NCBI GenBank assembly: GCA_009691195.1
Contig: SHVA01000004.1
Coordinates: 1 to 64,000 of the forward strand
Length of the DNA stretch: 64,000 nucleotides
DNA from: Solirubrobacterales bacterium
GTDB taxonomy: Bacteria > Actinomycetota > Thermoleophilia > Solirubrobacterales > 70-9
Direction of reading: 5' to 3'
Part shown: positions 1 to 64,000 of the stretch, piece by piece
How positions within the stretch are numbered: the stretch's first letter is position 1
Layout: each line of letters opens with the position of its first letter
Made by a program: the position numbers and the translations under genes
The notes under the pieces: generated by a model
What the model saw: only the letters and a program-made list of their open reading frames with translations
What the model was told of the DNA's origin: nothing
The model's database searches: none

Positions 1-243
1 GAGGCCGGCTGGAGGCCGGTCCGCGCGACCTACTTCAACACCATCCTGCTGCCGGCGGTCGCCGCTGTGCGCAAGCTGCGACCGCACCGCTCCTACTCGG
101 GGCGAAGCGACGCCGAGCTGACCCCGGGGGCCCTCAACCCCGTGCTCGAGCAGCCGATGCGGCTCGAGGCGGCGCTGATCAGGCGCGGCGCCTCGCTTCC
201 GTTCGGAGTCTCCATCGGGCTTCGCTGCGAGCCCGCCGTCTAG
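1..243 (+). CDS. C-terminal end of a SAM-dependent methyltransferase (partial)
   Basis: The first 80 codons are open and end in TAG at 241-243; the start lies outside the window. The visible tail reads GWRPVRATYFNTILLP, then a basic stretch, then LNPVLEQPMRLEAALIRRGASLPFGVS. This pattern is common at the C-terminus of class I SAM-dependent methyltransferases of actinobacteria, where a Tyr-Phe-Asn segment sits on the last strand. The SAM-binding motifs are not in view, so substrate and role cannot be given. The TAG stop also forms the first bases of a TAGAGT hexamer preceding the next gene. Confidence 0.5.
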   Translation, partial: EAGWRPVRATYFNTILLPAVAAVRKLRPHRSYSGRSDAELTPGALNPVLEQPMRLEAALIRRGASLPFGVSIGLRCEPAV

Positions 244-255
244 AGTCGGCGGCGC

Positions 256-501
256 ATGAGCGGCAACGGAAAGCGTCCCCGGATCGAGATCTCGGCGCCC
301 AACGCAAGCGAGGAGGAGGCCGCCGCGATCGCCGCCGCGATCGAGCGGCGCCTGGGCGAGTCGGCGGCCCCCCTCGCAGGTGAGCCGCAGATCGGCGGCT
401 GGCAGCGAGCCGCGCTGCTCGAGGGCGTTGACCACGCCCCCGCGCGGGTCCCCTGGATGCTCGAGCGCCAGGGACTTGCCGATGCGCCCCCCGTCGAATA
501 G
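256..501 (+). CDS. Small protein resembling acyl-CoA carboxylase epsilon subunit
   Basis: This 81-residue protein has an N-terminal strand (RPRIEISAPNASEEEAAAI), an Ala/Glu-rich helix and a Trp-Gln-Arg-Ala-Ala-Leu-Leu-Glu-Gly segment at about residues 49-58. That arrangement resembles the short epsilon subunits that stabilise actinobacterial acyl-CoA carboxylase complexes, but the family is poorly conserved. No carboxyltransferase gene is adjacent; the biotin-carrying alpha subunit is at 10946. There is no Shine-Dalgarno sequence. TAGAGT at 241-246 lies 9 bases before the ATG, consistent with a leaderless transcript. It could instead be an unrelated small protein. Confidence 0.45.
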   Translation: MSGNGKRPRIEISAPNASEEEAAAIAAAIERRLGESAAPLAGEPQIGGWQRAALLEGVDHAPARVPWMLERQGLADAPPVE

Positions 502-549
502 AACTCGGGGCCTCAGAGCACTCCGGACCCGCGAGCAAGGGAGTCAGTA

Positions 550-759
550 GTGGCCGTGGTCAAGATCATCGAGCTGGTCGGAAGCTCAAAGAAGTCCTCC
601 GATGACGCCGCCCAGCAGGCTCTGAAGCAGGCCCAGAGCTCGCTTCGGAACATTCGCGCGATAGACGTGGTCTCGACCGGTCTTCGCGGGGAGAACCTCG
701 ACGAGTGGCGTGCGCACGTTCGCGTCGCCTTCCTGGTCGAGGGGACCGACATCGACTGA
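550..759 (+). CDS. Dodecin family flavin-binding protein
   Basis: This 69-residue protein starts at GTG 550. It has the dodecin pattern: VVKIIELVGSSKKSSDDAAQQAL, a helix, then SLRNIRAIDVVSTG and a closing strand of the form HVRVAFLVE. Dodecins are small beta-alpha-beta-beta proteins that assemble into hollow dodecamers and store or buffer flavins (in some bacteria also CoA). The length is typical. The usual tryptophan that stacks on the flavin in archaeal dodecin (the RNIRWF or RNIKAAW context) is replaced here by Ala-Ile-Asp, so ligand preference may differ. It stands alone, convergent with the next gene. Confidence 0.8.
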   Translation: MAVVKIIELVGSSKKSSDDAAQQALKQAQSSLRNIRAIDVVSTGLRGENLDEWRAHVRVAFLVEGTDID

Positions 760-777
760 CGCCGGGGATCCTCCCGG

Positions 778-1725
778 CTAGAGCGAGACGGTCGGCGCGT
801 CCACGCGCCCCGCCAGCCAGTCCTCCCATACCACCTGCACGATCGCCAGGTCCTGGATCGCGAGCCCTGTCGAGTCGAACAGCGTGACCTCATCCTCGGA
901 GCGCCGTCCCTCGGCCTCGCCGGTGAGGACCGCGCCGAGCTCGGTCACCCCTGCGCGCTCGACGAGGCCATCCTCGACGGGCCCGGAGAGCTCGCCGCCG
1001 GCGCTCGCCTGATCCCACTCGTCGCAGAAGAGGCGGCATCGCCCGAGCGCCTCCCGCTCGACCTCGGCCTTGCCGTGGGCATCGGCGCCGAGCGCGGCCA
1101 GGTGCTTGCCGGGCTGCAGGTCGGAGGCGAGGACCACCGGCTCGGAGCCGGGGGTGACGGTGACGACGACGTCCTGCGAGGCGGCCTCCTGGCGGGTGCC
1201 GACCCCCCAGCCGAGTTCGGCGGCGAGCGCGCCGGCGATGTCGGGGCGCGAGTCGAAGCAGACGCCCGGCCCGTAGCCGGCGGCGGCGAGGCAGCGCGCC
1301 GCCCAGGCCCCGTTGACGCCGCAGCCGATCACCCCGACGCCGGCGGCCTGCGGCGGGGCGAGCGCCTGCGCCGAGACCGCCGCCGCGGCGCCGGTGCGAA
1401 GCGAGGTGACCGACGAGCACTCGATCACCGCGAGCTCCTCGCCGCTGGTCGCATCGGAGAGCACGACCACGCCGCGGACCGCAGGCATGCCCCGCTCGGC
1501 GTTGCCGGGAAAGGACGTCACCCACTTGACCAGGGCCAGGTCATCGCCGCGCGCCGGCATCGCGCGGAAGTCACCGTGAGGCGGGCTGTCGAGGTAGACC
1601 TTGGCGGGCATCACCCACTCGCCTCGCGCGTAGCGCTCGAAGGCGATCCGGGTCCGCTCGACGGCGTCGGCGGGGCTTACGGCCGCGAACACCGCCTCGG
1701 CGGAGATGACGGGGATCTCACTCAC
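778..1725 (-). CDS. Ornithine cyclodeaminase / mu-crystallin family NAD(P)-dependent enzyme
   Basis: This 315-residue protein has the family's order of elements. A substrate-binding N-terminal part (residues about 1-120) includes MPAKVYLDSP, ALVKWV, and the Ser-Leu-Arg-Thr-Gly-Ala-Ala-Ala motif. A Rossmann segment GVIGCGVNGAWAARCL follows at about 131-146. The family includes ornithine cyclodeaminase, alanine dehydrogenase of archaeal type, ketimine reductase (mu-crystallin) and opine-like synthases, and sequence alone does not separate these. It starts with GTG and has no neighbour on the same strand, so context does not suggest a substrate. Confidence 0.75.
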   Translation of the reverse strand: MSEIPVISAEAVFAAVSPADAVERTRIAFERYARGEWVMPAKVYLDSPPHGDFRAMPARGDDLALVKWVTSFPGNAERGMPAVRGVVVLSDATSGEELAVIECSSVTSLRTGAAAAVSAQALAPPQAAGVGVIGCGVNGAWAARCLAAAGYGPGVCFDSRPDIAGALAAELGWGVGTRQEAASQDVVVTVTPGSEPVVLASDLQPGKHLAALGADAHGKAEVEREALGRCRLFCDEWDQASAGGELSGPVEDGLVERAGVTELGAVLTGEAEGRRSEDEVTLFDSTGLAIQDLAIVQVVWEDWLAGRVDAPTVSL

Positions 1726-1813
1726 AGGAGGGATTCATACGTCAACTCGCCGCCGGGCTCGCCCAGGCCGCCCGTTACTTGACGGAAGCCACCCGCCGAA
1801 CCACACTGACGCA

Positions 1814-2506
1814 ATGCGGATCGCCGTCTTCCTATGTAGCGCCTGCTGTCTGTTCGCCGCCGCCGGGCCGGAGGCGATGGCCAGCGGTCACGCGGAAAAG
1901 CCGGCGGTGGCACTCATGTTCCACCCGGGCGGGTTCATCTTCAACGACAACCCCAAGATGCCCGAGGCCGTGAAGGCCGCGCGCGACGAGGGCTTTCGGC
2001 CGATATCCGTGCAGTACACGCTCTGGAACCTCCCGCGCGCCGTCAAGGACGCCGTCCGGGCCGCCAAGGAACAGCGCAGCCGCGGCCGCACGGTATTCGC
2101 CTACGGGGACTCGGCAGGCGGCACCCTCGCCTGCCTTCTGGCCCAGCGCGGCCTCGCGCAGGGAGCCGCCGTCCAAGCGCCCGTATCCAACATCCCGAAG
2201 TTCCTGAAGCTGCTGCCGCCTGGGGCTGCCGACCTCATGCAGGTCACCGACGTGGAGGCCCAGCTGCGCTTCTCTCCATCCAAGCACTCGACCCGGAGCC
2301 CGATCCTCGCCTTCGCCGCGGTGGACGACGACCTTTCGGCCGCGACCACGAGCTGGGCCCGCCGGGACCCCCTCGTCAAGGCGCGATCCATTCCGGGTAC
2401 GCACCTCGACTCGTCGTTCTACGGGCCCACGCTGGAGCGAGCGATCGGGTGGCTGGCCTCGCGGCGAGACCTCGAGCGGCGGCGCAGCACCAGCCGACTA
2501 GGCTGA
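1814..2506 (+). CDS. Secreted alpha/beta hydrolase (esterase/lipase type)
   Basis: From ATG 1814 the product is 230 residues. The frame stays open upstream to 1706, but that extension overlaps the divergent gene and is Arg/Pro-rich. The chosen start gives a plausible signal peptide (MRIAVFLCSACCLFAAAG). The mature part has HPGG at about residues 40-43 (oxyanion-hole region of the HGG esterase group), the nucleophile elbow Gly-Asp-Ser-Ala-Gly-Gly at about 97-102, an Asp in the AAVDDD segment and a His in GTHLDS. These are the expected Ser-Asp-His parts of a carboxylic ester hydrolase acting outside the membrane. The substrate is unknown. Confidence 0.65.
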   Translation: MRIAVFLCSACCLFAAAGPEAMASGHAEKPAVALMFHPGGFIFNDNPKMPEAVKAARDEGFRPISVQYTLWNLPRAVKDAVRAAKEQRSRGRTVFAYGDSAGGTLACLLAQRGLAQGAAVQAPVSNIPKFLKLLPPGAADLMQVTDVEAQLRFSPSKHSTRSPILAFAAVDDDLSAATTSWARRDPLVKARSIPGTHLDSSFYGPTLERAIGWLASRRDLERRRSTSRLG

Positions 2507-2510
2507 ACCG

Positions 2511-3995
2511 GTGAGCCAGAGCAACGGCGTCCCGGGGCGTTCCATCTCGGTGGGAATCGTCGGCGCCGGCTTCGGCGGCGTCGGGCTGGGGATCCGCCTG
2601 AAGCAGGAGGGGATCGAGGACTTCACGATCTTCGAGCGAGGGGACTCGGTCGGGGGAGTCTGGCGAGCCAACACCTACCCGGGCGCCGCCTGCGATGTCC
2701 CCTCCCACCTCTACTCCTTCTCCTTCGCTCCGGGGCACCGCTGGTCGCGCCGCTACGCCCCGCAGTCGGAGATCCTCTCCTACCTCGAAGAGATCACCGA
2801 CGAGTTCGGGATTCGCCCGCACCTGCGGCTGGGCCTCGGCGTGGAGTCCGCCTCTTTCGACGCGGACTCGGGCTCGTGGACGCTGACCGACAGCGAGGGC
2901 GAGCAGCATCGCTTCGACACGCTGGTCACGGCCTGCGGACAGCTCACCAACCCCGCCGTGCCACCGATTCCGGGGATCGACGAGTTCGGCGGCAGCGTCT
3001 TCCACTCGGCCGAATGGGACCACGACCACGACCTCAGCGGCGAGCGGGTCGCGGTGATCGGCACCGGCGCCAGCTCGATCCAGTTCGTGCCCGCGATCGC
3101 CGACCGCGTCGCCCATCTCGACATCTACCAGCGCTCGGCCCCGTGGATCCTGCCCAAGGCGGACCGCGAGTACCCGCCCTGGGAGCGGCGCCTGTTCCGC
3201 GCGGCGCCGGCGCGCGTCACCGCGAGCAGGGTCGGGTTGGTCGCCTTGCTCGAGATCGCCGCCCACGCGTTCACGGGTAAGGACTGGATCGCCGGGCCCT
3301 TCCAACGGTTCGCCGACCACGAAAGGCGAAAGGCGCTGGCCGGCGATCCCGAGCTGATCGCCAAGACGGCCCCTGACTACTTCCTCGGTTGCAAGCGGAT
3401 CCTGGTCACCAGCGAGTGGTACCCGACGCTGCTGCGAGACGACGTCGATCTGATTGACGGGGCGATCGAGCGCGTCACGGCCTCCGGCATGATCGATGCC
3501 CAGGGCGTCGAGCGCCCGGCCGACACGATCATCTGGGGGACCGGCTTTCACTCCCGCGACTTCGTCGCCCCGATGGAGATCCGTGGCCTCGAGGACCGTG
3601 AGCTCAACCGGGAATGGGGCGAGCGCCCCGAGGCGTTCCTGGGGACGACCGTGTCCGGCTTTCCCAACCTGTTCGTGCTCTACGGGCCCAACACCAACCA
3701 CATCGCCGGCTCGGTTCCCTGGGTGCTCGAGTGCCAGTACGACTACGCGCTGGACGCGATCAGGCGGATCCGCGAGCAGGGCCTCCGCTGGATCGACCTG
3801 AAGCCGGAGGCGCAGGAGGGCTGGCGCCGCGAGATCGACCTGCGCAGCGAGGCGACGACCTGGACGGGCGGGGACTGCGGCAACTGGTACCTGAACGCGG
3901 CGGGCGAGAACACCAACAACTGGCCCGGGCCCTGGCTCGAGTACAAGCGTCGAACCAGGCGGATCAACCCCGGCGACTACCGCGCCGCCGTCTAA
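2511..3995 (+). CDS. Flavin-containing monooxygenase, Baeyer-Villiger type I
   Basis: This 494-residue enzyme has an N-terminal FAD site GAGFGG at residues 18-23 and a second dinucleotide motif GTGASS at 184-189 for NADPH. Between them at 159-170 is FGGSVFHSAEWD, which fits the FxGxxxHxxxW(P/D) fingerprint of type I Baeyer-Villiger monooxygenases. Family members insert oxygen next to a ketone, or oxidise S or N atoms, using FAD, NADPH and O2. The start is GTG 2511, 4 bases after the hydrolase stop, with TAGGCT at 2499-2504 as a possible -10. The pairing with an esterase is the classic order for ketone-to-ester breakdown, but the hydrolase appears to be exported, so a joint pathway is only a suggestion. 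Confidence 0.85.
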   Translation: MSQSNGVPGRSISVGIVGAGFGGVGLGIRLKQEGIEDFTIFERGDSVGGVWRANTYPGAACDVPSHLYSFSFAPGHRWSRRYAPQSEILSYLEEITDEFGIRPHLRLGLGVESASFDADSGSWTLTDSEGEQHRFDTLVTACGQLTNPAVPPIPGIDEFGGSVFHSAEWDHDHDLSGERVAVIGTGASSIQFVPAIADRVAHLDIYQRSAPWILPKADREYPPWERRLFRAAPARVTASRVGLVALLEIAAHAFTGKDWIAGPFQRFADHERRKALAGDPELIAKTAPDYFLGCKRILVTSEWYPTLLRDDVDLIDGAIERVTASGMIDAQGVERPADTIIWGTGFHSRDFVAPMEIRGLEDRELNREWGERPEAFLGTTVSGFPNLFVLYGPNTNHIAGSVPWVLECQYDYALDAIRRIREQGLRWIDLKPEAQEGWRREIDLRSEATTWTGGDCGNWYLNAAGENTNNWPGPWLEYKRRTRRINPGDYRAAV

Positions 3996-4001
3996 TCCCC
4001 C

Positions 4002-4019
4002 CAAACTAGATCAGGTTTG
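4002..4019. promoter_or_regulatory. Inverted repeat upstream of the sulfite reductase gene
   Basis: CAAAC at 4002-4006 and GTTTG at 4015-4019 are inverted copies separated by 8 bases. CTAGAT also occurs twice (4006-4011 and 4020-4025) as a direct repeat overlapping this element. This is the only AT-richer patch in the 96 bases before the sulfite reductase start, so it is the likely site for promoter and operator. It does not match the element before sat at 6776. Confidence 0.35.
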
Positions 4020-4091
4020 CTAGATTGAGCCGTACCCGGTAGCGGGCACACTCTTCAACTCGCACGGCGAACTCGAAAGGAAGCGGCCCCG

Positions 4092-5984
4092 ATGGAGCCA
4101 GTCTCCACTCCCTCAACGGATACCGCCAAGGCCGAGCCCGAGCTCGACCAGGACGTCGGCAAGAAGCAGACCGGCAAGGGCAAGCGCGGCTCGCTCGAGA
4201 ACCCCGAGGTCTACGAGAACGTCCCGGGGCACGTGATCCCGATCCTCGAGCGCGAGTTCGACGACTTCGACACCGAGGCCGCCGGCTTCCTCCGCGGCGA
4301 GCAGACCGAAGAGCAGTTCATCGGCTTCCGCCTCAAGCAGGGCGTCTACGGCCAGCGCCAACCCGACGTGCAGATGGTCCGCGTCAAGCTCCCCTTCGGC
4401 GGCGTCACCCCCGAGCAGATGGAGATGTTCGCCGAGGTGGTCGAGCGCTACGCGCCCCTCAACAAGGGCCACATCACGACCCGCCAGAACATCCAGATCC
4501 ACCACGTCCCGCTGGCCGACATGACCGAGGTCATCCGCCTGATCAGCGACACCGGGCTGTCCTCACGCGAGGGCTGCGGCAACACGGTCCGCAACGTCAC
4601 CGGTGACCCCTGGGCCGGCGTCTGCGAGGGCGAGCCCTTCGACATCACCCCCTACGCGGGCGCCTACGTGCGCTACTTCGTCCGCCACCCCACCACCCAG
4701 CTGATGCCGCGCAAGGTCAAGACAGCCTTCACCGCGACCGAGGAGGACCGGGCGATCACCGGCATCCACGACGTCGGCTTCATCCCGAAGGTCCGTGAGA
4801 TCGAGGGGCGCGGCGAGGTCCGCGGCGTCGAGATCCGGGTCGGCGGCGGCACCTCGATCATGCCCCGGGTCGCTCCAACGCTGAGCGAGTTCGTCGAGCT
4901 CGACAACGGCGACTACCTCAAGTGGACCGAGGCGGCGCTTCGCATCTTCGATCGCCAGCAGTGGCTGCGCGTCAACCGGGCCCGCGCCCGGATCAAGGTG
5001 CTGGTGGACAAGATCGGCATGGACGCCTTCCGCGAGATGGTCGAGCAGGAGCTCGAGGGCGACTGGGTCGCCGAGCGCGACTTCTCGATCGATCACATGC
5101 TGTTCGTCGATGACGAGGAGGCCGGCGCCCCCGCGATTCCCGATGGCTACGGCTCCCCCAACGGCGACGCCTCCGAGTTCGAGCGCTTCAAGCAGGCCAA
5201 CGTCGCGCCGCAGCGCCAGCAGGGCTTCTCGACGATCGAGGTCAAGGTCACCCGTGGCGACCTCTCGCCCGAGCAGTTCCGCGGCCTTGCCTCGATCATG
5301 CGTGACTTCTCGGGGGGCTACGCGCGCTCCACCGTCCAGCAGAACATGGTCCTGCGCTGGGTCCGCAGCGAGTCGCTCTACGACGCCTGGCAGCGACTGG
5401 TCGAGCTCGGGCTCGGCGATGCCGGCGCCGACGAGATCACCGACGTCGTCAGCTGCCCGGGCACCGACTCGTGCAAGCTCGGCATCACCAGCTCGATGGG
5501 GCTCAACCGCGTCGTCCAGGAGCGGATCGAGGAGATGCAGATCTCCGACCCGCTGACCAAGCGGGTCCACATCAAGATGTCCGGCTGCCCCAACGGCTGC
5601 AGCCAGCACCACATCGCCAACATCGGCTTCTATGGCGCCTCGATCAAGGTGGGCGACCACACGATCCCGGCCTACATCGCGCACCTCGGCGGCAACTACG
5701 AGGGCGGCGAGGTCGTCTACGGCCACAGGCTGAAGGCGCGCCTCCCCGCGAAGCGGGTCCCCGATGCGGTGGAGCGCTGGCTGCGCCACTACGAGGACAA
5801 CCGCAACGAGGGCGAGGAGTTCAACGCCTTCGTCGAGCGGGTCGGCACCGAGCCCTTCGAGGAGCTGATCTCCGAGCTGCGGCTGCCGGTCGAGTTCAAC
5901 GCCGAGAACCTGATGCACTTCATCGACTGGAGCCGGACCGAGACCTACAAGGTCGAGCGTGGCGAGGGCGAGTGCGCAGTCTGA
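4092..5984 (+). CDS. sir: Ferredoxin-type sulfite (or nitrite) reductase, siroheme and 4Fe-4S
   Basis: This 630-residue protein has the two-repeat architecture of the siroheme reductases. The four cluster cysteines are C455 and C461 (in CPGTDSC) and C499 and C503 (in SGCPNGC); the last also supplies the siroheme ligand in this family. The enzyme reduces sulfite to sulfide with six electrons, normally from ferredoxin. Nitrite reductases of the NirA type look similar, but the APS reductase start codon overlaps the stop codon here and sat/cysC follow, which favours sulfite. The first 30 residues are charged and low-complexity. AAAGGAAG lies about 10 bases before the ATG as ribosome binding site. 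Confidence 0.88.
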   Translation: MEPVSTPSTDTAKAEPELDQDVGKKQTGKGKRGSLENPEVYENVPGHVIPILEREFDDFDTEAAGFLRGEQTEEQFIGFRLKQGVYGQRQPDVQMVRVKLPFGGVTPEQMEMFAEVVERYAPLNKGHITTRQNIQIHHVPLADMTEVIRLISDTGLSSREGCGNTVRNVTGDPWAGVCEGEPFDITPYAGAYVRYFVRHPTTQLMPRKVKTAFTATEEDRAITGIHDVGFIPKVREIEGRGEVRGVEIRVGGGTSIMPRVAPTLSEFVELDNGDYLKWTEAALRIFDRQQWLRVNRARARIKVLVDKIGMDAFREMVEQELEGDWVAERDFSIDHMLFVDDEEAGAPAIPDGYGSPNGDASEFERFKQANVAPQRQQGFSTIEVKVTRGDLSPEQFRGLASIMRDFSGGYARSTVQQNMVLRWVRSESLYDAWQRLVELGLGDAGADEITDVVSCPGTDSCKLGITSSMGLNRVVQERIEEMQISDPLTKRVHIKMSGCPNGCSQHHIANIGFYGASIKVGDHTIPAYIAHLGGNYEGGEVVYGHRLKARLPAKRVPDAVERWLRHYEDNRNEGEEFNAFVERVGTEPFEELISELRLPVEFNAENLMHFIDWSRTETYKVERGEGECAV

Positions 5985-6715
5985 TGAAGCCTCCCGCCAC
6001 ACTTACGGGCTCCGTGCCGACCACAGGACTGGACAGCCCTCCCTTCGACCCCGAGCAGGTTGCCGCCGAGCTCGAGTCGGCGAGCACCGAGGACGCCCTG
6101 CGCTGGGCGATCGAGACCTTCGGCCAGAAGCTCTACATCGCCTGCTCGTTCCAGAAGACCAGCTCGATCACCGTCCACATGGCCTCGCAGATAGATCCCG
6201 AGGCGCGCTTCTTCTACATCGACACCGACGTCCTCTTCCCCGAGACCTACGAGACCAAGGAGCGCCTGGAGCAGCGCTACGGCACGAAGTTCCACCGCTA
6301 CAGCTCGATGACCCTCGAGCAGCAGGCCGGCCTCTACGGCGACGAGCTCTGGGGGCGCGATCCCGACGCCTGCTGCGGCATCCGCAAGGTGGACCCGATG
6401 CGCTCCGCGCTCGCCTCGGTGGACTGCTGGGTCTCGGGCATCCGCCGCGAGGACTCGCAGTCGCGCGCCTCGGCGCCGAAGTTCGCCTGGGACAAGCGCT
6501 TCAACCTCTGGAAGCTGAACCCGCTCGCCGACTGGTCCGAGCAGGACGTCTGGCGCTACATCAGCGACAACGACATCCCCTACAACTCCCTTCACGACGA
6601 GGGCTATCCCTCGATCGGCTGCACCCACTGCACCCGCAGGCCCGCCGCCGGCGAGGACGCTCGCGCCGGCCGCTGGGCCGGCACCACGAAGACCGAGTGC
6701 GGGCTGCACGGCTAG
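5984..6715 (+). CDS. cysH: APS reductase (assimilatory, iron-sulfur type)
   Basis: The start ATG at 5984 overlaps the sulfite reductase TGA. An open frame continues upstream to 5471 but only as antisense-like reading inside the previous gene. The 243-residue product has the PP-loop-type reductase core (IACSFQKTSS near residues 50-59). The cysteine set Cys130-Cys131 (CCGIRKVDP) and Cys213-Cys216 (CTHC) binds the 4Fe-4S cluster typical of enzymes that use adenosine 5'-phosphosulfate rather than PAPS. Cys239 in the terminal ECGLHG is the catalytic thiol. It produces sulfite for the upstream enzyme with thioredoxin as donor. Translational coupling suggests matched amounts of the two reductases. 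Confidence 0.9.
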   Translation: MKPPATLTGSVPTTGLDSPPFDPEQVAAELESASTEDALRWAIETFGQKLYIACSFQKTSSITVHMASQIDPEARFFYIDTDVLFPETYETKERLEQRYGTKFHRYSSMTLEQQAGLYGDELWGRDPDACCGIRKVDPMRSALASVDCWVSGIRREDSQSRASAPKFAWDKRFNLWKLNPLADWSEQDVWRYISDNDIPYNSLHDEGYPSIGCTHCTRRPAAGEDARAGRWAGTTKTECGLHG

Positions 6716-6775
6716 GGGTCAGCGCCCCGCCTGATGGCGAAGCCGTCTGACCGCAAGCCCTTCACCCATTCCCAC

Positions 6776-6799
6776 CTTTCTTGACCACTCGGCTACCCT
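6776..6799 (+). promoter_or_regulatory. Promoter/operator-like element before sat
   Basis: The 11-mer CTTTCTTGACC at 6776-6786 is identical to the right arm (reverse strand) of the inverted repeat at 9802-9828 before the permease gene. The following ACTCGG also matches that site's spacer apart from one base. TACCCT at 6794-6799 lies 10 bases before the GTG start of sat and could be the -10 of a leaderless transcript, so a protein bound here would block the polymerase. The nearby cysteine-free Rrf2 regulator is the obvious candidate ligand, by inference. Confidence 0.5.
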
Positions 6800-6809
6800 T
6801 GCGCGCCCC

Positions 6810-7871
6810 GTGACTACCTCACTGCAACTGAATGAGCGCCAGACCGCCGACTTCGAGATGATCGGAAACGGTGGGTTCGCGCCGCTGACCGGCCCCCAGG
6901 GCTCCGCCGACTGGAAGAGCGTGGTCGAGAACATGACCCTCGCCGCCGGCGACTATTGGCCCATCCCGATCACCCTCGCCACGGACCTCGAGGCCTCCGA
7001 GGGCGACACGGTCGAGCTGACCAGCGACGAGGGCAAGGCCCTGGGGACGCTGACCGTCAGCGAGATCTTCGAGCGCGATATGGAGGCAGAGGCCGAGGGC
7101 GTCTACCTGACGGCCGACAAGGAGCATCCCGGCGTCGCCGCCATCTTCGAGGAGGGCGCGCGCTGCATCGCCGGCAGCTACGAGGTCGGGGCGCTGCCCG
7201 ACCACGAGCAGGCGTTCATGAAACGCTACCTCTCGCCCGAGGAGTCCAAGCAGGCCTTCGCCGACCGCGGCTGGAAGCGGATCGTCGCCTTCCAGACCCG
7301 CAACCCGATCCACCGCGCCCACGAGTACGTGACCAAGGCGGCGCTGGAGATCAACGACGGGCTCATGATCCACCCCCTGATCGGCAAGACCAAGGAGGGC
7401 GACATCTCCGCCGAGGTGCGGATGCGTTGCTACGAGGTCCTGATGCAGGACTACTACCCGGAGGACCGCGTGATCCTCAACGTCTTCCCCTCGAAGATGC
7501 ACTACGCGGGCCCGCGTGAGGCTGTGCTGCACGCGATCGCGCGCCGCAACTACGGGGCCACGCACTTCATCGTCGGCCGCGACCACGCCGGCGTCGGTGA
7601 CTACTACGGCACCTACGACGCCCAGCGGATCTTCGACGACCTGGATATCGACAAGCTCGGCATCCAGCCGCTGTTCTTCGATCACAGCTTCTGGTGCAAC
7701 AAGTGCGAGGGCATGGCCTCGGGCAAGACCTGCCCGCACGACCCCGACGCCCACGTCTTCCTCAGCGGCACAAAGGTTCGCGAGATGCTCGACAACGGTG
7801 AGCTGCCTCCTCCGGAGTTCAGCCGCCCCGAGGTCGCGCAGATCCTGATCGACGCATACCGCAACGACTAA
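6810..7871 (+). CDS. sat: Sulfate adenylyltransferase (ATP sulfurylase)
   Basis: This 353-residue enzyme is of the single-subunit Sat type, not CysDN. It carries QTRNPIHRAHE at residues 162-172 (ATP phosphate contacts) and GRDHAGVGDYYG from 256. A zinc-like set C296, C299, C308 and H310 is as seen in thermophile-type ATP sulfurylases. It joins sulfate and ATP to give APS and pyrophosphate, the first step of assimilation. The start is GTG 6810 with no Shine-Dalgarno sequence. An operator-like element ends 10 bases upstream. The APS kinase gene follows after 16 bases with its own ribosome binding site, so the two are probably one transcript. Confidence 0.93.
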   Translation: MTTSLQLNERQTADFEMIGNGGFAPLTGPQGSADWKSVVENMTLAAGDYWPIPITLATDLEASEGDTVELTSDEGKALGTLTVSEIFERDMEAEAEGVYLTADKEHPGVAAIFEEGARCIAGSYEVGALPDHEQAFMKRYLSPEESKQAFADRGWKRIVAFQTRNPIHRAHEYVTKAALEINDGLMIHPLIGKTKEGDISAEVRMRCYEVLMQDYYPEDRVILNVFPSKMHYAGPREAVLHAIARRNYGATHFIVGRDHAGVGDYYGTYDAQRIFDDLDIDKLGIQPLFFDHSFWCNKCEGMASGKTCPHDPDAHVFLSGTKVREMLDNGELPPPEFSRPEVAQILIDAYRND

Positions 7872-7887
7872 AGGAGCACGCTTTCTG

Positions 7888-8439
7888 ATGGCTAACGACA
7901 AGGGCTTCACGCTTTGGTTCACCGGCCTCTCCGGCGCCGGCAAGACGACGATCTCGAAGATCGTCGAGGAAGAGCTTCGCGCGCGTCGCTCACGGCTCGA
8001 GATCCTCGACGGCGACGTCGTCCGCGAGAACCTCTCCAAGGGGCTCGGCTTCTCCAAGGAGGACCGCGACACCAACATCCGCCGGATCGCCTTCGTCGCC
8101 GACCTGCTGTCGCGCAACGGCGTCCCGGTGATCACCGCCGCGATCTCCCCCTACCGCGAGATCCGCGACGAGGCCCGCGAGACGATGGGCGACCGCTTCA
8201 TCGAGGTCTTCGTCAAGGCCTCCGTCGAGGTCTGCGCCGATCGTGACGTCAAGGGCCTCTACGCGAAGGCGTTCTCGGGCGAGATCAAGGAGTTCACCGG
8301 CGTCTCGGACCCCTATGAGGAGCCGCTCAGCCCCGAGATCGTGCTCGAGACCGAGACCGAGACGCCCGAGGAGTCAGCGGGCCGTCTGATCGCACTGCTC
8401 GAGGAGCGCCAGCTGATTCCGGCCGCTCAGCCAGCCTGA
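7888..8439 (+). CDS. cysC: Adenylylsulfate kinase (APS kinase)
   Basis: This 183-residue protein has the P-loop GLSGAGKT at residues 13-20, followed by LDGDVVRENLSKGLGFSKEDRDTNIRRI, the APS-binding signature. It phosphorylates APS at the 3' position to give PAPS. AAGGAG precedes the ATG by 12 bases. Because the CysH here has the cysteine pattern of an APS reductase, PAPS is not needed for sulfide synthesis and probably feeds sulfotransferases. The coding end overlaps the convergent PHP gene by 13 bases. Confidence 0.93.
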   Translation: MANDKGFTLWFTGLSGAGKTTISKIVEEELRARRSRLEILDGDVVRENLSKGLGFSKEDRDTNIRRIAFVADLLSRNGVPVITAAISPYREIRDEARETMGDRFIEVFVKASVEVCADRDVKGLYAKAFSGEIKEFTGVSDPYEEPLSPEIVLETETETPEESAGRLIALLEERQLIPAAQPA

Positions 8440-9248
8440 CCGGGCCGCGCCGGAAGCTCGGGCTCACCGAGCTCGTAGGTCGGATAGGCACAGAAGGAGT
8501 CGAACAGCTTGTGGTTGGGGCCGTGAAAGTCCGAGGACGCCGTCGCTGTGAGACCCCTGTCCGCACAGAGCTCGACGAGGAACTTCGTCTGCGCCCTGTC
8601 GTGGGCGGGATAGAAGCACTCGACTCCCTCGATCGGCAGGTCGTCGATCAGCGCCCCGACATCTTGGGGATCCTCCATGTCCCAGAAGGGATGGGCGAGA
8701 ACGGCGACCCCACCGGCCTGGTGGATGATCTCGATCGCCTCGGTGGCCGAGGGCCAGGTTCGCGAGACGAAGGCCCTCGCCCCCGGGATCAGCCACTGCT
8801 CGAAGAACGGCTTCATCTCGTCGGGCTTGGTGCCGGCGGCCTTGGCGATGTGGGGCCTTCCGACCGAGGAGGCGTCGCCGGCCTCGGCGATCGCGTCCTC
8901 GAACTTCACCGGAACCCCCTGGGCGTTGAGCCGTTCGACGATCCGCTCGGCACGGGTGACGCGCTCGGCCTGGGCGCACTCGCAGGCGGGCATCATCGCC
9001 GCCGGGTCGACCCAGTACCCGAGCATGTGCATGTCGTCGATCGAGGCGTGAATGCAGGAGAACTCGGTTGCGGGCACGAGGGCGATCCCCTCGCGCTCGG
9101 CCGCCGCCCTCGCCTCCACGATCCCGTCAACCGCGTCGTGGTCGGTCAGCGCCAGCGTGGTCACGCCCGCCTTCGCCGCCGCGGCGACCACGTCGGCGGG
9201 CGCCAGCTCGCCGTCGGAGACGATCGAATGGCTCTGAAGGTCGAGCAC
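8427..9248 (-). CDS. PHP-domain phosphoesterase, possible 3',5'-nucleotide bisphosphatase
   Basis: This 273-residue PHP protein has metal-binding motifs in the standard order: H7-S-x-x-S-D12, T-D36-H37-D38, a Glu in the ATEFSC segment, and a late DFHGPNH motif. It resembles the TrpH/YciV branch, members of which remove the 3' phosphate of nucleoside 3',5'-bisphosphates such as PAP or trim RNA ends. Next to APS kinase, a PAP-clearing role is attractive but inferred. The start is GTG 9248; TATGCT (reverse strand, 9258-9263) lies 9 bases upstream, which suggests a leaderless mRNA. That -10 overlaps the start codon of the divergent regulator gene. Confidence 0.8.
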   Translation of the reverse strand: MLDLQSHSIVSDGELAPADVVAAAAKAGVTTLALTDHDAVDGIVEARAAAEREGIALVPATEFSCIHASIDDMHMLGYWVDPAAMMPACECAQAERVTRAERIVERLNAQGVPVKFEDAIAEAGDASSVGRPHIAKAAGTKPDEMKPFFEQWLIPGARAFVSRTWPSATEAIEIIHQAGGVAVLAHPFWDMEDPQDVGALIDDLPIEGVECFYPAHDRAQTKFLVELCADRGLTATASSDFHGPNHKLFDSFCAYPTYELGEPELPARPGQAG

Positions 9249-9262
9249 GGGCGGAGCAGCAT

Positions 9263-9718
9263 ATGAGGATTTCCGCCAAGGCCGACTACGCGGTGCGGGC
9301 TGCCGTCGAGCTCGCCGCGGCCGGCGACGAGCCGGTCAAGGGTGAGAAGCTGGCCGAGTCCCAGGAGATTCCGCTTCAGTTCCTCGAGCACATCCTGCTC
9401 GAGCTCAAGCACGCGCGGATCGTGAGAGCGCGCCGAGGCGCCCGGGGCGGCTACTGGCTCGCGAAGCCCCCCGAGGAGATCACGCTCGCCGAGCTGATTC
9501 GCGCGGTCGAGGGGCCGCTGGCGAACATCCAGGACATGGCGCCCGAGGCGACCAAGTACGGCGGCCACGCCGAGCAGCTGACGCAGGTCTGGGTCGCCGT
9601 GCGCGCTTCCCTGCGTCGCGTGCTGGAGACGGTCACCATCGCCGACCTGCGCGACGGCCGCATCCCCAGCGCCGTCACGGAGCTGACCGAGGATCCGGGC
9701 GCCTGGGTCACTCGCTAG
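9263..9718 (+). CDS. Rrf2-family transcriptional regulator without cluster cysteines (CymR-like)
   Basis: This 151-residue protein starts at ATG 9263, with GGAG 6 bases upstream. It begins MRISAKADYAVRAAVELA, the standard Rrf2 winged-helix start, and includes RGARGGYWLAKPPEEITLAELIRAVEG, the wing and linker. IscR and NsrR members carry three cysteines for an iron-sulfur cluster at about residues 90-110; here the whole protein has no cysteine. That matches the CymR type, which represses cysteine and sulfur genes together with cysteine synthase. Its place between the sulfate activation genes and the permease supports a sulfur role. No cysteine synthase gene is visible nearby. Confidence 0.8.
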   Translation: MRISAKADYAVRAAVELAAAGDEPVKGEKLAESQEIPLQFLEHILLELKHARIVRARRGARGGYWLAKPPEEITLAELIRAVEGPLANIQDMAPEATKYGGHAEQLTQVWVAVRASLRRVLETVTIADLRDGRIPSAVTELTEDPGAWVTR

Positions 9719-9801
9719 CGCTCCCAGGCCGCCCTGCGAAGCGGGTGACGAACCCGGTCGCCCAATGCCGCCCGGGGTATGTATCATCACCGACTTCACT
9801 C

Positions 9802-9828
9802 CTTCTCTGACCACTTCGGTCAAGAAAG
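9802..9828. promoter_or_regulatory. Imperfect 11-base inverted repeat before the TauE/SafE permease gene
   Basis: Left arm 9802-9812 and right arm 9818-9828 match at 9 of 11 positions, with a 5-base spacer. The core TGACC...GGTCA is perfect. The right arm, read on the reverse strand, is CTTTCTTGACC, the same 11-mer found at 6776 before sat. TATCAT at 9782-9787 could be the -10 of the permease gene, which would put this element just after the transcription start, a repressor-like position. Confidence 0.55.
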
Positions 9829-9909
9829 AGTAGAAACTCGGGAATGCCGCCTCCCCCTCCCCTGGCGGCGCCCGAAAACCAACACGAAAGCTTCGGTTCA
9901 CTCCCTCCC

Positions 9910-10884
9910 ATGGACCCGATAATCATCATCTTCGGCTTCGGCGTCGGCTTCCTGGTCGGATTGACCGGGATGGGCGGCGGATCGCTGATGACGCCGCTGC
10001 TGATCCTCGCCTTCGGGGTACAGCCGGTGACCGCGATCGGCACCGACATCTTCTACGCCGCGATCACCAAGACCTTCGGCACCTGGCAGCACCTGAAGCT
10101 GAAGACGGTCAACCTGCCGCTGGTCTTCTGGATGGCCTGCGGCAGCGTGCCCGCAGCGATCGCCGGCGTCTGGGCGATCGAGGTGCTCCAGCGCCGATAC
10201 GGCGACGACATCGACGGGGTCGTGCTCGGCTTCCTCGCGGGCGCCCTGATCGTCACCGGCGTCGCCACCCTGATCCGGGCCTTCTTCCTGGCGGACAAGA
10301 TCCGCGAGCGCGACGACTTCGAGATGCACGCGCGCCACAAGATCGCCGCGGTCGGGATCGGCGCGCTGACGGGCTTCGTGATCGGGCTCAGCTCTGCGGG
10401 CAGCGGCACCCTGATCGCGATCATGCTGATCGCCGTCTTCCGGCTCACCCCCCGCAAGGTGGTCGGCACCGACATCGCCCACGCCGCGATCCTGCTGACC
10501 GCGGCCGCAGCCGCACACATGGTCGGCGGCAACGTGGACTACACGCTGGCCGGGAACATCCTGATCGGCTCGGTGCCCGGTGTGATCGTCGGCTCACGGC
10601 TATCCGCCAAGTGGTCGCAGGGCGCGCTCCGCACGGCGCTCGCGGTGGTCCTGATCGCGGCCGGACTGACGCTGTTCAGCAAGGCTGACACCGCGGTCGT
10701 CCCCTACGCGCTCGGCGCCACGGCCCTCGGTTTGGGGGCTCTGTTCGCGGCGCAGATCGGCTTCCGCAAGGAGGTCGAGGGGGATCCCGACGAGCAGCGG
10801 GAGATGGCGGAGGCGGGCTCGGATGGCGACGGCTCGGACAACGGGAAGCCGGCCGAGCCGGTCGGAAGCACGAAGCCGGAGTAG
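9910..10884 (+). CDS. TauE/SafE family membrane permease, probable sulfate or sulfite transporter
   Basis: From ATG 9910 the product is 324 residues and begins directly with a membrane helix (MDPIIIIFGFGVGFLVGLTGMGGGSL). An ATG at 9844 would add a 22-residue Pro-rich leader and is less likely. The protein has two halves of hydrophobic helices. The repeated family motif GxxxGxxGMGGG is in the first half and GFVIGLSSAGSGTL in the second. The C-terminal 40 residues are charged and cytosolic. TauE/SafE proteins move sulfite, sulfonates or other small anions. Location after the sulfate genes and a shared upstream element suggest sulfate or sulfite, direction unknown. Confidence 0.78.
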   Translation: MDPIIIIFGFGVGFLVGLTGMGGGSLMTPLLILAFGVQPVTAIGTDIFYAAITKTFGTWQHLKLKTVNLPLVFWMACGSVPAAIAGVWAIEVLQRRYGDDIDGVVLGFLAGALIVTGVATLIRAFFLADKIRERDDFEMHARHKIAAVGIGALTGFVIGLSSAGSGTLIAIMLIAVFRLTPRKVVGTDIAHAAILLTAAAAAHMVGGNVDYTLAGNILIGSVPGVIVGSRLSAKWSQGALRTALAVVLIAAGLTLFSKADTAVVPYALGATALGLGALFAAQIGFRKEVEGDPDEQREMAEAGSDGDGSDNGKPAEPVGSTKPE

Positions 10885-10945
10885 CGGAAGACGGGCTTTC
10901 GCCATCAGCTCGCCGCCGCGAGCCCGCGCCCTAAACTCCCCCGCC

Positions 10946-12709
<1,764 letters not shown>

Positions 12710-12719
12710 GGGGCCCGAC

Positions 12720-14159
12720 GTGAACGAGGGAGCGACCGGCCCCGGCGGCGCGGCGCTGGAGCCCGGGTCCTTCCGCGACCCCGACGGGCGCGTGCTGATC
12801 TCCGGGGAGGAGGTCTACCGGGCCCTGAGCGAGACCGGCCTCGAGGACTGGCGAGCACTCGCCGACTCGCCGCTGTTTGGGGAACTGACCCGCGAGGACC
12901 TGCTCGTCGGCACCGGGGAGGTCGGCGACGAGCGCGTCCTGGGCGAACTGCGAGCCGCGCTTCCGAGTGAGCCCGCGATGGTCCTCCGCCACGAGCGCGT
13001 GCCGTTCATCTCCTACCCCTACGAGTGGTCGTTCTCGATGCTCCGCGACGCCGCGCTGCTGCAGCTCGACCTAAACCTCCGCGCCCTCGACGCCGGCCTG
13101 GCGCTCAAGGACGCAACCCCCTACAACGTGCAGTGGCGCGGGGCCCAGCCCCTGTTCATAGACGTCAGCTCTTTCGAGCGGCTGAGGGAGGGCGAGCCAT
13201 GGGCCGGCTATCGCCAGTTCTGCGAGCTCTACCTCTACCAGCTGATGCTCCAGGCATATCGCGGCTTCGACCTGCAGCCGCTGCTGCGGGGCTCCCTCGA
13301 CGGCATCACCCCCGGTCAGGCCGCCGCCCTGCTCCGCGGCCGCGACGTCCTCCGCCGCGGCGTGATCACCCACGTCAAGCTGCACGCGCGCCTGCAGCGC
13401 TCCAACGAGGACCGCACCCGGGAGGATGTCAAGGGCGAGCTCAAGCGGGCCCAGTTCAAGACCGAGGTGATCCGCGCCAACCTGCGCGGCCTCCAGAAGC
13501 TCGTCGGCAAGCTGCGATGGCGCGCCGGAGAGACGGCCTGGACCGCCTATCGCAAGCGCAACAGCTACGAGGAGGGCGAGGTCGCGGCCAAGCAGGCTTT
13601 CGTGCGGGAGGCCGCCGCCGCGCGCCACCGCAGCCTCGTCTGGGACCTCGGCTGCAACGACGGAGCCTTCGCGCGCATCGCCGCCGAGAGCAGCGACTAC
13701 GTGGTCGCCGTCGACTTCGACCACGCCACCATCGACGCGCTCTACCGCTCGCTCGCCGAGGAGGGCTCCCAGAAGATCCTGCCGCTGGTCGGGAACCTGC
13801 TCGACCCCTCGCCGGGGCTGGGTTGGCGCGGCGCGGAGCGCCGCCCGATGGAGAGCCGCGGCACCCCCGACCTGGTCCTCGCGCTTGCCCTCGTCCACCA
13901 CCTCTCGATCACGGGCAACGTCCCGATCGCAGACCTCGTCGATTGGATGGCCTCGCTGGGTGCGACGCTGGTCGTCGAATTCCCGACCCGCGACGACCCG
14001 ATGGTGACGCGGCTGCTGGCCGCAAAGCGAGAGGGGCTGCACGCCGACTATGAGCTGGCGACGTTCGAGCGGCTGCTCGGCGAGCGCTTCGAGCTCGAGC
14101 GCCGTGAGCAGCTCGACGCGGGCACCCGGGTGCTCTTCCTCGCCCAGCCACGACGATGA
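12720..14159 (+). CDS. NoeA-like protein with C-terminal SAM-dependent methyltransferase domain
   Basis: This 479-residue protein starts at GTG 12720. The N-terminal half (about residues 15-240) contains a conserved block, VPFISYPYEWSFSMLRDAALL, then KDATPYNVQWRG and FIDVSSFERL, as in the NoeA family first named in rhizobial nodulation. The C-terminal half has DLGCNDGAF at 309-317, the SAM-binding loop, followed by an acidic strand end (VVAVDFDH). The N-terminal KDATPYN segment resembles the catalytic loop of kinase-fold proteins, but I cannot confirm that. The target is unknown. Its stop overlaps the start of the sulfatase gene (ATGA), so the pair is translationally coupled. Confidence 0.75.
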   Translation: MNEGATGPGGAALEPGSFRDPDGRVLISGEEVYRALSETGLEDWRALADSPLFGELTREDLLVGTGEVGDERVLGELRAALPSEPAMVLRHERVPFISYPYEWSFSMLRDAALLQLDLNLRALDAGLALKDATPYNVQWRGAQPLFIDVSSFERLREGEPWAGYRQFCELYLYQLMLQAYRGFDLQPLLRGSLDGITPGQAAALLRGRDVLRRGVITHVKLHARLQRSNEDRTREDVKGELKRAQFKTEVIRANLRGLQKLVGKLRWRAGETAWTAYRKRNSYEEGEVAAKQAFVREAAAARHRSLVWDLGCNDGAFARIAAESSDYVVAVDFDHATIDALYRSLAEEGSQKILPLVGNLLDPSPGLGWRGAERRPMESRGTPDLVLALALVHHLSITGNVPIADLVDWMASLGATLVVEFPTRDDPMVTRLLAAKREGLHADYELATFERLLGERFELERREQLDAGTRVLFLAQPRR

Positions 14160-16204
14160 GCGACGAGCCCAAGCCCGAGGGGGAGAGCCAGGGGATCGGT
14201 CGCCTGCTGCTGATCGGCTGGCTTCACCTGATGGTGCTGTGGTCCTTCGCGGTGGCCAAGCCGCTGCTCGACGTGGTCGGGCGCGACCCCGCCTTCTTCG
14301 TCGCCCGCGACAACACCGGCGCCGACATCGTCCTCTTCGCGGTAGCGCTGACCGTGCTGCCGCCACTGCTCTTGATCGCGATCGAGGCCGCCGTCAGCCG
14401 CTGGCGCGACGTCGCCCGGGTCGTCCACCTCGTCTTCGTCGGGCTGCTCGCGGCGGTCCTGGCGATCCAGCTGATCAAGGGGGTTCGCGAGAGCCCGACG
14501 CTGCTGGTGATGATCGCGGCGCTCGCAGTGGGGGGCGGCTTCGCCTACCTCTACTCGCGCGGCGAGTTCCTGAAGTCCGTGCTGACGGTGCTCTCGCCGA
14601 TACCGCTCGTCTTCATCGCGCTGTTCCTCTTCAGCGGCTCGGTCTCGGCGCTGGTCAGCCCCGACCCCGTTCCGGACGAGTCGGCAAAGCTGGTGAGGTC
14701 GGACGCGCCCGTGGTCGAGCTCGTCTTCGACGAGTTCCCGCTCGCCTCGCTGCTTGACGCCAACGGAAAGATCGACGCCTCGCGTTACCCCGGCTTCGCG
14801 GAGCTGGCGGCGCGCTCCACCTGGTATCAGCGCGACACGACGGTCGCCGCCTTCACCCACTTCGCGGTCCCCGCCATCCTCAGCGGCCAGTCGCAGCCCG
14901 GCTCCCCTCTGCCCACCGCCGCCAAGCACCCCAAGAACCTGTTCACCGTGCTCGCCGGTCACAGGCAGATGAACGCCTACGAGGCCGTCACCCGCCTCTG
15001 CCCGGAGGACGAGTGCGGCGCACCGCGGCGCGATGGGTTCTGGAAGCGGTCGGCGGCGCTTTGGCAGGACCTGAGCGCCGTCGAGGGCGAGAAGGTGCTG
15101 CCGCCGGCCTACGCGGAGGGGCTGCCGCACGTGGACCAGGGGTTCGGCCACTTCTTCGATTTCGACAACCTGCCTGAGGACATCTCGGCCTTCGAGGACT
15201 TCCTCGAGGGCATGCACGTCCCGCCGCCCTCGCAGCTGAGCTTCTTCCACGCCCTGCTCCCCCACGTGCCCTGGCACCTGCTCCCCGACGGCCACGTCTA
15301 CTCCGACACCCTGAACCAGTCGAGGTTCGAGGGGAGCGAGGCGGACGGCTGGGCGGTGCGCCAGTCGGTGATCAACCACTTCTGGGAGCGGCACCTGCTC
15401 CAGGTCGGCTTCGCCGACCGCATGGTCCAGCAGCTGATCGCCCGTCTGAAGCGACTTGGGATCTGGGACAGGGCGCTTGTGGTGGTCACCGCCGACCATG
15501 GCGCTGCCTTCTATCCGCACCGGCCCCGACGCGACGCGACGCCGGAGAACGCCGCCGCGATCCTCAGGGTGCCGCTGTTCATCAAGGCCCCGGGGCAGAC
15601 CACGGGACGGGTCTCCGAGGCGCCGATCTGTTCGAGCGACGTGCTTCCCAGGATCGGGGGCATGCTCGGCATCAGGCCGAAGATCAAGCGGACTCCCTGC
15701 GATCCGCGGCGGGTGGTCGTCTACAGCGCCGGCAAGACCGTGACCGTGCACCGGAAGCGAATCGACCGTGGGTTCGAGGCGCTGCTGAGGCGGCAGGCGA
15801 GGTTCTTTCCCTCACACCGGGGCTGGGGGGCGATCTACCGCTCGGGCGACCGCTTCGGACTGATCGGCAGGAAGGTCGGCTCGCTGCCCCACGGTCCGGA
15901 TCTCGGGGTGAGCGCGAATCTCGGCGACAACGGCGACGATCGCAGCCACGGCCCCGACGACGCCGTCACCGAGGTGCTGGTCAGCGCCGGGCTCTCCGGC
16001 CCCGTACGGCCGGGCAAACCGGTGGCGATCGCCGTCGGTAACCGGATCGAGGCGATCGGGGTCAGCTACTACATCGACGCCGACGGGGCGTTCGGCATCG
16101 CCGGGGTGCTGCCGCCGAGCTCCCTCAATGAAGGGCCGATCTCGCTCTATTGGATCGGGGGCGGCGACCACTCGGAGCTGCAGCTCATCCCGCTGGAGGA
16201 ATGA
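14156..16204 (+). CDS. Membrane-anchored sulfatase / alkaline phosphatase superfamily protein
   Basis: This 682-residue protein has about five hydrophobic helices in residues 15-165. An extracellular sulfatase-fold domain follows, beginning at PVVELVFDEFP (metal-binding Asp), with TTVAAFTHFAVPAILSG (nucleophile region, Thr rich), HALLPHVPWHLLPDG and TADHG at 445-449 (metal ligands). The layout resembles lipoteichoic acid synthases and phosphoethanolamine transferases, which move phosphorylated groups from lipid donors to cell-surface polymers. It is flanked by a methyltransferase that it overlaps and by a small membrane protein, which suggests envelope modification. The exact donor and acceptor are not predictable. 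Confidence 0.8.
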   Translation: MSDEPKPEGESQGIGRLLLIGWLHLMVLWSFAVAKPLLDVVGRDPAFFVARDNTGADIVLFAVALTVLPPLLLIAIEAAVSRWRDVARVVHLVFVGLLAAVLAIQLIKGVRESPTLLVMIAALAVGGGFAYLYSRGEFLKSVLTVLSPIPLVFIALFLFSGSVSALVSPDPVPDESAKLVRSDAPVVELVFDEFPLASLLDANGKIDASRYPGFAELAARSTWYQRDTTVAAFTHFAVPAILSGQSQPGSPLPTAAKHPKNLFTVLAGHRQMNAYEAVTRLCPEDECGAPRRDGFWKRSAALWQDLSAVEGEKVLPPAYAEGLPHVDQGFGHFFDFDNLPEDISAFEDFLEGMHVPPPSQLSFFHALLPHVPWHLLPDGHVYSDTLNQSRFEGSEADGWAVRQSVINHFWERHLLQVGFADRMVQQLIARLKRLGIWDRALVVVTADHGAAFYPHRPRRDATPENAAAILRVPLFIKAPGQTTGRVSEAPICSSDVLPRIGGMLGIRPKIKRTPCDPRRVVVYSAGKTVTVHRKRIDRGFEALLRRQARFFPSHRGWGAIYRSGDRFGLIGRKVGSLPHGPDLGVSANLGDNGDDRSHGPDDAVTEVLVSAGLSGPVRPGKPVAIAVGNRIEAIGVSYYIDADGAFGIAGVLPPSSLNEGPISLYWIGGGDHSELQLIPLEE

Positions 16205-16237
16205 GGCCGGTCTGAGCGCGCCTTCTCCCGGGCTCCC

Positions 16238-16252
16238 CGCTAGCTGCTAGCG
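16238..16252. promoter_or_regulatory. Perfect 15-base palindrome upstream of the DPGSGS protein gene
   Basis: CGCTAGC and GCTAGCG flank a single T, giving a perfect 7+1+7 palindrome. The one-base centre argues against a hairpin and for a dimer-binding operator. The right half contains TAGCGT, a plausible -10 hexamer about 50 bases before the TTG start of the next gene. It may allow that gene to be expressed apart from the sulfatase. Confidence 0.35.
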
Positions 16253-16301
16253 TCCCCGCGTCCGTCGGGCAGGACGGGAACGCACCAAGAGAGGAGTCAA
16301 C

Positions 16302-16493
16302 TTGAGTGGAATCATCCTGGGGTACCTAGACCCCGGCAGTGGCAGCATGATCCTGCAGGCCCTCCTCGGAGGCGTGGCCGGTTTCCTGGTCGCGCTGAAG
16401 ATGTTCGGCCGCCGCATGCTCAGCTTTTTCACGTTCTGGAAGCGGGACAAAGAGCCCGATCCGAGCGAACCGAGCACCGAGACAGACGGCTGA
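16302..16493 (+). CDS. Small membrane protein with DPGSGS motif
   Basis: This 63-residue protein starts at TTG 16302, with GAGGAG about 6 bases upstream, a strong site that supports the rare start. The order is a short strand (SGIILGYL), the motif DPGSGSMI, one hydrophobic helix (LQALLGGVAGFLVALKMF), an Arg-Arg stop-transfer, and a charged tail ending in acidic residues. Proteins with this YxDPGSGS-helix pattern occur as unnamed open frames beside membrane sulfatases and NoeA-like methyltransferases, from memory of the family. No function is known to me. It may assemble with or present substrate to the sulfatase. Confidence 0.75.
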   Translation: MSGIILGYLDPGSGSMILQALLGGVAGFLVALKMFGRRMLSFFTFWKRDKEPDPSEPSTETDG

Positions 16494-16507
16494 GAGGCCG
16501 GCGCCTG

Positions 16508-16571
16508 CTTGGCGCCGAGCCTTGCCGCTGCTTCGCGCCTACTTGGCGCCGAGCCTTGCCGCTGCTTCGCG
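16508..16571. repeat. Tandem duplication of the 3' end of the HAD gene
   Basis: A 30-base unit occurs at 16508-16537 and again, identical, at 16542-16571, giving a 34-base period. The second copy encodes the last residues (REAAARLGAK) of the convergent HAD gene; the first copy lies after that gene's stop codon. Identity of the copies points to a recent slippage or duplication event. Confidence 0.85.
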
Positions 16572-17222
16572 GACGTTCTTGACCGTGGCCGAAGGGGCCT
16601 TGCGACCCTCGAGCTTCTCGCCGTGGCGGTTGACCCAGATCACGGGCACGTTCAGCTTTAGCGCGGGACCCACATCGGTCTCGTAGTTGCAGGCGATGTG
16701 CAGCCAGCCCTTCTTGCCGCCCATCCGGCGGGCGGTCTCCTTGAAGTGGGTCGGGTCGGGCTTGTAGCTGCGCACCTGCTGGGCGGTGACCACCAGGTCG
16801 AGCTCGGTGCGCAGGTGCTGGCGCGAGACTCCGAGCAGCTTGTCGTCGACGTTGGAGACGATGCCGACCTCGTAGCGATCCCTGAGCCTGTCCATGGCCG
16901 CGTTGGCCTCGCGGAATGGGCCCCAGTCCTTGACGCTATCGGGTAGGAACTGGGCCCTCGAGGGCTCGATCTCCCAGCCGATCTCAGCGGCCACCTTGAC
17001 CACGGCGCGTCGCAGGACCTCCGCGTAGAGCTCGTATGAGCCGCTCATGATCTGGGCCTGTACCTCGAAGAGGCGCTCCAGCAAAGCCTTCTGGTCAAGC
17101 GTCAGCCCGTCGCGCGCCGCCTGCTTCTTGAATGCCTCGGTTATCCCCTTCTCCCAGTCGATCAGGGTTCCGTAGCAGTCCGTGGTCACCCACTTGATGT
17201 CCTTCAGCTTCGGCAGTGCCAT
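16539..17222 (-). CDS. Haloacid dehalogenase type II-like hydrolase
   Basis: This 227-residue HAD protein has the nucleophile Asp15 in VTTDCYGTLIDW. Motif II is IVSNVDD, motif III Lys lies in SYKPDP, and an acidic motif IV region lies in CNYETDVGPA. The order and the helical cap (residues about 20-95) match type II haloacid dehalogenases, which displace a halide from 2-haloacids. Many close relatives act as phosphatases or have other substrates, so the reaction is not certain. The gene is divergent from sucC. Its last 30 bases are duplicated just beyond the stop codon. Confidence 0.75.
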   Translation of the reverse strand: MALPKLKDIKWVTTDCYGTLIDWEKGITEAFKKQAARDGLTLDQKALLERLFEVQAQIMSGSYELYAEVLRRAVVKVAAEIGWEIEPSRAQFLPDSVKDWGPFREANAAMDRLRDRYEVGIVSNVDDKLLGVSRQHLRTELDLVVTAQQVRSYKPDPTHFKETARRMGGKKGWLHIACNYETDVGPALKLNVPVIWVNRHGEKLEGRKAPSATVKNVREAAARLGAK

Positions 17223-17320
17223 GCGAGCGCGGCATTATGGCAACTGCACGACATAGTGACGATTGCCACGCAATCTGTAGCGGCAGGGCCCAAGCCGACT
17301 CGGATACGCTCTCGCGGCTC

Positions 17321-18496
17321 TTGGACCTGCTCGAGTACCAGGGAAAGCAGCTCTTCGCGCGCCACGGCGTGCCCGTTCCCGACGGCAAGCCCGCCGACAA
17401 CGTTGACGACGCGGTGGCGGCCGCCGAGGAGATCGGCTACCCCTGCGTGATCAAGGCGCAGGTCCTGATCGGCGGTCGCGGCAAGGCCGGCGGCATCAAG
17501 GTCGCGGAGTCAGAGCCAGAGGCGCGCGGAGCCGCCGAGGCGATCCTCGGCATGGACATCACGGGCCCTCACGGCGAGGGCCCGTTCAAGGTGCGCCAGG
17601 TCTGGATCGAGGGCGCCTCGCAGATCGCCGCCGAGTACTACGCCTCGATCATCCTCGACCGCTCCGCCAAGAAGTCGCTGGCGATGCTCTCGACGATGGG
17701 CGGGATGAACGTCGAGGAGATCGCCGACAAGGACCCCGAGGCGCTGGTGCGGCAGTACATCGAGCCCGGCGAGGGGAGCTTCGGCACCAAGGAGGCGGGT
17801 CGCCTCGCCTCTGACGCGGGGGTGGACGAGGACGTCCGCGAGAAGGTCGCCGAGCTGTTGGTCAAGCTCCACGGCGCCTTCGACGCCTCGGACGCCACCC
17901 TGATCGAGGTCAACCCGCTGGTGGTCACCAAGGATCGCGACGTGGTGGCGCTCGACGCCAAGGTGACGATCGACGACAGCGCCCTCTTCCGCCAGGAGGA
18001 GGTCGCCGAGGCAGGCGAGGGGGAGGCCGAGGACCCCCAGGAGCAGATGGCCAAGGAGAAGGGGCTCACCTACGTCAAGCTCGACGGGGACGTGGGCATT
18101 CTCGGCAACGGCGCCGGGCTCTGCATGTCGACGCTCGACGTCGTCGCCCAGGCCGGCGGCAGCCCCGCCAACTTCCTCGACGCCGGCGGGGGCTCCAAGG
18201 CGGAGGCGATCATCGACGCGCTCGAGGTGATCAGCTCCGATGACAAGGTCAACGCGATCCTCTTCAACATCTTCGGTGGCATCACCCGCTGCGACGAGGT
18301 GGCCAGGGGCATCATCGAGGCCTACGGCAGGGTCGACCTCGACCTCCCGCTCGTGGTTCGGCTGGACGGCACCAACTCCGCGGAGGGCCTGAGGCTTCTC
18401 ACCGACGCGGACATCCCCGACCTGCACGTCGAGAAGACGATGCTCGGCGCCGCCGCGAAGGTCGTCGAGCTTGCCAAGGCGAAGGCCGGCGGCTGA
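17321..18496 (+). CDS. sucC: Succinyl-CoA synthetase beta subunit (ADP/GDP-forming)
   Basis: The product from TTG 17321 is 391 residues and begins MDLLEYQGKQLFARHGVPV, the usual start of SucC. A longer frame from 17216 adds 35 unsupported residues and overlaps the divergent HAD gene. The ATP-grasp part (residues about 1-240) has LIGGRGKAGGIK. The C-terminal ligase domain has GNGAGLCMSTLD and FNIFGGITRCD. With SucD it interconverts succinyl-CoA and succinate with substrate-level phosphorylation in the TCA cycle. TACGCT at 17305-17310 lies 10 bases before TTG, consistent with a leaderless message. Its TGA overlaps the sucD ATG. Confidence 0.93.
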   Translation: MDLLEYQGKQLFARHGVPVPDGKPADNVDDAVAAAEEIGYPCVIKAQVLIGGRGKAGGIKVAESEPEARGAAEAILGMDITGPHGEGPFKVRQVWIEGASQIAAEYYASIILDRSAKKSLAMLSTMGGMNVEEIADKDPEALVRQYIEPGEGSFGTKEAGRLASDAGVDEDVREKVAELLVKLHGAFDASDATLIEVNPLVVTKDRDVVALDAKVTIDDSALFRQEEVAEAGEGEAEDPQEQMAKEKGLTYVKLDGDVGILGNGAGLCMSTLDVVAQAGGSPANFLDAGGGSKAEAIIDALEVISSDDKVNAILFNIFGGITRCDEVARGIIEAYGRVDLDLPLVVRLDGTNSAEGLRLLTDADIPDLHVEKTMLGAAAKVVELAKAKAGG

Positions 18497-19368
18497 TGTC
18501 GATCATCGTCGGCAACGACACCAAGCTGGTCGTCTCGGGCCTGACGGGTCGCGAGGGAAGCTTCCACGGCCTGCGCAACCGCGACTACGGAACCGACCTG
18601 GTCGCGGGAGTGACCCCGAAGAAGGGTGGCCAGGACGTCGATGGGGTGCCGATCTTCGACACCGTCGCCGAGGCGGTCCAGGAGCGGGGCGCCAATACCT
18701 CGATGGTCTTCGTCCCGGCACGCTTCGCGGCCGCCTCGATCGAGGAGGCGATAGACGCCGGGATCGAGACGGTGATCGCGATCACCGAGCACATCCCGGT
18801 CCACGACATGCTCCGCATCTACTGGAAGGCCAGGGACGCCGGCGTCCGCCTGATCGGGCCCAACTGCCCAGGGGTGCTCTCGCCCGGGAAGGCGAACGTC
18901 GGGATCATCCCGGCCCAGTTCTTCGAGCAGGGCTCGATCGGCGTCGTCTCCAAGTCTGGGACGCTGACTTACCAGATCGGCAACGAGCTCAAGCAGGCCG
19001 GCCTCGGCAACTCCTCGATCGTCGGCATCGGCGGCGACCCGATCGTCGGCTCGGATTTCATCGACGTGCTCGAGCTCTATGAGAGCGACCCCGAGACCGA
19101 GCTGATCGTGATGGTCGGCGAGATCGGCGGCGACGCCGAGGAGCGGGCCGCCGACTACATCGCCGAAAAGGTCACCAAGCCGGTGATCGGCTACATCGCC
19201 GGCTTCACGGCTCCTGCGGGCAAGCAGATGGGACATGCCGGAGCGATCATCTCCGGTTCCTCCGGAACCGCCGAGGCCAAGAAGAAGGCGCTCGAGGCCA
19301 AGGGCGTGCGGGTGGGCAAGAGCCCCACCGAGACCGCCCAGCTCGCCGCCGAGGTGATCGGCTCCTGA
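18496..19368 (+). CDS. sucD: Succinyl-CoA synthetase alpha subunit
   Basis: This 290-residue protein has the CoA-binding N-domain (VSGLTGREGSFHGLRNRDYGT) and GPNCPGVLSPG. The phosphorylated histidine is His247 in MGHAGAIISG. Family length and motif spacing are normal. It forms the heteromeric ligase with SucC, whose stop codon it overlaps by one base. The final bases (CTGA) overlap a possible CTG start of the next gene. Confidence 0.95.
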   Translation: MSIIVGNDTKLVVSGLTGREGSFHGLRNRDYGTDLVAGVTPKKGGQDVDGVPIFDTVAEAVQERGANTSMVFVPARFAAASIEEAIDAGIETVIAITEHIPVHDMLRIYWKARDAGVRLIGPNCPGVLSPGKANVGIIPAQFFEQGSIGVVSKSGTLTYQIGNELKQAGLGNSSIVGIGGDPIVGSDFIDVLELYESDPETELIVMVGEIGGDAEERAADYIAEKVTKPVIGYIAGFTAPAGKQMGHAGAIISGSSGTAEAKKKALEAKGVRVGKSPTETAQLAAEVIGS

Positions 19369-20263
19369 AGCCGATCCGGAGAGCGCTGGCCGCCGCGGTG
19401 ACTGCCTCCGCGCTCCTGGCCGGCGCTGCTCCCGCCCTGGCTGACGACGGCCAGTCCGGCAAGCTCGACGACCGCTTCGTGCTCTTGGGCGACACCGTCG
19501 TCCAGCGTGGTGAGACCGTCAACGACCTGGTCGTGATCGACGGCGACGTCAGCGTGGCCGGTCCGTTCGTGGCGACCTCGTCGCGGTGCGTGGCGACGTC
19601 GTGATCGCCGGCGACATCGGCGGCGACCTCACCACCGTCCTGGGACGCGCGGCCCTGCTGCCGGGAGCCTCCGTCACGGGTGACCTCAACTACGGCGACG
19701 GAGAACCGGCGATCGCCGGCGCGGCCACGGTCGGCGGCGACCTCAACAACGACGATTGGGGGGACACCTTCGACGCCTCCTGGGCGGCGATTGGAGCGGT
19801 GGCGCTTTGGATCGCGGTTTCGTTGTCGCTGCTCGTCTTCGGCGTGATGATCTCGGGGCTGGCGCCGAACGCCCTCGAGGCGGCCAACCGCGCTGCCAGG
19901 GACACCGTCTGGCCCTCGATCGGGATCGGAGTCGCGATCGCCATCGGGGTGCCGATCCTCGCGGTGATTGCGATCCTCACCCTCGCCGGAATCCCCTTCG
20001 GCGTCGGGGCGCTCGCCGCCCTGATCCCACTCACGGGACTCGCCTACGTGGCCAGCGCCTTCATCCTCGGCCGCGTCGTCACCAGCGACGAGACCCATGC
20101 CATTGTCGCCTTCCTCGCCGGCTTCGGGATCCTGCGCGCGGTTGCGCTGATCCCGTTCTTCGGAGGCGTCTTCTGGATCGCCGCGGTGATCCTGGGACTC
20201 GGGACCCTCGGCGTCGCCGCCTGGCGAGCCGGCGGAGCCGACTCCCAGCAGAGCGCCGCCTAG
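19365..20263 (+). pseudogene. Polymer-forming (bactofilin-like) membrane protein, split by a one-base frameshift
   Basis: Two frames form one protein if a single G is added after 19565. The first part gives VVIDGDVSVAGP and the second then continues VRGDLVAVRGDVVIAGDIGGDL, one unbroken run of the GDV repeats seen in polymer-forming cytoskeletal (bactofilin-like) domains. The second part has four or five hydrophobic helices (from about 19790). Reading up from GTG 19398, CTG at 19365 would give KPIRRALAAAVTASALLAG...ALA, a good signal peptide, and overlaps the sucD stop. Function is likely envelope-related but unknown. The break is either real decay or a missing base in the assembly. Confidence 0.7.
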
Positions 20264-20274
20264 CCCGCCCTTCT

Positions 20275-20520
20275 TCACCCGGTCGTCCTCGACCTCCACC
20301 AGATCAACGATCTCAAGCCGATTTTCCTCCTATGCCGTGCTGGGCTGTTGCCAGAACGCCAGGATTCGTCGTGTCCTCGATAAACGCCCGCATCGAATCC
20401 GTGGCCGTTGGACCAGTCCCAAACAGCGTTGGGTGCCCACTCCTCCAATGCCCCATCGATGTCACCCGCGTTGTACGCGGCAAGCCGCGGCGCGCCTTTG
20501 GCGACGTTCTCCTGCGCCAT
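20275..20520 (-). pseudogene. Decayed SnoaL-like (NTF2-fold) gene
   Basis: The reading frame begins MAQENVAKGAPRLAAYNAGDIDGALEEWAPNAV and VYRGHDE, a standard SnoaL-like start. After the Glu a base appears lost. In the shifted frame the family text continues (ILAFWQQ, then RLEIVDLVEVEDDRV), with one in-frame TAG between, and then stops resembling a protein. The C-terminal third is missing and the sequence runs into the 3' end of the bactofilin-like gene. So the gene has a frameshift, a stop and a truncation, which is stronger evidence for real decay than a lone indel. Confidence 0.65.
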
Positions 20521-20531
20521 CGCCTACGCGG

Positions 20532-21248
20532 TCAGCTTGCCTTGCTCTGCTGGGCGGCTCGGCGGAGGGCGGCTCGGCGCCTGGCCTCGCGTTCGCGGCG
20601 GGCCCACTGGCCGCTGCCCGGCTCCAGCGGCTTCCGCGTCGTCGCCGCGTCGGTGGACGGCTTCGGTCGCTCGGCGGAGGGCTCAGGTCGCTCGGCGGAG
20701 GGCTCAGGTCGCTCGGCGGAGGGCTCAGGTCGCTCGGCGGAGGGCTCAGGTCGCTCGGCGGAGGGCTCAGGTCGCTCGGCGGATGGCTCAGGTCGCTCGG
20801 CGGGGTCCGGGCTGGGCGCGGGAGGGTCGGGAGAGCGCTCGGCCACCGCGGTCGAGCGGGCCGCCATCTCGGCGGCGCGCAGGGCCTCCTCGCGGGTCAG
20901 GTAGACGGCGCATGCGACCAACCTCGTGTTCTCGATCATCCAGAGCGCCGCGTGGCGCTCCTTGAGAAGAAAGTCGGTCTCGAGCCTGCTCCCGCGCTCG
21001 CTGTAGACCGCGATCACGCCGTGCTCGCCGCAGTCGATCAGCTCCTCGAGCTGGAAGCTGTAGTCCTTCCAGTCGCTGAGACGTCCCTCCATCGCGCGGA
21101 GGACATCGTCGTGGCCCCAGACCAGCTCGCCTTCGGGCCGGGCGGCGCGCTCGTCCCACCGCATCATCGGGTCAGCGAGCGCAAGCACGATCTCGTAGTC
21201 GCGGGCCCCGTAGGCCTGCATCGCGATCCGAACCAGCTCAACCCCCAT
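20532..21248 (-). CDS. SnoaL-like protein with a heptapeptide-repeat tail
   Basis: From ATG 21248 the product is 238 residues; a frame open to 21386 adds a poor basic leader. Residues 1-120 look like an NTF2/SnoaL fold: MGVELVRIAMQAYGARDYEIVLALADPMMRW, then GHDDVLRAMEGRLSDWKDYSFQLEEL. The tail (about 145-205) is six to seven copies of a Pro-Ser-Ala-Glu-Arg-Pro-Glu type repeat encoded by a 21-base tandem repeat. A basic Arg/Ala-rich end follows. The fold is used by ketosteroid-isomerase-like enzymes and by non-enzymatic proteins. The tail is probably disordered and extended. Function unknown. Confidence 0.6.
   Translation of the reverse strand: MGVELVRIAMQAYGARDYEIVLALADPMMRWDERAARPEGELVWGHDDVLRAMEGRLSDWKDYSFQLEELIDCGEHGVIAVYSERGSRLETDFLLKERHAALWMIENTRLVACAVYLTREEALRAAEMAARSTAVAERSPDPPAPSPDPAERPEPSAERPEPSAERPEPSAERPEPSAERPEPSAERPEPSAERPKPSTDAATTRKPLEPGSGQWARREREARRRAALRRAAQQSKAS
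20665..20805. repeat. 21-base tandem repeat array inside a coding region
   Basis: Six full 21-base units (starts 20665, 20686, 20707, 20728, 20749, 20770) and a partial seventh at 20791 are identical except for one base in unit six and divergence in unit seven. Each unit adds seven residues to the SnoaL-like protein, so copy-number change keeps the frame. Confidence 0.95.
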
Positions 21249-21312
21249 CCTCGACACGCCGCCAATCCTAAACCGAGCCGCCGACAGCGGAACGCGGGCG
21301 AGCAGCCCGGAC

Positions 21313-21729
21313 TCAGGCGGGCAGACCCGCCGCCGCGAGTGCCTCGTCGCGGTCCGAGAAGTTCCCGCAGCGGTAAGGGACGGCATCCATTAACTGCCAG
21401 ACCCGGTGCCAGTCGCCCTCCACCGCGACGCCGCTCTGGGCGGCGACGCCGACCAGCCGTCCAAGCATCACCACGAACTCGTCGTTCGGGGAAAGCCACT
21501 CGTCGGCTTCGATGCGGAGGCTCTCCCAGCGCTCCGCGATGTCCCGCCAGTACGCGAGCACGTCGTCCCTGCCCGCGTGGACACGGCCGTCGGGAAGCAG
21601 GCGGGTCGTGTCCCATTCCATCTCCGGACGAGGCTGTCCAGCAACTGCTCGAACTGCCCCCCCGTTGAATGCTTCCAACCCCTCGCGGACGACCGCAACC
21701 GAGGGCCTCTCGTCTCGCTCCGCACCCAT
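21313..21729 (-). CDS. SnoaL-like (NTF2-fold) protein
   Basis: This 138-residue protein begins MGAERDERPSVAVVREGLEAFNGG, followed by EMEWDTTRLLPDGRVHAGRDDVLAYWRDIAERWESLRIEADEWL, which is the typical cone-shaped NTF2-like pattern. The start ATG at 21729 has GATACT (reverse strand, 21736-21741) 6 bases upstream and no Shine-Dalgarno sequence. It is divergent from the aminotransferase gene, and the two -10 hexamers overlap. No catalytic residues can be assigned. It is the third such gene in 1.5 kb. Confidence 0.7.
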   Translation of the reverse strand: MGAERDERPSVAVVREGLEAFNGGAVRAVAGQPRPEMEWDTTRLLPDGRVHAGRDDVLAYWRDIAERWESLRIEADEWLSPNDEFVVMLGRLVGVAAQSGVAVEGDWHRVWQLMDAVPYRCGNFSDRDEALAAAGLPA

Positions 21730-21749
21730 GCTCCAAGTATCCTCGCTCC

Positions 21750-22850
21750 ATCGCCGCCGAGACGATCAGCTTCGCGCGCGGAGCCCCCAGCGCCGACATC
21801 CTGCCCGCGGAATCGGTCCGCGAGGCCGCGGCGCGCACGCTCGAGTCTGACTGGGCCCGGGCGCTCTCCTACGGCACCGGACGGGGCCATCCCGGCCTCT
21901 GCGAGTGGATCGCCGACCACCATGGGGTGGAGCCCGACCAGGTGATGGTCTCCAACGGCTCGATGGAGATCGCGGCGCTGCTGTTTCGCCACACCGTCGA
22001 GGCAGGCGAGCGCGTGCTGGTCGAGCAGCCCTCCTACGACCGCACGCTGCTGCTGCTGGGCCGCGCCGGCGCCGAGCTGGTCGGGGCCCCGCTGGAGTCA
22101 GACGGCGTCGACGTGAATGCGGCCGAGGCGGCCTGCGAGGACGCCCCGCTGAAGCTCGCCCACATCATCCCTAACTTCCACAACCCCGCCGGCTGCACGC
22201 TGAGCGCCGACAAGCGTCGCCGCCTGGTCGAGCTCGCCTCTGAGCGCGGATTCACCCTGTTCGAGGACGACCCCTACCGGCTGATCGCATTCGAGGAGCC
22301 CGCCGGCGAGACCATGCTCGAGATGGACGGCGCCGGCCGGGTCGTACATGCCTCGTCGTTCTCCAAGACCGTCGCCCCCGGCATCCGGGTCGGCTACCTG
22401 GTCGGGCCCGCCGAGACAATCGCAACGCTGGCCAAGCGCGCAGGTGAGACCTACATCTCGCCGAACATGCTGGCCGAGTCCATCGTCTGGGAGCTGTGCA
22501 GCTCGGGCGAGCTCGAGCGCAACGTGAAGACGGTGAACGCCGCGCTGCGCGAGCGCCGCGACGCCCTGGTCGGGGCACTGCGCGAGAAGATCCCGGAGGC
22601 CGAGTTCGTCGAGCCCGAGGGCGGCTACTTCCTCTGGCTCGACCTCGCCGAGGACGTCGATACACCGGCGTTGCTCGAGGCCGCCAAGGACGAGGGCGTC
22701 ACCTTCGTCGCCGGCCCCGACTTCATGCTCGAAGGAGGCGGACACAGCCTCCGGCTCTCATTCGCACCGGTGCCTGCGGAGCAGATCCCCGAGGGCGTCG
22801 ACCGCATCGCCCGCGCGCTCGAGCGAAGCCGCTCCGCCGCCGCGGCGTAA
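21750..22850 (+). CDS. PLP-dependent aminotransferase, class I/II (LysN/2-aminoadipate type)
   Basis: This is a fold-type I aminotransferase with NFHNPAGCTLSADKRRRLV, EDDPYRL and the PLP lysine at about residue 206 in SSFSKTVAPGIRVGY. The family transfers amino groups of 2-aminoadipate, aromatic or branched substrates. The start is unusual. The homologous start should be at Ala-Ala-Glu-Thr-Ile-Ser-Phe-Ala-Arg-Gly, where the codon is ATC at 21750. TATCCT at 21738-21743 sits 6 bases before it. The only ATG upstream in frame is at 21669, within the divergent SnoaL gene, and gives a Pro/Arg-rich leader. Either ATC is used, or an ATG has been miscalled. Confidence 0.8.
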   Translation: MAAETISFARGAPSADILPAESVREAAARTLESDWARALSYGTGRGHPGLCEWIADHHGVEPDQVMVSNGSMEIAALLFRHTVEAGERVLVEQPSYDRTLLLLGRAGAELVGAPLESDGVDVNAAEAACEDAPLKLAHIIPNFHNPAGCTLSADKRRRLVELASERGFTLFEDDPYRLIAFEEPAGETMLEMDGAGRVVHASSFSKTVAPGIRVGYLVGPAETIATLAKRAGETYISPNMLAESIVWELCSSGELERNVKTVNAALRERRDALVGALREKIPEAEFVEPEGGYFLWLDLAEDVDTPALLEAAKDEGVTFVAGPDFMLEGGGHSLRLSFAPVPAEQIPEGVDRIARALERSRSAAAA

Positions 22851-22861
22851 TTCCCGGCGGG

Positions 22862-23575
22862 CTACCTGCCGTAGCGGTCGCTCGAGAGGACCAGCTGCTC
22901 GGGGAGCGGTGGCCGGGCGGCCGGCGAGGGATCCGCCGTGACGGAGACGGTCTCGGCGACGCTCTTGGAGACCGAGTGGCGGCCCTTATCGGAGACGACG
23001 ACCACCTCGGAGCCCTCGCTCGCCTCGACCTTCCCCTCCAGCCCCGGGTGCAGCCCCGAGGCCTTCAGGTAGTGCAGCAGCTCCTCGGCCTCGTTCTCGA
23101 AGCGGAGGATCCGGACCTTGGCGCCGGGCTCGACGTCGGCGAGCAGGACGCCCCGCTCACGCGCGCCCGCGACGATCGGGTGACCATGCGGACAGGTCGT
23201 GGCGTCGCCTATGGCGGCCTTCATCCCCTCCTCGAGCATCGGCGACATCGCGTGCTCGAGCCGCTCGGCCTCCTCGTGCACCTCGTCCCAGGGGATGCCG
23301 AGGATGTCGGTGAGGAAGCGCTCGATCAGCCGGTGGCGGCGGACGATCACCTCGGCCTCGCCCCGGCCGCGGTCGGTGAAGGAGAGTGACTTGTCGCTCG
23401 CGCGCTCGACGTAGCCGTCGGACTCGAGCCGCTTGATCATCTCGTGCACGGTGGGGGCGGAGAGCTGCATCGCGCGGGCGATGTTGGCGCCGGTGATCGG
23501 CAGTCCGGCCTCCTCGAGCCAGAACATGATCTGCAGGTACTCCTCCTCAGCGACAGTCGCGTGATCCGATGACAC
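22862..23575 (-). CDS. DtxR/MntR-family metal-dependent regulator
   Basis: This 237-residue protein has an N-terminal winged helix (YLQIMFWLEEAGLPITGANIARAMQLSAPTVHEMIKRLESDGYV), then a dimerisation and metal-binding domain with RHRLIERFL and HEEAERLEHAMSPMLEEG, and CPHGHPI. A C-terminal SH3-like FeoA domain is followed by a Pro-rich tail. These proteins bind Fe(II) or Mn(II) and repress uptake genes. The Cys-Pro-His-Gly-His-Pro ligand segment is as in the IdeR/DtxR group. It starts at GTG 23575 with GAGGAG about 8 bases upstream. It is convergent with the aminotransferase gene and has no transporter beside it. Confidence 0.85.
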   Translation of the reverse strand: MSSDHATVAEEEYLQIMFWLEEAGLPITGANIARAMQLSAPTVHEMIKRLESDGYVERASDKSLSFTDRGRGEAEVIVRRHRLIERFLTDILGIPWDEVHEEAERLEHAMSPMLEEGMKAAIGDATTCPHGHPIVAGARERGVLLADVEPGAKVRILRFENEAEELLHYLKASGLHPGLEGKVEASEGSEVVVVSDKGRHSVSKSVAETVSVTADPSPAARPPLPEQLVLSSDRYGR

Positions 23576-23644
23576 CGGGCTCCTCTCTTCGCGGTAGCGG
23601 CGATCTTAGTGATCGATCGCCGGCGCCCATGAGAGGATTCCGAG

Positions 23645-24433
23645 ATGGAGATAGGGCCGGGGACGAGGGCGATCGTAAGCGGGGCGACGCGGGGCATAGG
23701 TCGCTCCACGGCGCGCTCGCTGGCCGCCCGGGGAGCCACCGTGGGGCTGCTCGCGCGCTCCACCGACGAGCTCGAGGCGCTCGCCGCGGAGCTCCCCAAG
23801 GCGGTCGCGCTCCCGGCCGACGTCGCCGACCGCGATGCGACTCAGGCCGCGGTCTCCAGCTTCATCGACGGCGCAGGCGGCCTCGAGCTGCTCGTGGCCA
23901 ACGCCGGCGTGGCACACACCGGGCCCTTCCTGGAGCTCGAGCCCGACCAGGTCGACGAGATGGTCCAGGTGAACTTCGTCGGCACCCTCAACGTGGTCCG
24001 CCTGGGCCTGCCCGCCATGCTCGCGCGGGGCCGGGGGCATGTGGTCGTGGTCAGCTCGGGCGCCGCCCTGCGCAGCTTCCCCTGGACGGCCGTCTACGGC
24101 GGGACCAAGGCGGCGCAGAAGGGGTTCGCCGAAGCGCTCCGCCACGAGCTCTCCGGGAGCGGCGTCTCGCTGACGACCGTCTACCCGGGCGAGGTGCGGA
24201 CCTCCCTCCACGCCCACGAGCGGCAGAAGATGCCCGACTGGTTTCGCCCGGGCGACGCGATCCCGCCGGAGGTCGTCAGCGAGGCGATCGTCGACGGCGT
24301 CAACAGGGACCGCCGAGAGGTGCACGTCCCCGGCAACGTCCGCCTGCTGGGCCTCAACAGCCTGGCCCCCGGCCTGGTCGACCGCCTCCTGACGCTACTC
24401 AGAGGCGGCGGCGCGGCCCCTCGGCGCTACTAG
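23645..24433 (+). CDS. Short-chain dehydrogenase/reductase
   Basis: This 262-residue SDR has the cofactor motif GATRGIG at 13-19, NAG (in LLVANAGVAHTG), the catalytic Ser in VVSSGAALRS and Tyr151-x-x-x-Lys155 (YGGTK). The Arg after the Gly-Ala-Thr motif and the LLARS strand end suggest NADP preference. A C-terminal extension after VYPGEVRT resembles the acyl-CoA or sphinganine-type reductases acting at membranes, without clear assignment. GAGAGGA precedes the ATG. It is divergent from the DtxR-type regulator and convergent with the broken gene that follows. Confidence 0.85.
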   Translation: MEIGPGTRAIVSGATRGIGRSTARSLAARGATVGLLARSTDELEALAAELPKAVALPADVADRDATQAAVSSFIDGAGGLELLVANAGVAHTGPFLELEPDQVDEMVQVNFVGTLNVVRLGLPAMLARGRGHVVVVSSGAALRSFPWTAVYGGTKAAQKGFAEALRHELSGSGVSLTTVYPGEVRTSLHAHERQKMPDWFRPGDAIPPEVVSEAIVDGVNRDRREVHVPGNVRLLGLNSLAPGLVDRLLTLLRGGGAAPRRY

Positions 24434-24862
24434 CGAGGCCCGGTCGGCCGGCGGCGGTTCGGGGTGGTCAGGCGTGTCGCAGGGCGGGCCCACCAGATCC
24501 TGGACCTGCACCCTGGGCGCCCAGGTCGGCGTCGGGCCGCTGATCGTGGCCACGGCGCCGTCGAACTCGCCGCTGAGCTGGACGCAGTAGACGCCGTTGC
24601 CGGGCCTCTGCAGGTGTCCACGATCCCGCTGAGGTTCTTGGCGGCGCCGCTGGAGTACAGGGCGGCGAATCCGAGCGGCAGGATCGCCTGGTTGGGGTTC
24701 ACCTTCGACAGCGTGATCGACCGCGCCTTGATCTTCCTGGCCGTCACGGCGTCCGTCTTCAGGGCCGCCTCGCCAACGCCGCCCTTCGAGAGCTTGCTGG
24801 TCGTCACTGCGTGCTTCTTCAGTTGCTTCGAGCCGATGGTGTTCAGGAGAAGCCGGTATGGA
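24395..24862 (-). pseudogene. Broken gene for a surface protein with KQLKxxAVTxxKL repeats
   Basis: One frame reads IGSKQLKKHAVTTSKLSKGGVGEAALKTDAVTARKIKARSITLSKV, a repeat style common in secreted actinobacterial proteins, and LPLGFAALYSSG. It then loses sense after IVDTC. In the frame reached by adding one G near 24605 it continues GPGNGVYCVQLSGEFDGAV and ISGPTPTWAPRVQVQDLVGPPC to a TAG at 24395-24397. The C-terminal part overlaps the 3' end of the SDR gene. No start codon or signal peptide is seen at the 5' side, where the HAD gene ends. So it is truncated as well as frameshifted. Confidence 0.6.
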
Positions 24863-24895
24863 GGGCGCCGAGCCGCTTCTTGATCAGCTCGAAGC

Positions 24896-25711
24896 TCAGG
24901 CGCCGGCGAGGGTCGAGATGACGGCCTCGTAGACGCCGTCCCCCATGCTGCCCTCGGTCACCGTGACGTTGGGAGGGCCGGTCGCGATCGCCGCCCGCAA
25001 CCCGGGATCGCGCTCCGGGCCGTTGGCGGGAACGAAGAACCTGCCCACCACCGGGGCGACGGAGAGGTCCTCAACGGAATCACCGATCGCGATGCACTCC
25101 TCGGGGGCGTAGCCGCGAGCCCGCATGTGGAATGCGACGGCCGCCGCCTTGCTCGCCGCCTCCGGCATCAGGTGGTAGGCATGGGCCCGCCCCTCGACGC
25201 CGTCCATGCTGGCGACGATGGCGCCGTTGTCGATCAGCCGCAGGTCGCCGTGCCCCTCGCGCTCGAGGATCGCGTTCGCCTCCTCGACGTCGATCTTGCC
25301 GCGGAACAGGTGCGACAGCTCGCGGTCGGTGTGCCACGGCGCGTGATACTCGAGCGCTGGGTCGAACGCGTCGAACAGCAGCTCGGGAACGCCTCGCCGG
25401 ACCATCGTTTCGTAGACGGTCAGTCCCTCGTCCGGCTCGAGCTCCCCGATCAGGACGGTGCGCTCGCCGTCGATGTTGACCGCGCAGCCGGCCTCGTAGA
25501 CGTAGGACGTCTGGCCGATCAGGCGCGTGTCCTCGAGCACCTGGGTCTCGCGCCTGCCCGACTTGATCACGACCTCGACGCCGGCGCGGTGGCATGCCTC
25601 CAGGGCCCTCGCCTGCAGCAGCGAGAAGTTGCCCTCGGCATCGCGGAACAGCGATCCCATCCTCCCGAGCAGAGTCCCGTCGAGATCGGTATAGACGCAG
25701 CGAAGCGGCAT
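24896..25711 (-). CDS. HAD-IIB phosphatase (mannosylglycerate- or sugar-phosphate phosphatase-like)
   Basis: This 271-residue protein has the nucleophile motif VYTDLDGTLL (Asp9 and Asp11), motif II (IKSGRRE), a C2-type cap in the middle (about residues 90-190), Lys in EAASKAAA, and motif IV GDSVEDLSVA. This order marks Cof/mannosyl-3-phosphoglycerate phosphatase relatives, which dephosphorylate sugar phosphates or compatible-solute precursors. Substrate unknown. The start ATG at 25711 has TACGTT (reverse strand, 25719-25724) 7 bases upstream, again a leaderless pattern. Confidence 0.8.
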   Translation of the reverse strand: MPLRCVYTDLDGTLLGRMGSLFRDAEGNFSLLQARALEACHRAGVEVVIKSGRRETQVLEDTRLIGQTSYVYEAGCAVNIDGERTVLIGELEPDEGLTVYETMVRRGVPELLFDAFDPALEYHAPWHTDRELSHLFRGKIDVEEANAILEREGHGDLRLIDNGAIVASMDGVEGRAHAYHLMPEAASKAAAVAFHMRARGYAPEECIAIGDSVEDLSVAPVVGRFFVPANGPERDPGLRAAIATGPPNVTVTEGSMGDGVYEAVISTLAGA

Positions 25712-25874
25712 CGCCGCAAACGTACACGCTCAGCCCCCCGTGCCTCCGAGTACCTCTCCGACGAAGGACTTGACCTTGTCCACCTTCGCCTTCGCAAGAT
25801 GGGAGACGCCAAGGGCCGGCCGTAGCCTCGGCGGGCCCTCCCTCACCGCGCGGGGGTGGCGCTACGGTTGCCGG

Positions 25875-26762
25875 GTGACGCCCACCTGGAGACTCGGCGG
25901 CGAGGAGCTGCGCTTCGAGGAGCCGCTCGGCGTCGGGATCGTCAACGTCACCGAGGACTCCTTCTTCTCCGGGGCGCGCAGCGGCACACCCGAGCAGGCG
26001 ATCGAGGACGGGCAAGCGCTGGCGGACGCCGGCTTCGGGATGCTCGACGTGGGCGCCGTCGCGGCCCGCAGCGGCCCGCCGGTGCCGCCGGCGGAGGAGG
26101 CGGCGAAGCTGGTCCCCGCGGTCGCCGGCCTTGTGGGGGCGACGGGCCTGCCGGTCTCCGCTGACACCTTCTCGGCCGACGTCGCCCGCCAGGCCATCGA
26201 TGCCGGCGCGAGCGCGATCAATGACATCTCGGGGGTGCGCGATCCGGCCCTGCTCGAGCTCGCGGCCGAGAGCGGCTGCGGCCTCGTCCTGATGCACATC
26301 GAGGGGCCGGCGCGTGAGGACCGTGACCCCCCTCACCTCGCCGATCCCATCGCGCACCTGCTCGAGTGGTTCTCCGAGCGGCTCGAGGCGGCACGGGCCG
26401 CCGGCGTGGACGCAACGCAGATCGCCCTCGACCCGGGCCTCGACTTCGACCTCAGCGTCAGCGCCGACCTCGAGATCCTGCGGCGGCTCGCGGAGCTGCG
26501 CGCCCTCGGGCGCCCGCTCTACGTGTCGCTCTCGCGCAAGGACTTCCTCGGCGCGGCGCTGACGGGCTCCTGGGAGCACCGGGGCAACTCCGAGGACCGC
26601 GAGTGGGCGACGGCGTCCGCGACCGCCCTCGCCGTCGGCGCCGGCGCCGACCTGTTGCGCCTGCACGACACGAGCGCCCTCCAGGCGATGAAGGTCGCTG
26701 CGGCGATCGCGGGCCGCTCCGCCGCGTCGGGGCCCGATCGAGTTGAAGCTGCGCGTGGCTAG
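25875..26762 (+). CDS. Dihydropteroate synthase-like protein with divergent motifs
   Basis: From GTG 25875 the product is 295 residues; TACGGT at 25863-25868 is 6 bases upstream. The TIM-barrel order of dihydropteroate synthase is clear: GIVNVTEDSFFSG, SADTFSADVARQAI, INDISGV, LMHIEG, ALDPGLDFDLS, YVSLSRKDFLG and LRLHDTSALQAM. Key positions differ from working FolP. Asn-Val-Thr-Pro-Asp-Ser has Glu for Pro, and the Gly-Gly-Glu-Ser-Thr-Arg-Pro-Gly loop is replaced by Gly-Ala-Val-Ala-Ala-Arg-Ser-Gly. It may be a true synthase with relaxed loops or a paralogue with another role. No other folate genes are nearby. The 3' end overlaps the helicase start by 20 bases. Confidence 0.65.
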   Translation: MTPTWRLGGEELRFEEPLGVGIVNVTEDSFFSGARSGTPEQAIEDGQALADAGFGMLDVGAVAARSGPPVPPAEEAAKLVPAVAGLVGATGLPVSADTFSADVARQAIDAGASAINDISGVRDPALLELAAESGCGLVLMHIEGPAREDRDPPHLADPIAHLLEWFSERLEAARAAGVDATQIALDPGLDFDLSVSADLEILRRLAELRALGRPLYVSLSRKDFLGAALTGSWEHRGNSEDREWATASATALAVGAGADLLRLHDTSALQAMKVAAAIAGRSAASGPDRVEAARG

Positions 26763-29052
26763 CTCAGCCGCGCTGGGGCGCGCGGGTGCCTGGGAGCCGG
26801 CGCTGGCTCCCGGTCGCGAAGACGGGCGGCTGGTCGCCGAGAGCTCGGAGGCCGCTCACCCGGCGAGGCTCGTGGACCTGCCGCCGAACCTCCACCCCGG
26901 GCTCGCCGCTGCCCTGCGCGCGAGCGGGATCGAGTCCCTCTACTCCCACCAGGCAACGGCGTTCGAGGCGGCGGCGCGGGAGCACCTGATCCTGACCAGC
27001 GCCACCGCCAGCGGAAAGTCGCTCTCGTTCAACCTGCCGGTGCTCGACGGCATCGCCGCCGAGCCCAAGCGGCGCGCGCTCTACCTCTATCCGACGAAGG
27101 CGCTGGCCCAGGATCAAGCGCGCAAGCTCGCCGAGCTACGCCCGCCGGGGCTGCGGCAGTCGATCTACGACGGCGACACTCCACGCGAGGAGCGCCCCGC
27201 GATACGTCGCACCGCCAACCTCGTGCTCACCAACCCCGACATGCTCCACGTCGGCATTCTCCCCCACCACCGCCGCTGGGGTGACTTCCTCGCCAACCTC
27301 CGCTGGGTCGTGGTGGACGAGGCACACACCTACCGCGGCGTCTTCGGCTCTCACGTCTCCAACGTGCTGCGGAGACTGCGCCGCGTGGCGCAGATGTACG
27401 GCGCGGACCCCCGCTTCGTGATGGCCTCGGCGACGATCGCAAATCCCGCGGAGCTGGCCGAGCGGCTGACGGGCCTGCCGTTCGAGCTGCTCGACGACGA
27501 CGGCGCCCCGGCGGCCGGCCGCGAGATCGCGATGTGGAACCCACCGGTGATCGAGGAGCGGAACCAGGCCCGCCGCTCGGCTCTCTCAGAGGCCGCCGAC
27601 CTGCTGGTCGAGCTGATCACGCGGGGGGTGCGGACGATCTGCTTCATGCGCTCGAGGCGCGGGATCGAGCTGATCAACCGCTTCGCGAGCATGCGGTTGG
27701 AGCGGGAGGGCCGCGGGGAACTCGCCGAGCGGATCGCTCCATACCGCGCCGGCTACACGCCACAGCAGCGGCGCGAGATCGAGTCCTCGCTCGCCAACGG
27801 GGACCTGCTCGCGGTCGCCGCCACCAACGCGCTCGAGCTGGGGATCGATATCGGCGAGCTCGACGCGGCGATCTGCGTCAACTTCCCGGGCACCGTCGCC
27901 AGCCTGCGGCAGATGTGGGGGCGGGCCGGCCGCCGCCGTCGTGGGCTCGCCCTCTATGTCGCCGGCGAGGATGGGCTCGACCAGTTCTTCTGCCACCATC
28001 CCGACGAGTTCCTCGAGCGCCCCGTGGAGGCGGCGATCCTCGACCACGCCAACGAGCAGATCCAGATGCAGCACCTGCTCGCCGCCGCCTACGAGGCGCC
28101 GCTCTCACCCGCTGACGCAGACTTCTTCGGAGAGGGCTGGGCCGACGCCGCTGAGCGCCTGGTGACGATGGGGGAGCTGCGCCGCGGGCAGGGCGGGCGC
28201 TTCATGACCCGCAGGGGCGAGTTCACGGCCAACCGCGTCTCCCTCCGCTCCGCCTCGGCGAACAGCGTCGCGGTGATCGAGTCGGGCTCGGGCGAGATGA
28301 TCGGCCGGATCGAGGCAGAGCGCGCCTTCGACACGGTCCATCCTGGCGCAATCTACCTCCACCTGGGGCGCTCCTACGAGGTAGCCGAGCTCGATCTCGA
28401 CGCCCAGCGGGCGATCGTGAAGCCTTTCGACGGCGACTTCTACACCCAGACCAAGAAGGACACCGACATCTACATCGAGCAGGCGCGGACCACGCGGCGC
28501 GCTCTGGGCCTGGAGCTGAGCTTCGGCGCCGTCGCCGTCTCCGAGCAGGTGATCGCCTTCCAGCGAAAGCGCCTCGGCGACAACAAGGTGATCGACACCG
28601 TCGCGCTCGACCTGCCCGAGCAGGACTTCGTCACCCAGGCCCTCTGGTACGTGCTCGATGAGAAGCTGGCGGCGTTCTTCCCGATGGACGTCCTGCTCGG
28701 CGCCCTGCACGCATCCGAGCACGCCCAGATCGCGGTCCTGCCACTGATCGCGATGTGCGACCGCTGGGACATCGGCGGCCTCTCGACCAACGTCCACCAG
28801 CAGACCGGCGCCCCGACGATCTTCATCTACGACGGCCATCCAGGCGGTGTCGGGATCACACGGCGCGGCTTCGAGCTGTTCGAGCGGCTGGTGGGGGACG
28901 CCGAGCGCCTGATCCGCGAATGCCCCTGCGAGCAGGGCTGCCCCTCGTGCGTCCAGAGCCCCAAGTGCGGCAACCTCAACGAAGACCTCCATAAGGGAGG
29001 GGCGCTGGAGATGATGGGCAGCATGCTGAAGGAGGGCGGTCCGCAGGCATGA
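26743..29052 (+). CDS. MrfA/YprA-type DEAD/DEAH-box helicase with DUF1998 domain
   Basis: This 769-residue protein starts at TTG 26743. Motif I is SATASGKS at 86-93 and motif II is DEAH at 192-195. The second RecA domain carries ALELGIDIGELDAAI and QMWGRAGRRRRGLA. The C-terminal domain has Cys727, Cys729, Cys733, Cys736 and Cys742, the metal-binding set of DUF1998 proteins. Relatives include Bacillus MrfA, needed for repair of mitomycin C adducts, and fungal Hrq1; both are 3'-5' DNA helicases. It overlaps the DHPS-like gene by 20 bases, suggesting one transcript. Length is standard for the family. Confidence 0.88.
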   Translation: MKLRVASSAALGRAGAWEPALAPGREDGRLVAESSEAAHPARLVDLPPNLHPGLAAALRASGIESLYSHQATAFEAAAREHLILTSATASGKSLSFNLPVLDGIAAEPKRRALYLYPTKALAQDQARKLAELRPPGLRQSIYDGDTPREERPAIRRTANLVLTNPDMLHVGILPHHRRWGDFLANLRWVVVDEAHTYRGVFGSHVSNVLRRLRRVAQMYGADPRFVMASATIANPAELAERLTGLPFELLDDDGAPAAGREIAMWNPPVIEERNQARRSALSEAADLLVELITRGVRTICFMRSRRGIELINRFASMRLEREGRGELAERIAPYRAGYTPQQRREIESSLANGDLLAVAATNALELGIDIGELDAAICVNFPGTVASLRQMWGRAGRRRRGLALYVAGEDGLDQFFCHHPDEFLERPVEAAILDHANEQIQMQHLLAAAYEAPLSPADADFFGEGWADAAERLVTMGELRRGQGGRFMTRRGEFTANRVSLRSASANSVAVIESGSGEMIGRIEAERAFDTVHPGAIYLHLGRSYEVAELDLDAQRAIVKPFDGDFYTQTKKDTDIYIEQARTTRRALGLELSFGAVAVSEQVIAFQRKRLGDNKVIDTVALDLPEQDFVTQALWYVLDEKLAAFFPMDVLLGALHASEHAQIAVLPLIAMCDRWDIGGLSTNVHQQTGAPTIFIYDGHPGGVGITRRGFELFERLVGDAERLIRECPCEQGCPSCVQSPKCGNLNEDLHKGGALEMMGSMLKEGGPQA

Positions 29053-29432
29053 CCGATGTCGAGATCCTCAAGTCGCTCTACGAGGCGATCAACCGCGGCG
29101 AGATCGACCGGGCCCTCGAAGCCATGGCCCAGGACGTCCGCTGGTCGCGACCTCCGGACGTGCCGATCACCGGCACCCTGGAGGGGATCGACCAGGTCGA
29201 AAGGATGTGGCGCGCCTTCCTGGGATCCTCGGGCCGGTTCGAGATCGAGCCCACGAGCTTCGAGCAGAACGGCGACCGCGTCCTCGCTCAGGTGACGATG
29301 CGCGGCGGCGGCGAGGACGGTGTCGGCTCATTCGAGTTCAGCGGCGCCCAGGTCTTCCGGCTGGCCGAGGGCCGGATCCTCGAGGTCCATGAGTTCCGCA
29401 GCCTGCCCGAGGCCAGAGCGGTTCTCGGCTGA
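29049..29432 (+). CDS. SnoaL-like (NTF2-fold) protein
   Basis: This 127-residue protein begins MTDVEILKSLYEAINRGEIDRALEAMAQDVRW, then GTLEGIDQVERMWRAFLGSSGRFEIEPTSF, GDRVLAQVTMRG, FSGAQVFRLAEGRILEVHEF, a complete NTF2-like fold with the usual length. The start overlaps the helicase stop by 4 bases, and its own stop region overlaps the next start (ATG at 29432), so all three are coupled. Function not predictable; the family ranges from isomerases to scaffold proteins. Confidence 0.75.
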   Translation: MTDVEILKSLYEAINRGEIDRALEAMAQDVRWSRPPDVPITGTLEGIDQVERMWRAFLGSSGRFEIEPTSFEQNGDRVLAQVTMRGGGEDGVGSFEFSGAQVFRLAEGRILEVHEFRSLPEARAVLG

Positions 29433-29914
29433 TGAGCCGGCAGCCGCAGGTCTCGGTGATCGGCACCTCCACGCCCGATGAGGAGATCTACGAGCTTGCG
29501 CGCGCCGTGGGGCGTGGCCTGGCCGAGGCCGGCGCCGTAGTCGTCTGCGGCGGGCTCGGCGGCGTGATGGAGGCGGTCGCCCTCGGCGCCGGGGAGGCGG
29601 GCGGCATCACGATCGGCGTGCTCCCGTACATCGACCCCGGCGACGCCAACCCCCATGTGACGCACGCGATCGCCACGGGCATCGGCCAGGCCCGCAACAT
29701 CGCCGTCGTCGGCTCGGGCGACGCGGTGATCGCCGTCGGCGGGGCCTGGGGAACCCTCTCGGAGATCGCCCTCGCCCGCCGCATGGACAAGCCGGTGGTC
29801 GCCCTCCGCAGCTGGGAGCTCGAGAAGCCCGACGGCAGCGAGCCGGGCATCACCCGGGTCGAGTCGGCCGAGGCCGCGGTGGCGGAGGCGATCTCGTGCC
29901 TCGGCAACGGCTAG
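29432..29914 (+). CDS. SLOG/LOG-like nucleotide-binding protein (TIGR00725 type)
   Basis: This 160-residue Rossmann-like protein has VVCGGLGGVMEAVALGAGEAGGITIGVLP and VIAVGGAWGTLSEIALA, the glycine-rich nucleotide contacts of the LOG (lysine-decarboxylase-like) group. Classic LOG enzymes have PGGxGTxxE; here it is Val-Gly-Gly-Ala-Trp-Gly-Thr-Leu-Ser-Glu, as in the shorter TIGR00725 proteins. SLOG proteins bind or cleave nucleotides or nucleotide-derived signals, and some serve in stress or conflict systems. It is coupled to the SnoaL-like gene upstream. Confidence 0.75.
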   Translation: MSRQPQVSVIGTSTPDEEIYELARAVGRGLAEAGAVVVCGGLGGVMEAVALGAGEAGGITIGVLPYIDPGDANPHVTHAIATGIGQARNIAVVGSGDAVIAVGGAWGTLSEIALARRMDKPVVALRSWELEKPDGSEPGITRVESAEAAVAEAISCLGNG

Positions 29915-29937
29915 ACAGCTAGCCTTTGCGCCCGCCC

Positions 29938-30010
29938 GGCGAGGTAGCTCAGTTGGTAGAGCACACGACTGAAAATCGTGGTGTCGCCAGTTCGATTCTG
30001 GCCCTCGCCA
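29938..30010 (+). tRNA. tRNA-Phe (anticodon GAA)
   Basis: The 73-base sequence folds as a standard cloverleaf. The acceptor stem GGCGAGG (29938-29944) pairs with CCTCGCC (30003-30009), followed by discriminator A. The anticodon stem CACGA/TCGTG encloses the loop CTGAAAA, with GAA at 29971-29973. The T-loop is TTCGATT. CCA is not encoded. TAGCCT at 29920-29925, 12 bases upstream, is a likely -10. The next coding start is only 5 bases after the tRNA end. Confidence 0.97.
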
Positions 30011-30015
30011 TCGAG

Positions 30016-30591
30016 ATGCCCGACCCGCACCGGCCCCTGGCCGAGCTCGAAGCGCAACTCCCCGCCGTTCGCGCTGCACCGGCTGACCTCGGCGAGGTCA
30101 GGCTGATCGTCCGGCGGCCCGCCGAGAACGAGCGCAAGCTCCTCAACGAGGCCGAGCTCGACCCGGAACGGGGCCTGGTCGGGGACGACTGGATCTCGAG
30201 AGGCAGCTCGAGCACCGGCGGCGGGCCGAATCCCAAGGCCCAGGTCACGGTCATGTCGGCCCGGGTGGCGGCCGTAGTGTCGGGCGGCGAGGACGGCGAG
30301 GGCGGCGAGCGCTGGGCGCCCGCCGGCGACCAGCTCTACGTCGACCTCGACCTCAGCGAGGCGAACCTGCCGCCATGGAGCCGACTGCGTATCGGGGACG
30401 CCGTGCTCGAGGTGACCGACGAGCCGCATCTCGGCTGCGGGAAGTTCTCACGCCGCTTCGGCGTCGATGCGCTCAAGTTCGTCAACTCCGAGCAGGGCCG
30501 GGCGCTGCGGCTGCGCGGGCTCAATGCACGAGTGGTTGAGCCGGGAACAGCTCGTGTGGGCGACCGCGTCGCCAAGCTCCCTCCCCACTAG
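30016..30591 (+). CDS. MOSC-domain protein
   Basis: From ATG 30016 the product is 191 residues. It has RGLVGDDWISRG near residues 50-60 and VTVMSARVAAVV, then LYVDLDLSEANLPPWSRLRIGDAVLEVTDEPHLGCGKFSRRFG. The Cys in the PHLGCGKF segment is the conserved molybdenum-cofactor/sulfur-carrying position of MOSC proteins of the YiiM type, which handle N-hydroxylated or sulfurated substrates. The frame remains open upstream through the tRNA, but that part is the tRNA itself. There is no space for a separate promoter or ribosome site, so the mRNA is probably released by tRNA 3' processing. Confidence 0.8.
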   Translation: MPDPHRPLAELEAQLPAVRAAPADLGEVRLIVRRPAENERKLLNEAELDPERGLVGDDWISRGSSSTGGGPNPKAQVTVMSARVAAVVSGGEDGEGGERWAPAGDQLYVDLDLSEANLPPWSRLRIGDAVLEVTDEPHLGCGKFSRRFGVDALKFVNSEQGRALRLRGLNARVVEPGTARVGDRVAKLPPH

Positions 30592-31745
30592 CCGGAAGCC
30601 ACCCCGGGTTGCCCTCGCCAGACCACGAGGGCGGCGATCGCGAGGAAGGCGGCGATCGCCAGCAGGGCCGCCCCCAACCCGTAGCTGTCCGCCGCGGAGC
30701 CGCCGATCACCGAACCGAGGACCTCTCCGCCCGCCCAGGCGATGTTGGTGACCCCGGCCGCCATTCCCTGGTGCAGCCCTGATGCTTCGGCGCCGTCGGA
30801 AACGGCCTTTGTGGCGGGCGTGAAACAGATCCCCGACCCGATCGAGGTGCCGATCACAGCCAGGAGCACCAGCTTGAGCCCGGCGGCGATCCCGATCGCC
30901 GCCACGGCGACGGCGGAGATAGCGAGGCCGAGCACGTAGGGCTTGATCCAGGAGCCCTTGTCGGAGAGCCGGCCCGCCAGAGGTGAGAGCGCGCCCTCGG
31001 CGGCGGCTCCGACGGTGAAGCCCGCAGCGATCGCGAGCGCCCCGGCGCCCAGCTCGCTGATCCTGAGGGGGACCAGGACCCCGACGGCGCCGAACTCGAT
31101 CGAGGGCACCGCAAGTAGGGCGCCCGCGATCAGAACCGGGCGGCGACCCAACGCCCGGAGCACGTCGCGGACTCCGTCGTAGGCGATCGTTCCCGGCTCA
31201 GGAAGCCGAAACGAGATCCCGGCGAGCACGAGCGAGACGACCAGCACGCTGCCGAAGATCAACTCGGTGCCGACCGTCTCGGCAATGGCGCCGAGCGGGG
31301 GGCCGAGCAGAGCGCCCGCTATCGCAAACCCCATCAGCGTCCCGATCAGGGTCCCGCGACGCTCGCCCGAATCGGCCTCGATCACCCAGGTGAAGGCACC
31401 CGCCCAGGTCAGGGCGCCCGCGATCCCCTGCAGGAAGCGCGCCGAGTCGAGGACGACGATGTCCTGCGCGAAGCCGAAGGCGACGCTCGAGCCGCCCAGC
31501 AGCAGCAGGCCGCCGATCACGGCCACCCGCGGGCCCGCCCGCGCGGCGAGGAACCCTGCGGGCAGGGCCGCGAGCATCGTCCCCGCGGGATAGGCCGCGG
31601 TCAGCACGCCCGCCTCCGTCTCGCTGAGGCCGAGATCGGAGATGTAGTGGGGAAGCAGCGGGCTGATCGCCGCGAAAAACGCCAGGTCCTGGACGACGAT
31701 CAGCGAGGCAACGACCATCAGCCGCCTCGGAATCCCGCCCTTCAT
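30588..31745 (-). CDS. Major facilitator superfamily transporter
   Basis: This 385-residue protein has about twelve hydrophobic helices. Family marks include PAGTMLAALPAGFLAARAGPRVAVIGG (loop 2-3 motif A, partly degenerate) and SARFLQGIAGALTWAGAFTWVIEADSGERRG in helices 4-5, as in drug/H+ antiporters. The substrate is unknown. Its stop overlaps the convergent MOSC gene by 4 bases. No regulator is adjacent. Confidence 0.85.
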   Translation of the reverse strand: MKGGIPRRLMVVASLIVVQDLAFFAAISPLLPHYISDLGLSETEAGVLTAAYPAGTMLAALPAGFLAARAGPRVAVIGGLLLLGGSSVAFGFAQDIVVLDSARFLQGIAGALTWAGAFTWVIEADSGERRGTLIGTLMGFAIAGALLGPPLGAIAETVGTELIFGSVLVVSLVLAGISFRLPEPGTIAYDGVRDVLRALGRRPVLIAGALLAVPSIEFGAVGVLVPLRISELGAGALAIAAGFTVGAAAEGALSPLAGRLSDKGSWIKPYVLGLAISAVAVAAIGIAAGLKLVLLAVIGTSIGSGICFTPATKAVSDGAEASGLHQGMAAGVTNIAWAGGEVLGSVIGGSAADSYGLGAALLAIAAFLAIAALVVWRGQPGVASG

Positions 31746-31834
31746 CGTCGCCGTCCCACGGTCGAAAGCTATCCCGATCGGGGCGGTACAGGGGGCGATT
31801 GCTGTCCGAAACCGCCTCTACCGTCAGGAACCCG

Positions 31835-32860
31835 ATGGCGGACCAGACCCTCTTCGGTAGTGCAAGACCAAACGGAAACGGCAATGGCGCCGAGGCGCCG
31901 CGAGGTGCTGAGTTGCGCGAGTTGACCGACGGCTCAACGGTCGAAGGCGCGTTCGCCGTGCGCGAGCGCGACCTGCGCCAGAAGCGAAACGGCGAGGACT
32001 TCCTCAGGCTGATCCTCGCCGACCGTTCCGGAACGGTCCCGGCGATCGCCTGGGCCGACGTGTCGGAGTGCTTCGAGGCGGCTGAGCCCGGCGGAGTCGT
32101 GTTCGTCGTCGGCCGTTACTCCGTGCACCAGCAGTTCGGCAAGCAGATCCGGATCGAGTCGATCCGGCCCGCTGTGGAGGGCGAATACGACCCCGAGGCG
32201 CTGGTCGAGGCGCCCGCCAGGCCGGTCGAGGGTCTCGAGGCCGACCTCCGGGAGCTGCTCGCAACGATCCAGCGGCCTCAGCTGCGCGAGCTGCTCGAGC
32301 GCTCCTTCGGGCCCGAGACCGAGAGCTGGAAGCGCTTCCGCGAGGCGCCGGCGGCCAAGTACTACCACCAGGCCTACGCAGGCGGGCTGCTCGAGCACAC
32401 CCTCTCGGTCGCCCAGTCGGTCAGCGCCGCCTCGTCCTTCTTCCCCGGCATCGACCGCGATGTCGCGATCACGGGAGCGCTGCTCCACGACATCGGCAAG
32501 ACCGAGGCCTACAACGACGACCCGCTCGCGATCGACATGACCGACGCCGGCCGGCTGGAGGGTGAGATCCCCCGCGGCTACTACAAGGTGCGCCGTGAGA
32601 TCGAGGAGATCGAGGGCTTCGAGCCCGAGGTCGCCCAGGCGGTCCTCCACATCATCCTCTCCCACCACGGGGCGCTCGAGCACGGCTCCCCGGTCGTGCC
32701 CTGCACGCGAGAGGCCACCCTCGTCCACTCGATGGACAACCTCGGCGGCAAGCTCGGCAGCTTCGACCGGATCGAGCGTGAGCTCGCCGACGGTGAGAGC
32801 TGGTCGCGCTTCGACCGCGGCATCGACGCCGCGGCCTTCTTCGGCTCACGCGCGGCCTAG
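31835..32860 (+). CDS. YhaM-like 3'-5' exoribonuclease (OB-fold plus HD domain)
   Basis: From ATG 31835 the product is 341 residues. The N-terminal OB-fold (about 25-110) reads VEGAFAVRERDLRQKRNGEDFLRLILADRSGTVPAIAW. The C-terminal HD domain has YYHQAYAGGLLEHTLSV, LLHDIGK (His-Asp) and ILSHHGALEHGSP. This order matches YhaM-type nucleases, which trim short RNA or DNA from the 3' end with Mn(II). TACCGT at 31819-31824 is 10 bases upstream of the start. A frame from 31799 adds 12 residues without support. It is divergent from the MFS gene. Confidence 0.85.
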   Translation: MADQTLFGSARPNGNGNGAEAPRGAELRELTDGSTVEGAFAVRERDLRQKRNGEDFLRLILADRSGTVPAIAWADVSECFEAAEPGGVVFVVGRYSVHQQFGKQIRIESIRPAVEGEYDPEALVEAPARPVEGLEADLRELLATIQRPQLRELLERSFGPETESWKRFREAPAAKYYHQAYAGGLLEHTLSVAQSVSAASSFFPGIDRDVAITGALLHDIGKTEAYNDDPLAIDMTDAGRLEGEIPRGYYKVRREIEEIEGFEPEVAQAVLHIILSHHGALEHGSPVVPCTREATLVHSMDNLGGKLGSFDRIERELADGESWSRFDRGIDAAAFFGSRAA

Positions 32861-32953
32861 CTTCGTTCGAGCCTCCCGTCCCTGCGCAAATAGCGGAATT
32901 CCGTTCGCGCGACCCGACGGCCGCTCGGCGCCCCCTCTCTATGCTGCTGCGCA

Positions 32954-35041
32954 GTGGCGAAGGACACAGAGAAGCTGATCAGACAGCTCTCGCTGATCTC
33001 CTTTCTCATGGCCCAGGGGAGGCCTGTCTCGGCGCTTGAGATCAAGCGCGAGGTGGAGGGATACAGCGACATGAATGACGACGCCTTCGCGCGCCGCTTC
33101 TACGCCGATCGCGCGGAGCTCGAGAGCCTGGGGATAACCCTCCAGGTGGAGAAGCCGGGCGAGAGCATGGCCGGCTACGAGGCGGAGCTCTACTCGCTGC
33201 CGCCCGAGAACTACTACCTGCCCGAGATCGAATTCGGGGACGACGAGCTGGCGGCGCTGCGGACCGCGCTGCACCTGCTTGACGGCGAGTTCGCCTACGC
33301 GGAACCGCTGCGACTGGCTCTGCAGCAGGTCTCCTGGGGCCGGCCCAGCCCCCTGAACGCCCCGGAGGAGTCGTCGGTGGAGGTACGGATGACGGCCAAG
33401 GCCGACGGCGCGGAGCTCTCCGGGCGACTCTCCAAGATCGAGACCGCGATCTCACGCCGCAAGACGATCGACTTCACCTACTACACGATCGACCGCGACT
33501 CCGAGGAGAAGCGCCGGGTCGATCCGTACCACCTCGTCTATCGCGGCGGGCAATTCTATTTGATCGGCCACTCGCATGAGCGCGAGGCCGTCCGCGTATT
33601 CCGGCTCTCCCGGATCAGGGGCAAGGTCTCCTACGCGTCCAAGGCCGAGCACGACTTCGGGGCGGCCCAGAACTTCGACCGCCGCGACTACGCCGGCCGG
33701 GCCGAGTGGCAGCTCGGGCAGATCCAGGGGACCGCGAAGATCTTCCTCCGCGACCGGATCGCATGGCTGGTCGAGCGCGACTTCGGCAGCTACGGGGAGA
33801 TCCGCCCCGCGCGCAAAGCCGATGGCGCCCCCGCCAAGGGGCAGGTCTTCGAGACCGAGTACGCCTCCCCGCTGCAGATGGTGGCCTGGGCGCTGCGCTG
33901 GCGGCAGAACGTCACCGTGCTCGCGCCGCCCGAGCTCGCCGACGAGGTCGCCGAGCGGCTCGAGTTGATGCGGGGGCGCCACGCGGGCGAGTTCGAGACC
34001 GCCCGGCTGGTGCGCCGCCGCCCCGCGCCGGTCAGCCGCAGCTCACGCGGCAACGGCCGCTCCGAGTCAGCCATCCGCCCCGAGCGCTTCGCGCGGCTGG
34101 TCACTCTCGCCGGGATGCTGATCGAGTCGGCCAAGGAGGAGAACAACCTCCAGCTGAGCGAGGTGAGCGAGCGGCTGCACCTGAGCGAGGAGGAGCTTCT
34201 CGGCGACATCGAGTTGCTCAACGTCGTCAACTTCGGGGGCGGCACCTACGTCCTCTACGCCGAGGTCGTGGGCGATGAGATCGAGGTCGACTCCCAGCCC
34301 TACGGCGACAGCTTCGCCCGCCCGGCCCGACTGCTGCCGCTCGAGGCGAAGGCGCTGGTCGCGGCGATCGACCTCTTCGGGGACCACCTGCCGCAGACAG
34401 GCCTCGCGACCGCGCGCGACAAGATCACCGAGGCGCTCGGGCACGACCCGTCTGAGGAGGGCCTCGAGATAGCCGCCTCGGGCGGGGATGACTCCGAGAC
34501 CGCGCGCAAGGTCAACGAGGCGATCGCGGCCGGGCGCGTGCTGGCGATCCACTACTACAAGGAGAACGAGGACGAGTTCACCAAGCGCGAGATCGAGCCC
34601 TACCGGCTCGCCAACGGCTCCGAGGGCTGGTACGTCGCCTCATGGGACCGCCGGCGGGAGGACGTCCGCCACTTCCGGCTCGACCGGATCAAGGAGGCGA
34701 GCATCACCGAGGAGTCCTTTGAGCCTCGGCCGGAGATCGAGGAGCTCGCGGCGATGGAGGGCTGGCTCGCGGGCGGCCAGGTCCCGGCCGCCGACGTCGC
34801 CCGAATCTGGGTCTCCCCCGAGCGGGCCCGCTGGATGCGCGAGCAGCATCAGGTCGCGGGCGAGCTAGCCGACGGTGCGATCGTGATCGAGGTTCCCTAC
34901 GGCAGCATCGACTGGCTGGTTCGAGAGGTCTTGAAGGGCGCCGGCGAGCTGGTCGTCCTGGAGCCGGCCGAGGCCCGCGAGCTGATCAGCTCGGAGCTCG
35001 AGGCGGAAGTCGGCGCACCCGCGGCCGCCCGCGCCGCCTGA
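32954..35041 (+). CDS. pafBC: PafBC: fused WYL-domain transcriptional regulators
   Basis: This 695-residue protein consists of two tandem copies of HTH + WYL + WCX. The first HTH is at about 1-75, the first WYL around 165-215 (RRVDPYHLVYRGGQFYLIGH). The second HTH begins at about 370 and the second WYL around 515-575 (EIEPYRLANGSEGWYVASWD). In mycobacteria PafB and PafC are separate, act together, and switch on most DNA-damage genes independently of LexA; natural fusions exist in other actinobacteria. The start is GTG 32954, with TATGCT at 32940-32945 8 bases upstream. A perfect CGGAATTCCG palindrome lies at 32894-32903. No pup or proteasome genes are in view. Confidence 0.88.
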   Translation: MAKDTEKLIRQLSLISFLMAQGRPVSALEIKREVEGYSDMNDDAFARRFYADRAELESLGITLQVEKPGESMAGYEAELYSLPPENYYLPEIEFGDDELAALRTALHLLDGEFAYAEPLRLALQQVSWGRPSPLNAPEESSVEVRMTAKADGAELSGRLSKIETAISRRKTIDFTYYTIDRDSEEKRRVDPYHLVYRGGQFYLIGHSHEREAVRVFRLSRIRGKVSYASKAEHDFGAAQNFDRRDYAGRAEWQLGQIQGTAKIFLRDRIAWLVERDFGSYGEIRPARKADGAPAKGQVFETEYASPLQMVAWALRWRQNVTVLAPPELADEVAERLELMRGRHAGEFETARLVRRRPAPVSRSSRGNGRSESAIRPERFARLVTLAGMLIESAKEENNLQLSEVSERLHLSEEELLGDIELLNVVNFGGGTYVLYAEVVGDEIEVDSQPYGDSFARPARLLPLEAKALVAAIDLFGDHLPQTGLATARDKITEALGHDPSEEGLEIAASGGDDSETARKVNEAIAAGRVLAIHYYKENEDEFTKREIEPYRLANGSEGWYVASWDRRREDVRHFRLDRIKEASITEESFEPRPEIEELAAMEGWLAGGQVPAADVARIWVSPERARWMREQHQVAGELADGAIVIEVPYGSIDWLVREVLKGAGELVVLEPAEARELISSELEAEVGAPAAARAA

Positions 35042-35052
35042 GAGAACCCACC

Positions 35053-35775
35053 GTGGACGTCGAGCGGATCGTCGCCCCCAACCCTGGGCCGATGACGCTC
35101 GAGGGCACGAACACCTACCTGATCGGGCGCGAGCCGGCGACGGTGCTCGACCCCGGCCCCGCCGACGAGGACCACATCGAGGCCGTTCGGGCGGCGGCCG
35201 AGCGGCGCGGCGGGCTCGGCGACGTGATGCTGACGCACTCCCACGGCGACCACTCCGACGGGCTGGCGCTGCTGGGCGCCGAGGCGCTGTCGCCCGCCGA
35301 CGGCGAGAGGGTGGCTCCAGACCTATTGGCGATCGCAACGCCGGGGCACGCCACGGACCACTTCTGCTTTCTCTGGACCGCGGCTGGCAACGCCACCATC
35401 CTGTTCTCCGGGGACCTGATCCTGGGCATGGGCTCGACCATCGTCGGCCCGCGCGAGCTGGGCGGCTCGCTCGGCGACTACATGGCCTCGCTGGAGAAGC
35501 TGCGCCAGTACGACTTGGAGCTGATCCTGCCCGGGCACGGCCCCCGGATCGAGGATCCCGCGGCCAAGATCGACGAGTACGTCCAGCACCGGCTGATGCG
35601 CGAGAACCGGCTGCTTGCCGCACTCGAGCGCGGCGAGCGTTCACGCGCCCTGCTGGTGGCCGAGGTCTGGGACGACGTGCCCGAGCAACTTCGCCCCGCG
35701 GCGGAGGTCGCGATGCTCGCCCACCTGGAGAAGCTCGAGGACGAGGCGCGCCTGCCGAGCGACCTCGTCGATTGA
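35053..35775 (+). CDS. Metallo-beta-lactamase-fold hydrolase (LACTB2-like)
   Basis: This 240-residue protein has THSHGDHSDG (HxHxDH zinc motif) near residue 61, TPGHATDHFCF with the third His, SGDL with the bridging Asp, and LPGHGP. The helical C-terminal domain resembles LACTB2, an RNase, and related thioesterase-like enzymes. The N-terminus (IVAPNPGPMTLEGTNTYLIG) is characteristic of that group. It begins 11 bases after pafBC, so an operon is likely. The substrate is not determined. Confidence 0.82.
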   Translation: MDVERIVAPNPGPMTLEGTNTYLIGREPATVLDPGPADEDHIEAVRAAAERRGGLGDVMLTHSHGDHSDGLALLGAEALSPADGERVAPDLLAIATPGHATDHFCFLWTAAGNATILFSGDLILGMGSTIVGPRELGGSLGDYMASLEKLRQYDLELILPGHGPRIEDPAAKIDEYVQHRLMRENRLLAALERGERSRALLVAEVWDDVPEQLRPAAEVAMLAHLEKLEDEARLPSDLVD

Positions 35776-35777
35776 GC

Positions 35778-37835
35778 ATGGCCGCGATCGCAGCGATACG
35801 AAGGCGCCTGAGCGCGCCCCCGGAGGAGATCGCCTGGCTCGGGGTGATCCCGGCGCTCGCGGTGGGCCTGATGGCGTTCAAGTGGCTGGCGACCTCGATC
35901 GGCCCCGACCTGCTTGGCAGCCCCGGCAACGACTTCTTCGCCGGCTGGCAGTTCTTCATCCATCCAGAGCCGGTTGAGGAGGCCCGCTTCCTGATCGCCG
36001 CTGCGCTCCCTGTGCTGTTGGCCCTTGCCGTAGCGGGCCTCGGGTCCCCGAAAGCGAAGCGCCGCGCACCGGACTGGGCGCTGATCGCCATCCAGGCCGC
36101 GGCCCTGGCATTCGTGGTCTGGTCGGTCGCCGGCGAGGACGCCCCCGGGGCCGCGCTGACGCCCGACCTCTTCGACCCCCTGCTGCTCGGAGTGCCCAAC
36201 GTTGCCGCCGGGGCCCTGATCGGGTTCGCCCTCACCGTCTTCTTCGTCCGCGGCGCACCACTCCCGGAGCGGACGCGGGCGACGGCCGGGCGGATTGGGC
36301 ACCATCGATGGCTGCCGCCGGCGCTCGCCGTCGCCGCGACGGCGCTCTGGTTGCTGCCGGCGGTGGTCACGGACGCGACGGTGGCCCAGAGCGGGGCGGT
36401 CCCCTCGGGCCACATCCCCGCTCAGTTCGAGGACTACATGCCCGTCGCGAACGGGCTGACGCCGCTGGTCAACTACGTGCCGCTCTACGCCTCGCTGCTC
36501 CCGCTCGTGGTCGGGCCGCTGCTGCCCCTCTTCGACTCCTCGATCACCTCCTTCTCGATCATCGAGGTGCTGCTCTCGGTCGCGGCCCTGATGGCCCTCT
36601 ACGGCGCGCTGGCCCACATCGTCCGCAGCCGCTGGATCGCCGTCGCGCTCTACGTGCCGCTGGTGGCGATCAGCCTCTTTCCCTGGACCGACGACGGGCT
36701 CCAGCGCGAGTTCAACGGCAACTACTACGCGCTCTTTCCCAACCGCTACCTCGGGCCGTTCGTTATCGCGTGGCTGCTCGCCCGCAGGGCGCGGCGGGGC
36801 TCGCCGCCGCTCTGGGTGATCTACCTCGTCGCCGGGCTGACGGTGCTCAACAACTTCGAGTTCGGCAGCGCCTGCCTGCTGGCCGTGACCTTCGCCACCC
36901 TCGCGGGCGCCGACCGCTCCAGCCCGGCGCTGGAGCGGCTGCGCTCAGGGGGGGGCCAGGCCGTGGCGGGCCTGGCCGGCGCCTTCGCGCTGGTCGCCGC
37001 CGTGACGCTCATCCGCGCCGGGGAGCTGCCGGACCTCTCCAACCTCGTCTACTGGACCCGGACCTTCGCGCGCGAGGGCTACGGGCTGGCGCCGATGGCG
37101 TTCCTCGGGTTGCACTGGGCGCTCTATGCCACCTACGCGGGGGCGCTGTTGATGGCCGCCGTCCGCTACGCCCGCGACGAGTCCGACCGCGGCCTAACCT
37201 CGATGCTCGCCTTCGCCGGCATCCTCGGCCTGGCGACCGGCCAGTACTTCGCTGGGCGCTCGGTCCCCTTCCAGCTGATGGCGCTGTTCCCGGTCTGGGG
37301 GTTCACGCTCTGCCTCCTGACCTGGACGGCGGCGAGATCCCTGCTCGCCGCACGGAAGGACCGGGCAAGGCTCTCCTCGACGCTGGTCGCCGGGCTGGCG
37401 GTAATGCTCGGCTTCGGCGTCATGGTGTCGGCGATCAGCCGGGTGCCGGCGCCGTGGCGCGAGGTCGAGCGCCTCTCCCACACCGGACCGGCGATCTACG
37501 ACCGGGAGGGCGCGCAGAGCTTCCTCGAGCGGCGAACAGAGCCGGGAGAGAAGCTGGTACTGATCGGCACCGGCCTGGACCACCGGGTGGCCGAGCGCGC
37601 CGGGGCCGAGAACGTCTCCCCGTGGACCACGGTCTTCGCCCTCTTCTCCGAGCGCGAGGTCCTGCGCGAGATCGACGCCCTCGAGGCCGCGGGCGGCACC
37701 AGCTTCTTCGAGCGGGCCCAGGCTGACGCCCTGGGCGTGAAGCTTCCGGAGGTCGCCCGGATCCTGCGCAGCCGCGGCTACCGGCTGGTGGAGACCGACC
37801 CTCGCAGCGGCATCCGCCTCTGGCAGCGGCGCTGA
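35778..37835 (+). CDS. Large polytopic membrane protein of unknown function
   Basis: From ATG 35778 the product is 685 residues; TTG 35772, overlapping the previous stop, is an alternative. It has about twelve to thirteen hydrophobic segments from residue 20 to 565 and a soluble C-terminal part of about 120 residues. An outer loop carries PWTDDGLQREFNGNYYALFPNRYLG. The layout, with many helices and a C-terminal soluble domain, resembles GT-C type membrane glycosyltransferases, but I see no clear DxD or ExD motif in the first loop to prove it. It could act in envelope glycan assembly. Confidence 0.55.
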   Translation: MAAIAAIRRRLSAPPEEIAWLGVIPALAVGLMAFKWLATSIGPDLLGSPGNDFFAGWQFFIHPEPVEEARFLIAAALPVLLALAVAGLGSPKAKRRAPDWALIAIQAAALAFVVWSVAGEDAPGAALTPDLFDPLLLGVPNVAAGALIGFALTVFFVRGAPLPERTRATAGRIGHHRWLPPALAVAATALWLLPAVVTDATVAQSGAVPSGHIPAQFEDYMPVANGLTPLVNYVPLYASLLPLVVGPLLPLFDSSITSFSIIEVLLSVAALMALYGALAHIVRSRWIAVALYVPLVAISLFPWTDDGLQREFNGNYYALFPNRYLGPFVIAWLLARRARRGSPPLWVIYLVAGLTVLNNFEFGSACLLAVTFATLAGADRSSPALERLRSGGGQAVAGLAGAFALVAAVTLIRAGELPDLSNLVYWTRTFAREGYGLAPMAFLGLHWALYATYAGALLMAAVRYARDESDRGLTSMLAFAGILGLATGQYFAGRSVPFQLMALFPVWGFTLCLLTWTAARSLLAARKDRARLSSTLVAGLAVMLGFGVMVSAISRVPAPWREVERLSHTGPAIYDREGAQSFLERRTEPGEKLVLIGTGLDHRVAERAGAENVSPWTTVFALFSEREVLREIDALEAAGGTSFFERAQADALGVKLPEVARILRSRGYRLVETDPRSGIRLWQRR

Positions 37836-37872
37836 TCGGCCGGCGCCGCTCGAGGCCTGGTATCAACTCCCC

Positions 37873-40266
37873 ATGTCCCACCGAACGCGACGCTTGGCCG
37901 GACTGACGGCGCTCGGGGGCGCGGCGATCGCCGCCCTCGCGGCGACGACCGCCTGGGGGACGTGGCACCAGCTCTTCCGGCGGCCGCTGCCGAGGACCAA
38001 GGGCGAGCTCCGCGTGGCGGGCGTCGAGGGCGAGGTCGAGATCAGCCGCGACCGCTGGGGAATGCCGCGCGTGGTCGCCTCGACACCGCAGGACCTCTGG
38101 TTCGGGCAGGGCTTCTGCCACGGGCAGGACCGGCTCTGGCAGTGCGAGGTCCAGCGCCGGGTCGCCTCGGGGCGACTGTCGGAGATCGTCGGTCCCGAGA
38201 CGCTCAAGCTCGACAGGCTGATGCGAACGCTCGGCCTTCGCCGGACGGCCCTGCGCGAGGAGGCCGAGCTGGAGGCGGGGCTGCGGGGCCTGCTCGAGGC
38301 CTACTGCGCGGGCATGAACCAGGCCGCCGAGGCCGCATCGGCGAGGCCGGCCGAGTTCCAGCTTCTTCGGACCAGCTTCGAGCCCTGGCGCCCCGTGGAC
38401 ATGCTCGCGGGAAGCAAGCTGCTCGCCTTCGGGCTCTCGACCAACTGGGAGCGCGAGCTGTTGCGCGCGGACCTGATCCGGGAGCTCGGGGAGGAGCTCG
38501 CAGTCAAGATCGACCCGCCCTACCCGACGGGCAACCCGGTGGTCATGCGGCCGGGCGAGGGTTACGCGGGCGACGGGCTGGCGCTCGCGGAGCAGATCGG
38601 CCGCGTCCGTGAGCAAATCGGCCTGGCGGCCGGGGCGAGCGGCTCCAACAACTGGGCGGTCTCACCCTCGCTCTCGGCCACCGAGGGCCCGCTGCTCGCG
38701 GGCGACCCCCACCTCCCCAGCGGCATGCCCGGGGTCTGGTATGAGATCGCGCTCGAGTCCAGCGCCAGCGGCCGCTTCTGCCGCGGCGCATCGCTTCCCG
38801 GGGTCCCCGGGATCTTACTCGGCCAGAACAACGACGTCGCCTGGTCCTTCACCAACGTCATGGCCGACGTCGAGGACCTCTTCATCGAGCGGATCGAGGG
38901 GGACTCCTACAAGTTCGAGGGCGAGCTGCGCCCGCTCGAGCTGATCACCGAGGAGATCGTGGTGAAGGGACGAGACGCCCCCGTCCGCCACGAGGTCCGA
39001 ATCACCCACCACGGCCCGATCGTCAACGAGGCCCTCGGAGCCGACGATGAGCAGCCCCTGGCCCTGCGCTGGACCGCGCTCGACCACGCGGCCGTCACCC
39101 CCGCCCACACCGGCATCCTCGAGCCGACCAGCGGTCCCGAGCTGGTCGGGCTGCTATCGGAGCTGACGATGCCCGCCTCCAACCTGGTCTGGGCCGACCG
39201 CCACGGGGCAATCGGGTACAAGCTGGTCGGACGCCTGCCGATTCGCCGCGGCGGCTGTCCCGACATCCCCAAGCCCGGCTGGAGCGGCGAGTTCGAGTGG
39301 GATGGGACGATCCCCTACGAGGAGCTGCCTGAGCTGGCCGATCCCGAGGCCGGCTACGTGGTGACGGCCAACAACCGAGTGGTGGACTCCTCATATCCGC
39401 ACCACATCACCAGCGACTGGCTCGACGGCTACCGCGCCCAGCGAATCGAGGACCTTCTCGCCAGCTCGGAGGAGCACGACCTCAACGACTTCACCCGGAT
39501 CCAGACCGACCTCTACTCGATCCCCGGGGTCGAGGTGGCGCGACGGCTGGCCCGGCTGAGCCCCGAGGGCCAGCGTGAGACCAGGGCGATAGAGATGCTG
39601 CGCAGCTGGGACGGCAACCTGGCGCCGGACTCGGCCGCGGCGACGATCTACCAGGCCTTCCTGCTGAGGCTGGCACGCGAGTTCACGCGGGCGGCGATCG
39701 GGGACCGCGACCTCGCCGAGCGCTACCTCGACCGCGCCGGCAACGGCTTCAGCGCCCACGTCACCTCCCCCTGGCGCTGGCACTCACACCTCCTGACCCT
39801 GTGGGACGAAGCCGACGAGAAGCTGATCGGGCGCCCGTGGGACGAGCTGGTCCTCGAATCGTTGCGCGGAGCCCTCGACGAGCTCGAGCGGCGCTTCGGG
39901 CCCGATCACGCGGGCTGGCAGTGGGGGCACGTGCACGAGCTCCACTTCCCGCATGCGCTCGGGAGCGCGCACCCGGTCTTCGAGTGGGTCTTCAACCGCA
40001 CCCTCCACCCGGGCGGGGGCCAGGAGAGCGTCGCGCAGATCGCCTTCGACCCGAATGACCCCTACGAGGCGATCTGGGCCCCGAGCTGGCGCATGGTCGC
40101 CGACCCGATGCGCCCCGAGCGCTCGCGATGGCAGGCGTTCACCGGCCAGTCCGGTCATGCCTGGAGCAGGCACTACGACGACCTCCAGCCGCGCTGGATG
40201 GAGGGCCAGACCCAGCTGATGGCGGGCGAGGGGCCGTGGAAGACCTTGAGGTTGGTGCCGGCATGA
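37873..40266 (+). CDS. Penicillin acylase family Ntn-hydrolase
   Basis: This 797-residue precursor has an N-terminal hydrophobic segment (residues about 8-28) and the alpha-chain region with ISRDRWGMPRVVA and GFCHGQDRLWQCEVQRRVASGRLSEIVG. The self-cleavage site lies before Ser258 in GSNNWAVSP. The beta-chain contains LLAGDPHLPSGMPGVWYEI and the oxyanion Asn in VVTANNRVV. Family members cleave amide bonds of penicillins, acyl-homoserine lactones or other N-acyl compounds at the cell surface or periplasm. The substrate is not predictable. TATCAA at 37861-37866 lies 6 bases before the start. Confidence 0.85.
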   Translation: MSHRTRRLAGLTALGGAAIAALAATTAWGTWHQLFRRPLPRTKGELRVAGVEGEVEISRDRWGMPRVVASTPQDLWFGQGFCHGQDRLWQCEVQRRVASGRLSEIVGPETLKLDRLMRTLGLRRTALREEAELEAGLRGLLEAYCAGMNQAAEAASARPAEFQLLRTSFEPWRPVDMLAGSKLLAFGLSTNWERELLRADLIRELGEELAVKIDPPYPTGNPVVMRPGEGYAGDGLALAEQIGRVREQIGLAAGASGSNNWAVSPSLSATEGPLLAGDPHLPSGMPGVWYEIALESSASGRFCRGASLPGVPGILLGQNNDVAWSFTNVMADVEDLFIERIEGDSYKFEGELRPLELITEEIVVKGRDAPVRHEVRITHHGPIVNEALGADDEQPLALRWTALDHAAVTPAHTGILEPTSGPELVGLLSELTMPASNLVWADRHGAIGYKLVGRLPIRRGGCPDIPKPGWSGEFEWDGTIPYEELPELADPEAGYVVTANNRVVDSSYPHHITSDWLDGYRAQRIEDLLASSEEHDLNDFTRIQTDLYSIPGVEVARRLARLSPEGQRETRAIEMLRSWDGNLAPDSAAATIYQAFLLRLAREFTRAAIGDRDLAERYLDRAGNGFSAHVTSPWRWHSHLLTLWDEADEKLIGRPWDELVLESLRGALDELERRFGPDHAGWQWGHVHELHFPHALGSAHPVFEWVFNRTLHPGGGQESVAQIAFDPNDPYEAIWAPSWRMVADPMRPERSRWQAFTGQSGHAWSRHYDDLQPRWMEGQTQLMAGEGPWKTLRLVPA

Positions 40267-40727
40267 GCAGGCGCGACCAGATCGTGATGAGCGAGGCCGA
40301 GCGGATCGAGCTGCTCGACTCGCAGCGGGTGGTGGTCGTGACCAGCAACGGCCCCCGCGGCTGGCCGCACTCGATGCCGCTCTGGTACGTGGCCCGCGAG
40401 GGCGAGATCTGGATCTGGACCTACGCCAAGTCCCAGAAGGTGCGCAACCTCGAGCGGGACCCGCGAGCCACCCTGCTGGTTGAGACCGGAACCGAGTACG
40501 TCGAGCTGCGCGGAATGATGATCGAGGCCGAGGCCGAGCTGGTCCGCGACGTCGAACCGATCATCGACTTCGCCAAGGAGCTGACGCTGCGCTACAGCGA
40601 CGGCATCGACGCCGTCGAGGGTGACGCCGCCGCCCTCGAGGCCCAGGCCCCGAAGCGTGTGGCGATCCACTTCAAGCCGGTGCGCGTCGCCAGCTGGGAT
40701 CACTCCAAGCTCGGCGGCACCTACTAG
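40263..40727 (+). CDS. Pyridoxamine 5'-phosphate oxidase-like flavin/F420-binding protein
   Basis: From ATG 40263, overlapping the previous stop (ATGA), the product is 154 residues. It has ERIELLDSQRVVVVTSNGPRGWPHSMPLWYV, IWIWTYAKSQKVRNLERDPRATLLVE and VELRGMMIEAEAELV, the split-barrel pattern. In actinobacteria these proteins often use F420 rather than FMN as reductase or oxidase cofactor. The TYAKSQKVRNLERDPR segment is typical of the F420-dependent group. Coupled translation with the acylase suggests related expression, not necessarily one pathway. Confidence 0.8.
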   Translation: MSRRDQIVMSEAERIELLDSQRVVVVTSNGPRGWPHSMPLWYVAREGEIWIWTYAKSQKVRNLERDPRATLLVETGTEYVELRGMMIEAEAELVRDVEPIIDFAKELTLRYSDGIDAVEGDAAALEAQAPKRVAIHFKPVRVASWDHSKLGGTY

Positions 40728-40894
40728 CCGACTGCGGGGCGCTCCCTCGCTCCGCGGTCGATCGCTGCACCTACCCTGGGGGCGCGTACGCTAAATCGGC
40801 TGGCTCGCCAGAAGCAGGTAGTGGCTGCACGGACGCGGCCATCCCTTCAGCGGGGCCAGTCGAGGCGAAGGAGCGCCAAGGGAGAGCGAAGCAT

Positions 40895-41397
40895 CCGATC
40901 CCGATCTTCCTTGCAGCCTGCCTGCTGCCGACCTTGGTCCTGGCACCGGTGGGAGCCGAGGGCGCGACCCTTACCCGCAAGAACACCACGCTGCGCTACA
41001 TAGCGAAGGCCGGCGAGGTCAACGACATCGAGGTGTCCAAGAGCTTCTTCTTCGTTCCGGTGATCCGCTTCCACGACGACGGAGCGACGATCAGCACCGA
41101 CGATCCCGGCTGTTTCTGCCCGTCAACGTTCGCACGACCCTGATCGGCGGCCGCGGCATCGACATCCTCTTTGGCGGCAAGGGCCGCGACAAGCTCAAGG
41201 GGAACGCCGGCCGCGACTCGCTGCGCGGACGGCGCGGCGTAGATCGCTTCAAGGGCGGCCGGGGGTCCGACCAGCTGTACGCCCTCGATGGGATTGCCGG
41301 CAAGGCGATCCTCTGCGGCGGAGGCAGCCGCGACCAGGTCAGATTCGACCACGGTACGGACCCCAAGCCACGAGCGTGCGAGCTGGGAACGAGCTGA
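40895..41397 (+). pseudogene. Broken gene for a secreted hemolysin-type calcium-binding-repeat protein
   Basis: A hydrophobic signal-like segment (PIPIFLAACLLPTLVLAPVGAEG) leads to ATLTRKNTTLRYIAKAGEVNDIEV and ends out of frame at DDPGCF. Adding one G near 41117 restores VPVNVRTTLIGGRG and the nonapeptide-like repeats GGKGRDKLKGNAGRDSLRG and GGRGSDQLY to a TGA at 41395-41397. No in-frame start is present before the signal segment, where a second indel is likely. The tail has fewer Gly-Gly-x-Gly-x-Asp repeats than true RTX toxins. It fits a small secreted surface protein, not a toxin. Confidence 0.6.
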
Positions 41398-41455
41398 GCA
41401 GCCGCGGCAACGCCGCGCTCGGCCACTGGGGTTTACACCGGTAGCCTGCGGCGAG

Positions 41456-42529
41456 ATGGACGAGCTAAAGGGGCTGATCCTCTCCGGCGGCGCCGGGACC
41501 CGGCTGCGGCCGATCACGCATACCTCGGCCAAGCAGCTGGTGCCCGTGGCCAACAAGCCCGTGCTCTTCTACGGGATCGAGGCCCTGGTCGAGGCGGGCA
41601 TTTCTGAGATCGGGATCATCGTCGCGCCCGAGACCGGTGATGAGATCCGCGCCGCCGTCGGCGACGGCGAGCGCTTCGGCGCCTCGGTGACATACATCGA
41701 CCAGGACCAGCCGCTCGGCCTCGCCCACGCGGTCCTGACCGCCGAGGAGTTCATCGGCGCCTCGCCGTTCGTGATGTACCTGGGCGACAACCTGCTTCGG
41801 GAGGGCATCACCGACCTGGTCCGCGCCTTCCGCGAGTCCGAGCCGGACGCGCTGATCCTGCTCACACGGGTGGACGACCCGCAGTCCTACGGCGTCGCCG
41901 AGCTCGACGGCGATCAGGTGGTGAGGCTGGTCGAGAAGCCGAAGGACCCCCCCAGCGACCTCGCCCTGGTCGGCGTCTACATGTTCAAGGCCTCGATCTT
42001 CGATGCCGCTCGCGCGATCGAGCCGTCGGGCCGCGGCGAGCTCGAGATAACCGACGCGATCCAGGCCCTGATCGACGGCGGCGACAAGGTGGAGCCCCAC
42101 ATCGTCCAGGGCTGGTGGAAGGACGCCGGCAGGCTCGAGGACATGCTCGACGCCAACCGTCTCGTGCTCGAGGACCTCGTCACCCGGATCGACGGAGAGC
42201 TGATCGATTCCCAGGTCGACGGCCGCGTCGTGGTCGAGGAGGGGGCCGTGCTCGAGCGCAGCGTCGTCCGCGGCCCCGCCGTGATCGGCGCCGGAACCAG
42301 GATCAGCGACTCCTACGTCGGCCCCTACACCTCGATCGACCGCAACGTCGTCATCACAGGCTCGGAGATCGAGCATTCGATCGTGCTCGAGGGATCGAGC
42401 ATCCGGGAATTGCATACGCGGATGGAGGCGAGCCTGCTGGGCAAGAACGTGAGCCTGACCCGCAGCGACGGGATGCCGAAGACCCTCCGCTTCCTGGTCG
42501 GAGACAACGCGGAGATCGCGATCCCCTGA
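41456..42529 (+). CDS. rmlA: Glucose-1-phosphate thymidylyltransferase (long form with C-terminal beta-helix)
   Basis: From ATG 41456 the product is 357 residues. It begins MDELKGLILSGGAGTRLRPITHTSAKQLVPVANKP, the nucleotidyltransferase signature, followed by GDNL, EKP and GWWKDAGRLEDML. A left-handed beta-helix follows from about residue 250 (VVEEGAVLERSVVRGPAVIGAG), as in the StrD-type long enzymes. It makes dTDP-glucose, the first step to dTDP-rhamnose. TAGCCT at 41442-41447 lies 8 bases upstream and no Shine-Dalgarno sequence is seen. It heads the rmlA-D-B-C operon. Confidence 0.92.
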   Translation: MDELKGLILSGGAGTRLRPITHTSAKQLVPVANKPVLFYGIEALVEAGISEIGIIVAPETGDEIRAAVGDGERFGASVTYIDQDQPLGLAHAVLTAEEFIGASPFVMYLGDNLLREGITDLVRAFRESEPDALILLTRVDDPQSYGVAELDGDQVVRLVEKPKDPPSDLALVGVYMFKASIFDAARAIEPSGRGELEITDAIQALIDGGDKVEPHIVQGWWKDAGRLEDMLDANRLVLEDLVTRIDGELIDSQVDGRVVVEEGAVLERSVVRGPAVIGAGTRISDSYVGPYTSIDRNVVITGSEIEHSIVLEGSSIRELHTRMEASLLGKNVSLTRSDGMPKTLRFLVGDNAEIAIP

Positions 42530-42545
42530 TCGCACGAAGACCAAG

Positions 42546-43403
42546 TTGAAGCTGATCGTCACCGGAGCCGGGGGAATGCTGGGACAGGACGTGGTCACGG
42601 TGGCCACCAGCGTCGGCCACGAGGTGACGGCGCTGAGCCACGACGACCTGGACGTCACGGACCCCGCCGCCGTCGAGCGCGCCGTCACCAGGCAGCGGCC
42701 GGGAGCGGTGATCAACTGCGCCGCCTACACGGACGTCGATGGAGCCGAGGCGAACGAGTCCACGGCCTCACAGGTGAACGCCGAGGGCGCGGGCTTCGTC
42801 GCCGACGCCGCCCATCAGGTGGACGCCAAGGTGGTCTACGTCTCCACCGACTACGTCTTCGACGGCTCCAAGCGAGAGCCCTACCTGGAGACTGACGAGA
42901 CCGAGCCGCTGCAGGTATACGGGCGCACCAAGCTCGCCGGCGAGCGCGCCACCTCGCTCGCCAACGGCCGCAGCTTCATCATCCGCAGCTCCTGGCTGTT
43001 CGGCCCCGGCGGCGGCAACTTCGTCGAGACGATGCTGCGACTGGGGGGCGAGGGCAAGCCGGTGATGGTCGTCCACGACCAGGTCGGCTGTCCCACCTAC
43101 ACGGGCCACCTCGGCGCCGCCCTGGTGCGACTCGTTGACAGCGCCGCCTACGGCATTCACCACATGGCGGGCAGCGGGAGCTGCTCCTGGTATGAGTTCG
43201 CGCTCGAGATCTTCCGCCGGTCCGAGCTGGACGCGAACGTCCTCTCCTCGACCACCGAGATGCTCGGGCGGCCCGCCGAGCGGCCCGCCAACTCGGCGCT
43301 GGTCAGCGGGCGCGAGATTCCGATCAAGCTGCCGGGCTGGGAGCGCGGCCTCTCCGACTACCTGGAGCGACGCGCCCTGCTGCAGAAGACCGAGGCGGGA
43401 TGA
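42546..43403 (+). CDS. rmlD: dTDP-4-dehydrorhamnose reductase
   Basis: This 285-residue protein starts at TTG 42546. It has the N-terminal GAGGMLGQDVV dinucleotide motif, NCAAYTDVDGAE, the catalytic STDYVFDG region and Tyr-x-x-x-Lys in YGRTKLAGE. It reduces dTDP-4-dehydro-L-rhamnose with NADPH to dTDP-L-rhamnose, the final step. The start is 16 bases after rmlA and the stop overlaps rmlB by 4 bases. Confidence 0.92.
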   Translation: MKLIVTGAGGMLGQDVVTVATSVGHEVTALSHDDLDVTDPAAVERAVTRQRPGAVINCAAYTDVDGAEANESTASQVNAEGAGFVADAAHQVDAKVVYVSTDYVFDGSKREPYLETDETEPLQVYGRTKLAGERATSLANGRSFIIRSSWLFGPGGGNFVETMLRLGGEGKPVMVVHDQVGCPTYTGHLGAALVRLVDSAAYGIHHMAGSGSCSWYEFALEIFRRSELDANVLSSTTEMLGRPAERPANSALVSGREIPIKLPGWERGLSDYLERRALLQKTEAG

Positions 43404-44410
43404 CGGTCCTCGTCGCCGGCGGAGCCGGGTTCATCGGCTCCAACTACGTCCGCCGCCGCGTGGGCGGGGGCGACGCCGTGCGCGTGCTCGACAAGCTCAC
43501 CTACGCGGGGCGCCGGGAGAACCTCGAGGGCCTGGGCGACGCCGTCGAGTTGATCGAGGGAGACATCGCCGAACGCGACCTCGCCCGCGGTGCGGTCGAG
43601 GGTTGCGACGCGGTGGTCAACTTCGCCGCCGAGTCGCACGTTGACCGCTCGATCGAGTCGCCCGGCGAATTCATCCAGACCGACGTCTACGGCACCTACG
43701 TCCTGCTGGAGGCGGCCAGGGACGCCGGGATCCGCTACCTGCAGATCTCGACCGACGAGGTCTACGGCGACGTCGAGCAGGGCTCCGCGACCGAGGCGAG
43801 TCCGCTCGACCCGTCCTCGCCCTACTCGGCCTCGAAGGCCGGCGGGGACCTGATCGTCGGAGCCTTCGCCCGCACCTACGGGGCTGAGGCGCTGATCATC
43901 CGCGCCTCCAACAACTACGGGCCCGCCCAGCACCCCGAGAAGCTGATCCCGCTCTGCATCCTCAACGCCCTCGCCGGCGACCCGCTCCCGGTCTACGGCG
44001 ACGGCATGCAGGTCCGCAACTGGCTCTTTGTCGAGGACTTCTGCGCGGCGATCGACGTGGCCCTCGAGCGCGGCCAGCCGGGGCTCGTCTACAACGCGGG
44101 CGGCCCCGACGAGCTGCCGAACATGGAGGTCATCCGCGGGATCCTCGAGCTCTGCGGCCGGGACGAGTCGCTGATCGAGCGCGTTGAGGACCGCCCGGGG
44201 CACGACCGCCGCTACTCGCTGGCCTCGGAGCGCCTGATCGAGCTCGGCTGGAGCGCCGAGGTCGGGTTCGCCGACGGCCTCGAGCGCACGGTGAGCTGGT
44301 ACCGGGACAACGAGTCCTGGTGGGGCCCGATCCGCTCCGGGGAGTACCGCGAGTACTACGAGCGCCACTACGGACGCTCGTTGGGCGCACCCGGCGAGGC
44401 ACCCGGCTGA
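43400..44410 (+). CDS. rmlB: dTDP-glucose 4,6-dehydratase
   Basis: This 336-residue extended SDR begins MTVLVAGGAGFIGSNYVRRR. It contains NFAAESHVDRSIESPGEFIQTDVYGTYVLLEAARD, STDEVYGDVEQG (Thr-Asp-Glu catalytic trio), and YSASKAGGDLIV (Tyr-x-x-x-Lys). NYGPAQHPEKLIPLCI follows. It converts dTDP-glucose to the 4-keto-6-deoxy sugar with bound NAD. It overlaps rmlD by 4 bases and rmlC by one. Confidence 0.95.
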   Translation: MTVLVAGGAGFIGSNYVRRRVGGGDAVRVLDKLTYAGRRENLEGLGDAVELIEGDIAERDLARGAVEGCDAVVNFAAESHVDRSIESPGEFIQTDVYGTYVLLEAARDAGIRYLQISTDEVYGDVEQGSATEASPLDPSSPYSASKAGGDLIVGAFARTYGAEALIIRASNNYGPAQHPEKLIPLCILNALAGDPLPVYGDGMQVRNWLFVEDFCAAIDVALERGQPGLVYNAGGPDELPNMEVIRGILELCGRDESLIERVEDRPGHDRRYSLASERLIELGWSAEVGFADGLERTVSWYRDNESWWGPIRSGEYREYYERHYGRSLGAPGEAPG

Positions 44411-44961
44411 TGCCTTTCGAGCGGCTGAGCACGGGCCTCGACGGCCTCATCCTGATCGAGGCCGAGTCCTTTCGCGACGAGCGCGGCTTCCTGGTGGAGA
44501 GCTTCCGAGACGAGGACTTCCGCAGGCTCGGGGTTGATGCCGATTTCGTCCAGGAGAACCACTCCCGCTCGATCGTGGGCACCCTCCGCGGGATCCATTT
44601 CCAGACCTCGCCCGGCCAGGCGAAGCTCGTCCGCTGCGTGCGCGGCCGCATCTGGGACCTGGCGGTGGACCTGCGCCGTGACTCCCCCACGTACAAGCAC
44701 TGGGAGGGCTACGAGTTGAGCGACGAGAACCACCGCCAGCTCCTCGTCCCGGTCGGCTTCGGCCACGGCTTCAGCGTGGTCAGCGACGTCGCCGACGTCA
44801 CCTACAAGCTCTCCAGCTACTACGACCCCGCGACCGAGGCGGGCATCCGCTGGGACGACCCCGAGGTCGGGATCGAGTGGCCCGCGATCGGCCGCCTGAT
44901 CTCCAAGCGCGACCGCGAGGCCCCGATGCTGAGCGAGATCGCCGACTCGCTCCCCTGGTAG
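44410..44961 (+). CDS. rmlC: dTDP-4-dehydrorhamnose 3,5-epimerase
   Basis: From ATG 44410, overlapping the rmlB stop, the product is 183 residues of cupin fold. It has DERGFLVESFRDEDF, QENHSRSIVGTLRGIHFQ (catalytic His and Arg), QAKLVRCVRGRIWDLAVDLR and PVGFGHGFSVVSD (His-Gly). It epimerises C3 and C5 to give the L-sugar. Length and motifs are normal. The operon as a whole supplies dTDP-L-rhamnose for cell-wall linkers or surface glycans. Confidence 0.95.
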   Translation: MPFERLSTGLDGLILIEAESFRDERGFLVESFRDEDFRRLGVDADFVQENHSRSIVGTLRGIHFQTSPGQAKLVRCVRGRIWDLAVDLRRDSPTYKHWEGYELSDENHRQLLVPVGFGHGFSVVSDVADVTYKLSSYYDPATEAGIRWDDPEVGIEWPAIGRLISKRDREAPMLSEIADSLPW

Positions 44962-45029
44962 GCGCCGGGGCCACCCTCGTTGTAGACCTCGAATCCCCTG
45001 CGTGCCAGCTCGGTCCTGTCGTTCTCCAT
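44961..45029 (-). pseudogene. N-terminal remnant of a SnoaL-like gene
   Basis: On the reverse strand from ATG 45029, about 23 codons read MENDRTELARRGFEVYNEGG, which closely follows the first helix of SnoaL-like proteins. The similarity ends where the rmlC stop codon begins. The rest of the gene is absent. It appears to be a stub left by a deletion or rearrangement at the rmlC 3' boundary. Coding beyond the junction is antisense to rmlC and not protein-like. Confidence 0.5.
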
Positions 45030-45114
45030 CGACTCGGTATCGCGCAGACCCATCCGGGTGGTCCGTAGACTTGGACGGTTGGCCGCTGACTCGAAACCGA
45101 CCCCGGATTCACCC

Positions 45115-48100
45115 ATGGAGCCGTTCAGCGCCCCCGTCAGGCGCTGGTTCGACGCCTCCTTCGAGGCGCCCACGCCCGCCCAGGCGGCGGGTTGGCCGGC
45201 CATCTCCTCGGGCGCCAACACCCTGATCTGCGCCCCGACCGGCTCGGGCAAGACCCTCGCCGCCTTCCTCTGGGGAATCGACAGCCTCAGCAGGGAGCCC
45301 GAGCGGCTCGGCTCCGGCGTGCGGATCGTCTACATCTCGCCGCTGAAGGCTCTCAGCTACGACATCGAGCGCAACCTGAGGGCGCCGCTGCAGGGAATCG
45401 GCTCCCCGATCGGGGTCGCGCTTCGCACCGGCGACACCCCCCAGTCCGAGCGCCGCAAGATGCGCCGACAGCCGCCGGACATCCTGATCACGACCCCCGA
45501 GTCGCTCTACCTGATGATCAGCTCCGGAGCGCGCGAGATCCTCACCGGGGTCGAGGCGGTGATCGTGGATGAGATCCACGCGGTCGCGCAGTCCAAGCGC
45601 GGCTCCCACCTGGCGCTCAGCCTCGAGCGCCTCGAGAACCTCAGCGTCACCGGGGGACCCATTCAGAGGATCGGGCTCTCCGCCACGCAACGCCCGCTCG
45701 AGCGGATCGGGTCATTCCTGGTCGGCCCCAACAGGGACTGCGAGATCGTCGACGCCGGGCAGCGCAAGAAGCTCGACCTCGAGATCGTCGTGCCCGTGGA
45801 CGACATGGCCAAGCCCGGCTCGAACGTGATCGGCGGCACCGCCACCAGCAACCCGCCTCGGCCTGTGACCAAGGGGGTCGAGCACTCGCCCGAGCGCGTG
45901 GACCCGAGTCCGATCGAGGCCACGCTCGAGCCTCAGAGCAACACCCGCTCGATCTGGCCGGCGATCTATCCCGAGCTGCTGAAGCTGGTGCGTGAGCACA
46001 CCTCGACCATCGTCTTCGTCAACAACCGCCGCGCCTCGGAGCGAATCGCAAAGCGCCTCAACGAGCTCGCGAACGACGATGCACCGGACCTACCCGAGCT
46101 CCCCGCGACCGAGCACGCGGGCAACACCACGGACGACGCCGTCGGCGATGTCGAGATAGCGCGGGCCCATCACGGCTCGCTCTCCCATGAGGAGCGAACC
46201 GTGGTCGAGGAGCTGCTCAAGTCCGGGCAGCTTCCCTGCCTGGTCGCCACGTCATCGCTGGAGCTGGGCATCGACATGGGCGCGGTGGACCTCGTGATCC
46301 AGATCGAGTCGCCGAAGTCCGTCACCCGGGGCCTGCAGAGGATCGGACGCGCCGGCCACGGCCTGGGCGAGGTCTCGACCGGCCGCATCTTCCCCAAGTT
46401 CAGGGCAGACCTGCTCGAGTGCGCCGTGGTCGTACGGCGGATGCGGACCGGGGAGATCGAGGAGACGGTCATCCCCCACAACCCCCTCGACGTGCTCGCC
46501 CAGCACCTCGTTTCGATGGCCGCGCTCGACGAGTGGGACGTTGACGAGGTCGAGAAGCTGGTCACGGCGACCGAGCCCTTCCGCGAGCTCGGGCGGGAGC
46601 AGCTCGAGAACGTCCTTGACATGCTCGACGGCCGCTATCCGTCCGAGCGCTTCGCCGAGCTTCGCCCCCGGATCGTCTGGGACCGCGCCGCGGGAACGAT
46701 GCGCGGTCGCCCCGGAGCCCGCCAGCTCGCGATCGCGAACGCAGGCACCATCCCCGACCGCGGCCTCTACGGCGTCCACATGCCCGATGGCCGCCGCGTG
46801 GGCGAGCTCGACGAGGAGATGGTCTACGAGGCGCGCCCGGGGCAGACCTTCCTGCTGGGCGCCACCACCTGGCGAATCGAGGAGATCACCCGCGACCGGG
46901 TGATCGTCACCCCGGCCCCGGGGGTTCCGGGCGCCGTCCCCTTCTGGCGTGGCGACGGCATCGGCCGCCCGGCCGACCTCGGCAAGGCGATCGGCGCCTT
47001 CGCCCGCGAGGCCGTGAACATGGAGCCGAAGAAGCTCGCCAAGGAGTACGACCTCGACAGGCGCGCGGCCGAGAACCTGGTCGCCTACCTGAAGGAGCAG
47101 CAGGCGGCGACCCGGGTCGTCCCCTCCGACGAGAACATCGTGATCGAGCGCTTCCGCGACGAGATCGGCGACTGGCGGCTCTGCATCCTCTCCCCCTGGG
47201 GCGGCCGGGTCCACGCCGCCTGGGGGCTGGCGCTGGCCGCCAAGCTCCGCGACGAGCACGGCCTCGAGGCCGACGCGATCTGGTCGGACGACGGGATCGC
47301 GATCCACATGCCAGACGCCGACGAGCCGCCGCCCTCCGACATGGTCCTGATCGAGCCCGATGAGCTGGAGGACCTGGTCGTGCGGGAGCTATCGGGCTCG
47401 GCACTGTTCGGGGCCCGCTTCCGTGAGAATGCTGCGCGCTCGCTGCTGCTGCCCCGCGCCTGGCCCGGGAAGCGCACGCCGCTGTGGCAGCAGCGGCTGA
47501 AGGCGCAGAGCCTGCTCGAGGTCGCACGTGACTTCCCCCGCTTCCCCGTGATCCTCGAGACCTATCGCGAGTGCCTGCGCGACGTGCTCGACCTGACCTC
47601 GCTCGACCAGCTTCTGCGCGACCTCCACTCGCGCAAGGTGACGATGGTCGAGGTCGAGACCCAAACGGCGTCACCCTTCGCCTCCTCGCTGCTGTTCGAT
47701 TTCGTCGCCACCTACATGTACGAGGGCGACACGCCGAACGCCGAGCGGCGCGCCGCCGCACTCGCCCTGGACCGCGACCTGCTGCGCGAGCTGCTGGGAC
47801 AGGAGGAGCTGCGCGAGCTGATCGATCCGGACGCGCTGGAGGAGGTGGTCGCCTACCTGCAGCGCACCGCCGACGGATCCCGGGCACGCGACCGCGACGA
47901 GCTCCAGCAGGTGCTTCGCCAGCTCGGCGATCTCAGCGCCGAGGAAGCCGAGGCGCGGGTGGCCGAGGGCTATTCCGCGGGCTCGATGCTCGAGAAGCTG
48001 GTCAAGGAGCGTCGCGTCGCCGAGGTCAGGGTCGCCGGCGAGCAGCGCTTCATCGCCGCCGAGGACGCCGGCCTCTACCGCGACGCGCTGGGCGTGCCAC

Positions 48101-49602
48101 CCCCGGGTGGGCTGCCCGAGAGCTTCCTCGAGCCCGTCGAAGAGGCGATCTCCTCCCTGGTTCGCCGCTACGCGCGCACCAACGCGCCCTTCCGCACCGC
48201 CCAGCTCTCGTCGCGCTACGGCGTCGACCCGCTGCCGGCACTGCGCGAGCTCGAGGCCGCGGGCAATCTCGTCCGAGGCGAGCTGCTGCCCGGGGGCACC
48301 GAGCGCGAGTGGTGCGACTCGGATGTGCTGCGGCGCCTTCGCCGGGCCAGCCTCGCGCGGCTTCGCAAGGAGGTCGAGGCGACCGACCGCGCCGAGCTGG
48401 CCCGCTTCCTGCCGAGCTGGCAGAACGTGGATGCCCACCGCGCCGCCGGCGCGGGCATCGATCGCCTTCGCGAGGCGCTGATCCCGCTCCAGGGCGTCGC
48501 CCTCACCCCGAAGGTCTGGGAGCGCGACGTGCTCCCCCGCCGCCTCGGCGCCTACAGCCCCTCCTGGCTGGACGAGCTCTGCACCAGCGGCGAGCTGGTC
48601 TGGATCGGCGCTGGAGCGCTCGGTCGCAACGACGGCCGCTGCGCCCTCTACTACCGCGAGGACGTGCACCTGGCCGGGCCGCCGCCCTCGAACGCCAAGC
48701 TCGAGGCCCCCGAGGGCGAGATCCACCAGAAGATCGTCGAGAGGCTCGCCGCGGGCCCGTCGTTCTGGCTCGACATCCTCCAGCTCGACTCATCGGCCGA
48801 GGAGCTGCACGAGGCGCTCTGGGACCTCGCCTGGTCGGGGGTCGTGACCAATGACGCCTTCGCCCCCCTGCGGGCGCCCCGCCTGCGCGCGACCGAGGGT
48901 GGGGAGCGCTCGGGAAGGCGCTTCGCCCGCCGCCGCGCCGCCGCGGCGGGGACGGTCCAGGGCCGCTGGTCGCTGACGGCGCCCCTGTTCGAGGGCGCCC
49001 CCTCGACGGGACCGCGGATGCGAGCCCAGGCGGAGCTGATGCTGGAGCGCTACGGGATCGTCACCCGGGAGACGGCGCTGGCCGAGGGGATCCCCGGCGG
49101 CTTCGCCGGCATCTACGGCGAGCTCCAGAACCTCGAGCTGCTCGGCTCGGCCCGCCGCGGCTACTTCGTCGAGGGCCTCGGCGGCGCCCAGTTCGCGCTG
49201 CCCGGAGCCGTCGAGCGCCTGCGAGCGCTGCCCCGTCCCGACGGCGCCTATCTGGTGCTTGCGGCGACCGACCCGGCCAACCCCTATGGCACCTCCCTGC
49301 CCTGGCCGAAGCTTGCGGGAAACAGGCGACCGTCGAGGGCCCCGGGTGCCTACGTCCTGCTTCGCGACGGCGACGCAATGCTTCACGTGGACCGCGGAGG
49401 CCGCAGCGTCCTGCTCCTCTCCCCGCTGGAGGGAGAGGAGCTGACCGAAGCGCTGGCCGAGCTCGCCACAGCCGCCCGGGAGGGCCGGATCGAGAAGCTC
49501 GCCGTTGAGCGCCTCGACGGCGAATCGGTGATCGGCTCAGAGGTCGAGGAGGCGATGGTCGAGGCCGGGTTCCGTCGCCAGCCCAGGCGCCTGGTGGCCT
49601 GA
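45115..49602 (+). CDS. lhr: Lhr-type large DEAD/DEAH helicase
   Basis: From ATG 45115 the product is 1495 residues; a GTG at 45058 would add 19 poorly supported residues. Motif I is APTGSGKT with Lys46 and motif II is DEIH at 152-155. Motif III has SATQ, and SSLELGIDMGAVDLVIQIESP and RGLQRIGRAGH form the second RecA domain. A winged-helix and Lhr-specific region follow, then a C-terminal extension of about 650 residues, as in full-length actinobacterial Lhr. These are 3'-5' DNA and DNA:RNA helicases induced by DNA damage in mycobacteria. TAGACT at 45064-45069 may be its -10. The Crp-type gene follows after 14 bases. Confidence 0.92.
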   Translation: MEPFSAPVRRWFDASFEAPTPAQAAGWPAISSGANTLICAPTGSGKTLAAFLWGIDSLSREPERLGSGVRIVYISPLKALSYDIERNLRAPLQGIGSPIGVALRTGDTPQSERRKMRRQPPDILITTPESLYLMISSGAREILTGVEAVIVDEIHAVAQSKRGSHLALSLERLENLSVTGGPIQRIGLSATQRPLERIGSFLVGPNRDCEIVDAGQRKKLDLEIVVPVDDMAKPGSNVIGGTATSNPPRPVTKGVEHSPERVDPSPIEATLEPQSNTRSIWPAIYPELLKLVREHTSTIVFVNNRRASERIAKRLNELANDDAPDLPELPATEHAGNTTDDAVGDVEIARAHHGSLSHEERTVVEELLKSGQLPCLVATSSLELGIDMGAVDLVIQIESPKSVTRGLQRIGRAGHGLGEVSTGRIFPKFRADLLECAVVVRRMRTGEIEETVIPHNPLDVLAQHLVSMAALDEWDVDEVEKLVTATEPFRELGREQLENVLDMLDGRYPSERFAELRPRIVWDRAAGTMRGRPGARQLAIANAGTIPDRGLYGVHMPDGRRVGELDEEMVYEARPGQTFLLGATTWRIEEITRDRVIVTPAPGVPGAVPFWRGDGIGRPADLGKAIGAFAREAVNMEPKKLAKEYDLDRRAAENLVAYLKEQQAATRVVPSDENIVIERFRDEIGDWRLCILSPWGGRVHAAWGLALAAKLRDEHGLEADAIWSDDGIAIHMPDADEPPPSDMVLIEPDELEDLVVRELSGSALFGARFRENAARSLLLPRAWPGKRTPLWQQRLKAQSLLEVARDFPRFPVILETYRECLRDVLDLTSLDQLLRDLHSRKVTMVEVETQTASPFASSLLFDFVATYMYEGDTPNAERRAAALALDRDLLRELLGQEELRELIDPDALEEVVAYLQRTADGSRARDRDELQQVLRQLGDLSAEEAEARVAEGYSAGSMLEKLVKERRVAEVRVAGEQRFIAAEDAGLYRDALGVPPPGGLPESFLEPVEEAISSLVRRYARTNAPFRTAQLSSRYGVDPLPALRELEAAGNLVRGELLPGGTEREWCDSDVLRRLRRASLARLRKEVEATDRAELARFLPSWQNVDAHRAAGAGIDRLREALIPLQGVALTPKVWERDVLPRRLGAYSPSWLDELCTSGELVWIGAGALGRNDGRCALYYREDVHLAGPPPSNAKLEAPEGEIHQKIVERLAAGPSFWLDILQLDSSAEELHEALWDLAWSGVVTNDAFAPLRAPRLRATEGGERSGRRFARRRAAAAGTVQGRWSLTAPLFEGAPSTGPRMRAQAELMLERYGIVTRETALAEGIPGGFAGIYGELQNLELLGSARRGYFVEGLGGAQFALPGAVERLRALPRPDGAYLVLAATDPANPYGTSLPWPKLAGNRRPSRAPGAYVLLRDGDAMLHVDRGGRSVLLLSPLEGEELTEALAELATAAREGRIEKLAVERLDGESVIGSEVEEAMVEAGFRRQPRRLVA

Positions 49603-49616
49603 GGAATAATCAAGGG

Positions 49617-50312
49617 ATGGCGTCGCAGGTGGAGGAGATCGTCGAGTTGCTGCAGCGCGTGCCGCTGTTCTCCGAGCTGTCGGATCCCGAGCTCGAGCGG
49701 GTGGCCCAGGTCGCCGTGCCGCGATCGTTCCCGCGCGACACCCGCGTCTTTCACGAGGGCGACGCCGGCGATGCCTGTTACATCGTTTGCAGCGGGAGCT
49801 GCCGGGTCACCCGAGAGCACTCCGACGGCCGCGCGATCACCCTCGCCAGCCTCGGCCCCGGGGCGATCTTCGGCGAGCTGGCGATGCTGGACGGGGAGCG
49901 CCGCTCGGCGAGCGTGGAGGCACTCGAGGACATGGAGCTGCTGGCCCTGCCGGGCTCCGACGTCCGTGCCCTGATCCGCGGCCACGCCGAGATGGCCGAG
50001 AAGCTCGTCGTGGCGCTGACCAGGAGGCTGCGCGACGCCAACGAGCGGATCTCGCGCCAGTCCTTCCAGACGGTCCCGAGCCGCGTCGCGGGAGTGCTTC
50101 GCCGCCTCGTCGCCGAGGAGGAGGGCCTGCCCGGGATCCAAGACGGGGTCACGATCCGCATGACCCAGGCGGACCTCGCCCAGCTCGCCGGAACCTCGCG
50201 CGAAAGCGTGAGCCGATTCCTCGCCACCCTGGAGCGAGCCGGCGTGGTCAAGGTTGGCCGTGGAAGGGTCACCGTGTTGGACCCGCTGCGCCTCGACTCC
50301 TACATCTTCTAG
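49617..50312 (+). CDS. Crp/Fnr-family transcriptional regulator
   Basis: This 231-residue protein has an N-terminal cyclic-nucleotide-binding-like barrel (PLFSELSDPELERVAQVAVPRSFPRDTRVFHEGDAGDACYIV, GPGAIFGELAMLDGERRSASV, close to the cAMP phosphate-binding cassette) and a C-terminal winged helix (MTQADLAQLAGTSRESVSRFLATLERAGVV). GELAMLDGERRSASV matches the cassette pattern of cAMP binders, so cAMP is a reasonable effector. Fnr cysteines for an iron-sulfur cluster are absent. It is followed directly by pcm, whose GTG start overlaps its TAG stop. Confidence 0.88.
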   Translation: MASQVEEIVELLQRVPLFSELSDPELERVAQVAVPRSFPRDTRVFHEGDAGDACYIVCSGSCRVTREHSDGRAITLASLGPGAIFGELAMLDGERRSASVEALEDMELLALPGSDVRALIRGHAEMAEKLVVALTRRLRDANERISRQSFQTVPSRVAGVLRRLVAEEEGLPGIQDGVTIRMTQADLAQLAGTSRESVSRFLATLERAGVVKVGRGRVTVLDPLRLDSYIF

Positions 50313-50977
50313 TGGCCCACGCGGAGCCGGACTTTGCGGCCGACCGGGCGCGGATGGTGGAGCGCCAGCTTCGCCGCCGGGGCGTCTCCGACGAGAGGGT
50401 GCTGCGGGCGATGACCGAGGTACCCCGTGAGCGTTTCGTGCCCACGAAGCTGCGCGGGCGCGCATACGACGACGGAGCGCTGCCGATCGGCCGGGAGCAG
50501 ACGATCTCCCAGCCCTGGGTCGTCGCCGCGATCTGCCAGGCGCTGAGGCTCGAGGGGCGCGAGACGGTTCTCGAGATCGGCACCGGCTCCGGCTATTCGA
50601 CCGCGGTGATCGCGCTGCTCGCGGCGGAGGTGATCAGCCTCGAGCGGATCGCGGAGCTCGGGGACGCCGCCCGGGAGCGACTCGAGCAGCTCGGGGTGGA
50701 CAACGCCGAGGTGATCGTCGCCGACGGCAGCAAGGGGCACCCCGCGCGGGCGCCCTACGACGCGATCGCCGTCCACGCCGCGACCCCCGAGGCGCCGCAC
50801 AGCCTGATCTCCGAGCTTGCCCCGAACGGTAGGCTCGTGGTTCCGATCGCGACTGCCACCGCGGACCTGCTGACCGCGTTCAGCCGGGTGGATGGGGAGT
50901 TGACGCAGGAGACCATCGGCCCCTGTCGCTTCGTGCCCCTGATCGGCGCTGAGGGATTCGCCGATCCATCGCAATGA
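50312..50977 (+). CDS. pcm: Protein-L-isoaspartate O-methyltransferase
   Basis: From GTG 50312, sharing a base with the previous stop, the product is 221 residues. It has ERFVPTKLRGRAYDDGALPIGREQTISQPWVVA, the substrate-side motif, and VLEIGTGSGYSTAVIA (from residue 87) for SAM. APYDAIAVHAATPEAP and ELAPNGRLVVPIA complete the fold. It methylates isoaspartyl residues in aged proteins to start their repair. The frame extends far upstream inside the Crp gene, which is not used. Confidence 0.92.
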   Translation: MAHAEPDFAADRARMVERQLRRRGVSDERVLRAMTEVPRERFVPTKLRGRAYDDGALPIGREQTISQPWVVAAICQALRLEGRETVLEIGTGSGYSTAVIALLAAEVISLERIAELGDAARERLEQLGVDNAEVIVADGSKGHPARAPYDAIAVHAATPEAPHSLISELAPNGRLVVPIATATADLLTAFSRVDGELTQETIGPCRFVPLIGAEGFADPSQ

Positions 50978-50997
50978 CAATGATCTAGGCTCGCCGG

Positions 50998-51402
50998 ATG
51001 AGCGGCGGAATCTTCGTACTCAACTTCTACTCGGCCCTGTTCGTGGACCAGCTGCGTCGCGGCCGGAAGACCGCGACGATCCGGCTCGGCGACAAGGCGC
51101 GCAAGTACAGGCGCGGCCAGGTCGTCTGGATCACAGTCGGCTTTCGCAACACGCCGCGCGAGAAGATCTTCGCCGCCGTGGTCGACGACGTCGAAGTGAA
51201 GAAGGTCTCCGAGCTCTCTCCGCGGGACATCGAGCATGACAATCCCGAGTTTCGCCGCCTCGAGGAGACGGTCAAATTCCTCGAGCAGATCTACAGCCGA
51301 CCGATCTCGATGGAGGACACGGTGACGGTGATCAGCTTCTCGCAGATCGTGGAGCGGCCGAACACCCAGATGGGCAACGGCGAAACCCCCTCACAGAACT
51401 AG
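50998..51402 (+). CDS. ASCH-domain protein
   Basis: This 134-residue protein has the ASCH beta-barrel pattern, LNFYSALFVDQLRRGRKTATIRLGDKARKYRRGQVVWITVG, with the conserved Lys-Thr-x-T-x-R and a GD-type loop. ASCH domains resemble PUA folds and bind RNA or modified nucleosides; some hydrolyse N4-acetylcytidine. TAGGCT at 50986-50991 is 6 bases before the ATG, so the gene may be transcribed separately as a leaderless mRNA. The next gene starts 10 bases after the stop. Confidence 0.75.
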   Translation: MSGGIFVLNFYSALFVDQLRRGRKTATIRLGDKARKYRRGQVVWITVGFRNTPREKIFAAVVDDVEVKKVSELSPRDIEHDNPEFRRLEETVKFLEQIYSRPISMEDTVTVISFSQIVERPNTQMGNGETPSQN

Positions 51403-51411
51403 GGAGCCACG

Positions 51412-51885
51412 ATGGCTGAGTACCGATTCCTGACCACCTGGCTGATCGAGGCCCCGCGCGAGAGGGTGTGGGAGGCGATCTTCGAGTCCGAGCGCTGGCC
51501 CGAGTGGTGGAAGGGCGTGCTCGAGGCCGAGAAGACCGCCGAGGGCGACGAGACAGGGGTCGGCCAGCGGGGACGCTACGTATGGAAGTCGAAGCTCCCC
51601 TACCGGCTCGAGTTCTCGATCCGGACCACCAGGGTCGAGCCGCCCACGCTGTTCGAGGGCGAGGCCGACGGCGAGCTCGCGGGAATCGGCCGCTGGCGAC
51701 TGTTCGAGCAGGACGGGGTCACCGCCGTGCTCTACGAGTGGAGCGTGCACACCACCAGGGCCTTGATGAACCTGCTCACCCCGATCGCCCGACCGATCTT
51801 CGCCGTCAACCACGACTACGTGATGCGAAACGGCGGCGAGGGCCTCGCAAGGCTGCTCGACGCGCGGCTACTGGCCAGCGACTAG
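51412..51885 (+). CDS. SRPBCC (START-like) domain protein
   Basis: This 157-residue protein has the START-like pattern: YRFLTTWLIEAPRERVWEAIFESERWPEWWKGVLEAEKT, then YVWKSKLPYRLEFSIRTTRVEPP, FEGEADGELAGIGRWRLF and a long C-terminal helix. The fold forms a hydrophobic pocket for lipids or aromatic compounds. GGGAG lies about 6 bases before the ATG. The groES promoter begins 1 base after its stop codon. Confidence 0.78.
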   Translation: MAEYRFLTTWLIEAPRERVWEAIFESERWPEWWKGVLEAEKTAEGDETGVGQRGRYVWKSKLPYRLEFSIRTTRVEPPTLFEGEADGELAGIGRWRLFEQDGVTAVLYEWSVHTTRALMNLLTPIARPIFAVNHDYVMRNGGEGLARLLDARLLASD

Positions 51886-51913
51886 TTGCCTTTCGGCGCC
51901 TCTCCCCTACTAT
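51886..51913 (+). promoter_or_regulatory. groES-groEL promoter
   Basis: TTGCCT at 51886-51891 and TACTAT at 51908-51913 are separated by 16 bases, a good match to a housekeeping sigma promoter. The expected transcription start, about 51920, is at the beginning of the CIRCE element. Confidence 0.7.
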
Positions 51914-51922
51914 GAGCACGAG

Positions 51923-51949
51923 TTGGCACTCTCTTATGGCGAGTGCCAA
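51923..51949. promoter_or_regulatory. CIRCE operator (HrcA-binding inverted repeat)
   Basis: TTGGCACTC at 51923-51931, nine spacer bases, and GAGTGCCAA at 51941-51949 form a perfect inverted repeat. This is the CIRCE pattern (TTAGCACTC-N9-GAGTGCTAA) with one compensated change in each arm. HrcA bound here represses groESL until heat or folding stress. The element covers the expected transcription start and would sit in the 5' untranslated region. Confidence 0.97.
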
Positions 51950-52013
51950 GAAGCGTGATCGGGCTGATTGCGGCCTGATCTGACCTGAAAACCTCGAACG
52001 GAGGTATTTGCGA

Positions 52014-52298
52014 ATGAAGCTGAAGCCCCTTGGCGATCGCCTGATCGTTCAGGCGTCCGAGGAGGAGGAGACGACCGCGAGCGGAATCGTCCTGCCCGAT
52101 ACGGCGAAGGAGAAGCCCCAGATGGGCAAGGTCCTAGCCGTGGGCGACGGTCCGATCGAGGACGGCAAGCGCCGTTCGATGGACGTCAGCAAGGGCGATG
52201 AGATCCTCTACTCCAAGTACGGCGGCACCGAGATCACGATCGAAGGCGATGACCTTCTCGTGCTGCGTGAATCGGACGTCCTGGCAAAGGTCGAGTAG
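52014..52298 (+). CDS. groES: Co-chaperonin GroES
   Basis: From ATG 52014 the product is 94 residues ([44 protein letters not shown]). The mobile loop region TASGIVLPD contacts GroEL, and [19 protein letters not shown] closes the barrel. GGAGG at 52000-52004 is 9 bases before this ATG but only 3 before a TTG at 52008, so the ATG is preferred. It caps the GroEL cage. Confidence 0.97.
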
Positions 52299-53966
<1,668 letters not shown>

Positions 53967-54016
53967 CCAGGCATTGGCGGCGGCTCCCCCGGGGCCGCCT
54001 ACGATGTTTGTGCTGG

Positions 54017-54055
54017 AAGACGAGAGGCCCGGGGAAGCCCGGGCCTCTCGTCTTT
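54017..54055. terminator. Strong hairpin terminator between groEL and a convergent gene
   Basis: Bases 54017-54033 and 54038-54054 form a perfect 17-base-pair stem with a GAAG loop, followed by a short pyrimidine run. It lies 50 bases after the groEL stop. Since the convergent secreted-repeat gene stops right at its far side, it probably ends transcription from both directions. Confidence 0.9.
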
Positions 54056-54576
54056 CAGAGCGGCCTGCCGCTCTTGTCGATCAGCAGCCAGTTGCCGCCG
54101 AACTCGAAGACGTCATGACAGAGGATCTGATCGCGCGTGTCGTCAACGTAGTAGTAGAGGGGCCGGCCCAGGTAGGTCAGCTGCCGACGGCCGTCGGTAC
54201 GCGGGACCGTTCCCAATCGCTTGCCGGGAACGCCGGGGCCTGCACGGGGCTTGCCCTTGGTGATCACCGGGGGCCAGGCGCGGGCGCAGTCTCCGTAGCA
54301 GCGTGGCTTCTTGCCCTTCTTCTCCAGATCAAACAGGTAGAAGGCGCGCCCAGCGGAGTGCACGAGCGCCTTGCCGAAGGAGGTTGACCGCAGGCTGACG
54401 CGGATGCCCCGCTTGGCAGCGGCGCTGACGACGGGTCCGCTCTCCACGGTCTCTGCCGACACCGACGCCGACGCCGACGCTGACGCCTCCGGGCCGGCGC
54501 CTGAATCGACGCTCAACACGACGGCAACCGCCGCCACAAGCGCTGCCGCGAAAATCGCTGTCAGGGCGCGTCTCAA
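54055..54576 (-). CDS. Secreted protein with COG4315-type repeats
   Basis: This 173-residue protein has a signal peptide or anchor (MRRALTAIFAAALVAAVAVVLSV). A low-complexity Ser/Ala linker (ASASASASVSA, from six-base repeats) follows. Two copies of a secreted repeat come next: FGKALVHSAGRAFYLFDLE with CYGDCARAWPPV, and GRRQLTYLGRPLYYYVDD. The WPP and GRPLYYY marks are typical of this family, found in lipoproteins of actinobacteria and others; function unknown. There is no lipobox Cys, so it is more likely secreted or N-anchored. It is convergent with groEL. Confidence 0.72.
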   Translation of the reverse strand: MRRALTAIFAAALVAAVAVVLSVDSGAGPEASASASASVSAETVESGPVVSAAAKRGIRVSLRSTSFGKALVHSAGRAFYLFDLEKKGKKPRCYGDCARAWPPVITKGKPRAGPGVPGKRLGTVPRTDGRRQLTYLGRPLYYYVDDTRDQILCHDVFEFGGNWLLIDKSGRPL

Positions 54577-54603
54577 GATGAGTGACCGTTACCGGTGACC
54601 CTT

Positions 54604-54622
54604 AGCGCCGGGTAAAGGCGCT
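54604..54622 (-). terminator. Small inverted repeat at the end of the epimerase-like gene
   Basis: AGCGCC at 54604-54609 and GGCGCT at 54617-54622 form a 6-base-pair stem with a 7-base loop. It lies at the stop of the epimerase-like gene and before the start of the secreted-repeat gene on the same strand. No T-run follows, so it is a weak or non-intrinsic terminator at best. Confidence 0.3.
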
Positions 54623-55512
54623 CAGCGGCCGAGAACCTCCGCCATCGAGCAAGGGGCGACTCCCAATCGCTCCGGGTCCACCGTGCCGCGCTGGGTCGTC
54701 ATCGGCACCTCCATCAGCTCCGCTTCCTCCCAGGTCGCGAACACCGCGGGCCCGGCGATCAGCTCGGCGATCCTCAGGCTCGTCTTGACCAGCGGCAGCG
54801 GCACGTGGAGCAGGGGGCGGTCGCGGTGGAGGGATCCGAGCACTTCCTCGACGATCTCGTCGTATGAGAGCGTCTGGGGACCGGCCAGCTCGTAGCGCGC
54901 GCCCTCGCCCTTCTTGGCCGCGGGCCCCTTCCCCTCCAGCGCCGCCGTCACGCAACGGGCGACGTCGGCGGCCCAGATCGGCTGGTAGCGCGCCTCTCCA
55001 TCCCCGACCACGGGCACGGCCGGCAGCTTCGAGAAGCGCCGCAGCAACGTCACCCAGGGGTCGCCCGGCCCGTAGACGATCGAGGGGGCGAAGACCGTGG
55101 TCCGCAGCGGGGAGGCCAGCACCACCCGCTCGGCAAGCGCCTTGGCGCGGAAGAAGCGCGTGCGCTGGAAGTCGCTCGCGTTCAGCGCCGAGAAGAAGAG
55201 GAAGCGCTTGGCGCCGGCGCGCTCGGCTGCGCGCAGTAGCCGCACCGTCGCCAGGCCGTTCAGCTCCTCGACCGAGCCGCTGGGCTGGTCGCGGATGCTG
55301 GCGGCGAGGTGGATAACGGTGTCGACGCCCCGCATCGCGTGGCGCGCCGAGCGCGCATCGGCCAGGTCCCCGAGCGAGATCTGGACGTTGACCCGGTTGG
55401 GTCCGAGACGCCGCGGCTCGCGCACGAGCACGCGCACCTCCTCGCCGGAGGCCAGCAGCAGGGGCAACAGCTCCCCGCCGATCAATCCCGTCGCTCCCGT
55501 CAGCAGGATCAC
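54622..55512 (-). CDS. NAD(P)-binding atypical SDR (NDUFA9-like)
   Basis: This 296-residue protein has the GATGLIGGELLPLLL cofactor motif. It continues with GDLADARSARHAMRGVDTVIHLAAS, RFLFFSALNAS and FAPSIVYGPGDPWVTLLRRF. The catalytic Tyr-x-x-x-Lys of true dehydrogenases is replaced (Arg-Phe-Phe-Arg-Ala-Lys). This is as in the NDUFA9/ycf39 group, which bind NAD(P)H structurally and help assemble quinone-linked complexes or act on lipids. No respiratory genes are nearby, so the role is unknown. Confidence 0.72.
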   Translation of the reverse strand: MILLTGATGLIGGELLPLLLASGEEVRVLVREPRRLGPNRVNVQISLGDLADARSARHAMRGVDTVIHLAASIRDQPSGSVEELNGLATVRLLRAAERAGAKRFLFFSALNASDFQRTRFFRAKALAERVVLASPLRTTVFAPSIVYGPGDPWVTLLRRFSKLPAVPVVGDGEARYQPIWAADVARCVTAALEGKGPAAKKGEGARYELAGPQTLSYDEIVEEVLGSLHRDRPLLHVPLPLVKTSLRIAELIAGPAVFATWEEAELMEVPMTTQRGTVDPERLGVAPCSMAEVLGR

Positions 55513-55631
55513 GCGTTCACTCTAACCAGCAGGCCAGTTCCCTAGAATGTGCCGCTCGCCGGCGGGCCCAGGGGCCCCGGGCGGTAGTCGGAACTTCCTG
55601 AGTCCACGACAACTCGTAGAAAGGGAGCCCA

Positions 55632-55895
55632 GTGGCCTACGTCATCGCGGAGCCCTGCATCGGAGAAAAGGACAACTCCTGCGTCGAGGTCTGCCCGGTG
55701 GACTGCATCCACCCGACCCCCGACGAGCCCGACTACGACGCCGCCAAGCAGCTCTTCATCGACCCCGACGAGTGCATTGACTGCGACGCCTGCGTCGAGG
55801 CCTGCCCCGTCGACGCCTGCTTCGCCGAGGACCAGCTCCCCGGCGAGTGGGCGAAGTACACCGAGGTCAACGCGCAGTACTACACCAGCAAGTAG
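55632..55895 (+). CDS. fdxA: Seven-iron-type ferredoxin
   Basis: This 87-residue protein starts at GTG 55632 with AAAGGGAG about 6 bases upstream. Cys9, Cys17, Cys21, Cys25 and Cys48, Cys51, Cys54, Cys58 (plus Cys63) match the [3Fe-4S][4Fe-4S] ferredoxins of actinobacteria (AEPCIG...CVEVCPVDC and CIDCDACVEACPVDAC). An insert of about four residues lies after the first cluster. It carries electrons in the cytosol, possibly to the sulfite reductase in this window. TAGAAT at 55543-55548 may be its -10. Confidence 0.92.
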   Translation: MAYVIAEPCIGEKDNSCVEVCPVDCIHPTPDEPDYDAAKQLFIDPDECIDCDACVEACPVDACFAEDQLPGEWAKYTEVNAQYYTSK

Positions 55896-55902
55896 CGCCC
55901 GC

Positions 55903-57054
55903 CTACTGGACGACGGGAAGCTCGGTGCCGCTGACGGCGGGGGCGGCTGAGGGAGCCGAGGCGGCTGCGACCGCCTGCATCACGGGCAGCTCGACGGGCG
56001 TCTGGGCGATGATCCCTCGCGCCGCCTGGCGAATCGCCTGCGAGGCCGGGGCGTCGGGGATCTCGCTGACGAGGGGCGTGCCCTGGTCGGCGTGTTCGCG
56101 GAGGTCGGTCTCGAGCGGCACCTTGGCGAGCAGGGGGACGTCGAGCTCGTCGGCGAGCAGCTGGCCGCCGCCCTCTCCGAAGATCGCCACGCGCTCGCCG
56201 CCGGGCCCGGTGAAGGCCGACATGTTCTCGATCACGCCCATGATCTCGAGGTCTACCTTGACCGCCATCTCGGCCGAGCGGCTGGCGACGCTCTGGGCGG
56301 CGGGCTGCGGCGTGGTCACGATCATGATCTTGGCCTGGGGCAGGAGCTGGGCCAGGGTCATGGAGACGTCGCCGGTGCCGGGCGGCAGGTCGAGCAGCAG
56401 GTAGTCGAGCTCTCCCCAGGCGACGTCCTCGAGGAACTGCTGGATCGCCTTGTGGAGCATCGGCCCGCGCCAGACGACGGCGGCGTTCTCCTCAACGAAG
56501 AAGCCGATCGACATCACCTTGGGGCCGGCCGGGGAGACCGGCGGGATGATCTTGCGCTCGGGCGAGACGTCGGGCTTGCGGTTGACGCCCAGCATGCGGG
56601 GAATCGAGTAGCCGTAGACGTCGCAGTCGAGGGCGCCGACCTTGTGGCCCTCGGCGACCAGCGCGGCGGCGAGGTTGGCGGTCATCGTCGACTTGCCGAC
56701 GCCGCCCTTGCCCGAGGCGACGCAGATCACGTTCTTGACCTCGGCCAGGGCGCCCTCGGGGAGGCGATTGCGGCCGAGCTTCTGCTGGAGGTCGCCCTTC
56801 TCGCTCTCGGAGAGGACGTCGAAGCCGACGCCGACGTGGTTTACGCCCTCGAGCTCGGAGACCTGCTTGACGACGGCCTCCTGGAAGTGGTTGCGGATCG
56901 GGCAGCCGGGGGTGGTCAGGGACACGATCACCTCGACCCGGCCGTCATCGTGGATGTCGATCGAGCGGACCATGCCCAGCTCGACGATCGACTGGCGCAG
57001 CTCCGGGTCGATGACCGCGGTCAGCTTCTCGGTTATCTGTTCCTTGGTCGGCAT
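55903..57054 (-). CDS. mrp: Mrp/NBP35-family iron-sulfur cluster carrier ATPase
   Basis: From ATG 57054 the product is 383 residues. It begins with an MIP18-like domain (MPTKEQITEKLTAVIDPELRQSIVELGMVRSIDI). Then comes the P-loop GKGGVGKST with signature Lys, DCDVYGYSIPRMLG and LLLDLPPGTGDVSMTL. These proteins carry and transfer iron-sulfur clusters. The usual Cys-x-x-Cys near the C-terminus is absent here; the tail is Ala/Val-rich. TAGACT (reverse strand, 57063-57068) lies 8 bases upstream of this ATG, which favours it over a GTG at 57090. Convergent with the ferredoxin gene. Confidence 0.9.
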   Translation of the reverse strand: MPTKEQITEKLTAVIDPELRQSIVELGMVRSIDIHDDGRVEVIVSLTTPGCPIRNHFQEAVVKQVSELEGVNHVGVGFDVLSESEKGDLQQKLGRNRLPEGALAEVKNVICVASGKGGVGKSTMTANLAAALVAEGHKVGALDCDVYGYSIPRMLGVNRKPDVSPERKIIPPVSPAGPKVMSIGFFVEENAAVVWRGPMLHKAIQQFLEDVAWGELDYLLLDLPPGTGDVSMTLAQLLPQAKIMIVTTPQPAAQSVASRSAEMAVKVDLEIMGVIENMSAFTGPGGERVAIFGEGGGQLLADELDVPLLAKVPLETDLREHADQGTPLVSEIPDAPASQAIRQAARGIIAQTPVELPVMQAVAAASAPSAAPAVSGTELPVVQ

Positions 57055-57131
57055 CGGCTCAGAGTCTAGGGAACCAACATCCTGCGGCACCTCCTCCGCT
57101 TCACGTCCGGCGCCTGTCCGCCCCCGAATGA

Positions 57132-57161
57132 CGAGAAGCCGGCCATAAGGCCGGCTTCTCG
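57132..57161. terminator. Perfect 13-base-pair hairpin between two reverse-strand genes
   Basis: Bases 57132-57144 and 57149-57161 are perfectly complementary, with loop ATAA. It lies about 95 bases downstream of the coiled-coil gene (reverse strand) and 78 bases upstream of mrp, as expected for a terminator between them. There is no U-tract on either side. Confidence 0.6.
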
Positions 57162-57256
57162 AGGGAGGAGAGGTTGTTGCTTCTGCCCGCGAGGTATGGG
57201 CGAACAGATCCCTCCGGGCTCGCCCCTCTCGTGGCGACCCGGGCTTAGCGTCGGGA

Positions 57257-57694
57257 CTAGGCCTCGACTGTCGCCTTCTCGGCGGTCTCGCCGCGCTCGC
57301 GAACCCTGTTGACGACGGGCTCGACGCGATCCCGGTAGACCGGCTCGACGCGCTCGCGCGCCTTGCGGACCTGCTCGGTGAACTGGTCGGTCAGCTGACG
57401 GCGAACCTCGCCGCCGCGCTGGCCGGCCTTGTCGATCTCGGTGCTGAGCTGCGTGCGCAGGGTGTCGAGCTCCTGGTTACGGGTCTCGGGGTCGCGCAGC
57501 TGCTCAACCGCCTTGGCGACGGCGTCGGCAACGTTGGCGGAGGCACCGGTGACGACGTCCGCGACCTGGAGGGCCTGGTCCGCGGCGGTGCCGGCGGCGG
57601 AGTTGATCCGTCCCTCAGCATCCTTGGCGTTCTCGGCTACCTGGTCCTGGACGAGCTTGGCATCATCGGCCACCTGCTGCTTGATCTTGGCCAT
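57257..57694 (-). CDS. Coiled-coil protein resembling phasin/HbhA-type proteins
   Basis: This 145-residue, highly charged, helical protein starts MAKIKQQVADDAKLVQDQVAENAKDAEGRINSAAG. A short Ala/Val-rich helix follows (ADQALQVADVVTGASANVADAV, which could be membrane-associated), then long heptad-like segments (RDPETRNQELDTLRTQLSTEIDKAG, REQ-type repeats to the end). No cysteines. It resembles phasins or heparin-binding hemagglutinin-like proteins by composition only. A strong promoter with an SOS-like box lies upstream, in an AT-rich patch unlike the surrounding sequence. Confidence 0.6.
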   Translation of the reverse strand: MAKIKQQVADDAKLVQDQVAENAKDAEGRINSAAGTAADQALQVADVVTGASANVADAVAKAVEQLRDPETRNQELDTLRTQLSTEIDKAGQRGGEVRRQLTDQFTEQVRKARERVEPVYRDRVEPVVNRVRERGETAEKATVEA

Positions 57695-57751
57695 CTTTTT
57701 CTCACTACCTTCCGTGTGTCGTGGAGCTTATTAAATCTAAGGTTGTTCGTA

Positions 57752-57779
57752 AGCATACCATCGAACACACGTTTGTAAA
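57752..57779 (-). promoter_or_regulatory. Strong promoter with SOS-like box for the coiled-coil gene
   Basis: On the reverse strand, TTTACA (57774-57779) and TATGCT (57752-57757) are 16 bases apart, a good housekeeping promoter. Between them and overlapping the -35, CGAACACACGTTTG at 57762-57775 fits the Gram-positive LexA box CGAAC-N4-GTTYG with one change from the palindrome. TGTTCG/CGAACA also flank the -10 as a longer inverted repeat (57744-57767). LexA binding here would block the promoter until DNA damage. About 60 bases of leader follow before the start codon. Confidence 0.55.
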
Positions 57780-57823
57780 CCCCCACCGCGGGCCGGTTAC
57801 ACCGGGGCGGCTTTCTACGCCCG

Positions 57824-58939
57824 TTAAGCGGCAGGAACGGCGGCCTGGCGAAGCCAGGCGACGAGGCGACGAGGGCCCACGGGAGCAGGGCCGACCCGTT
57901 CGAGCCACCGCCCAGGGTGCTCAAGCTCGGAGGCGGTCGGGAGCGCCGCGGGCTCCAACCAAACCTGGTTCAGGGTCCTGATCCCGCCGAGGCGGACGAT
58001 CTCATCCGAGAACGCCTTGCCCTGGCGGTACTGGTTCATCTTGATCTCGAGGCCGAGCAGCCTGGAGACGACTGCGTCGAGGGGGCCGCGGCGCCCGCGG
58101 TCGCAGTCGAGCCGGCGGCGAAGCTCCCCATAGCGGGGGTCGAGCCGCTCGCCGACGGCGTCCATCACGTGCTCGGCGTAGCCCTCGACCACGGTCATCG
58201 CGGAGATCAGGCGGTCCACCAGGCGTTCCTGGTCCTCGTTCCAGAACAGGGACGCCAGCTCTCCGGCCGTGGCCGAGCGGACCAGTTCGCGGACGCCGAA
58301 GCGGCTGAGCCGCGAGAGGAGCTCGCGCGGGCTGATCTCTAGCCCGGCGCTCTCGAGCAACTCGGCGGCGATCGATCCGATCTGGTCGCGGAGCCAGGGG
58401 ACCGAGGAGAACTGGACCGCGTGCGTCGCCTCATGGAGGGCGATCCAGCGCAGGAACAGCTCGCGGTCCACCCCGAGGCGCTGCCTGGCGGCGGCGAGGT
58501 TGGGGGCGACGAAGAGCAGGCGCGGCGCGCGTGCCGGCCCGATCAGGGCGACGTCGTACTGCCCGATGACCCGCTGGGCCAGGTAGCCGGTGGCGAGGCC
58601 GATCTCGGCGCCGGTGGCCGCCGCCCCGATGGCACGCGGCACCCCCCAGCCCCCTCCGCCCGAGCGCATCCGCTCGGACAGCCGACTCTCGATCCCGGCC
58701 GACATCGAGCGGAACGACTCGAGGTTGACGCGGGCCCACTCGTCCCGGCCGACCAGCTCAGCCGGGGGAAGCTCATTCGCCGGCTTCAGCCCCGTGTGGT
58801 CGCTGACCAGGCGGGCCGCCCGCTCGGCCTCGACCCGAAGCTGCTCGTCGCGAGCGCCGTCCCAGGAGGGGCCCTCGCCGGCCAGGGCGAGGGCGATGCG
58901 CTCGGCCAGGCCCCAGTCGATCAGCCGCTGGCCGGCCAC
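57824..58939 (-). CDS. DUF2342 zinc-dependent metalloprotease-like protein
   Basis: This 371-residue protein begins with GTG (MAGQRLIDWGLAERIALALAG) and has DHTGLKPANELPPAELVGRDEWARVNLESF, the family start, followed by the zinc motif ALHEATHAVQF (HExxH). A Glu in VVEGYAEHVMD is the likely third ligand. These proteins are linked to F420-containing actinobacteria and have been called coenzyme F420 biosynthesis-associated, but their substrate is unknown. It begins 3 bases after the inositol-phosphatase-like gene, so the two are an operon. Confidence 0.85.
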   Translation of the reverse strand: MAGQRLIDWGLAERIALALAGEGPSWDGARDEQLRVEAERAARLVSDHTGLKPANELPPAELVGRDEWARVNLESFRSMSAGIESRLSERMRSGGGGWGVPRAIGAAATGAEIGLATGYLAQRVIGQYDVALIGPARAPRLLFVAPNLAAARQRLGVDRELFLRWIALHEATHAVQFSSVPWLRDQIGSIAAELLESAGLEISPRELLSRLSRFGVRELVRSATAGELASLFWNEDQERLVDRLISAMTVVEGYAEHVMDAVGERLDPRYGELRRRLDCDRGRRGPLDAVVSRLLGLEIKMNQYRQGKAFSDEIVRLGGIRTLNQVWLEPAALPTASELEHPGRWLERVGPAPVGPRRLVAWLRQAAVPAA

Positions 58940-58942
58940 GGC

Positions 58943-59779
58943 CTAGGCGGGGTTCTCGATCGCCGCCTGGGCCCGGCTGAGGATCTCGAGGTCGCCCTCG
59001 GTACAGGCACCGGCGAGCTGGTAGCGGCGCTCGAGGTCGAGCGGCGCGTTCGAGAGCTCCAGACCCTCGAAGGCGACGAAGGCGCCGGCCTCCCGGGCGA
59101 TCAGCTGGGCCGCGGCGGCGTCAACGGAGCGGCAGGGGCGGGTCGTGAGCATGCCGTCGTAGCGGCCGGCGCCGACGTAGCTGAGCGAGATCGCGATCGA
59201 GCCGGGCGAGCGGATCCGGTAGGCGTGGCCGTCCAGGACCTCGGCGACGGGGATCACGCGGGAGGGCTTGCCCGCCTCCATCGCGACCAGCTCCATCCCG
59301 TCGCCCTCGGGGGTGGTGAACTCGACGCCGTCGACCCTGGCGCCCTGCCCCAGGACGCCGACGAACTCCTCGCCCTTGCCGAACTCATAGACGTAGCCGA
59401 CCGCCACCTCCCCCATCGAGTCGCCGCTGGCGACCGCGATGCTGAGGCTGTGGGCGGGGATCATGCGCCGGGCGTTGACCGAGCCGTCGATCGGGTCGAT
59501 CACGACCCGGGTGGACGGTGAGTCGCCGAACTCGACGGTCCCGCGCTCCTCGGAGACGGCGATGAACGCGTGGCCCTCGGCCGCGAGGGTCTCCAACTCG
59601 GCGAAGACCGTGTCCTCACACATGCGATCGATAACGAGCGTGTTGTCGCCGCCCTCACCGATCCCCTCGTAGGCGGTGCGCGACTCTATCGTCGGGTGCT
59701 GCTCGAAGATCAGCTTCTGCTTTTCCACCGAGCGGCGGAAGGCCTGCAGCCAGCGCTCGACGGAGGGTCCCTCAGGCAT
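58943..59779 (-). CDS. Inositol monophosphatase-family phosphatase
   Basis: This 278-residue enzyme has SEERG (metal Glu) and VIDPIDGSVNARRMIP, the DPIDGT-type motif I with Ser for Thr. The second motif, normally Trp-Asp-x-Ala-Ala, is SVDAAAAQLIAREAGA with Val before Asp. The family hydrolyses inositol-1-phosphate, fructose-1,6-bisphosphate or 3',5'-bisphosphates. The missing Trp and sequence around it leave the substrate open. ATG 59779 has TAGCAT (reverse strand, 59786-59791) 6 bases upstream. It is divergent from the helicase-nuclease gene, whose promoter faces it within 47 bases. Confidence 0.82.
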   Translation of the reverse strand: MPEGPSVERWLQAFRRSVEKQKLIFEQHPTIESRTAYEGIGEGGDNTLVIDRMCEDTVFAELETLAAEGHAFIAVSEERGTVEFGDSPSTRVVIDPIDGSVNARRMIPAHSLSIAVASGDSMGEVAVGYVYEFGKGEEFVGVLGQGARVDGVEFTTPEGDGMELVAMEAGKPSRVIPVAEVLDGHAYRIRSPGSIAISLSYVGAGRYDGMLTTRPCRSVDAAAAQLIAREAGAFVAFEGLELSNAPLDLERRYQLAGACTEGDLEILSRAQAAIENPA

Positions 59780-59826
59780 CGGGCAATGCTAGCCAGCGCT
59801 CCCGGTCGCTCGCTAGCCTGCAGCCA

Positions 59827-62800
59827 ATGCCCGCAGACCACGCGCCCACCGCCGAATCGCTGAGCGAGGGGCAGCGGCGCGTGATCGACCACGGCGAGGG
59901 CGCGCTGCTCCTCACCGGGGTGGCGGGATCGGGCCGGACCGAGGCGCTGGCGCGGCGCCTCGCGCGCCTGGCTCCGAGCGGCGAGGGCGTCCTCGTCCTC
60001 ACCTACTCCCACGCCGCGGCCAGCGATCTGCGACTGCGCGCGGAGGAAGCGATCGAGGACCCCTTTGAGGAGCTCGCCGTCCACCCCTACCGCGAGGCGG
60101 CGGTCCGGCTGCTCCGGGAGCACGCCGTCGAGGCGGGCGTCGACCCCTTCCTCGAGCGCCTCGACTCGGCCGAGCGCCTGGCGATGCTGCTCGACCGCGC
60201 CGATGAGCTTCCGCTGCGCCGCCACCAGATCCGCGGCAACCGGGCGGGCCTGCTGGCGAGGCTGGTCGAGCGGATCGACGCCCTCAAGGCCGCCGCAGTG
60301 ACCTCGGAGCGCTTTCACGAGTGGGCCGAGCAGCGCCTCGGTGACGCCGCCGACGCGGCGGAGCGGGACACGGCCGAGCGCGAGGCGGAGTTCGCGCGCC
60401 TATACGAGATCCACGACTCGATCATCCGCGAGGCGGGGGGCATCGACGGCGGCGAGGCCGTGCTCACGCTGTCCCGCCTGCTCGGCGAGCGCCCGGCGCT
60501 CGCGGCGGAGGTCGCTCGGCGCTTCCCGAACCTGATCGTGGACGAGCTCGAGGATGCTTGCGCCGCCGAGCTGACGATGCTGGAGGCGCTTGCGCGGGGA
60601 TCGCGGAGCTTCGTCGCCTCCTGCGACCCCGACCAGGCGCGCTCCCGTGAGGCGTCGGGGGGCGCGGCCTGGATGCGGAGGGCGCCGGTCGAGAGCGAGG
60701 AGGTCTCGCTGGACCGCTCCTGGCGCTACGGCGGGGGCCTCCTGGACGCGGCCCATGCCGTGATCTCGCCGGTGCCGGGGCGGCTCGAGGTGCCGAGGCG
60801 CCCGGCCGGCCCCGAGACGACGGTCCACTTCTGGCGCTGCGCCAACGAGCGCGCCGAGGCACAGGCGACCGCGCGCCGGGTCGAATCGCTGCTGGCGCTC
60901 GACGGAGGCCGCGCCGAGGACATCTGCGTGGCGGTGGTGCCGGGCTCGCCCGACCAGCGCACGTTCGCCGCGGCGCTGGAGGAGCGCGGCATCCCCCACC
61001 GCATCTCCGGCCCCGGGTCCTTCTTCCAGCGCCCCGAGGTTCGAGACGTGATCGCCTGGCTGCGGCTGCTGGCGGACCCCGCAGACGCGGCTGCCGCCGT
61101 GAGGGCGCTGACCAAGGCGCCGGTCGAGCTGCGCTCGGTTGACCTCGCGCGCATCACCACGATCGCGCGCCGACGCAAGCTCGACATGATCTCGGCTCTG
61201 GAGGCCGGGCTCGAGAGCCCCCAGATACCCCCGGAGGCCCGCGACCGCATCAGCGGCTTCCTCACCCTCTACGGCGCCGCGGCGCGGGCGATGGGAGAGA
61301 TGCGGGCCGACGTCTTCGTGCGCCGGCTGATCGAGCGGATCGGCCTGCGCCGCCACCGGCTTTTCGGCGCCCAGCCCGAGGCGGCCGAGCGGCTCAGGAG
61401 CCTCTCCCGGCTCGGCGACCTCGCCGCCGCATGGACGCGCCGCGAGCCGGGCGGCTCCAACCGCGATTTCGTCCGCTATCTGGTCGCGGTCTCGGAGGCC
61501 GGGGTCTCGCCGGAGGACGAGCCCTCCGAGCCGGCGCCCGGCGCGGTACGGGTGCTGCCGCTCGACTCGCTCAAGGGCCTCGAGTTCGAGCACCTCTTCC
61601 TCGTCGGCCTCCACGCCGGCGCGATACCGGGCTCCCAGCCGGCGGGCCCGCCCGGCGTGCCGCCCGAGCTCGGCGGCGAGGCGCAATCGCACGACTCCGA
61701 GCAGCGCCGCCTGCTCTACGTCGCGATGACCCGGGCCAGTCGAGAGCTTGTGCTCTCGCGCCCGGAGGCGACCGAGCACGAGGCGGTCCGGCCCTCGCCG
61801 GCCTTCAAGGAGGCGCTGGCCGTGCTCGGGGCCGAGGAGGAGGCCCAGGAGGAGGAGCTGTTCGGCCCCGCGGAAGGCGTGCCCGCGATCTACCGGATGG
61901 TCCAGGACGAGGTGCTCCAGGAGGCCTGGCGCGCCGGCGGGACGCTGAACGAGCAGCGGTTGGACACCTACATGGACGTCAACCGGGCGGTGGCCCGGTT
62001 CCTCGAGCTGCTCAAGGTGGCGGCGCTGATCCAGCGCCAGGGCGACGAGCGCGCTGCCGATGCCCTCGCCACGATCAACGACCTGCTCATCCCCGGCATC
62101 TCCGGGGAGCAGCGCAAGGCCCTCGAGGCCTCGGGCCTCGACGACTACCTGCTCGACGAGGAGCGCGAGCGCACCCGCCGCCGCGAGCTGATCGCCAAGC
62201 GCGAGGAGCCCTCGCTCGAGGCCTTCCTGCCACGGCGCGGCGAGGGCCTCGCCCTGTCGGCGAGCGACATCGACCTCTACCGGACCTGCCCGCTGAAGTA
62301 CAAGTTCGCCCGCGTCTTCGGCATCCCGCAGGAGCCGACGATCAACCAGCGCTTCGGGATCGTCATCCACCAGGTGCTCGAGCGCTTCCACGGCCCCCAG
62401 GCCTCGGGCGGCGAGGAGCCGGGCAGCCTCGACCACCTGATGTCGCTGTTCGAGGTCGCCTGGCGGCGCTCGGGCTTCGGTGAGAGCGACGACGAGCTCC
62501 AGTTCCGCGACCGGGCGGTGGAGGCCCTGGGCCGTTACCACGCGCGCCAGGCCAGCAGCGGAGCGCAGCCGAAATGGATGGAGCGCAAGTTCGACTTCCG
62601 GATCGGGCCCCACCACCTCCGGGGCCGCGTGGACCGGGTGGACGAGCTGCCCGACGGCAGCTATGAGGTCATCGACTACAAGACCGGCCCCCCCAAGGGA
62701 GCGCGGGCGCTCGCAACCGACGTCCAGCTTGCGATCTACCGACTCGCCGCGCGGGCCGCCTGGCAGCTCGAGGCCGAGGCCGCCGGCACCTACTGGTACG

Positions 62801-62976
62801 TGCTCGCCGACGAGAAGGTGGACGTCGGCAGCTCCCCCGACGACCTGGAGCGGGTGGAGGCGGTCGTGCTCGAGGTCGGCGAGGGGATCATGGGCCAGGA
62901 CTTCGAGCCGAGGCCGTCGCCGGAGATCTGCTCCTGGTGTGACTTCCGGCTGATCTGCCCGGCTTCTGAAGCCTAG
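59827..62976 (+). CDS. UvrD-like helicase-nuclease (AdnA/AddB-like) with altered Walker A
   Basis: This 1049-residue protein has a Q-motif (LSEGQRRVIDH) and a Walker A loop GVAGSGRTE in which Arg37 replaces the essential Lys. The Walker B-like VDELEDA is at 238-244, an SF1 motif follows (LDSLKGLEFEHLFLVGLH), and motif VI is YVAMTRAS. The C-terminal PD-(D/E)xK nuclease has GRVDRVDEL and EVIDYKTG (Asp950, Lys952). Cys821, Cys1035, Cys1038 and Cys1044 form an iron-sulfur staple. This is the plan of AdnA-type subunits of the recombination helicase-nucleases. A partner with an active motor (AdnB) would be expected but is not in the window. TAGCCT lies 7 bases before ATG. Confidence 0.85.
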   Translation: MPADHAPTAESLSEGQRRVIDHGEGALLLTGVAGSGRTEALARRLARLAPSGEGVLVLTYSHAAASDLRLRAEEAIEDPFEELAVHPYREAAVRLLREHAVEAGVDPFLERLDSAERLAMLLDRADELPLRRHQIRGNRAGLLARLVERIDALKAAAVTSERFHEWAEQRLGDAADAAERDTAEREAEFARLYEIHDSIIREAGGIDGGEAVLTLSRLLGERPALAAEVARRFPNLIVDELEDACAAELTMLEALARGSRSFVASCDPDQARSREASGGAAWMRRAPVESEEVSLDRSWRYGGGLLDAAHAVISPVPGRLEVPRRPAGPETTVHFWRCANERAEAQATARRVESLLALDGGRAEDICVAVVPGSPDQRTFAAALEERGIPHRISGPGSFFQRPEVRDVIAWLRLLADPADAAAAVRALTKAPVELRSVDLARITTIARRRKLDMISALEAGLESPQIPPEARDRISGFLTLYGAAARAMGEMRADVFVRRLIERIGLRRHRLFGAQPEAAERLRSLSRLGDLAAAWTRREPGGSNRDFVRYLVAVSEAGVSPEDEPSEPAPGAVRVLPLDSLKGLEFEHLFLVGLHAGAIPGSQPAGPPGVPPELGGEAQSHDSEQRRLLYVAMTRASRELVLSRPEATEHEAVRPSPAFKEALAVLGAEEEAQEEELFGPAEGVPAIYRMVQDEVLQEAWRAGGTLNEQRLDTYMDVNRAVARFLELLKVAALIQRQGDERAADALATINDLLIPGISGEQRKALEASGLDDYLLDEERERTRRRELIAKREEPSLEAFLPRRGEGLALSASDIDLYRTCPLKYKFARVFGIPQEPTINQRFGIVIHQVLERFHGPQASGGEEPGSLDHLMSLFEVAWRRSGFGESDDELQFRDRAVEALGRYHARQASSGAQPKWMERKFDFRIGPHHLRGRVDRVDELPDGSYEVIDYKTGPPKGARALATDVQLAIYRLAARAAWQLEAEAAGTYWYVLADEKVDVGSSPDDLERVEAVVLEVGEGIMGQDFEPRPSPEICSWCDFRLICPASEA

Positions 62977-63836
62977 TCCCCGCCCTGCTGGCGGAGGAAC
63001 TGCTCGAAATCACGGGCGATCGCTTCGCCCGAGGGAAGGTCATCGCCCACGTCGAGCTGGTCGGACTGCTCGTCCTCGAGCCGCTTGACCAGCTCCTCGA
63101 TCTCGGGATTGGCGGCGACGGCGCGCCCGACCTGGTCGTCGTAGGTCTCGGTCTCCTCCTCGAGCTCGGAGGCCTCGACCGCAACGCCGACCAACCCCTC
63201 GAGCCGCCGAAGCAGCGCCAGCGCGGCCTTCGGGTTGGGGACCGCGGCGACGTAGTGCGGCACTGCGGCCCAGAGGCTCGCCGACGGCAGGTTCCGCTCC
63301 CGGCAGGCGTCGTGGAGGACCCCGGTGATGCCGGTCGGCCCCTCATAGCTGGAGCGGGCGAGGCCGAGCCGCTCGACCAGCTCGGGGTCGGAGGCAAAAC
63401 CCGTGATCGGGACGGGCATCGTATGCGCCACGTCGGCGATCAGTGCGCCCAGCGTCACCACCATCTCGACCCCGAGCGCGTCGGCGGTCTCGGCGATGCC
63501 GCCGGCGAAGGTGCGCCAGCGAAGGTTCGGCTCGGTGCCGGCCAGCAGCAGCAGGTCACGCTCGGCCTCGGGCGCCGGCGCAGTCAGGAGCACGTTCCCG
63601 GGCCACTCGATCTCGCGCGACTGTCCCTCGGTGAGCGTGATGGTTGGGCGGTTCTCCTGGAAGTCGAAGAACTCCTCGGGGTCGATCTGGCCGGCCACCT
63701 CCGCGTCGAGGGACTCCGCGGCGGTCGTCACGGCGGTCGTGGCGGACCCGGCGGCGTCGTTCCAGCCGGCGAAGGCGCAAACCAGGATCGGGGAGCGAAG
63801 CGGCGGCGGCTGCGTCTCCCACACGAGGGCGTCCAT
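62973..63836 (-). CDS. PAC2-family protein
   Basis: This 287-residue protein has the PAC2 pattern: PILVCAFAGWNDAAGSATTAVTTAAESL, FFDFQENRPTITLTEG, ITGFASDPELVERLGL and GPTGITGVLHDACRERN, then SLWAAVPHYVAAVPNPKAALALLRRLEGL. PAC2 proteins are named for eukaryotic proteasome assembly chaperones; the bacterial ones are common in actinobacteria with no proven role. The C-terminal 60 residues are acidic. ATG 63836 has TAGGCT (reverse strand, 63843-63848) 6 bases upstream. Its stop overlaps the stop of the helicase-nuclease gene. Confidence 0.85.
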   Translation of the reverse strand: MDALVWETQPPPLRSPILVCAFAGWNDAAGSATTAVTTAAESLDAEVAGQIDPEEFFDFQENRPTITLTEGQSREIEWPGNVLLTAPAPEAERDLLLLAGTEPNLRWRTFAGGIAETADALGVEMVVTLGALIADVAHTMPVPITGFASDPELVERLGLARSSYEGPTGITGVLHDACRERNLPSASLWAAVPHYVAAVPNPKAALALLRRLEGLVGVAVEASELEEETETYDDQVGRAVAANPEIEELVKRLEDEQSDQLDVGDDLPSGEAIARDFEQFLRQQGGD

Positions 63837-63923
63837 CGGTCGAGCCTAGCGCGGTTGCTGGGCAACCCCCGGGGCCGCGAACTCGCCTTCATGCGTCCGG
63901 AGCGGCGGGCAAGATTGGAGTTG

Positions 63924-64000
63924 ATGGCCTCAGCCGCTCCAGCCCCCTCAGAAGAGCCGACGCTGGCGGGCCCGGCGATCGCGGAGCTCGGCCCCGGACA
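63924..64000 (+). CDS. Start of an unidentified gene (partial)
   Basis: An open frame from ATG 63924 (TTG 63921 is in frame just before it) runs off the window after 25 codons (MASAAPAPSEEPTLAGPA and on). GGAG lies 4 bases before the TTG. The visible part is Ala/Pro-rich and does not allow assignment. Confidence 0.4.
   Translation, partial: MASAAPAPSEEPTLAGPAIAELGPG

Follow-up and report, generated by a model that had tools for sequence, protein, structure and literature searches.

Three genes follow one another in a contig of a Solirubrobacterales bacterium, for a NoeA-like protein, an annotated membrane sulfatase and a very small protein; do they belong to one system, and what might such a system do? 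All three are on the + strand of the window, which is the whole 64,000-nucleotide stretch of DNA analysed. The NoeA-family gene (12720..14159) has a GTG start and encodes 479 aa. The membrane-enzyme gene (14156..16204), whose 682-aa product is NoeB-like and matches Pfam models, overlaps it by ATGA. A ribosome site read from the sequence, AGAGGAG (16290..16296), stands 5 nt upstream of the TTG start of a 63-aa protein (16302..16493), here termed the mini-protein, with the motif YLDPGSGS at residues 8-15 (16323..16346). The sequence check found the three reading frames, the ATGA coupling, the ribosome site and the YxDPGSGS motif just as the initial annotation had described them. No sigma-70-like promoter, coding-strand terminator or unusual fold was found in the window sequence between the enzyme and mini-protein genes. 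The order in the window is NoeA, enzyme, mini-protein, whereas in nearly all relatives it is mini-protein, NoeA, enzyme.

A Pfam search with the window NoeA-like protein gave no match for the N-terminal half and a weak methyltransferase match for the C-terminal half. The full-length AF2 model (pLDDT 90) found only methyltransferases with Foldseek because the methyltransferase domain dominates, so the N-terminal domain was modelled separately; protein kinases dominate the best 50 matches of that model, at low TM-scores (0.30-0.43). Residues at kinase catalytic positions are each present in 153/153 homologues: D131 and N136 of the D-x4-N catalytic loop (D131-ATPY-N136 in LKDATPYNV; 13110..13127, +), and the predicted metal-binding D148 (in FIDVSSF, the DFG equivalent; 13161..13163, +). 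The spacing from the Asn to this second Asp is 12, versus 13 in PKA, and the usual kinase catalytic Lys was not located in the N-terminal domain. Judged by its model and its conserved residues, this domain is a protein-kinase fold with invariant catalytic residues. The C-terminal domain is, on the same kinds of evidence, a class I SAM methyltransferase with an intact SAM motif: Pfam Methyltransf_12 was found in 37 of 61 family members and the motif DxGxN is conserved across homologues. Its His393-His394 pair (13896..13901, +), aligned with His132-His133 of WbdD, is likewise invariant (153/153). The N-terminal half had been described as something other than a methyltransferase, which holds, and as acting in some unspecified way on a soluble precursor, which is replaced here by the kinase fold; the kinase-methyltransferase architecture of NoeA was already reported in 2022 (PMC9758233).

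For the membrane protein, the sulfatase fold of the initial annotation stands (Pfam Sulfatase, E 5.7e-15; Phosphodiest, 1.7e-5), but a formylglycine sulfatase was rejected. The C/S-x-P-x-R signature is lacking, the nucleophile site of the window enzyme reading THFAV, and the position of T234 (14855..14857, +) holds Thr in 132 and Ser in 14 of 148 homologues (146/148 together), never Cys. The metal-binding D...DH is kept, with D192 (14729..14731, +) in 147/148 homologues and, at 15494..15499 (+), D447 in 144/144 and H448 in 127/144. Thr or Ser and never Cys as the predicted nucleophile points to a phosphotransferase- or phosphodiesterase-like membrane enzyme of the alkaline phosphatase superfamily.

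The mini-protein has a family of 124 non-redundant members. The Asp of its Y-x-D is found in 124/124 and the Tyr in 120/124, Cys taking its place in the other four; A, G, V and D also occur at its Ser/Thr sites, the nearly fixed residues being Y and D alone, and the cytoplasmic tail is not conserved. Signal peptides were found in 36/124 members, each with predicted cleavage exactly before the motif Tyr, which makes YxDPGSGS the predicted mature, extracytoplasmic N-terminus in these relatives; the window member has no signal peptide. From these sequences the mini-protein is predicted to be single-pass, with its Y-x-D-P-G-S-G-S tip extracytoplasmic. The one helix originally proposed is thus kept, while the motif is reassigned to that outer end. 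Relatives are under purifying selection (dN/dS about 0.03-0.3), and, wherever the contig reaches far enough, almost all relatives have a mini-protein homologue beside a NoeA gene. A chance reading frame or a leader peptide is ruled out by conservation, signal peptides and purifying selection, and is also countered by unlinked copies beside the membrane enzyme. None of 36 members tested had a credible Pfam or NCBIfam match. The initial annotation knew of no named function for the small protein, and no curated model of either collection claims it. The motif strings were absent from the relevant papers in a literature text search, and we found no published description of the family, its topology or the hidden nod-operon gene described below. 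It is a widespread microprotein family with a clear predicted topology.

Co-occurrence links the parts. At the family level all 15 mini-protein carriers among 50 genomes also have NoeA. Of 396 Actinomycetota genomes, 45 carry the mini-protein and 47 carry NoeA, every one of the 45 having both (Fisher 2e-57, genomes being counted without phylogenetic correction); the pair is shared in 5/5 carriers among 249 Pseudomonadota genomes and 13/13 among 244 Planctomycetota genomes, usually as adjacent genes. Linkage was scored for 80 mini-proteins: NoeA is within 2.5 kb in 67 and the membrane enzyme within 3.5 kb in 66, with enzyme only in 8, NoeA only in 9 (about 11%) and neither in 5. No membrane-enzyme match occurred in 320 kb of control DNA, mostly from the same genomes. 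The mini-protein, NoeA and the membrane enzyme are a real, widespread and conserved module, and the single envelope module that the initial annotation supposed is borne out by co-occurrence far beyond chance across the three phyla; "undescribed" still applies to the mini-protein family, and no longer to the NoeA architecture and the conserved NoeB neighborhood, both of which are in PMC9758233. Carriers are mostly non-rhizobial (Thermoleophilia, Acidimicrobiia, Planctomycetota, Binatota, Acidobacteriota and Gammaproteobacteria). Glycan genes are only slightly enriched around the module (4/112 neighbors, versus none among the 25 families listed for 100 controls), and most module loci stand alone, outside glycan clusters; two NoeA genes without a linked mini-protein adjoin Wzm-like and Wzt genes, the latter with a Wzt_C domain. 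A phage-defence role was also considered and rejected, since the sole PADLOC match of NoeA (mad2, 4e-8) covers the methyltransferase domain only; the membrane enzyme and mini-protein had no PADLOC match, and the mini-protein is also missing from the phage collection.

The module has a counterpart in rhizobia. To our knowledge noeA and noeB, host-range genes since 1995, have never had their biochemistry settled. NoeA of Sinorhizobium meliloti is homologous over its full length (tblastn, 34% over 93%), with a match to the NoeA family profile at 9e-129, and its NoeB matches the membrane-enzyme profile at 7e-29; between nodL and noeA, overlapping the noeA start, is a 71-aa mini-protein gene with YLDPGTGS. 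Mini-protein, NoeA and NoeB-like enzyme are clustered in the window and on S. meliloti, E. canadensis and Rhizobium T1470 plasmids, and in the rhizobial plasmid records examined the mini-protein is a "hypothetical protein" or unannotated. By sequence, the window module is homologous to the rhizobial nodL-mini-noeA-noeB. The nodL-noeA-noeB operon (nod box n5) and the window have all three members in common, but the window module lacks neighboring nod genes and has another gene order, and its membrane enzyme has 682 aa versus about 553 aa for S. meliloti NoeB. In rhizobia, the operon seems to be a copy of the module that has been co-opted. The mini-protein would be a third, obligate-looking partner of NoeA and NoeB, and because it overlaps the noeA start, noeA or operon mutants may need reinterpreting.

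What the module does can be proposed by analogy, and the reading that we favor, with about an even chance of being right, is cytoplasmic methyl-phosphate capping of a saccharide followed by outer processing by the membrane enzyme and its mini-protein subunit. NoeA, cytoplasmic and WbdD-like, would phosphorylate a hydroxyl of a saccharide, probably lipid- or polyprenol-linked, and then methylate that phosphate. The capped saccharide would be exported, and on the outer face the Thr-dependent membrane enzyme would act on the phosphodiester; the likeliest chemistry is that of LtaS/EptA-type enzymes, in which a phosphoryl group is transferred or trimmed. The mini-protein would be a transmembrane subunit, its small-residue helix (GGxAG) packing against helices of the enzyme and its Tyr-x-Asp tip reaching the outer active site or its vicinity. 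NoeA and NoeB would thereby be given a concrete, testable reaction: phosphorylation and phosphate methylation, then phosphoryl chemistry at the outer face. Points against this reading are the low TM-scores of the kinase matches, the kinase Lys that was not located, the only slight enrichment of glycan genes, and the mini-proteins that have NoeA but no membrane enzyme nearby.

Membrane enzymes of the alkaline-phosphatase fold with a Thr nucleophile move phospho-head groups from lipids, and most module loci are solitary; both fit a tentative alternative in which NoeA phosphorylates and methylates a small soluble alcohol or aminoalcohol, or a lipid head group, and the membrane enzyme, in the manner of EptA and phosphocholine transferases, puts the phospho-group onto a surface polymer. 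We consider this possible though doubtful: WbdD, the nearest relative of known structure, methylates a glycan phosphate (PMC3482155), and two NoeA genes adjoin Wzt_C-type exporters. The mini-protein might itself be a covalent shuttle like DltX, its N-terminal Tyr on the outer side taking a group, (methyl)phosphoryl or another, from the enzyme Thr or delivering one to it. Membrane microproteins that shuttle acyl groups by way of an invariant Tyr on the outer side are established, with DltX as the example (PMC12148441). In the mini-protein, the Tyr (120/124) and Asp (124/124) are at the predicted mature N-terminus, and some mini-proteins accompany the membrane enzyme alone; even so a shuttle seems unlikely, since DltX moves acyl groups in MBOAT-SGNH systems, four mini-proteins have Cys for Tyr, and the motif is at the opposite terminus to that of DltX. 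Nor do we expect a novel type of machine for group transfer across the membrane, in which the Tyr-x-Asp tip would carry a (methyl)phosphoryl group, or hold it in position, between the cytoplasmic kinase-methyltransferase pathway and the outer Thr-phosphotransferase, much as the DltX/MBOAT-SGNH shuttle does for acyl groups. We know of no phosphoryl shuttle of the DltX type; were there one here, the mini-protein would be an unrecognised host-range determinant in rhizobia.

A small conserved peptide with a Ser/Thr-rich motif, nearly always encoded with modifying enzymes, might instead be their substrate, RiPP-like or a phosphoprotein, modified by the kinase-methyltransferase or the membrane enzyme. 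The predicted placement of the motif outside the membrane, away from cytoplasmic NoeA, the unconserved cytoplasmic tail and the variable Ser/Thr positions, with only Y and D nearly fixed, make this quite improbable. A module specific for Nod-factor decoration is hardly credible: noeA and noeB lie beside nodL and have been hypothesised to modify the Nod factor (PMC9048898), but the carriers found are mostly not rhizobia.

The capping reading resembles WbdD, which caps a glycan with methyl phosphate in E. coli O9a by means of a kinase and a phosphate methyltransferase and for which the role of His132-His133 has been described (PMC3482155). The NoeA profile, compared with PDB sequences, matches WbdD best, weakly and in the methyltransferase domain (E 2.8e-4), with the kinase-domain alignment below threshold. 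The two are alike in combining a kinase fold and a class I methyltransferase domain in one chain, with the His-His pair in the same place. Such a pair is also present in ordinary class I methyltransferases, so it is no proof of phosphate methylation. In WbdD the methyltransferase comes first and the kinase is C-terminal, whereas NoeA has the kinase first and the methyltransferase last; WbdD has a coiled coil and none was seen in NoeA; and NoeA, low in sequence similarity, is usually paired with a mini-protein and a phosphatase-fold enzyme. The resemblance is offered as a works-like claim only; the Wzm-like and Wzt_C-containing Wzt genes beside two NoeA genes are the setting where WbdD works. 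Together with its distribution, the module suggests a general route for methyl-phosphate capping of surface glycans, from Actinomycetota to Planctomycetota.

The window enzyme has in common with LtaS/EptA/OpgB-type enzymes N-terminal membrane helices, an outer catalytic domain, the Thr nucleophile position and metal-binding D...D-H, but it is a distinct subfamily, with partial matches none of which is near the equivalog cut-off, and with the LtaS/EptA phosphotransferases only architecture and nucleophile agree. DltX, the microprotein of teichoic acid D-alanylation that shuttles acyl groups on an invariant outer Tyr (PMC12148441), is like the mini-protein tiny and single-pass, with a Tyr near the outer terminus and an outer-face transferase as partner (proposed, for the mini-protein); they differ in the terminus concerned and in the MBOAT/SGNH partners of DltX, and no sequence relation was seen by eye. 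Close, too, is the Lani_1194 family, assigned to NoeA by its authors, in which 94% of homologues have kinase and methyltransferase and which has recurring neighbors Lani_1195 (NoeB-like, alkaline phosphatase fold) and Lani_1193 (PMC9758233). From its same operon position and 65% recurrence, Lani_1193 is probably the mini-protein, although the Lani_1194 text describes no YxDPGSGS motif, topology or small-protein family. That work leans to an effector role, whereas the distribution found here speaks for a general role in the envelope.

Mini, a 63-residue single-pass protein with a YLDPGSGS motif, forms a real module with NoeA and a NoeB-like membrane enzyme. All three genes proved to be present as the initial annotation had described them: by ORF reading the NoeA-like gene (12720-14159, + strand) runs through an ATGA junction into the membrane enzyme gene (14156-16204, +), and mini (16302-16493, +) follows with a TTG start and an AGAGGAG ribosome site. 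The relatives are Solirubrobacterales/Thermoleophilia genomes, which have the order mini, NoeA, membrane enzyme, commonly downstream of a biotin carboxylase gene; the window differs in that mini is displaced to behind the membrane enzyme. Directly upstream in the window is a biotin carboxylase-carrier fusion (10823-12709), whose listed ORF start is probably some 40 codons too early. It also stands ahead of the module in many relatives, a conserved position although the functions look unrelated. Between mini and the HAD-hydrolase gene that converges on it, a 34-bp direct repeat is present in two copies (97%; 16501-16571) and runs into the 3′ end of the hydrolase gene. At 20650-20803 a 21-bp unit is repeated seven times in tandem, nearly perfectly (96% matches), and would translate into short repeats rich in Ser/Arg/Gly or in Pro/Glu according to the strand and frame read.

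The initial annotation had joined these genes into one pathway, and for mini and NoeA the co-occurrence across three phyla is in keeping with this. Profile searches of 50 genomes from the window's family found both in an identical set of 15; one extra weak mini match falls within a 678-residue ORF. Among 396 sampled Actinomycetota genomes mini was in 45 and NoeA in 47, including all 45 mini genomes; the two NoeA-only cases are a gene truncated by a contig end and a distant match. Both were in the same 5 of 249 Pseudomonadota genomes. For 244 Planctomycetota genomes the counts were 13 and 16, with NoeA in 13/13 mini genomes, and one of the three NoeA-only genomes had, on inspection, a weaker mini adjoining NoeA. 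Fisher probabilities, without correction for shared ancestry, ranged from 1e-10 to 2e-57; the pattern recurs in three phyla and also in patchy distributions inside one genus. Mini is immediately upstream of NoeA on the same strand for 41 of 52 actinobacterial and 12 of 14 planctomycete matches.

The membrane enzyme is the third partner. The sampled and seed loci together gave 80 minis. Of these, 66 had an enzyme of the same type at most 3.5 kb away and 67 had NoeA at most 2.5 kb away, a NoeA share biased upward by a mini profile built from NoeA-adjacent minis, so that the informative cases are the eight with enzyme but without NoeA (five had neither). Control DNA (320 kb from elsewhere, mostly in the same genomes) gave no membrane-enzyme match. 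In several relatives (L023, L026, L027, L028) two or three paralogues from this enzyme family occur in tandem within about 10 kb of the module. The enzyme has N-terminal helices and an alkaline-phosphatase-superfamily domain. It had been called a membrane sulfatase; the fold stands, but "sulfatase" is a fold label only, because among 148 homologues the residue aligned at the nucleophile position is Thr in 132 cases and Ser in 14, with no Cys, and the window enzyme lacks the C/S-x-P-x-R signature.

The mini family has 124 non-redundant members, with Asp3 in all and Tyr1 in 120 (numbered from the motif Tyr). Y-x-D is followed by P/A-G-S/T-G-S, a helix patterned G/A-G-x-A-G/A, and K/R. A segment resembling a signal peptide, with Ala as the small residue at -1, stops immediately ahead of Tyr1 in 36 members, from Alpha- and Gammaproteobacteria, Binatota, Acidobacteriota, Planctomycetota and some Actinomycetota; the remaining members mostly have their start codon 2-7 residues ahead of Tyr1. 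This signal-peptide end and the positive charges behind the helix place the motif, by prediction from sequence, outside the cell membrane. As initially suspected, the protein is not known to have a named function: no Pfam or NCBIfam family fits it, and the strings DPGSGS and DPGTGS were not found in any relevant open-access literature. Two related actinobacterial genomes have second, degenerate minis far from NoeA or membrane enzyme (L180:9320-9499, L181:9261-9440), reading C-I-D-A-G-S-G-S with Cys replacing Tyr1.

NoeA and NoeB are already known as nodulation genes. A plasmid search that took the window NoeA as query led to the symbiosis plasmids of Sinorhizobium, Rhizobium and Ensifer, and one with a signal-peptide-bearing mini led to the same plasmids, just before noeA. 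The annotated order in S. meliloti ml47 is nodL, a 71-aa "hypothetical protein" (CP140953.1 997203-997418; L198:3974-4189), noeA, noeB. This protein is a mini (MPIIMSVVGFLILSIVPAHA-YLDPGTGSMLVQGLIGALAIGGAAVSGYWNKIRWAVRSFLGRENNGKNGGK) whose gene overlaps the noeA start by 23 nt. The same ORF is in S. meliloti 1021 pSymA (L197:3974-4189), in a stretch where the record lists no genes, and in Ensifer canadensis and Rhizobium sp. T1470 it is annotated as hypothetical protein. Since S. meliloti NoeA (9e-129) and NoeB (7e-29) match the respective profiles and mini is there too, the host-range operon holds the same three-part set as the window module. S. meliloti NoeB has VYIDPRSDAGYAV ahead of its membrane helix, recalling the mini motif, which may be coincidence.

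That NoeA joins an atypical kinase to a methyltransferase, and that it has conserved neighbours, has been described for Legionella Lani_1194 (PMC9758233); the operon neighbour Lani_1193, in 65% of neighbourhoods (PMC9758233), is probably mini. New, as far as searched, are mini as a defined family, the prediction of its signal peptide and outward-facing N-terminus, its linkage to the membrane enzyme in its own right, its place in the nodL-noeA-noeB operon, the putative Thr/Ser nucleophile position of the partner enzyme and the apparent active-site match of NoeA to WbdD.

Most likely, NoeA would work in the cytoplasm, adding a methyl phosphate cap to a saccharide, the capped saccharide would be exported, and the Thr membrane enzyme would act on the phosphodiester outside, with mini as its transmembrane partner holding Tyr-x-Asp at the outer face. 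In the sharpest alternative, Tyr1 might itself carry a group, by analogy with the D-alanylation microprotein DltX, whose outer Tyr is the carrier of D-alanine (PMC12148441). Mini could also be a substrate of NoeA, which is unlikely because its conserved part is outside and its cytoplasmic tail is variable.

NoeA itself has a confident structure model (pLDDT 90). Its N-terminal half had been judged not to be a methyltransferase, rightly so: modelled alone, its top 50 PDB matches are mostly protein kinases (E down to 1e-5, TM 0.30-0.43), the RNase L entries among them containing a kinase-like domain. These matches and the invariant D131, N136 and D148 (153/153 homologues, including some duplicate genomes) agree with the published description (PMC9758233). 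For the C-domain the closest PDB sequence is WbdD, of E. coli O9a (E 2.8e-4). NoeA His393-His394, invariant in 153/153, align to WbdD chain residues 145-146, though a His-His pair at this position is common in class I methyltransferases. Because the chain numbers exceed those in the paper by 13 (Asp95 = Asp82), these are His132/His133, singled out with Arg203 by the authors as enabling a phosphate nucleophile (PMC3482155). WbdD first adds a phosphate to a glycan's terminal mannose and then a methyl group to that phosphate (PMC3482155). In a second, below-threshold stretch of this WbdD comparison the kinase loops align (DDVRPWNV...LIDFGS vs NoeA D-x4-N...ID-x-GS). Two NoeA genes without linked mini (L184, L194) have as neighbours an ABC-2 exporter gene and one for a Wzt_C-domain ATPase, the same type of export pathway that WbdD serves.
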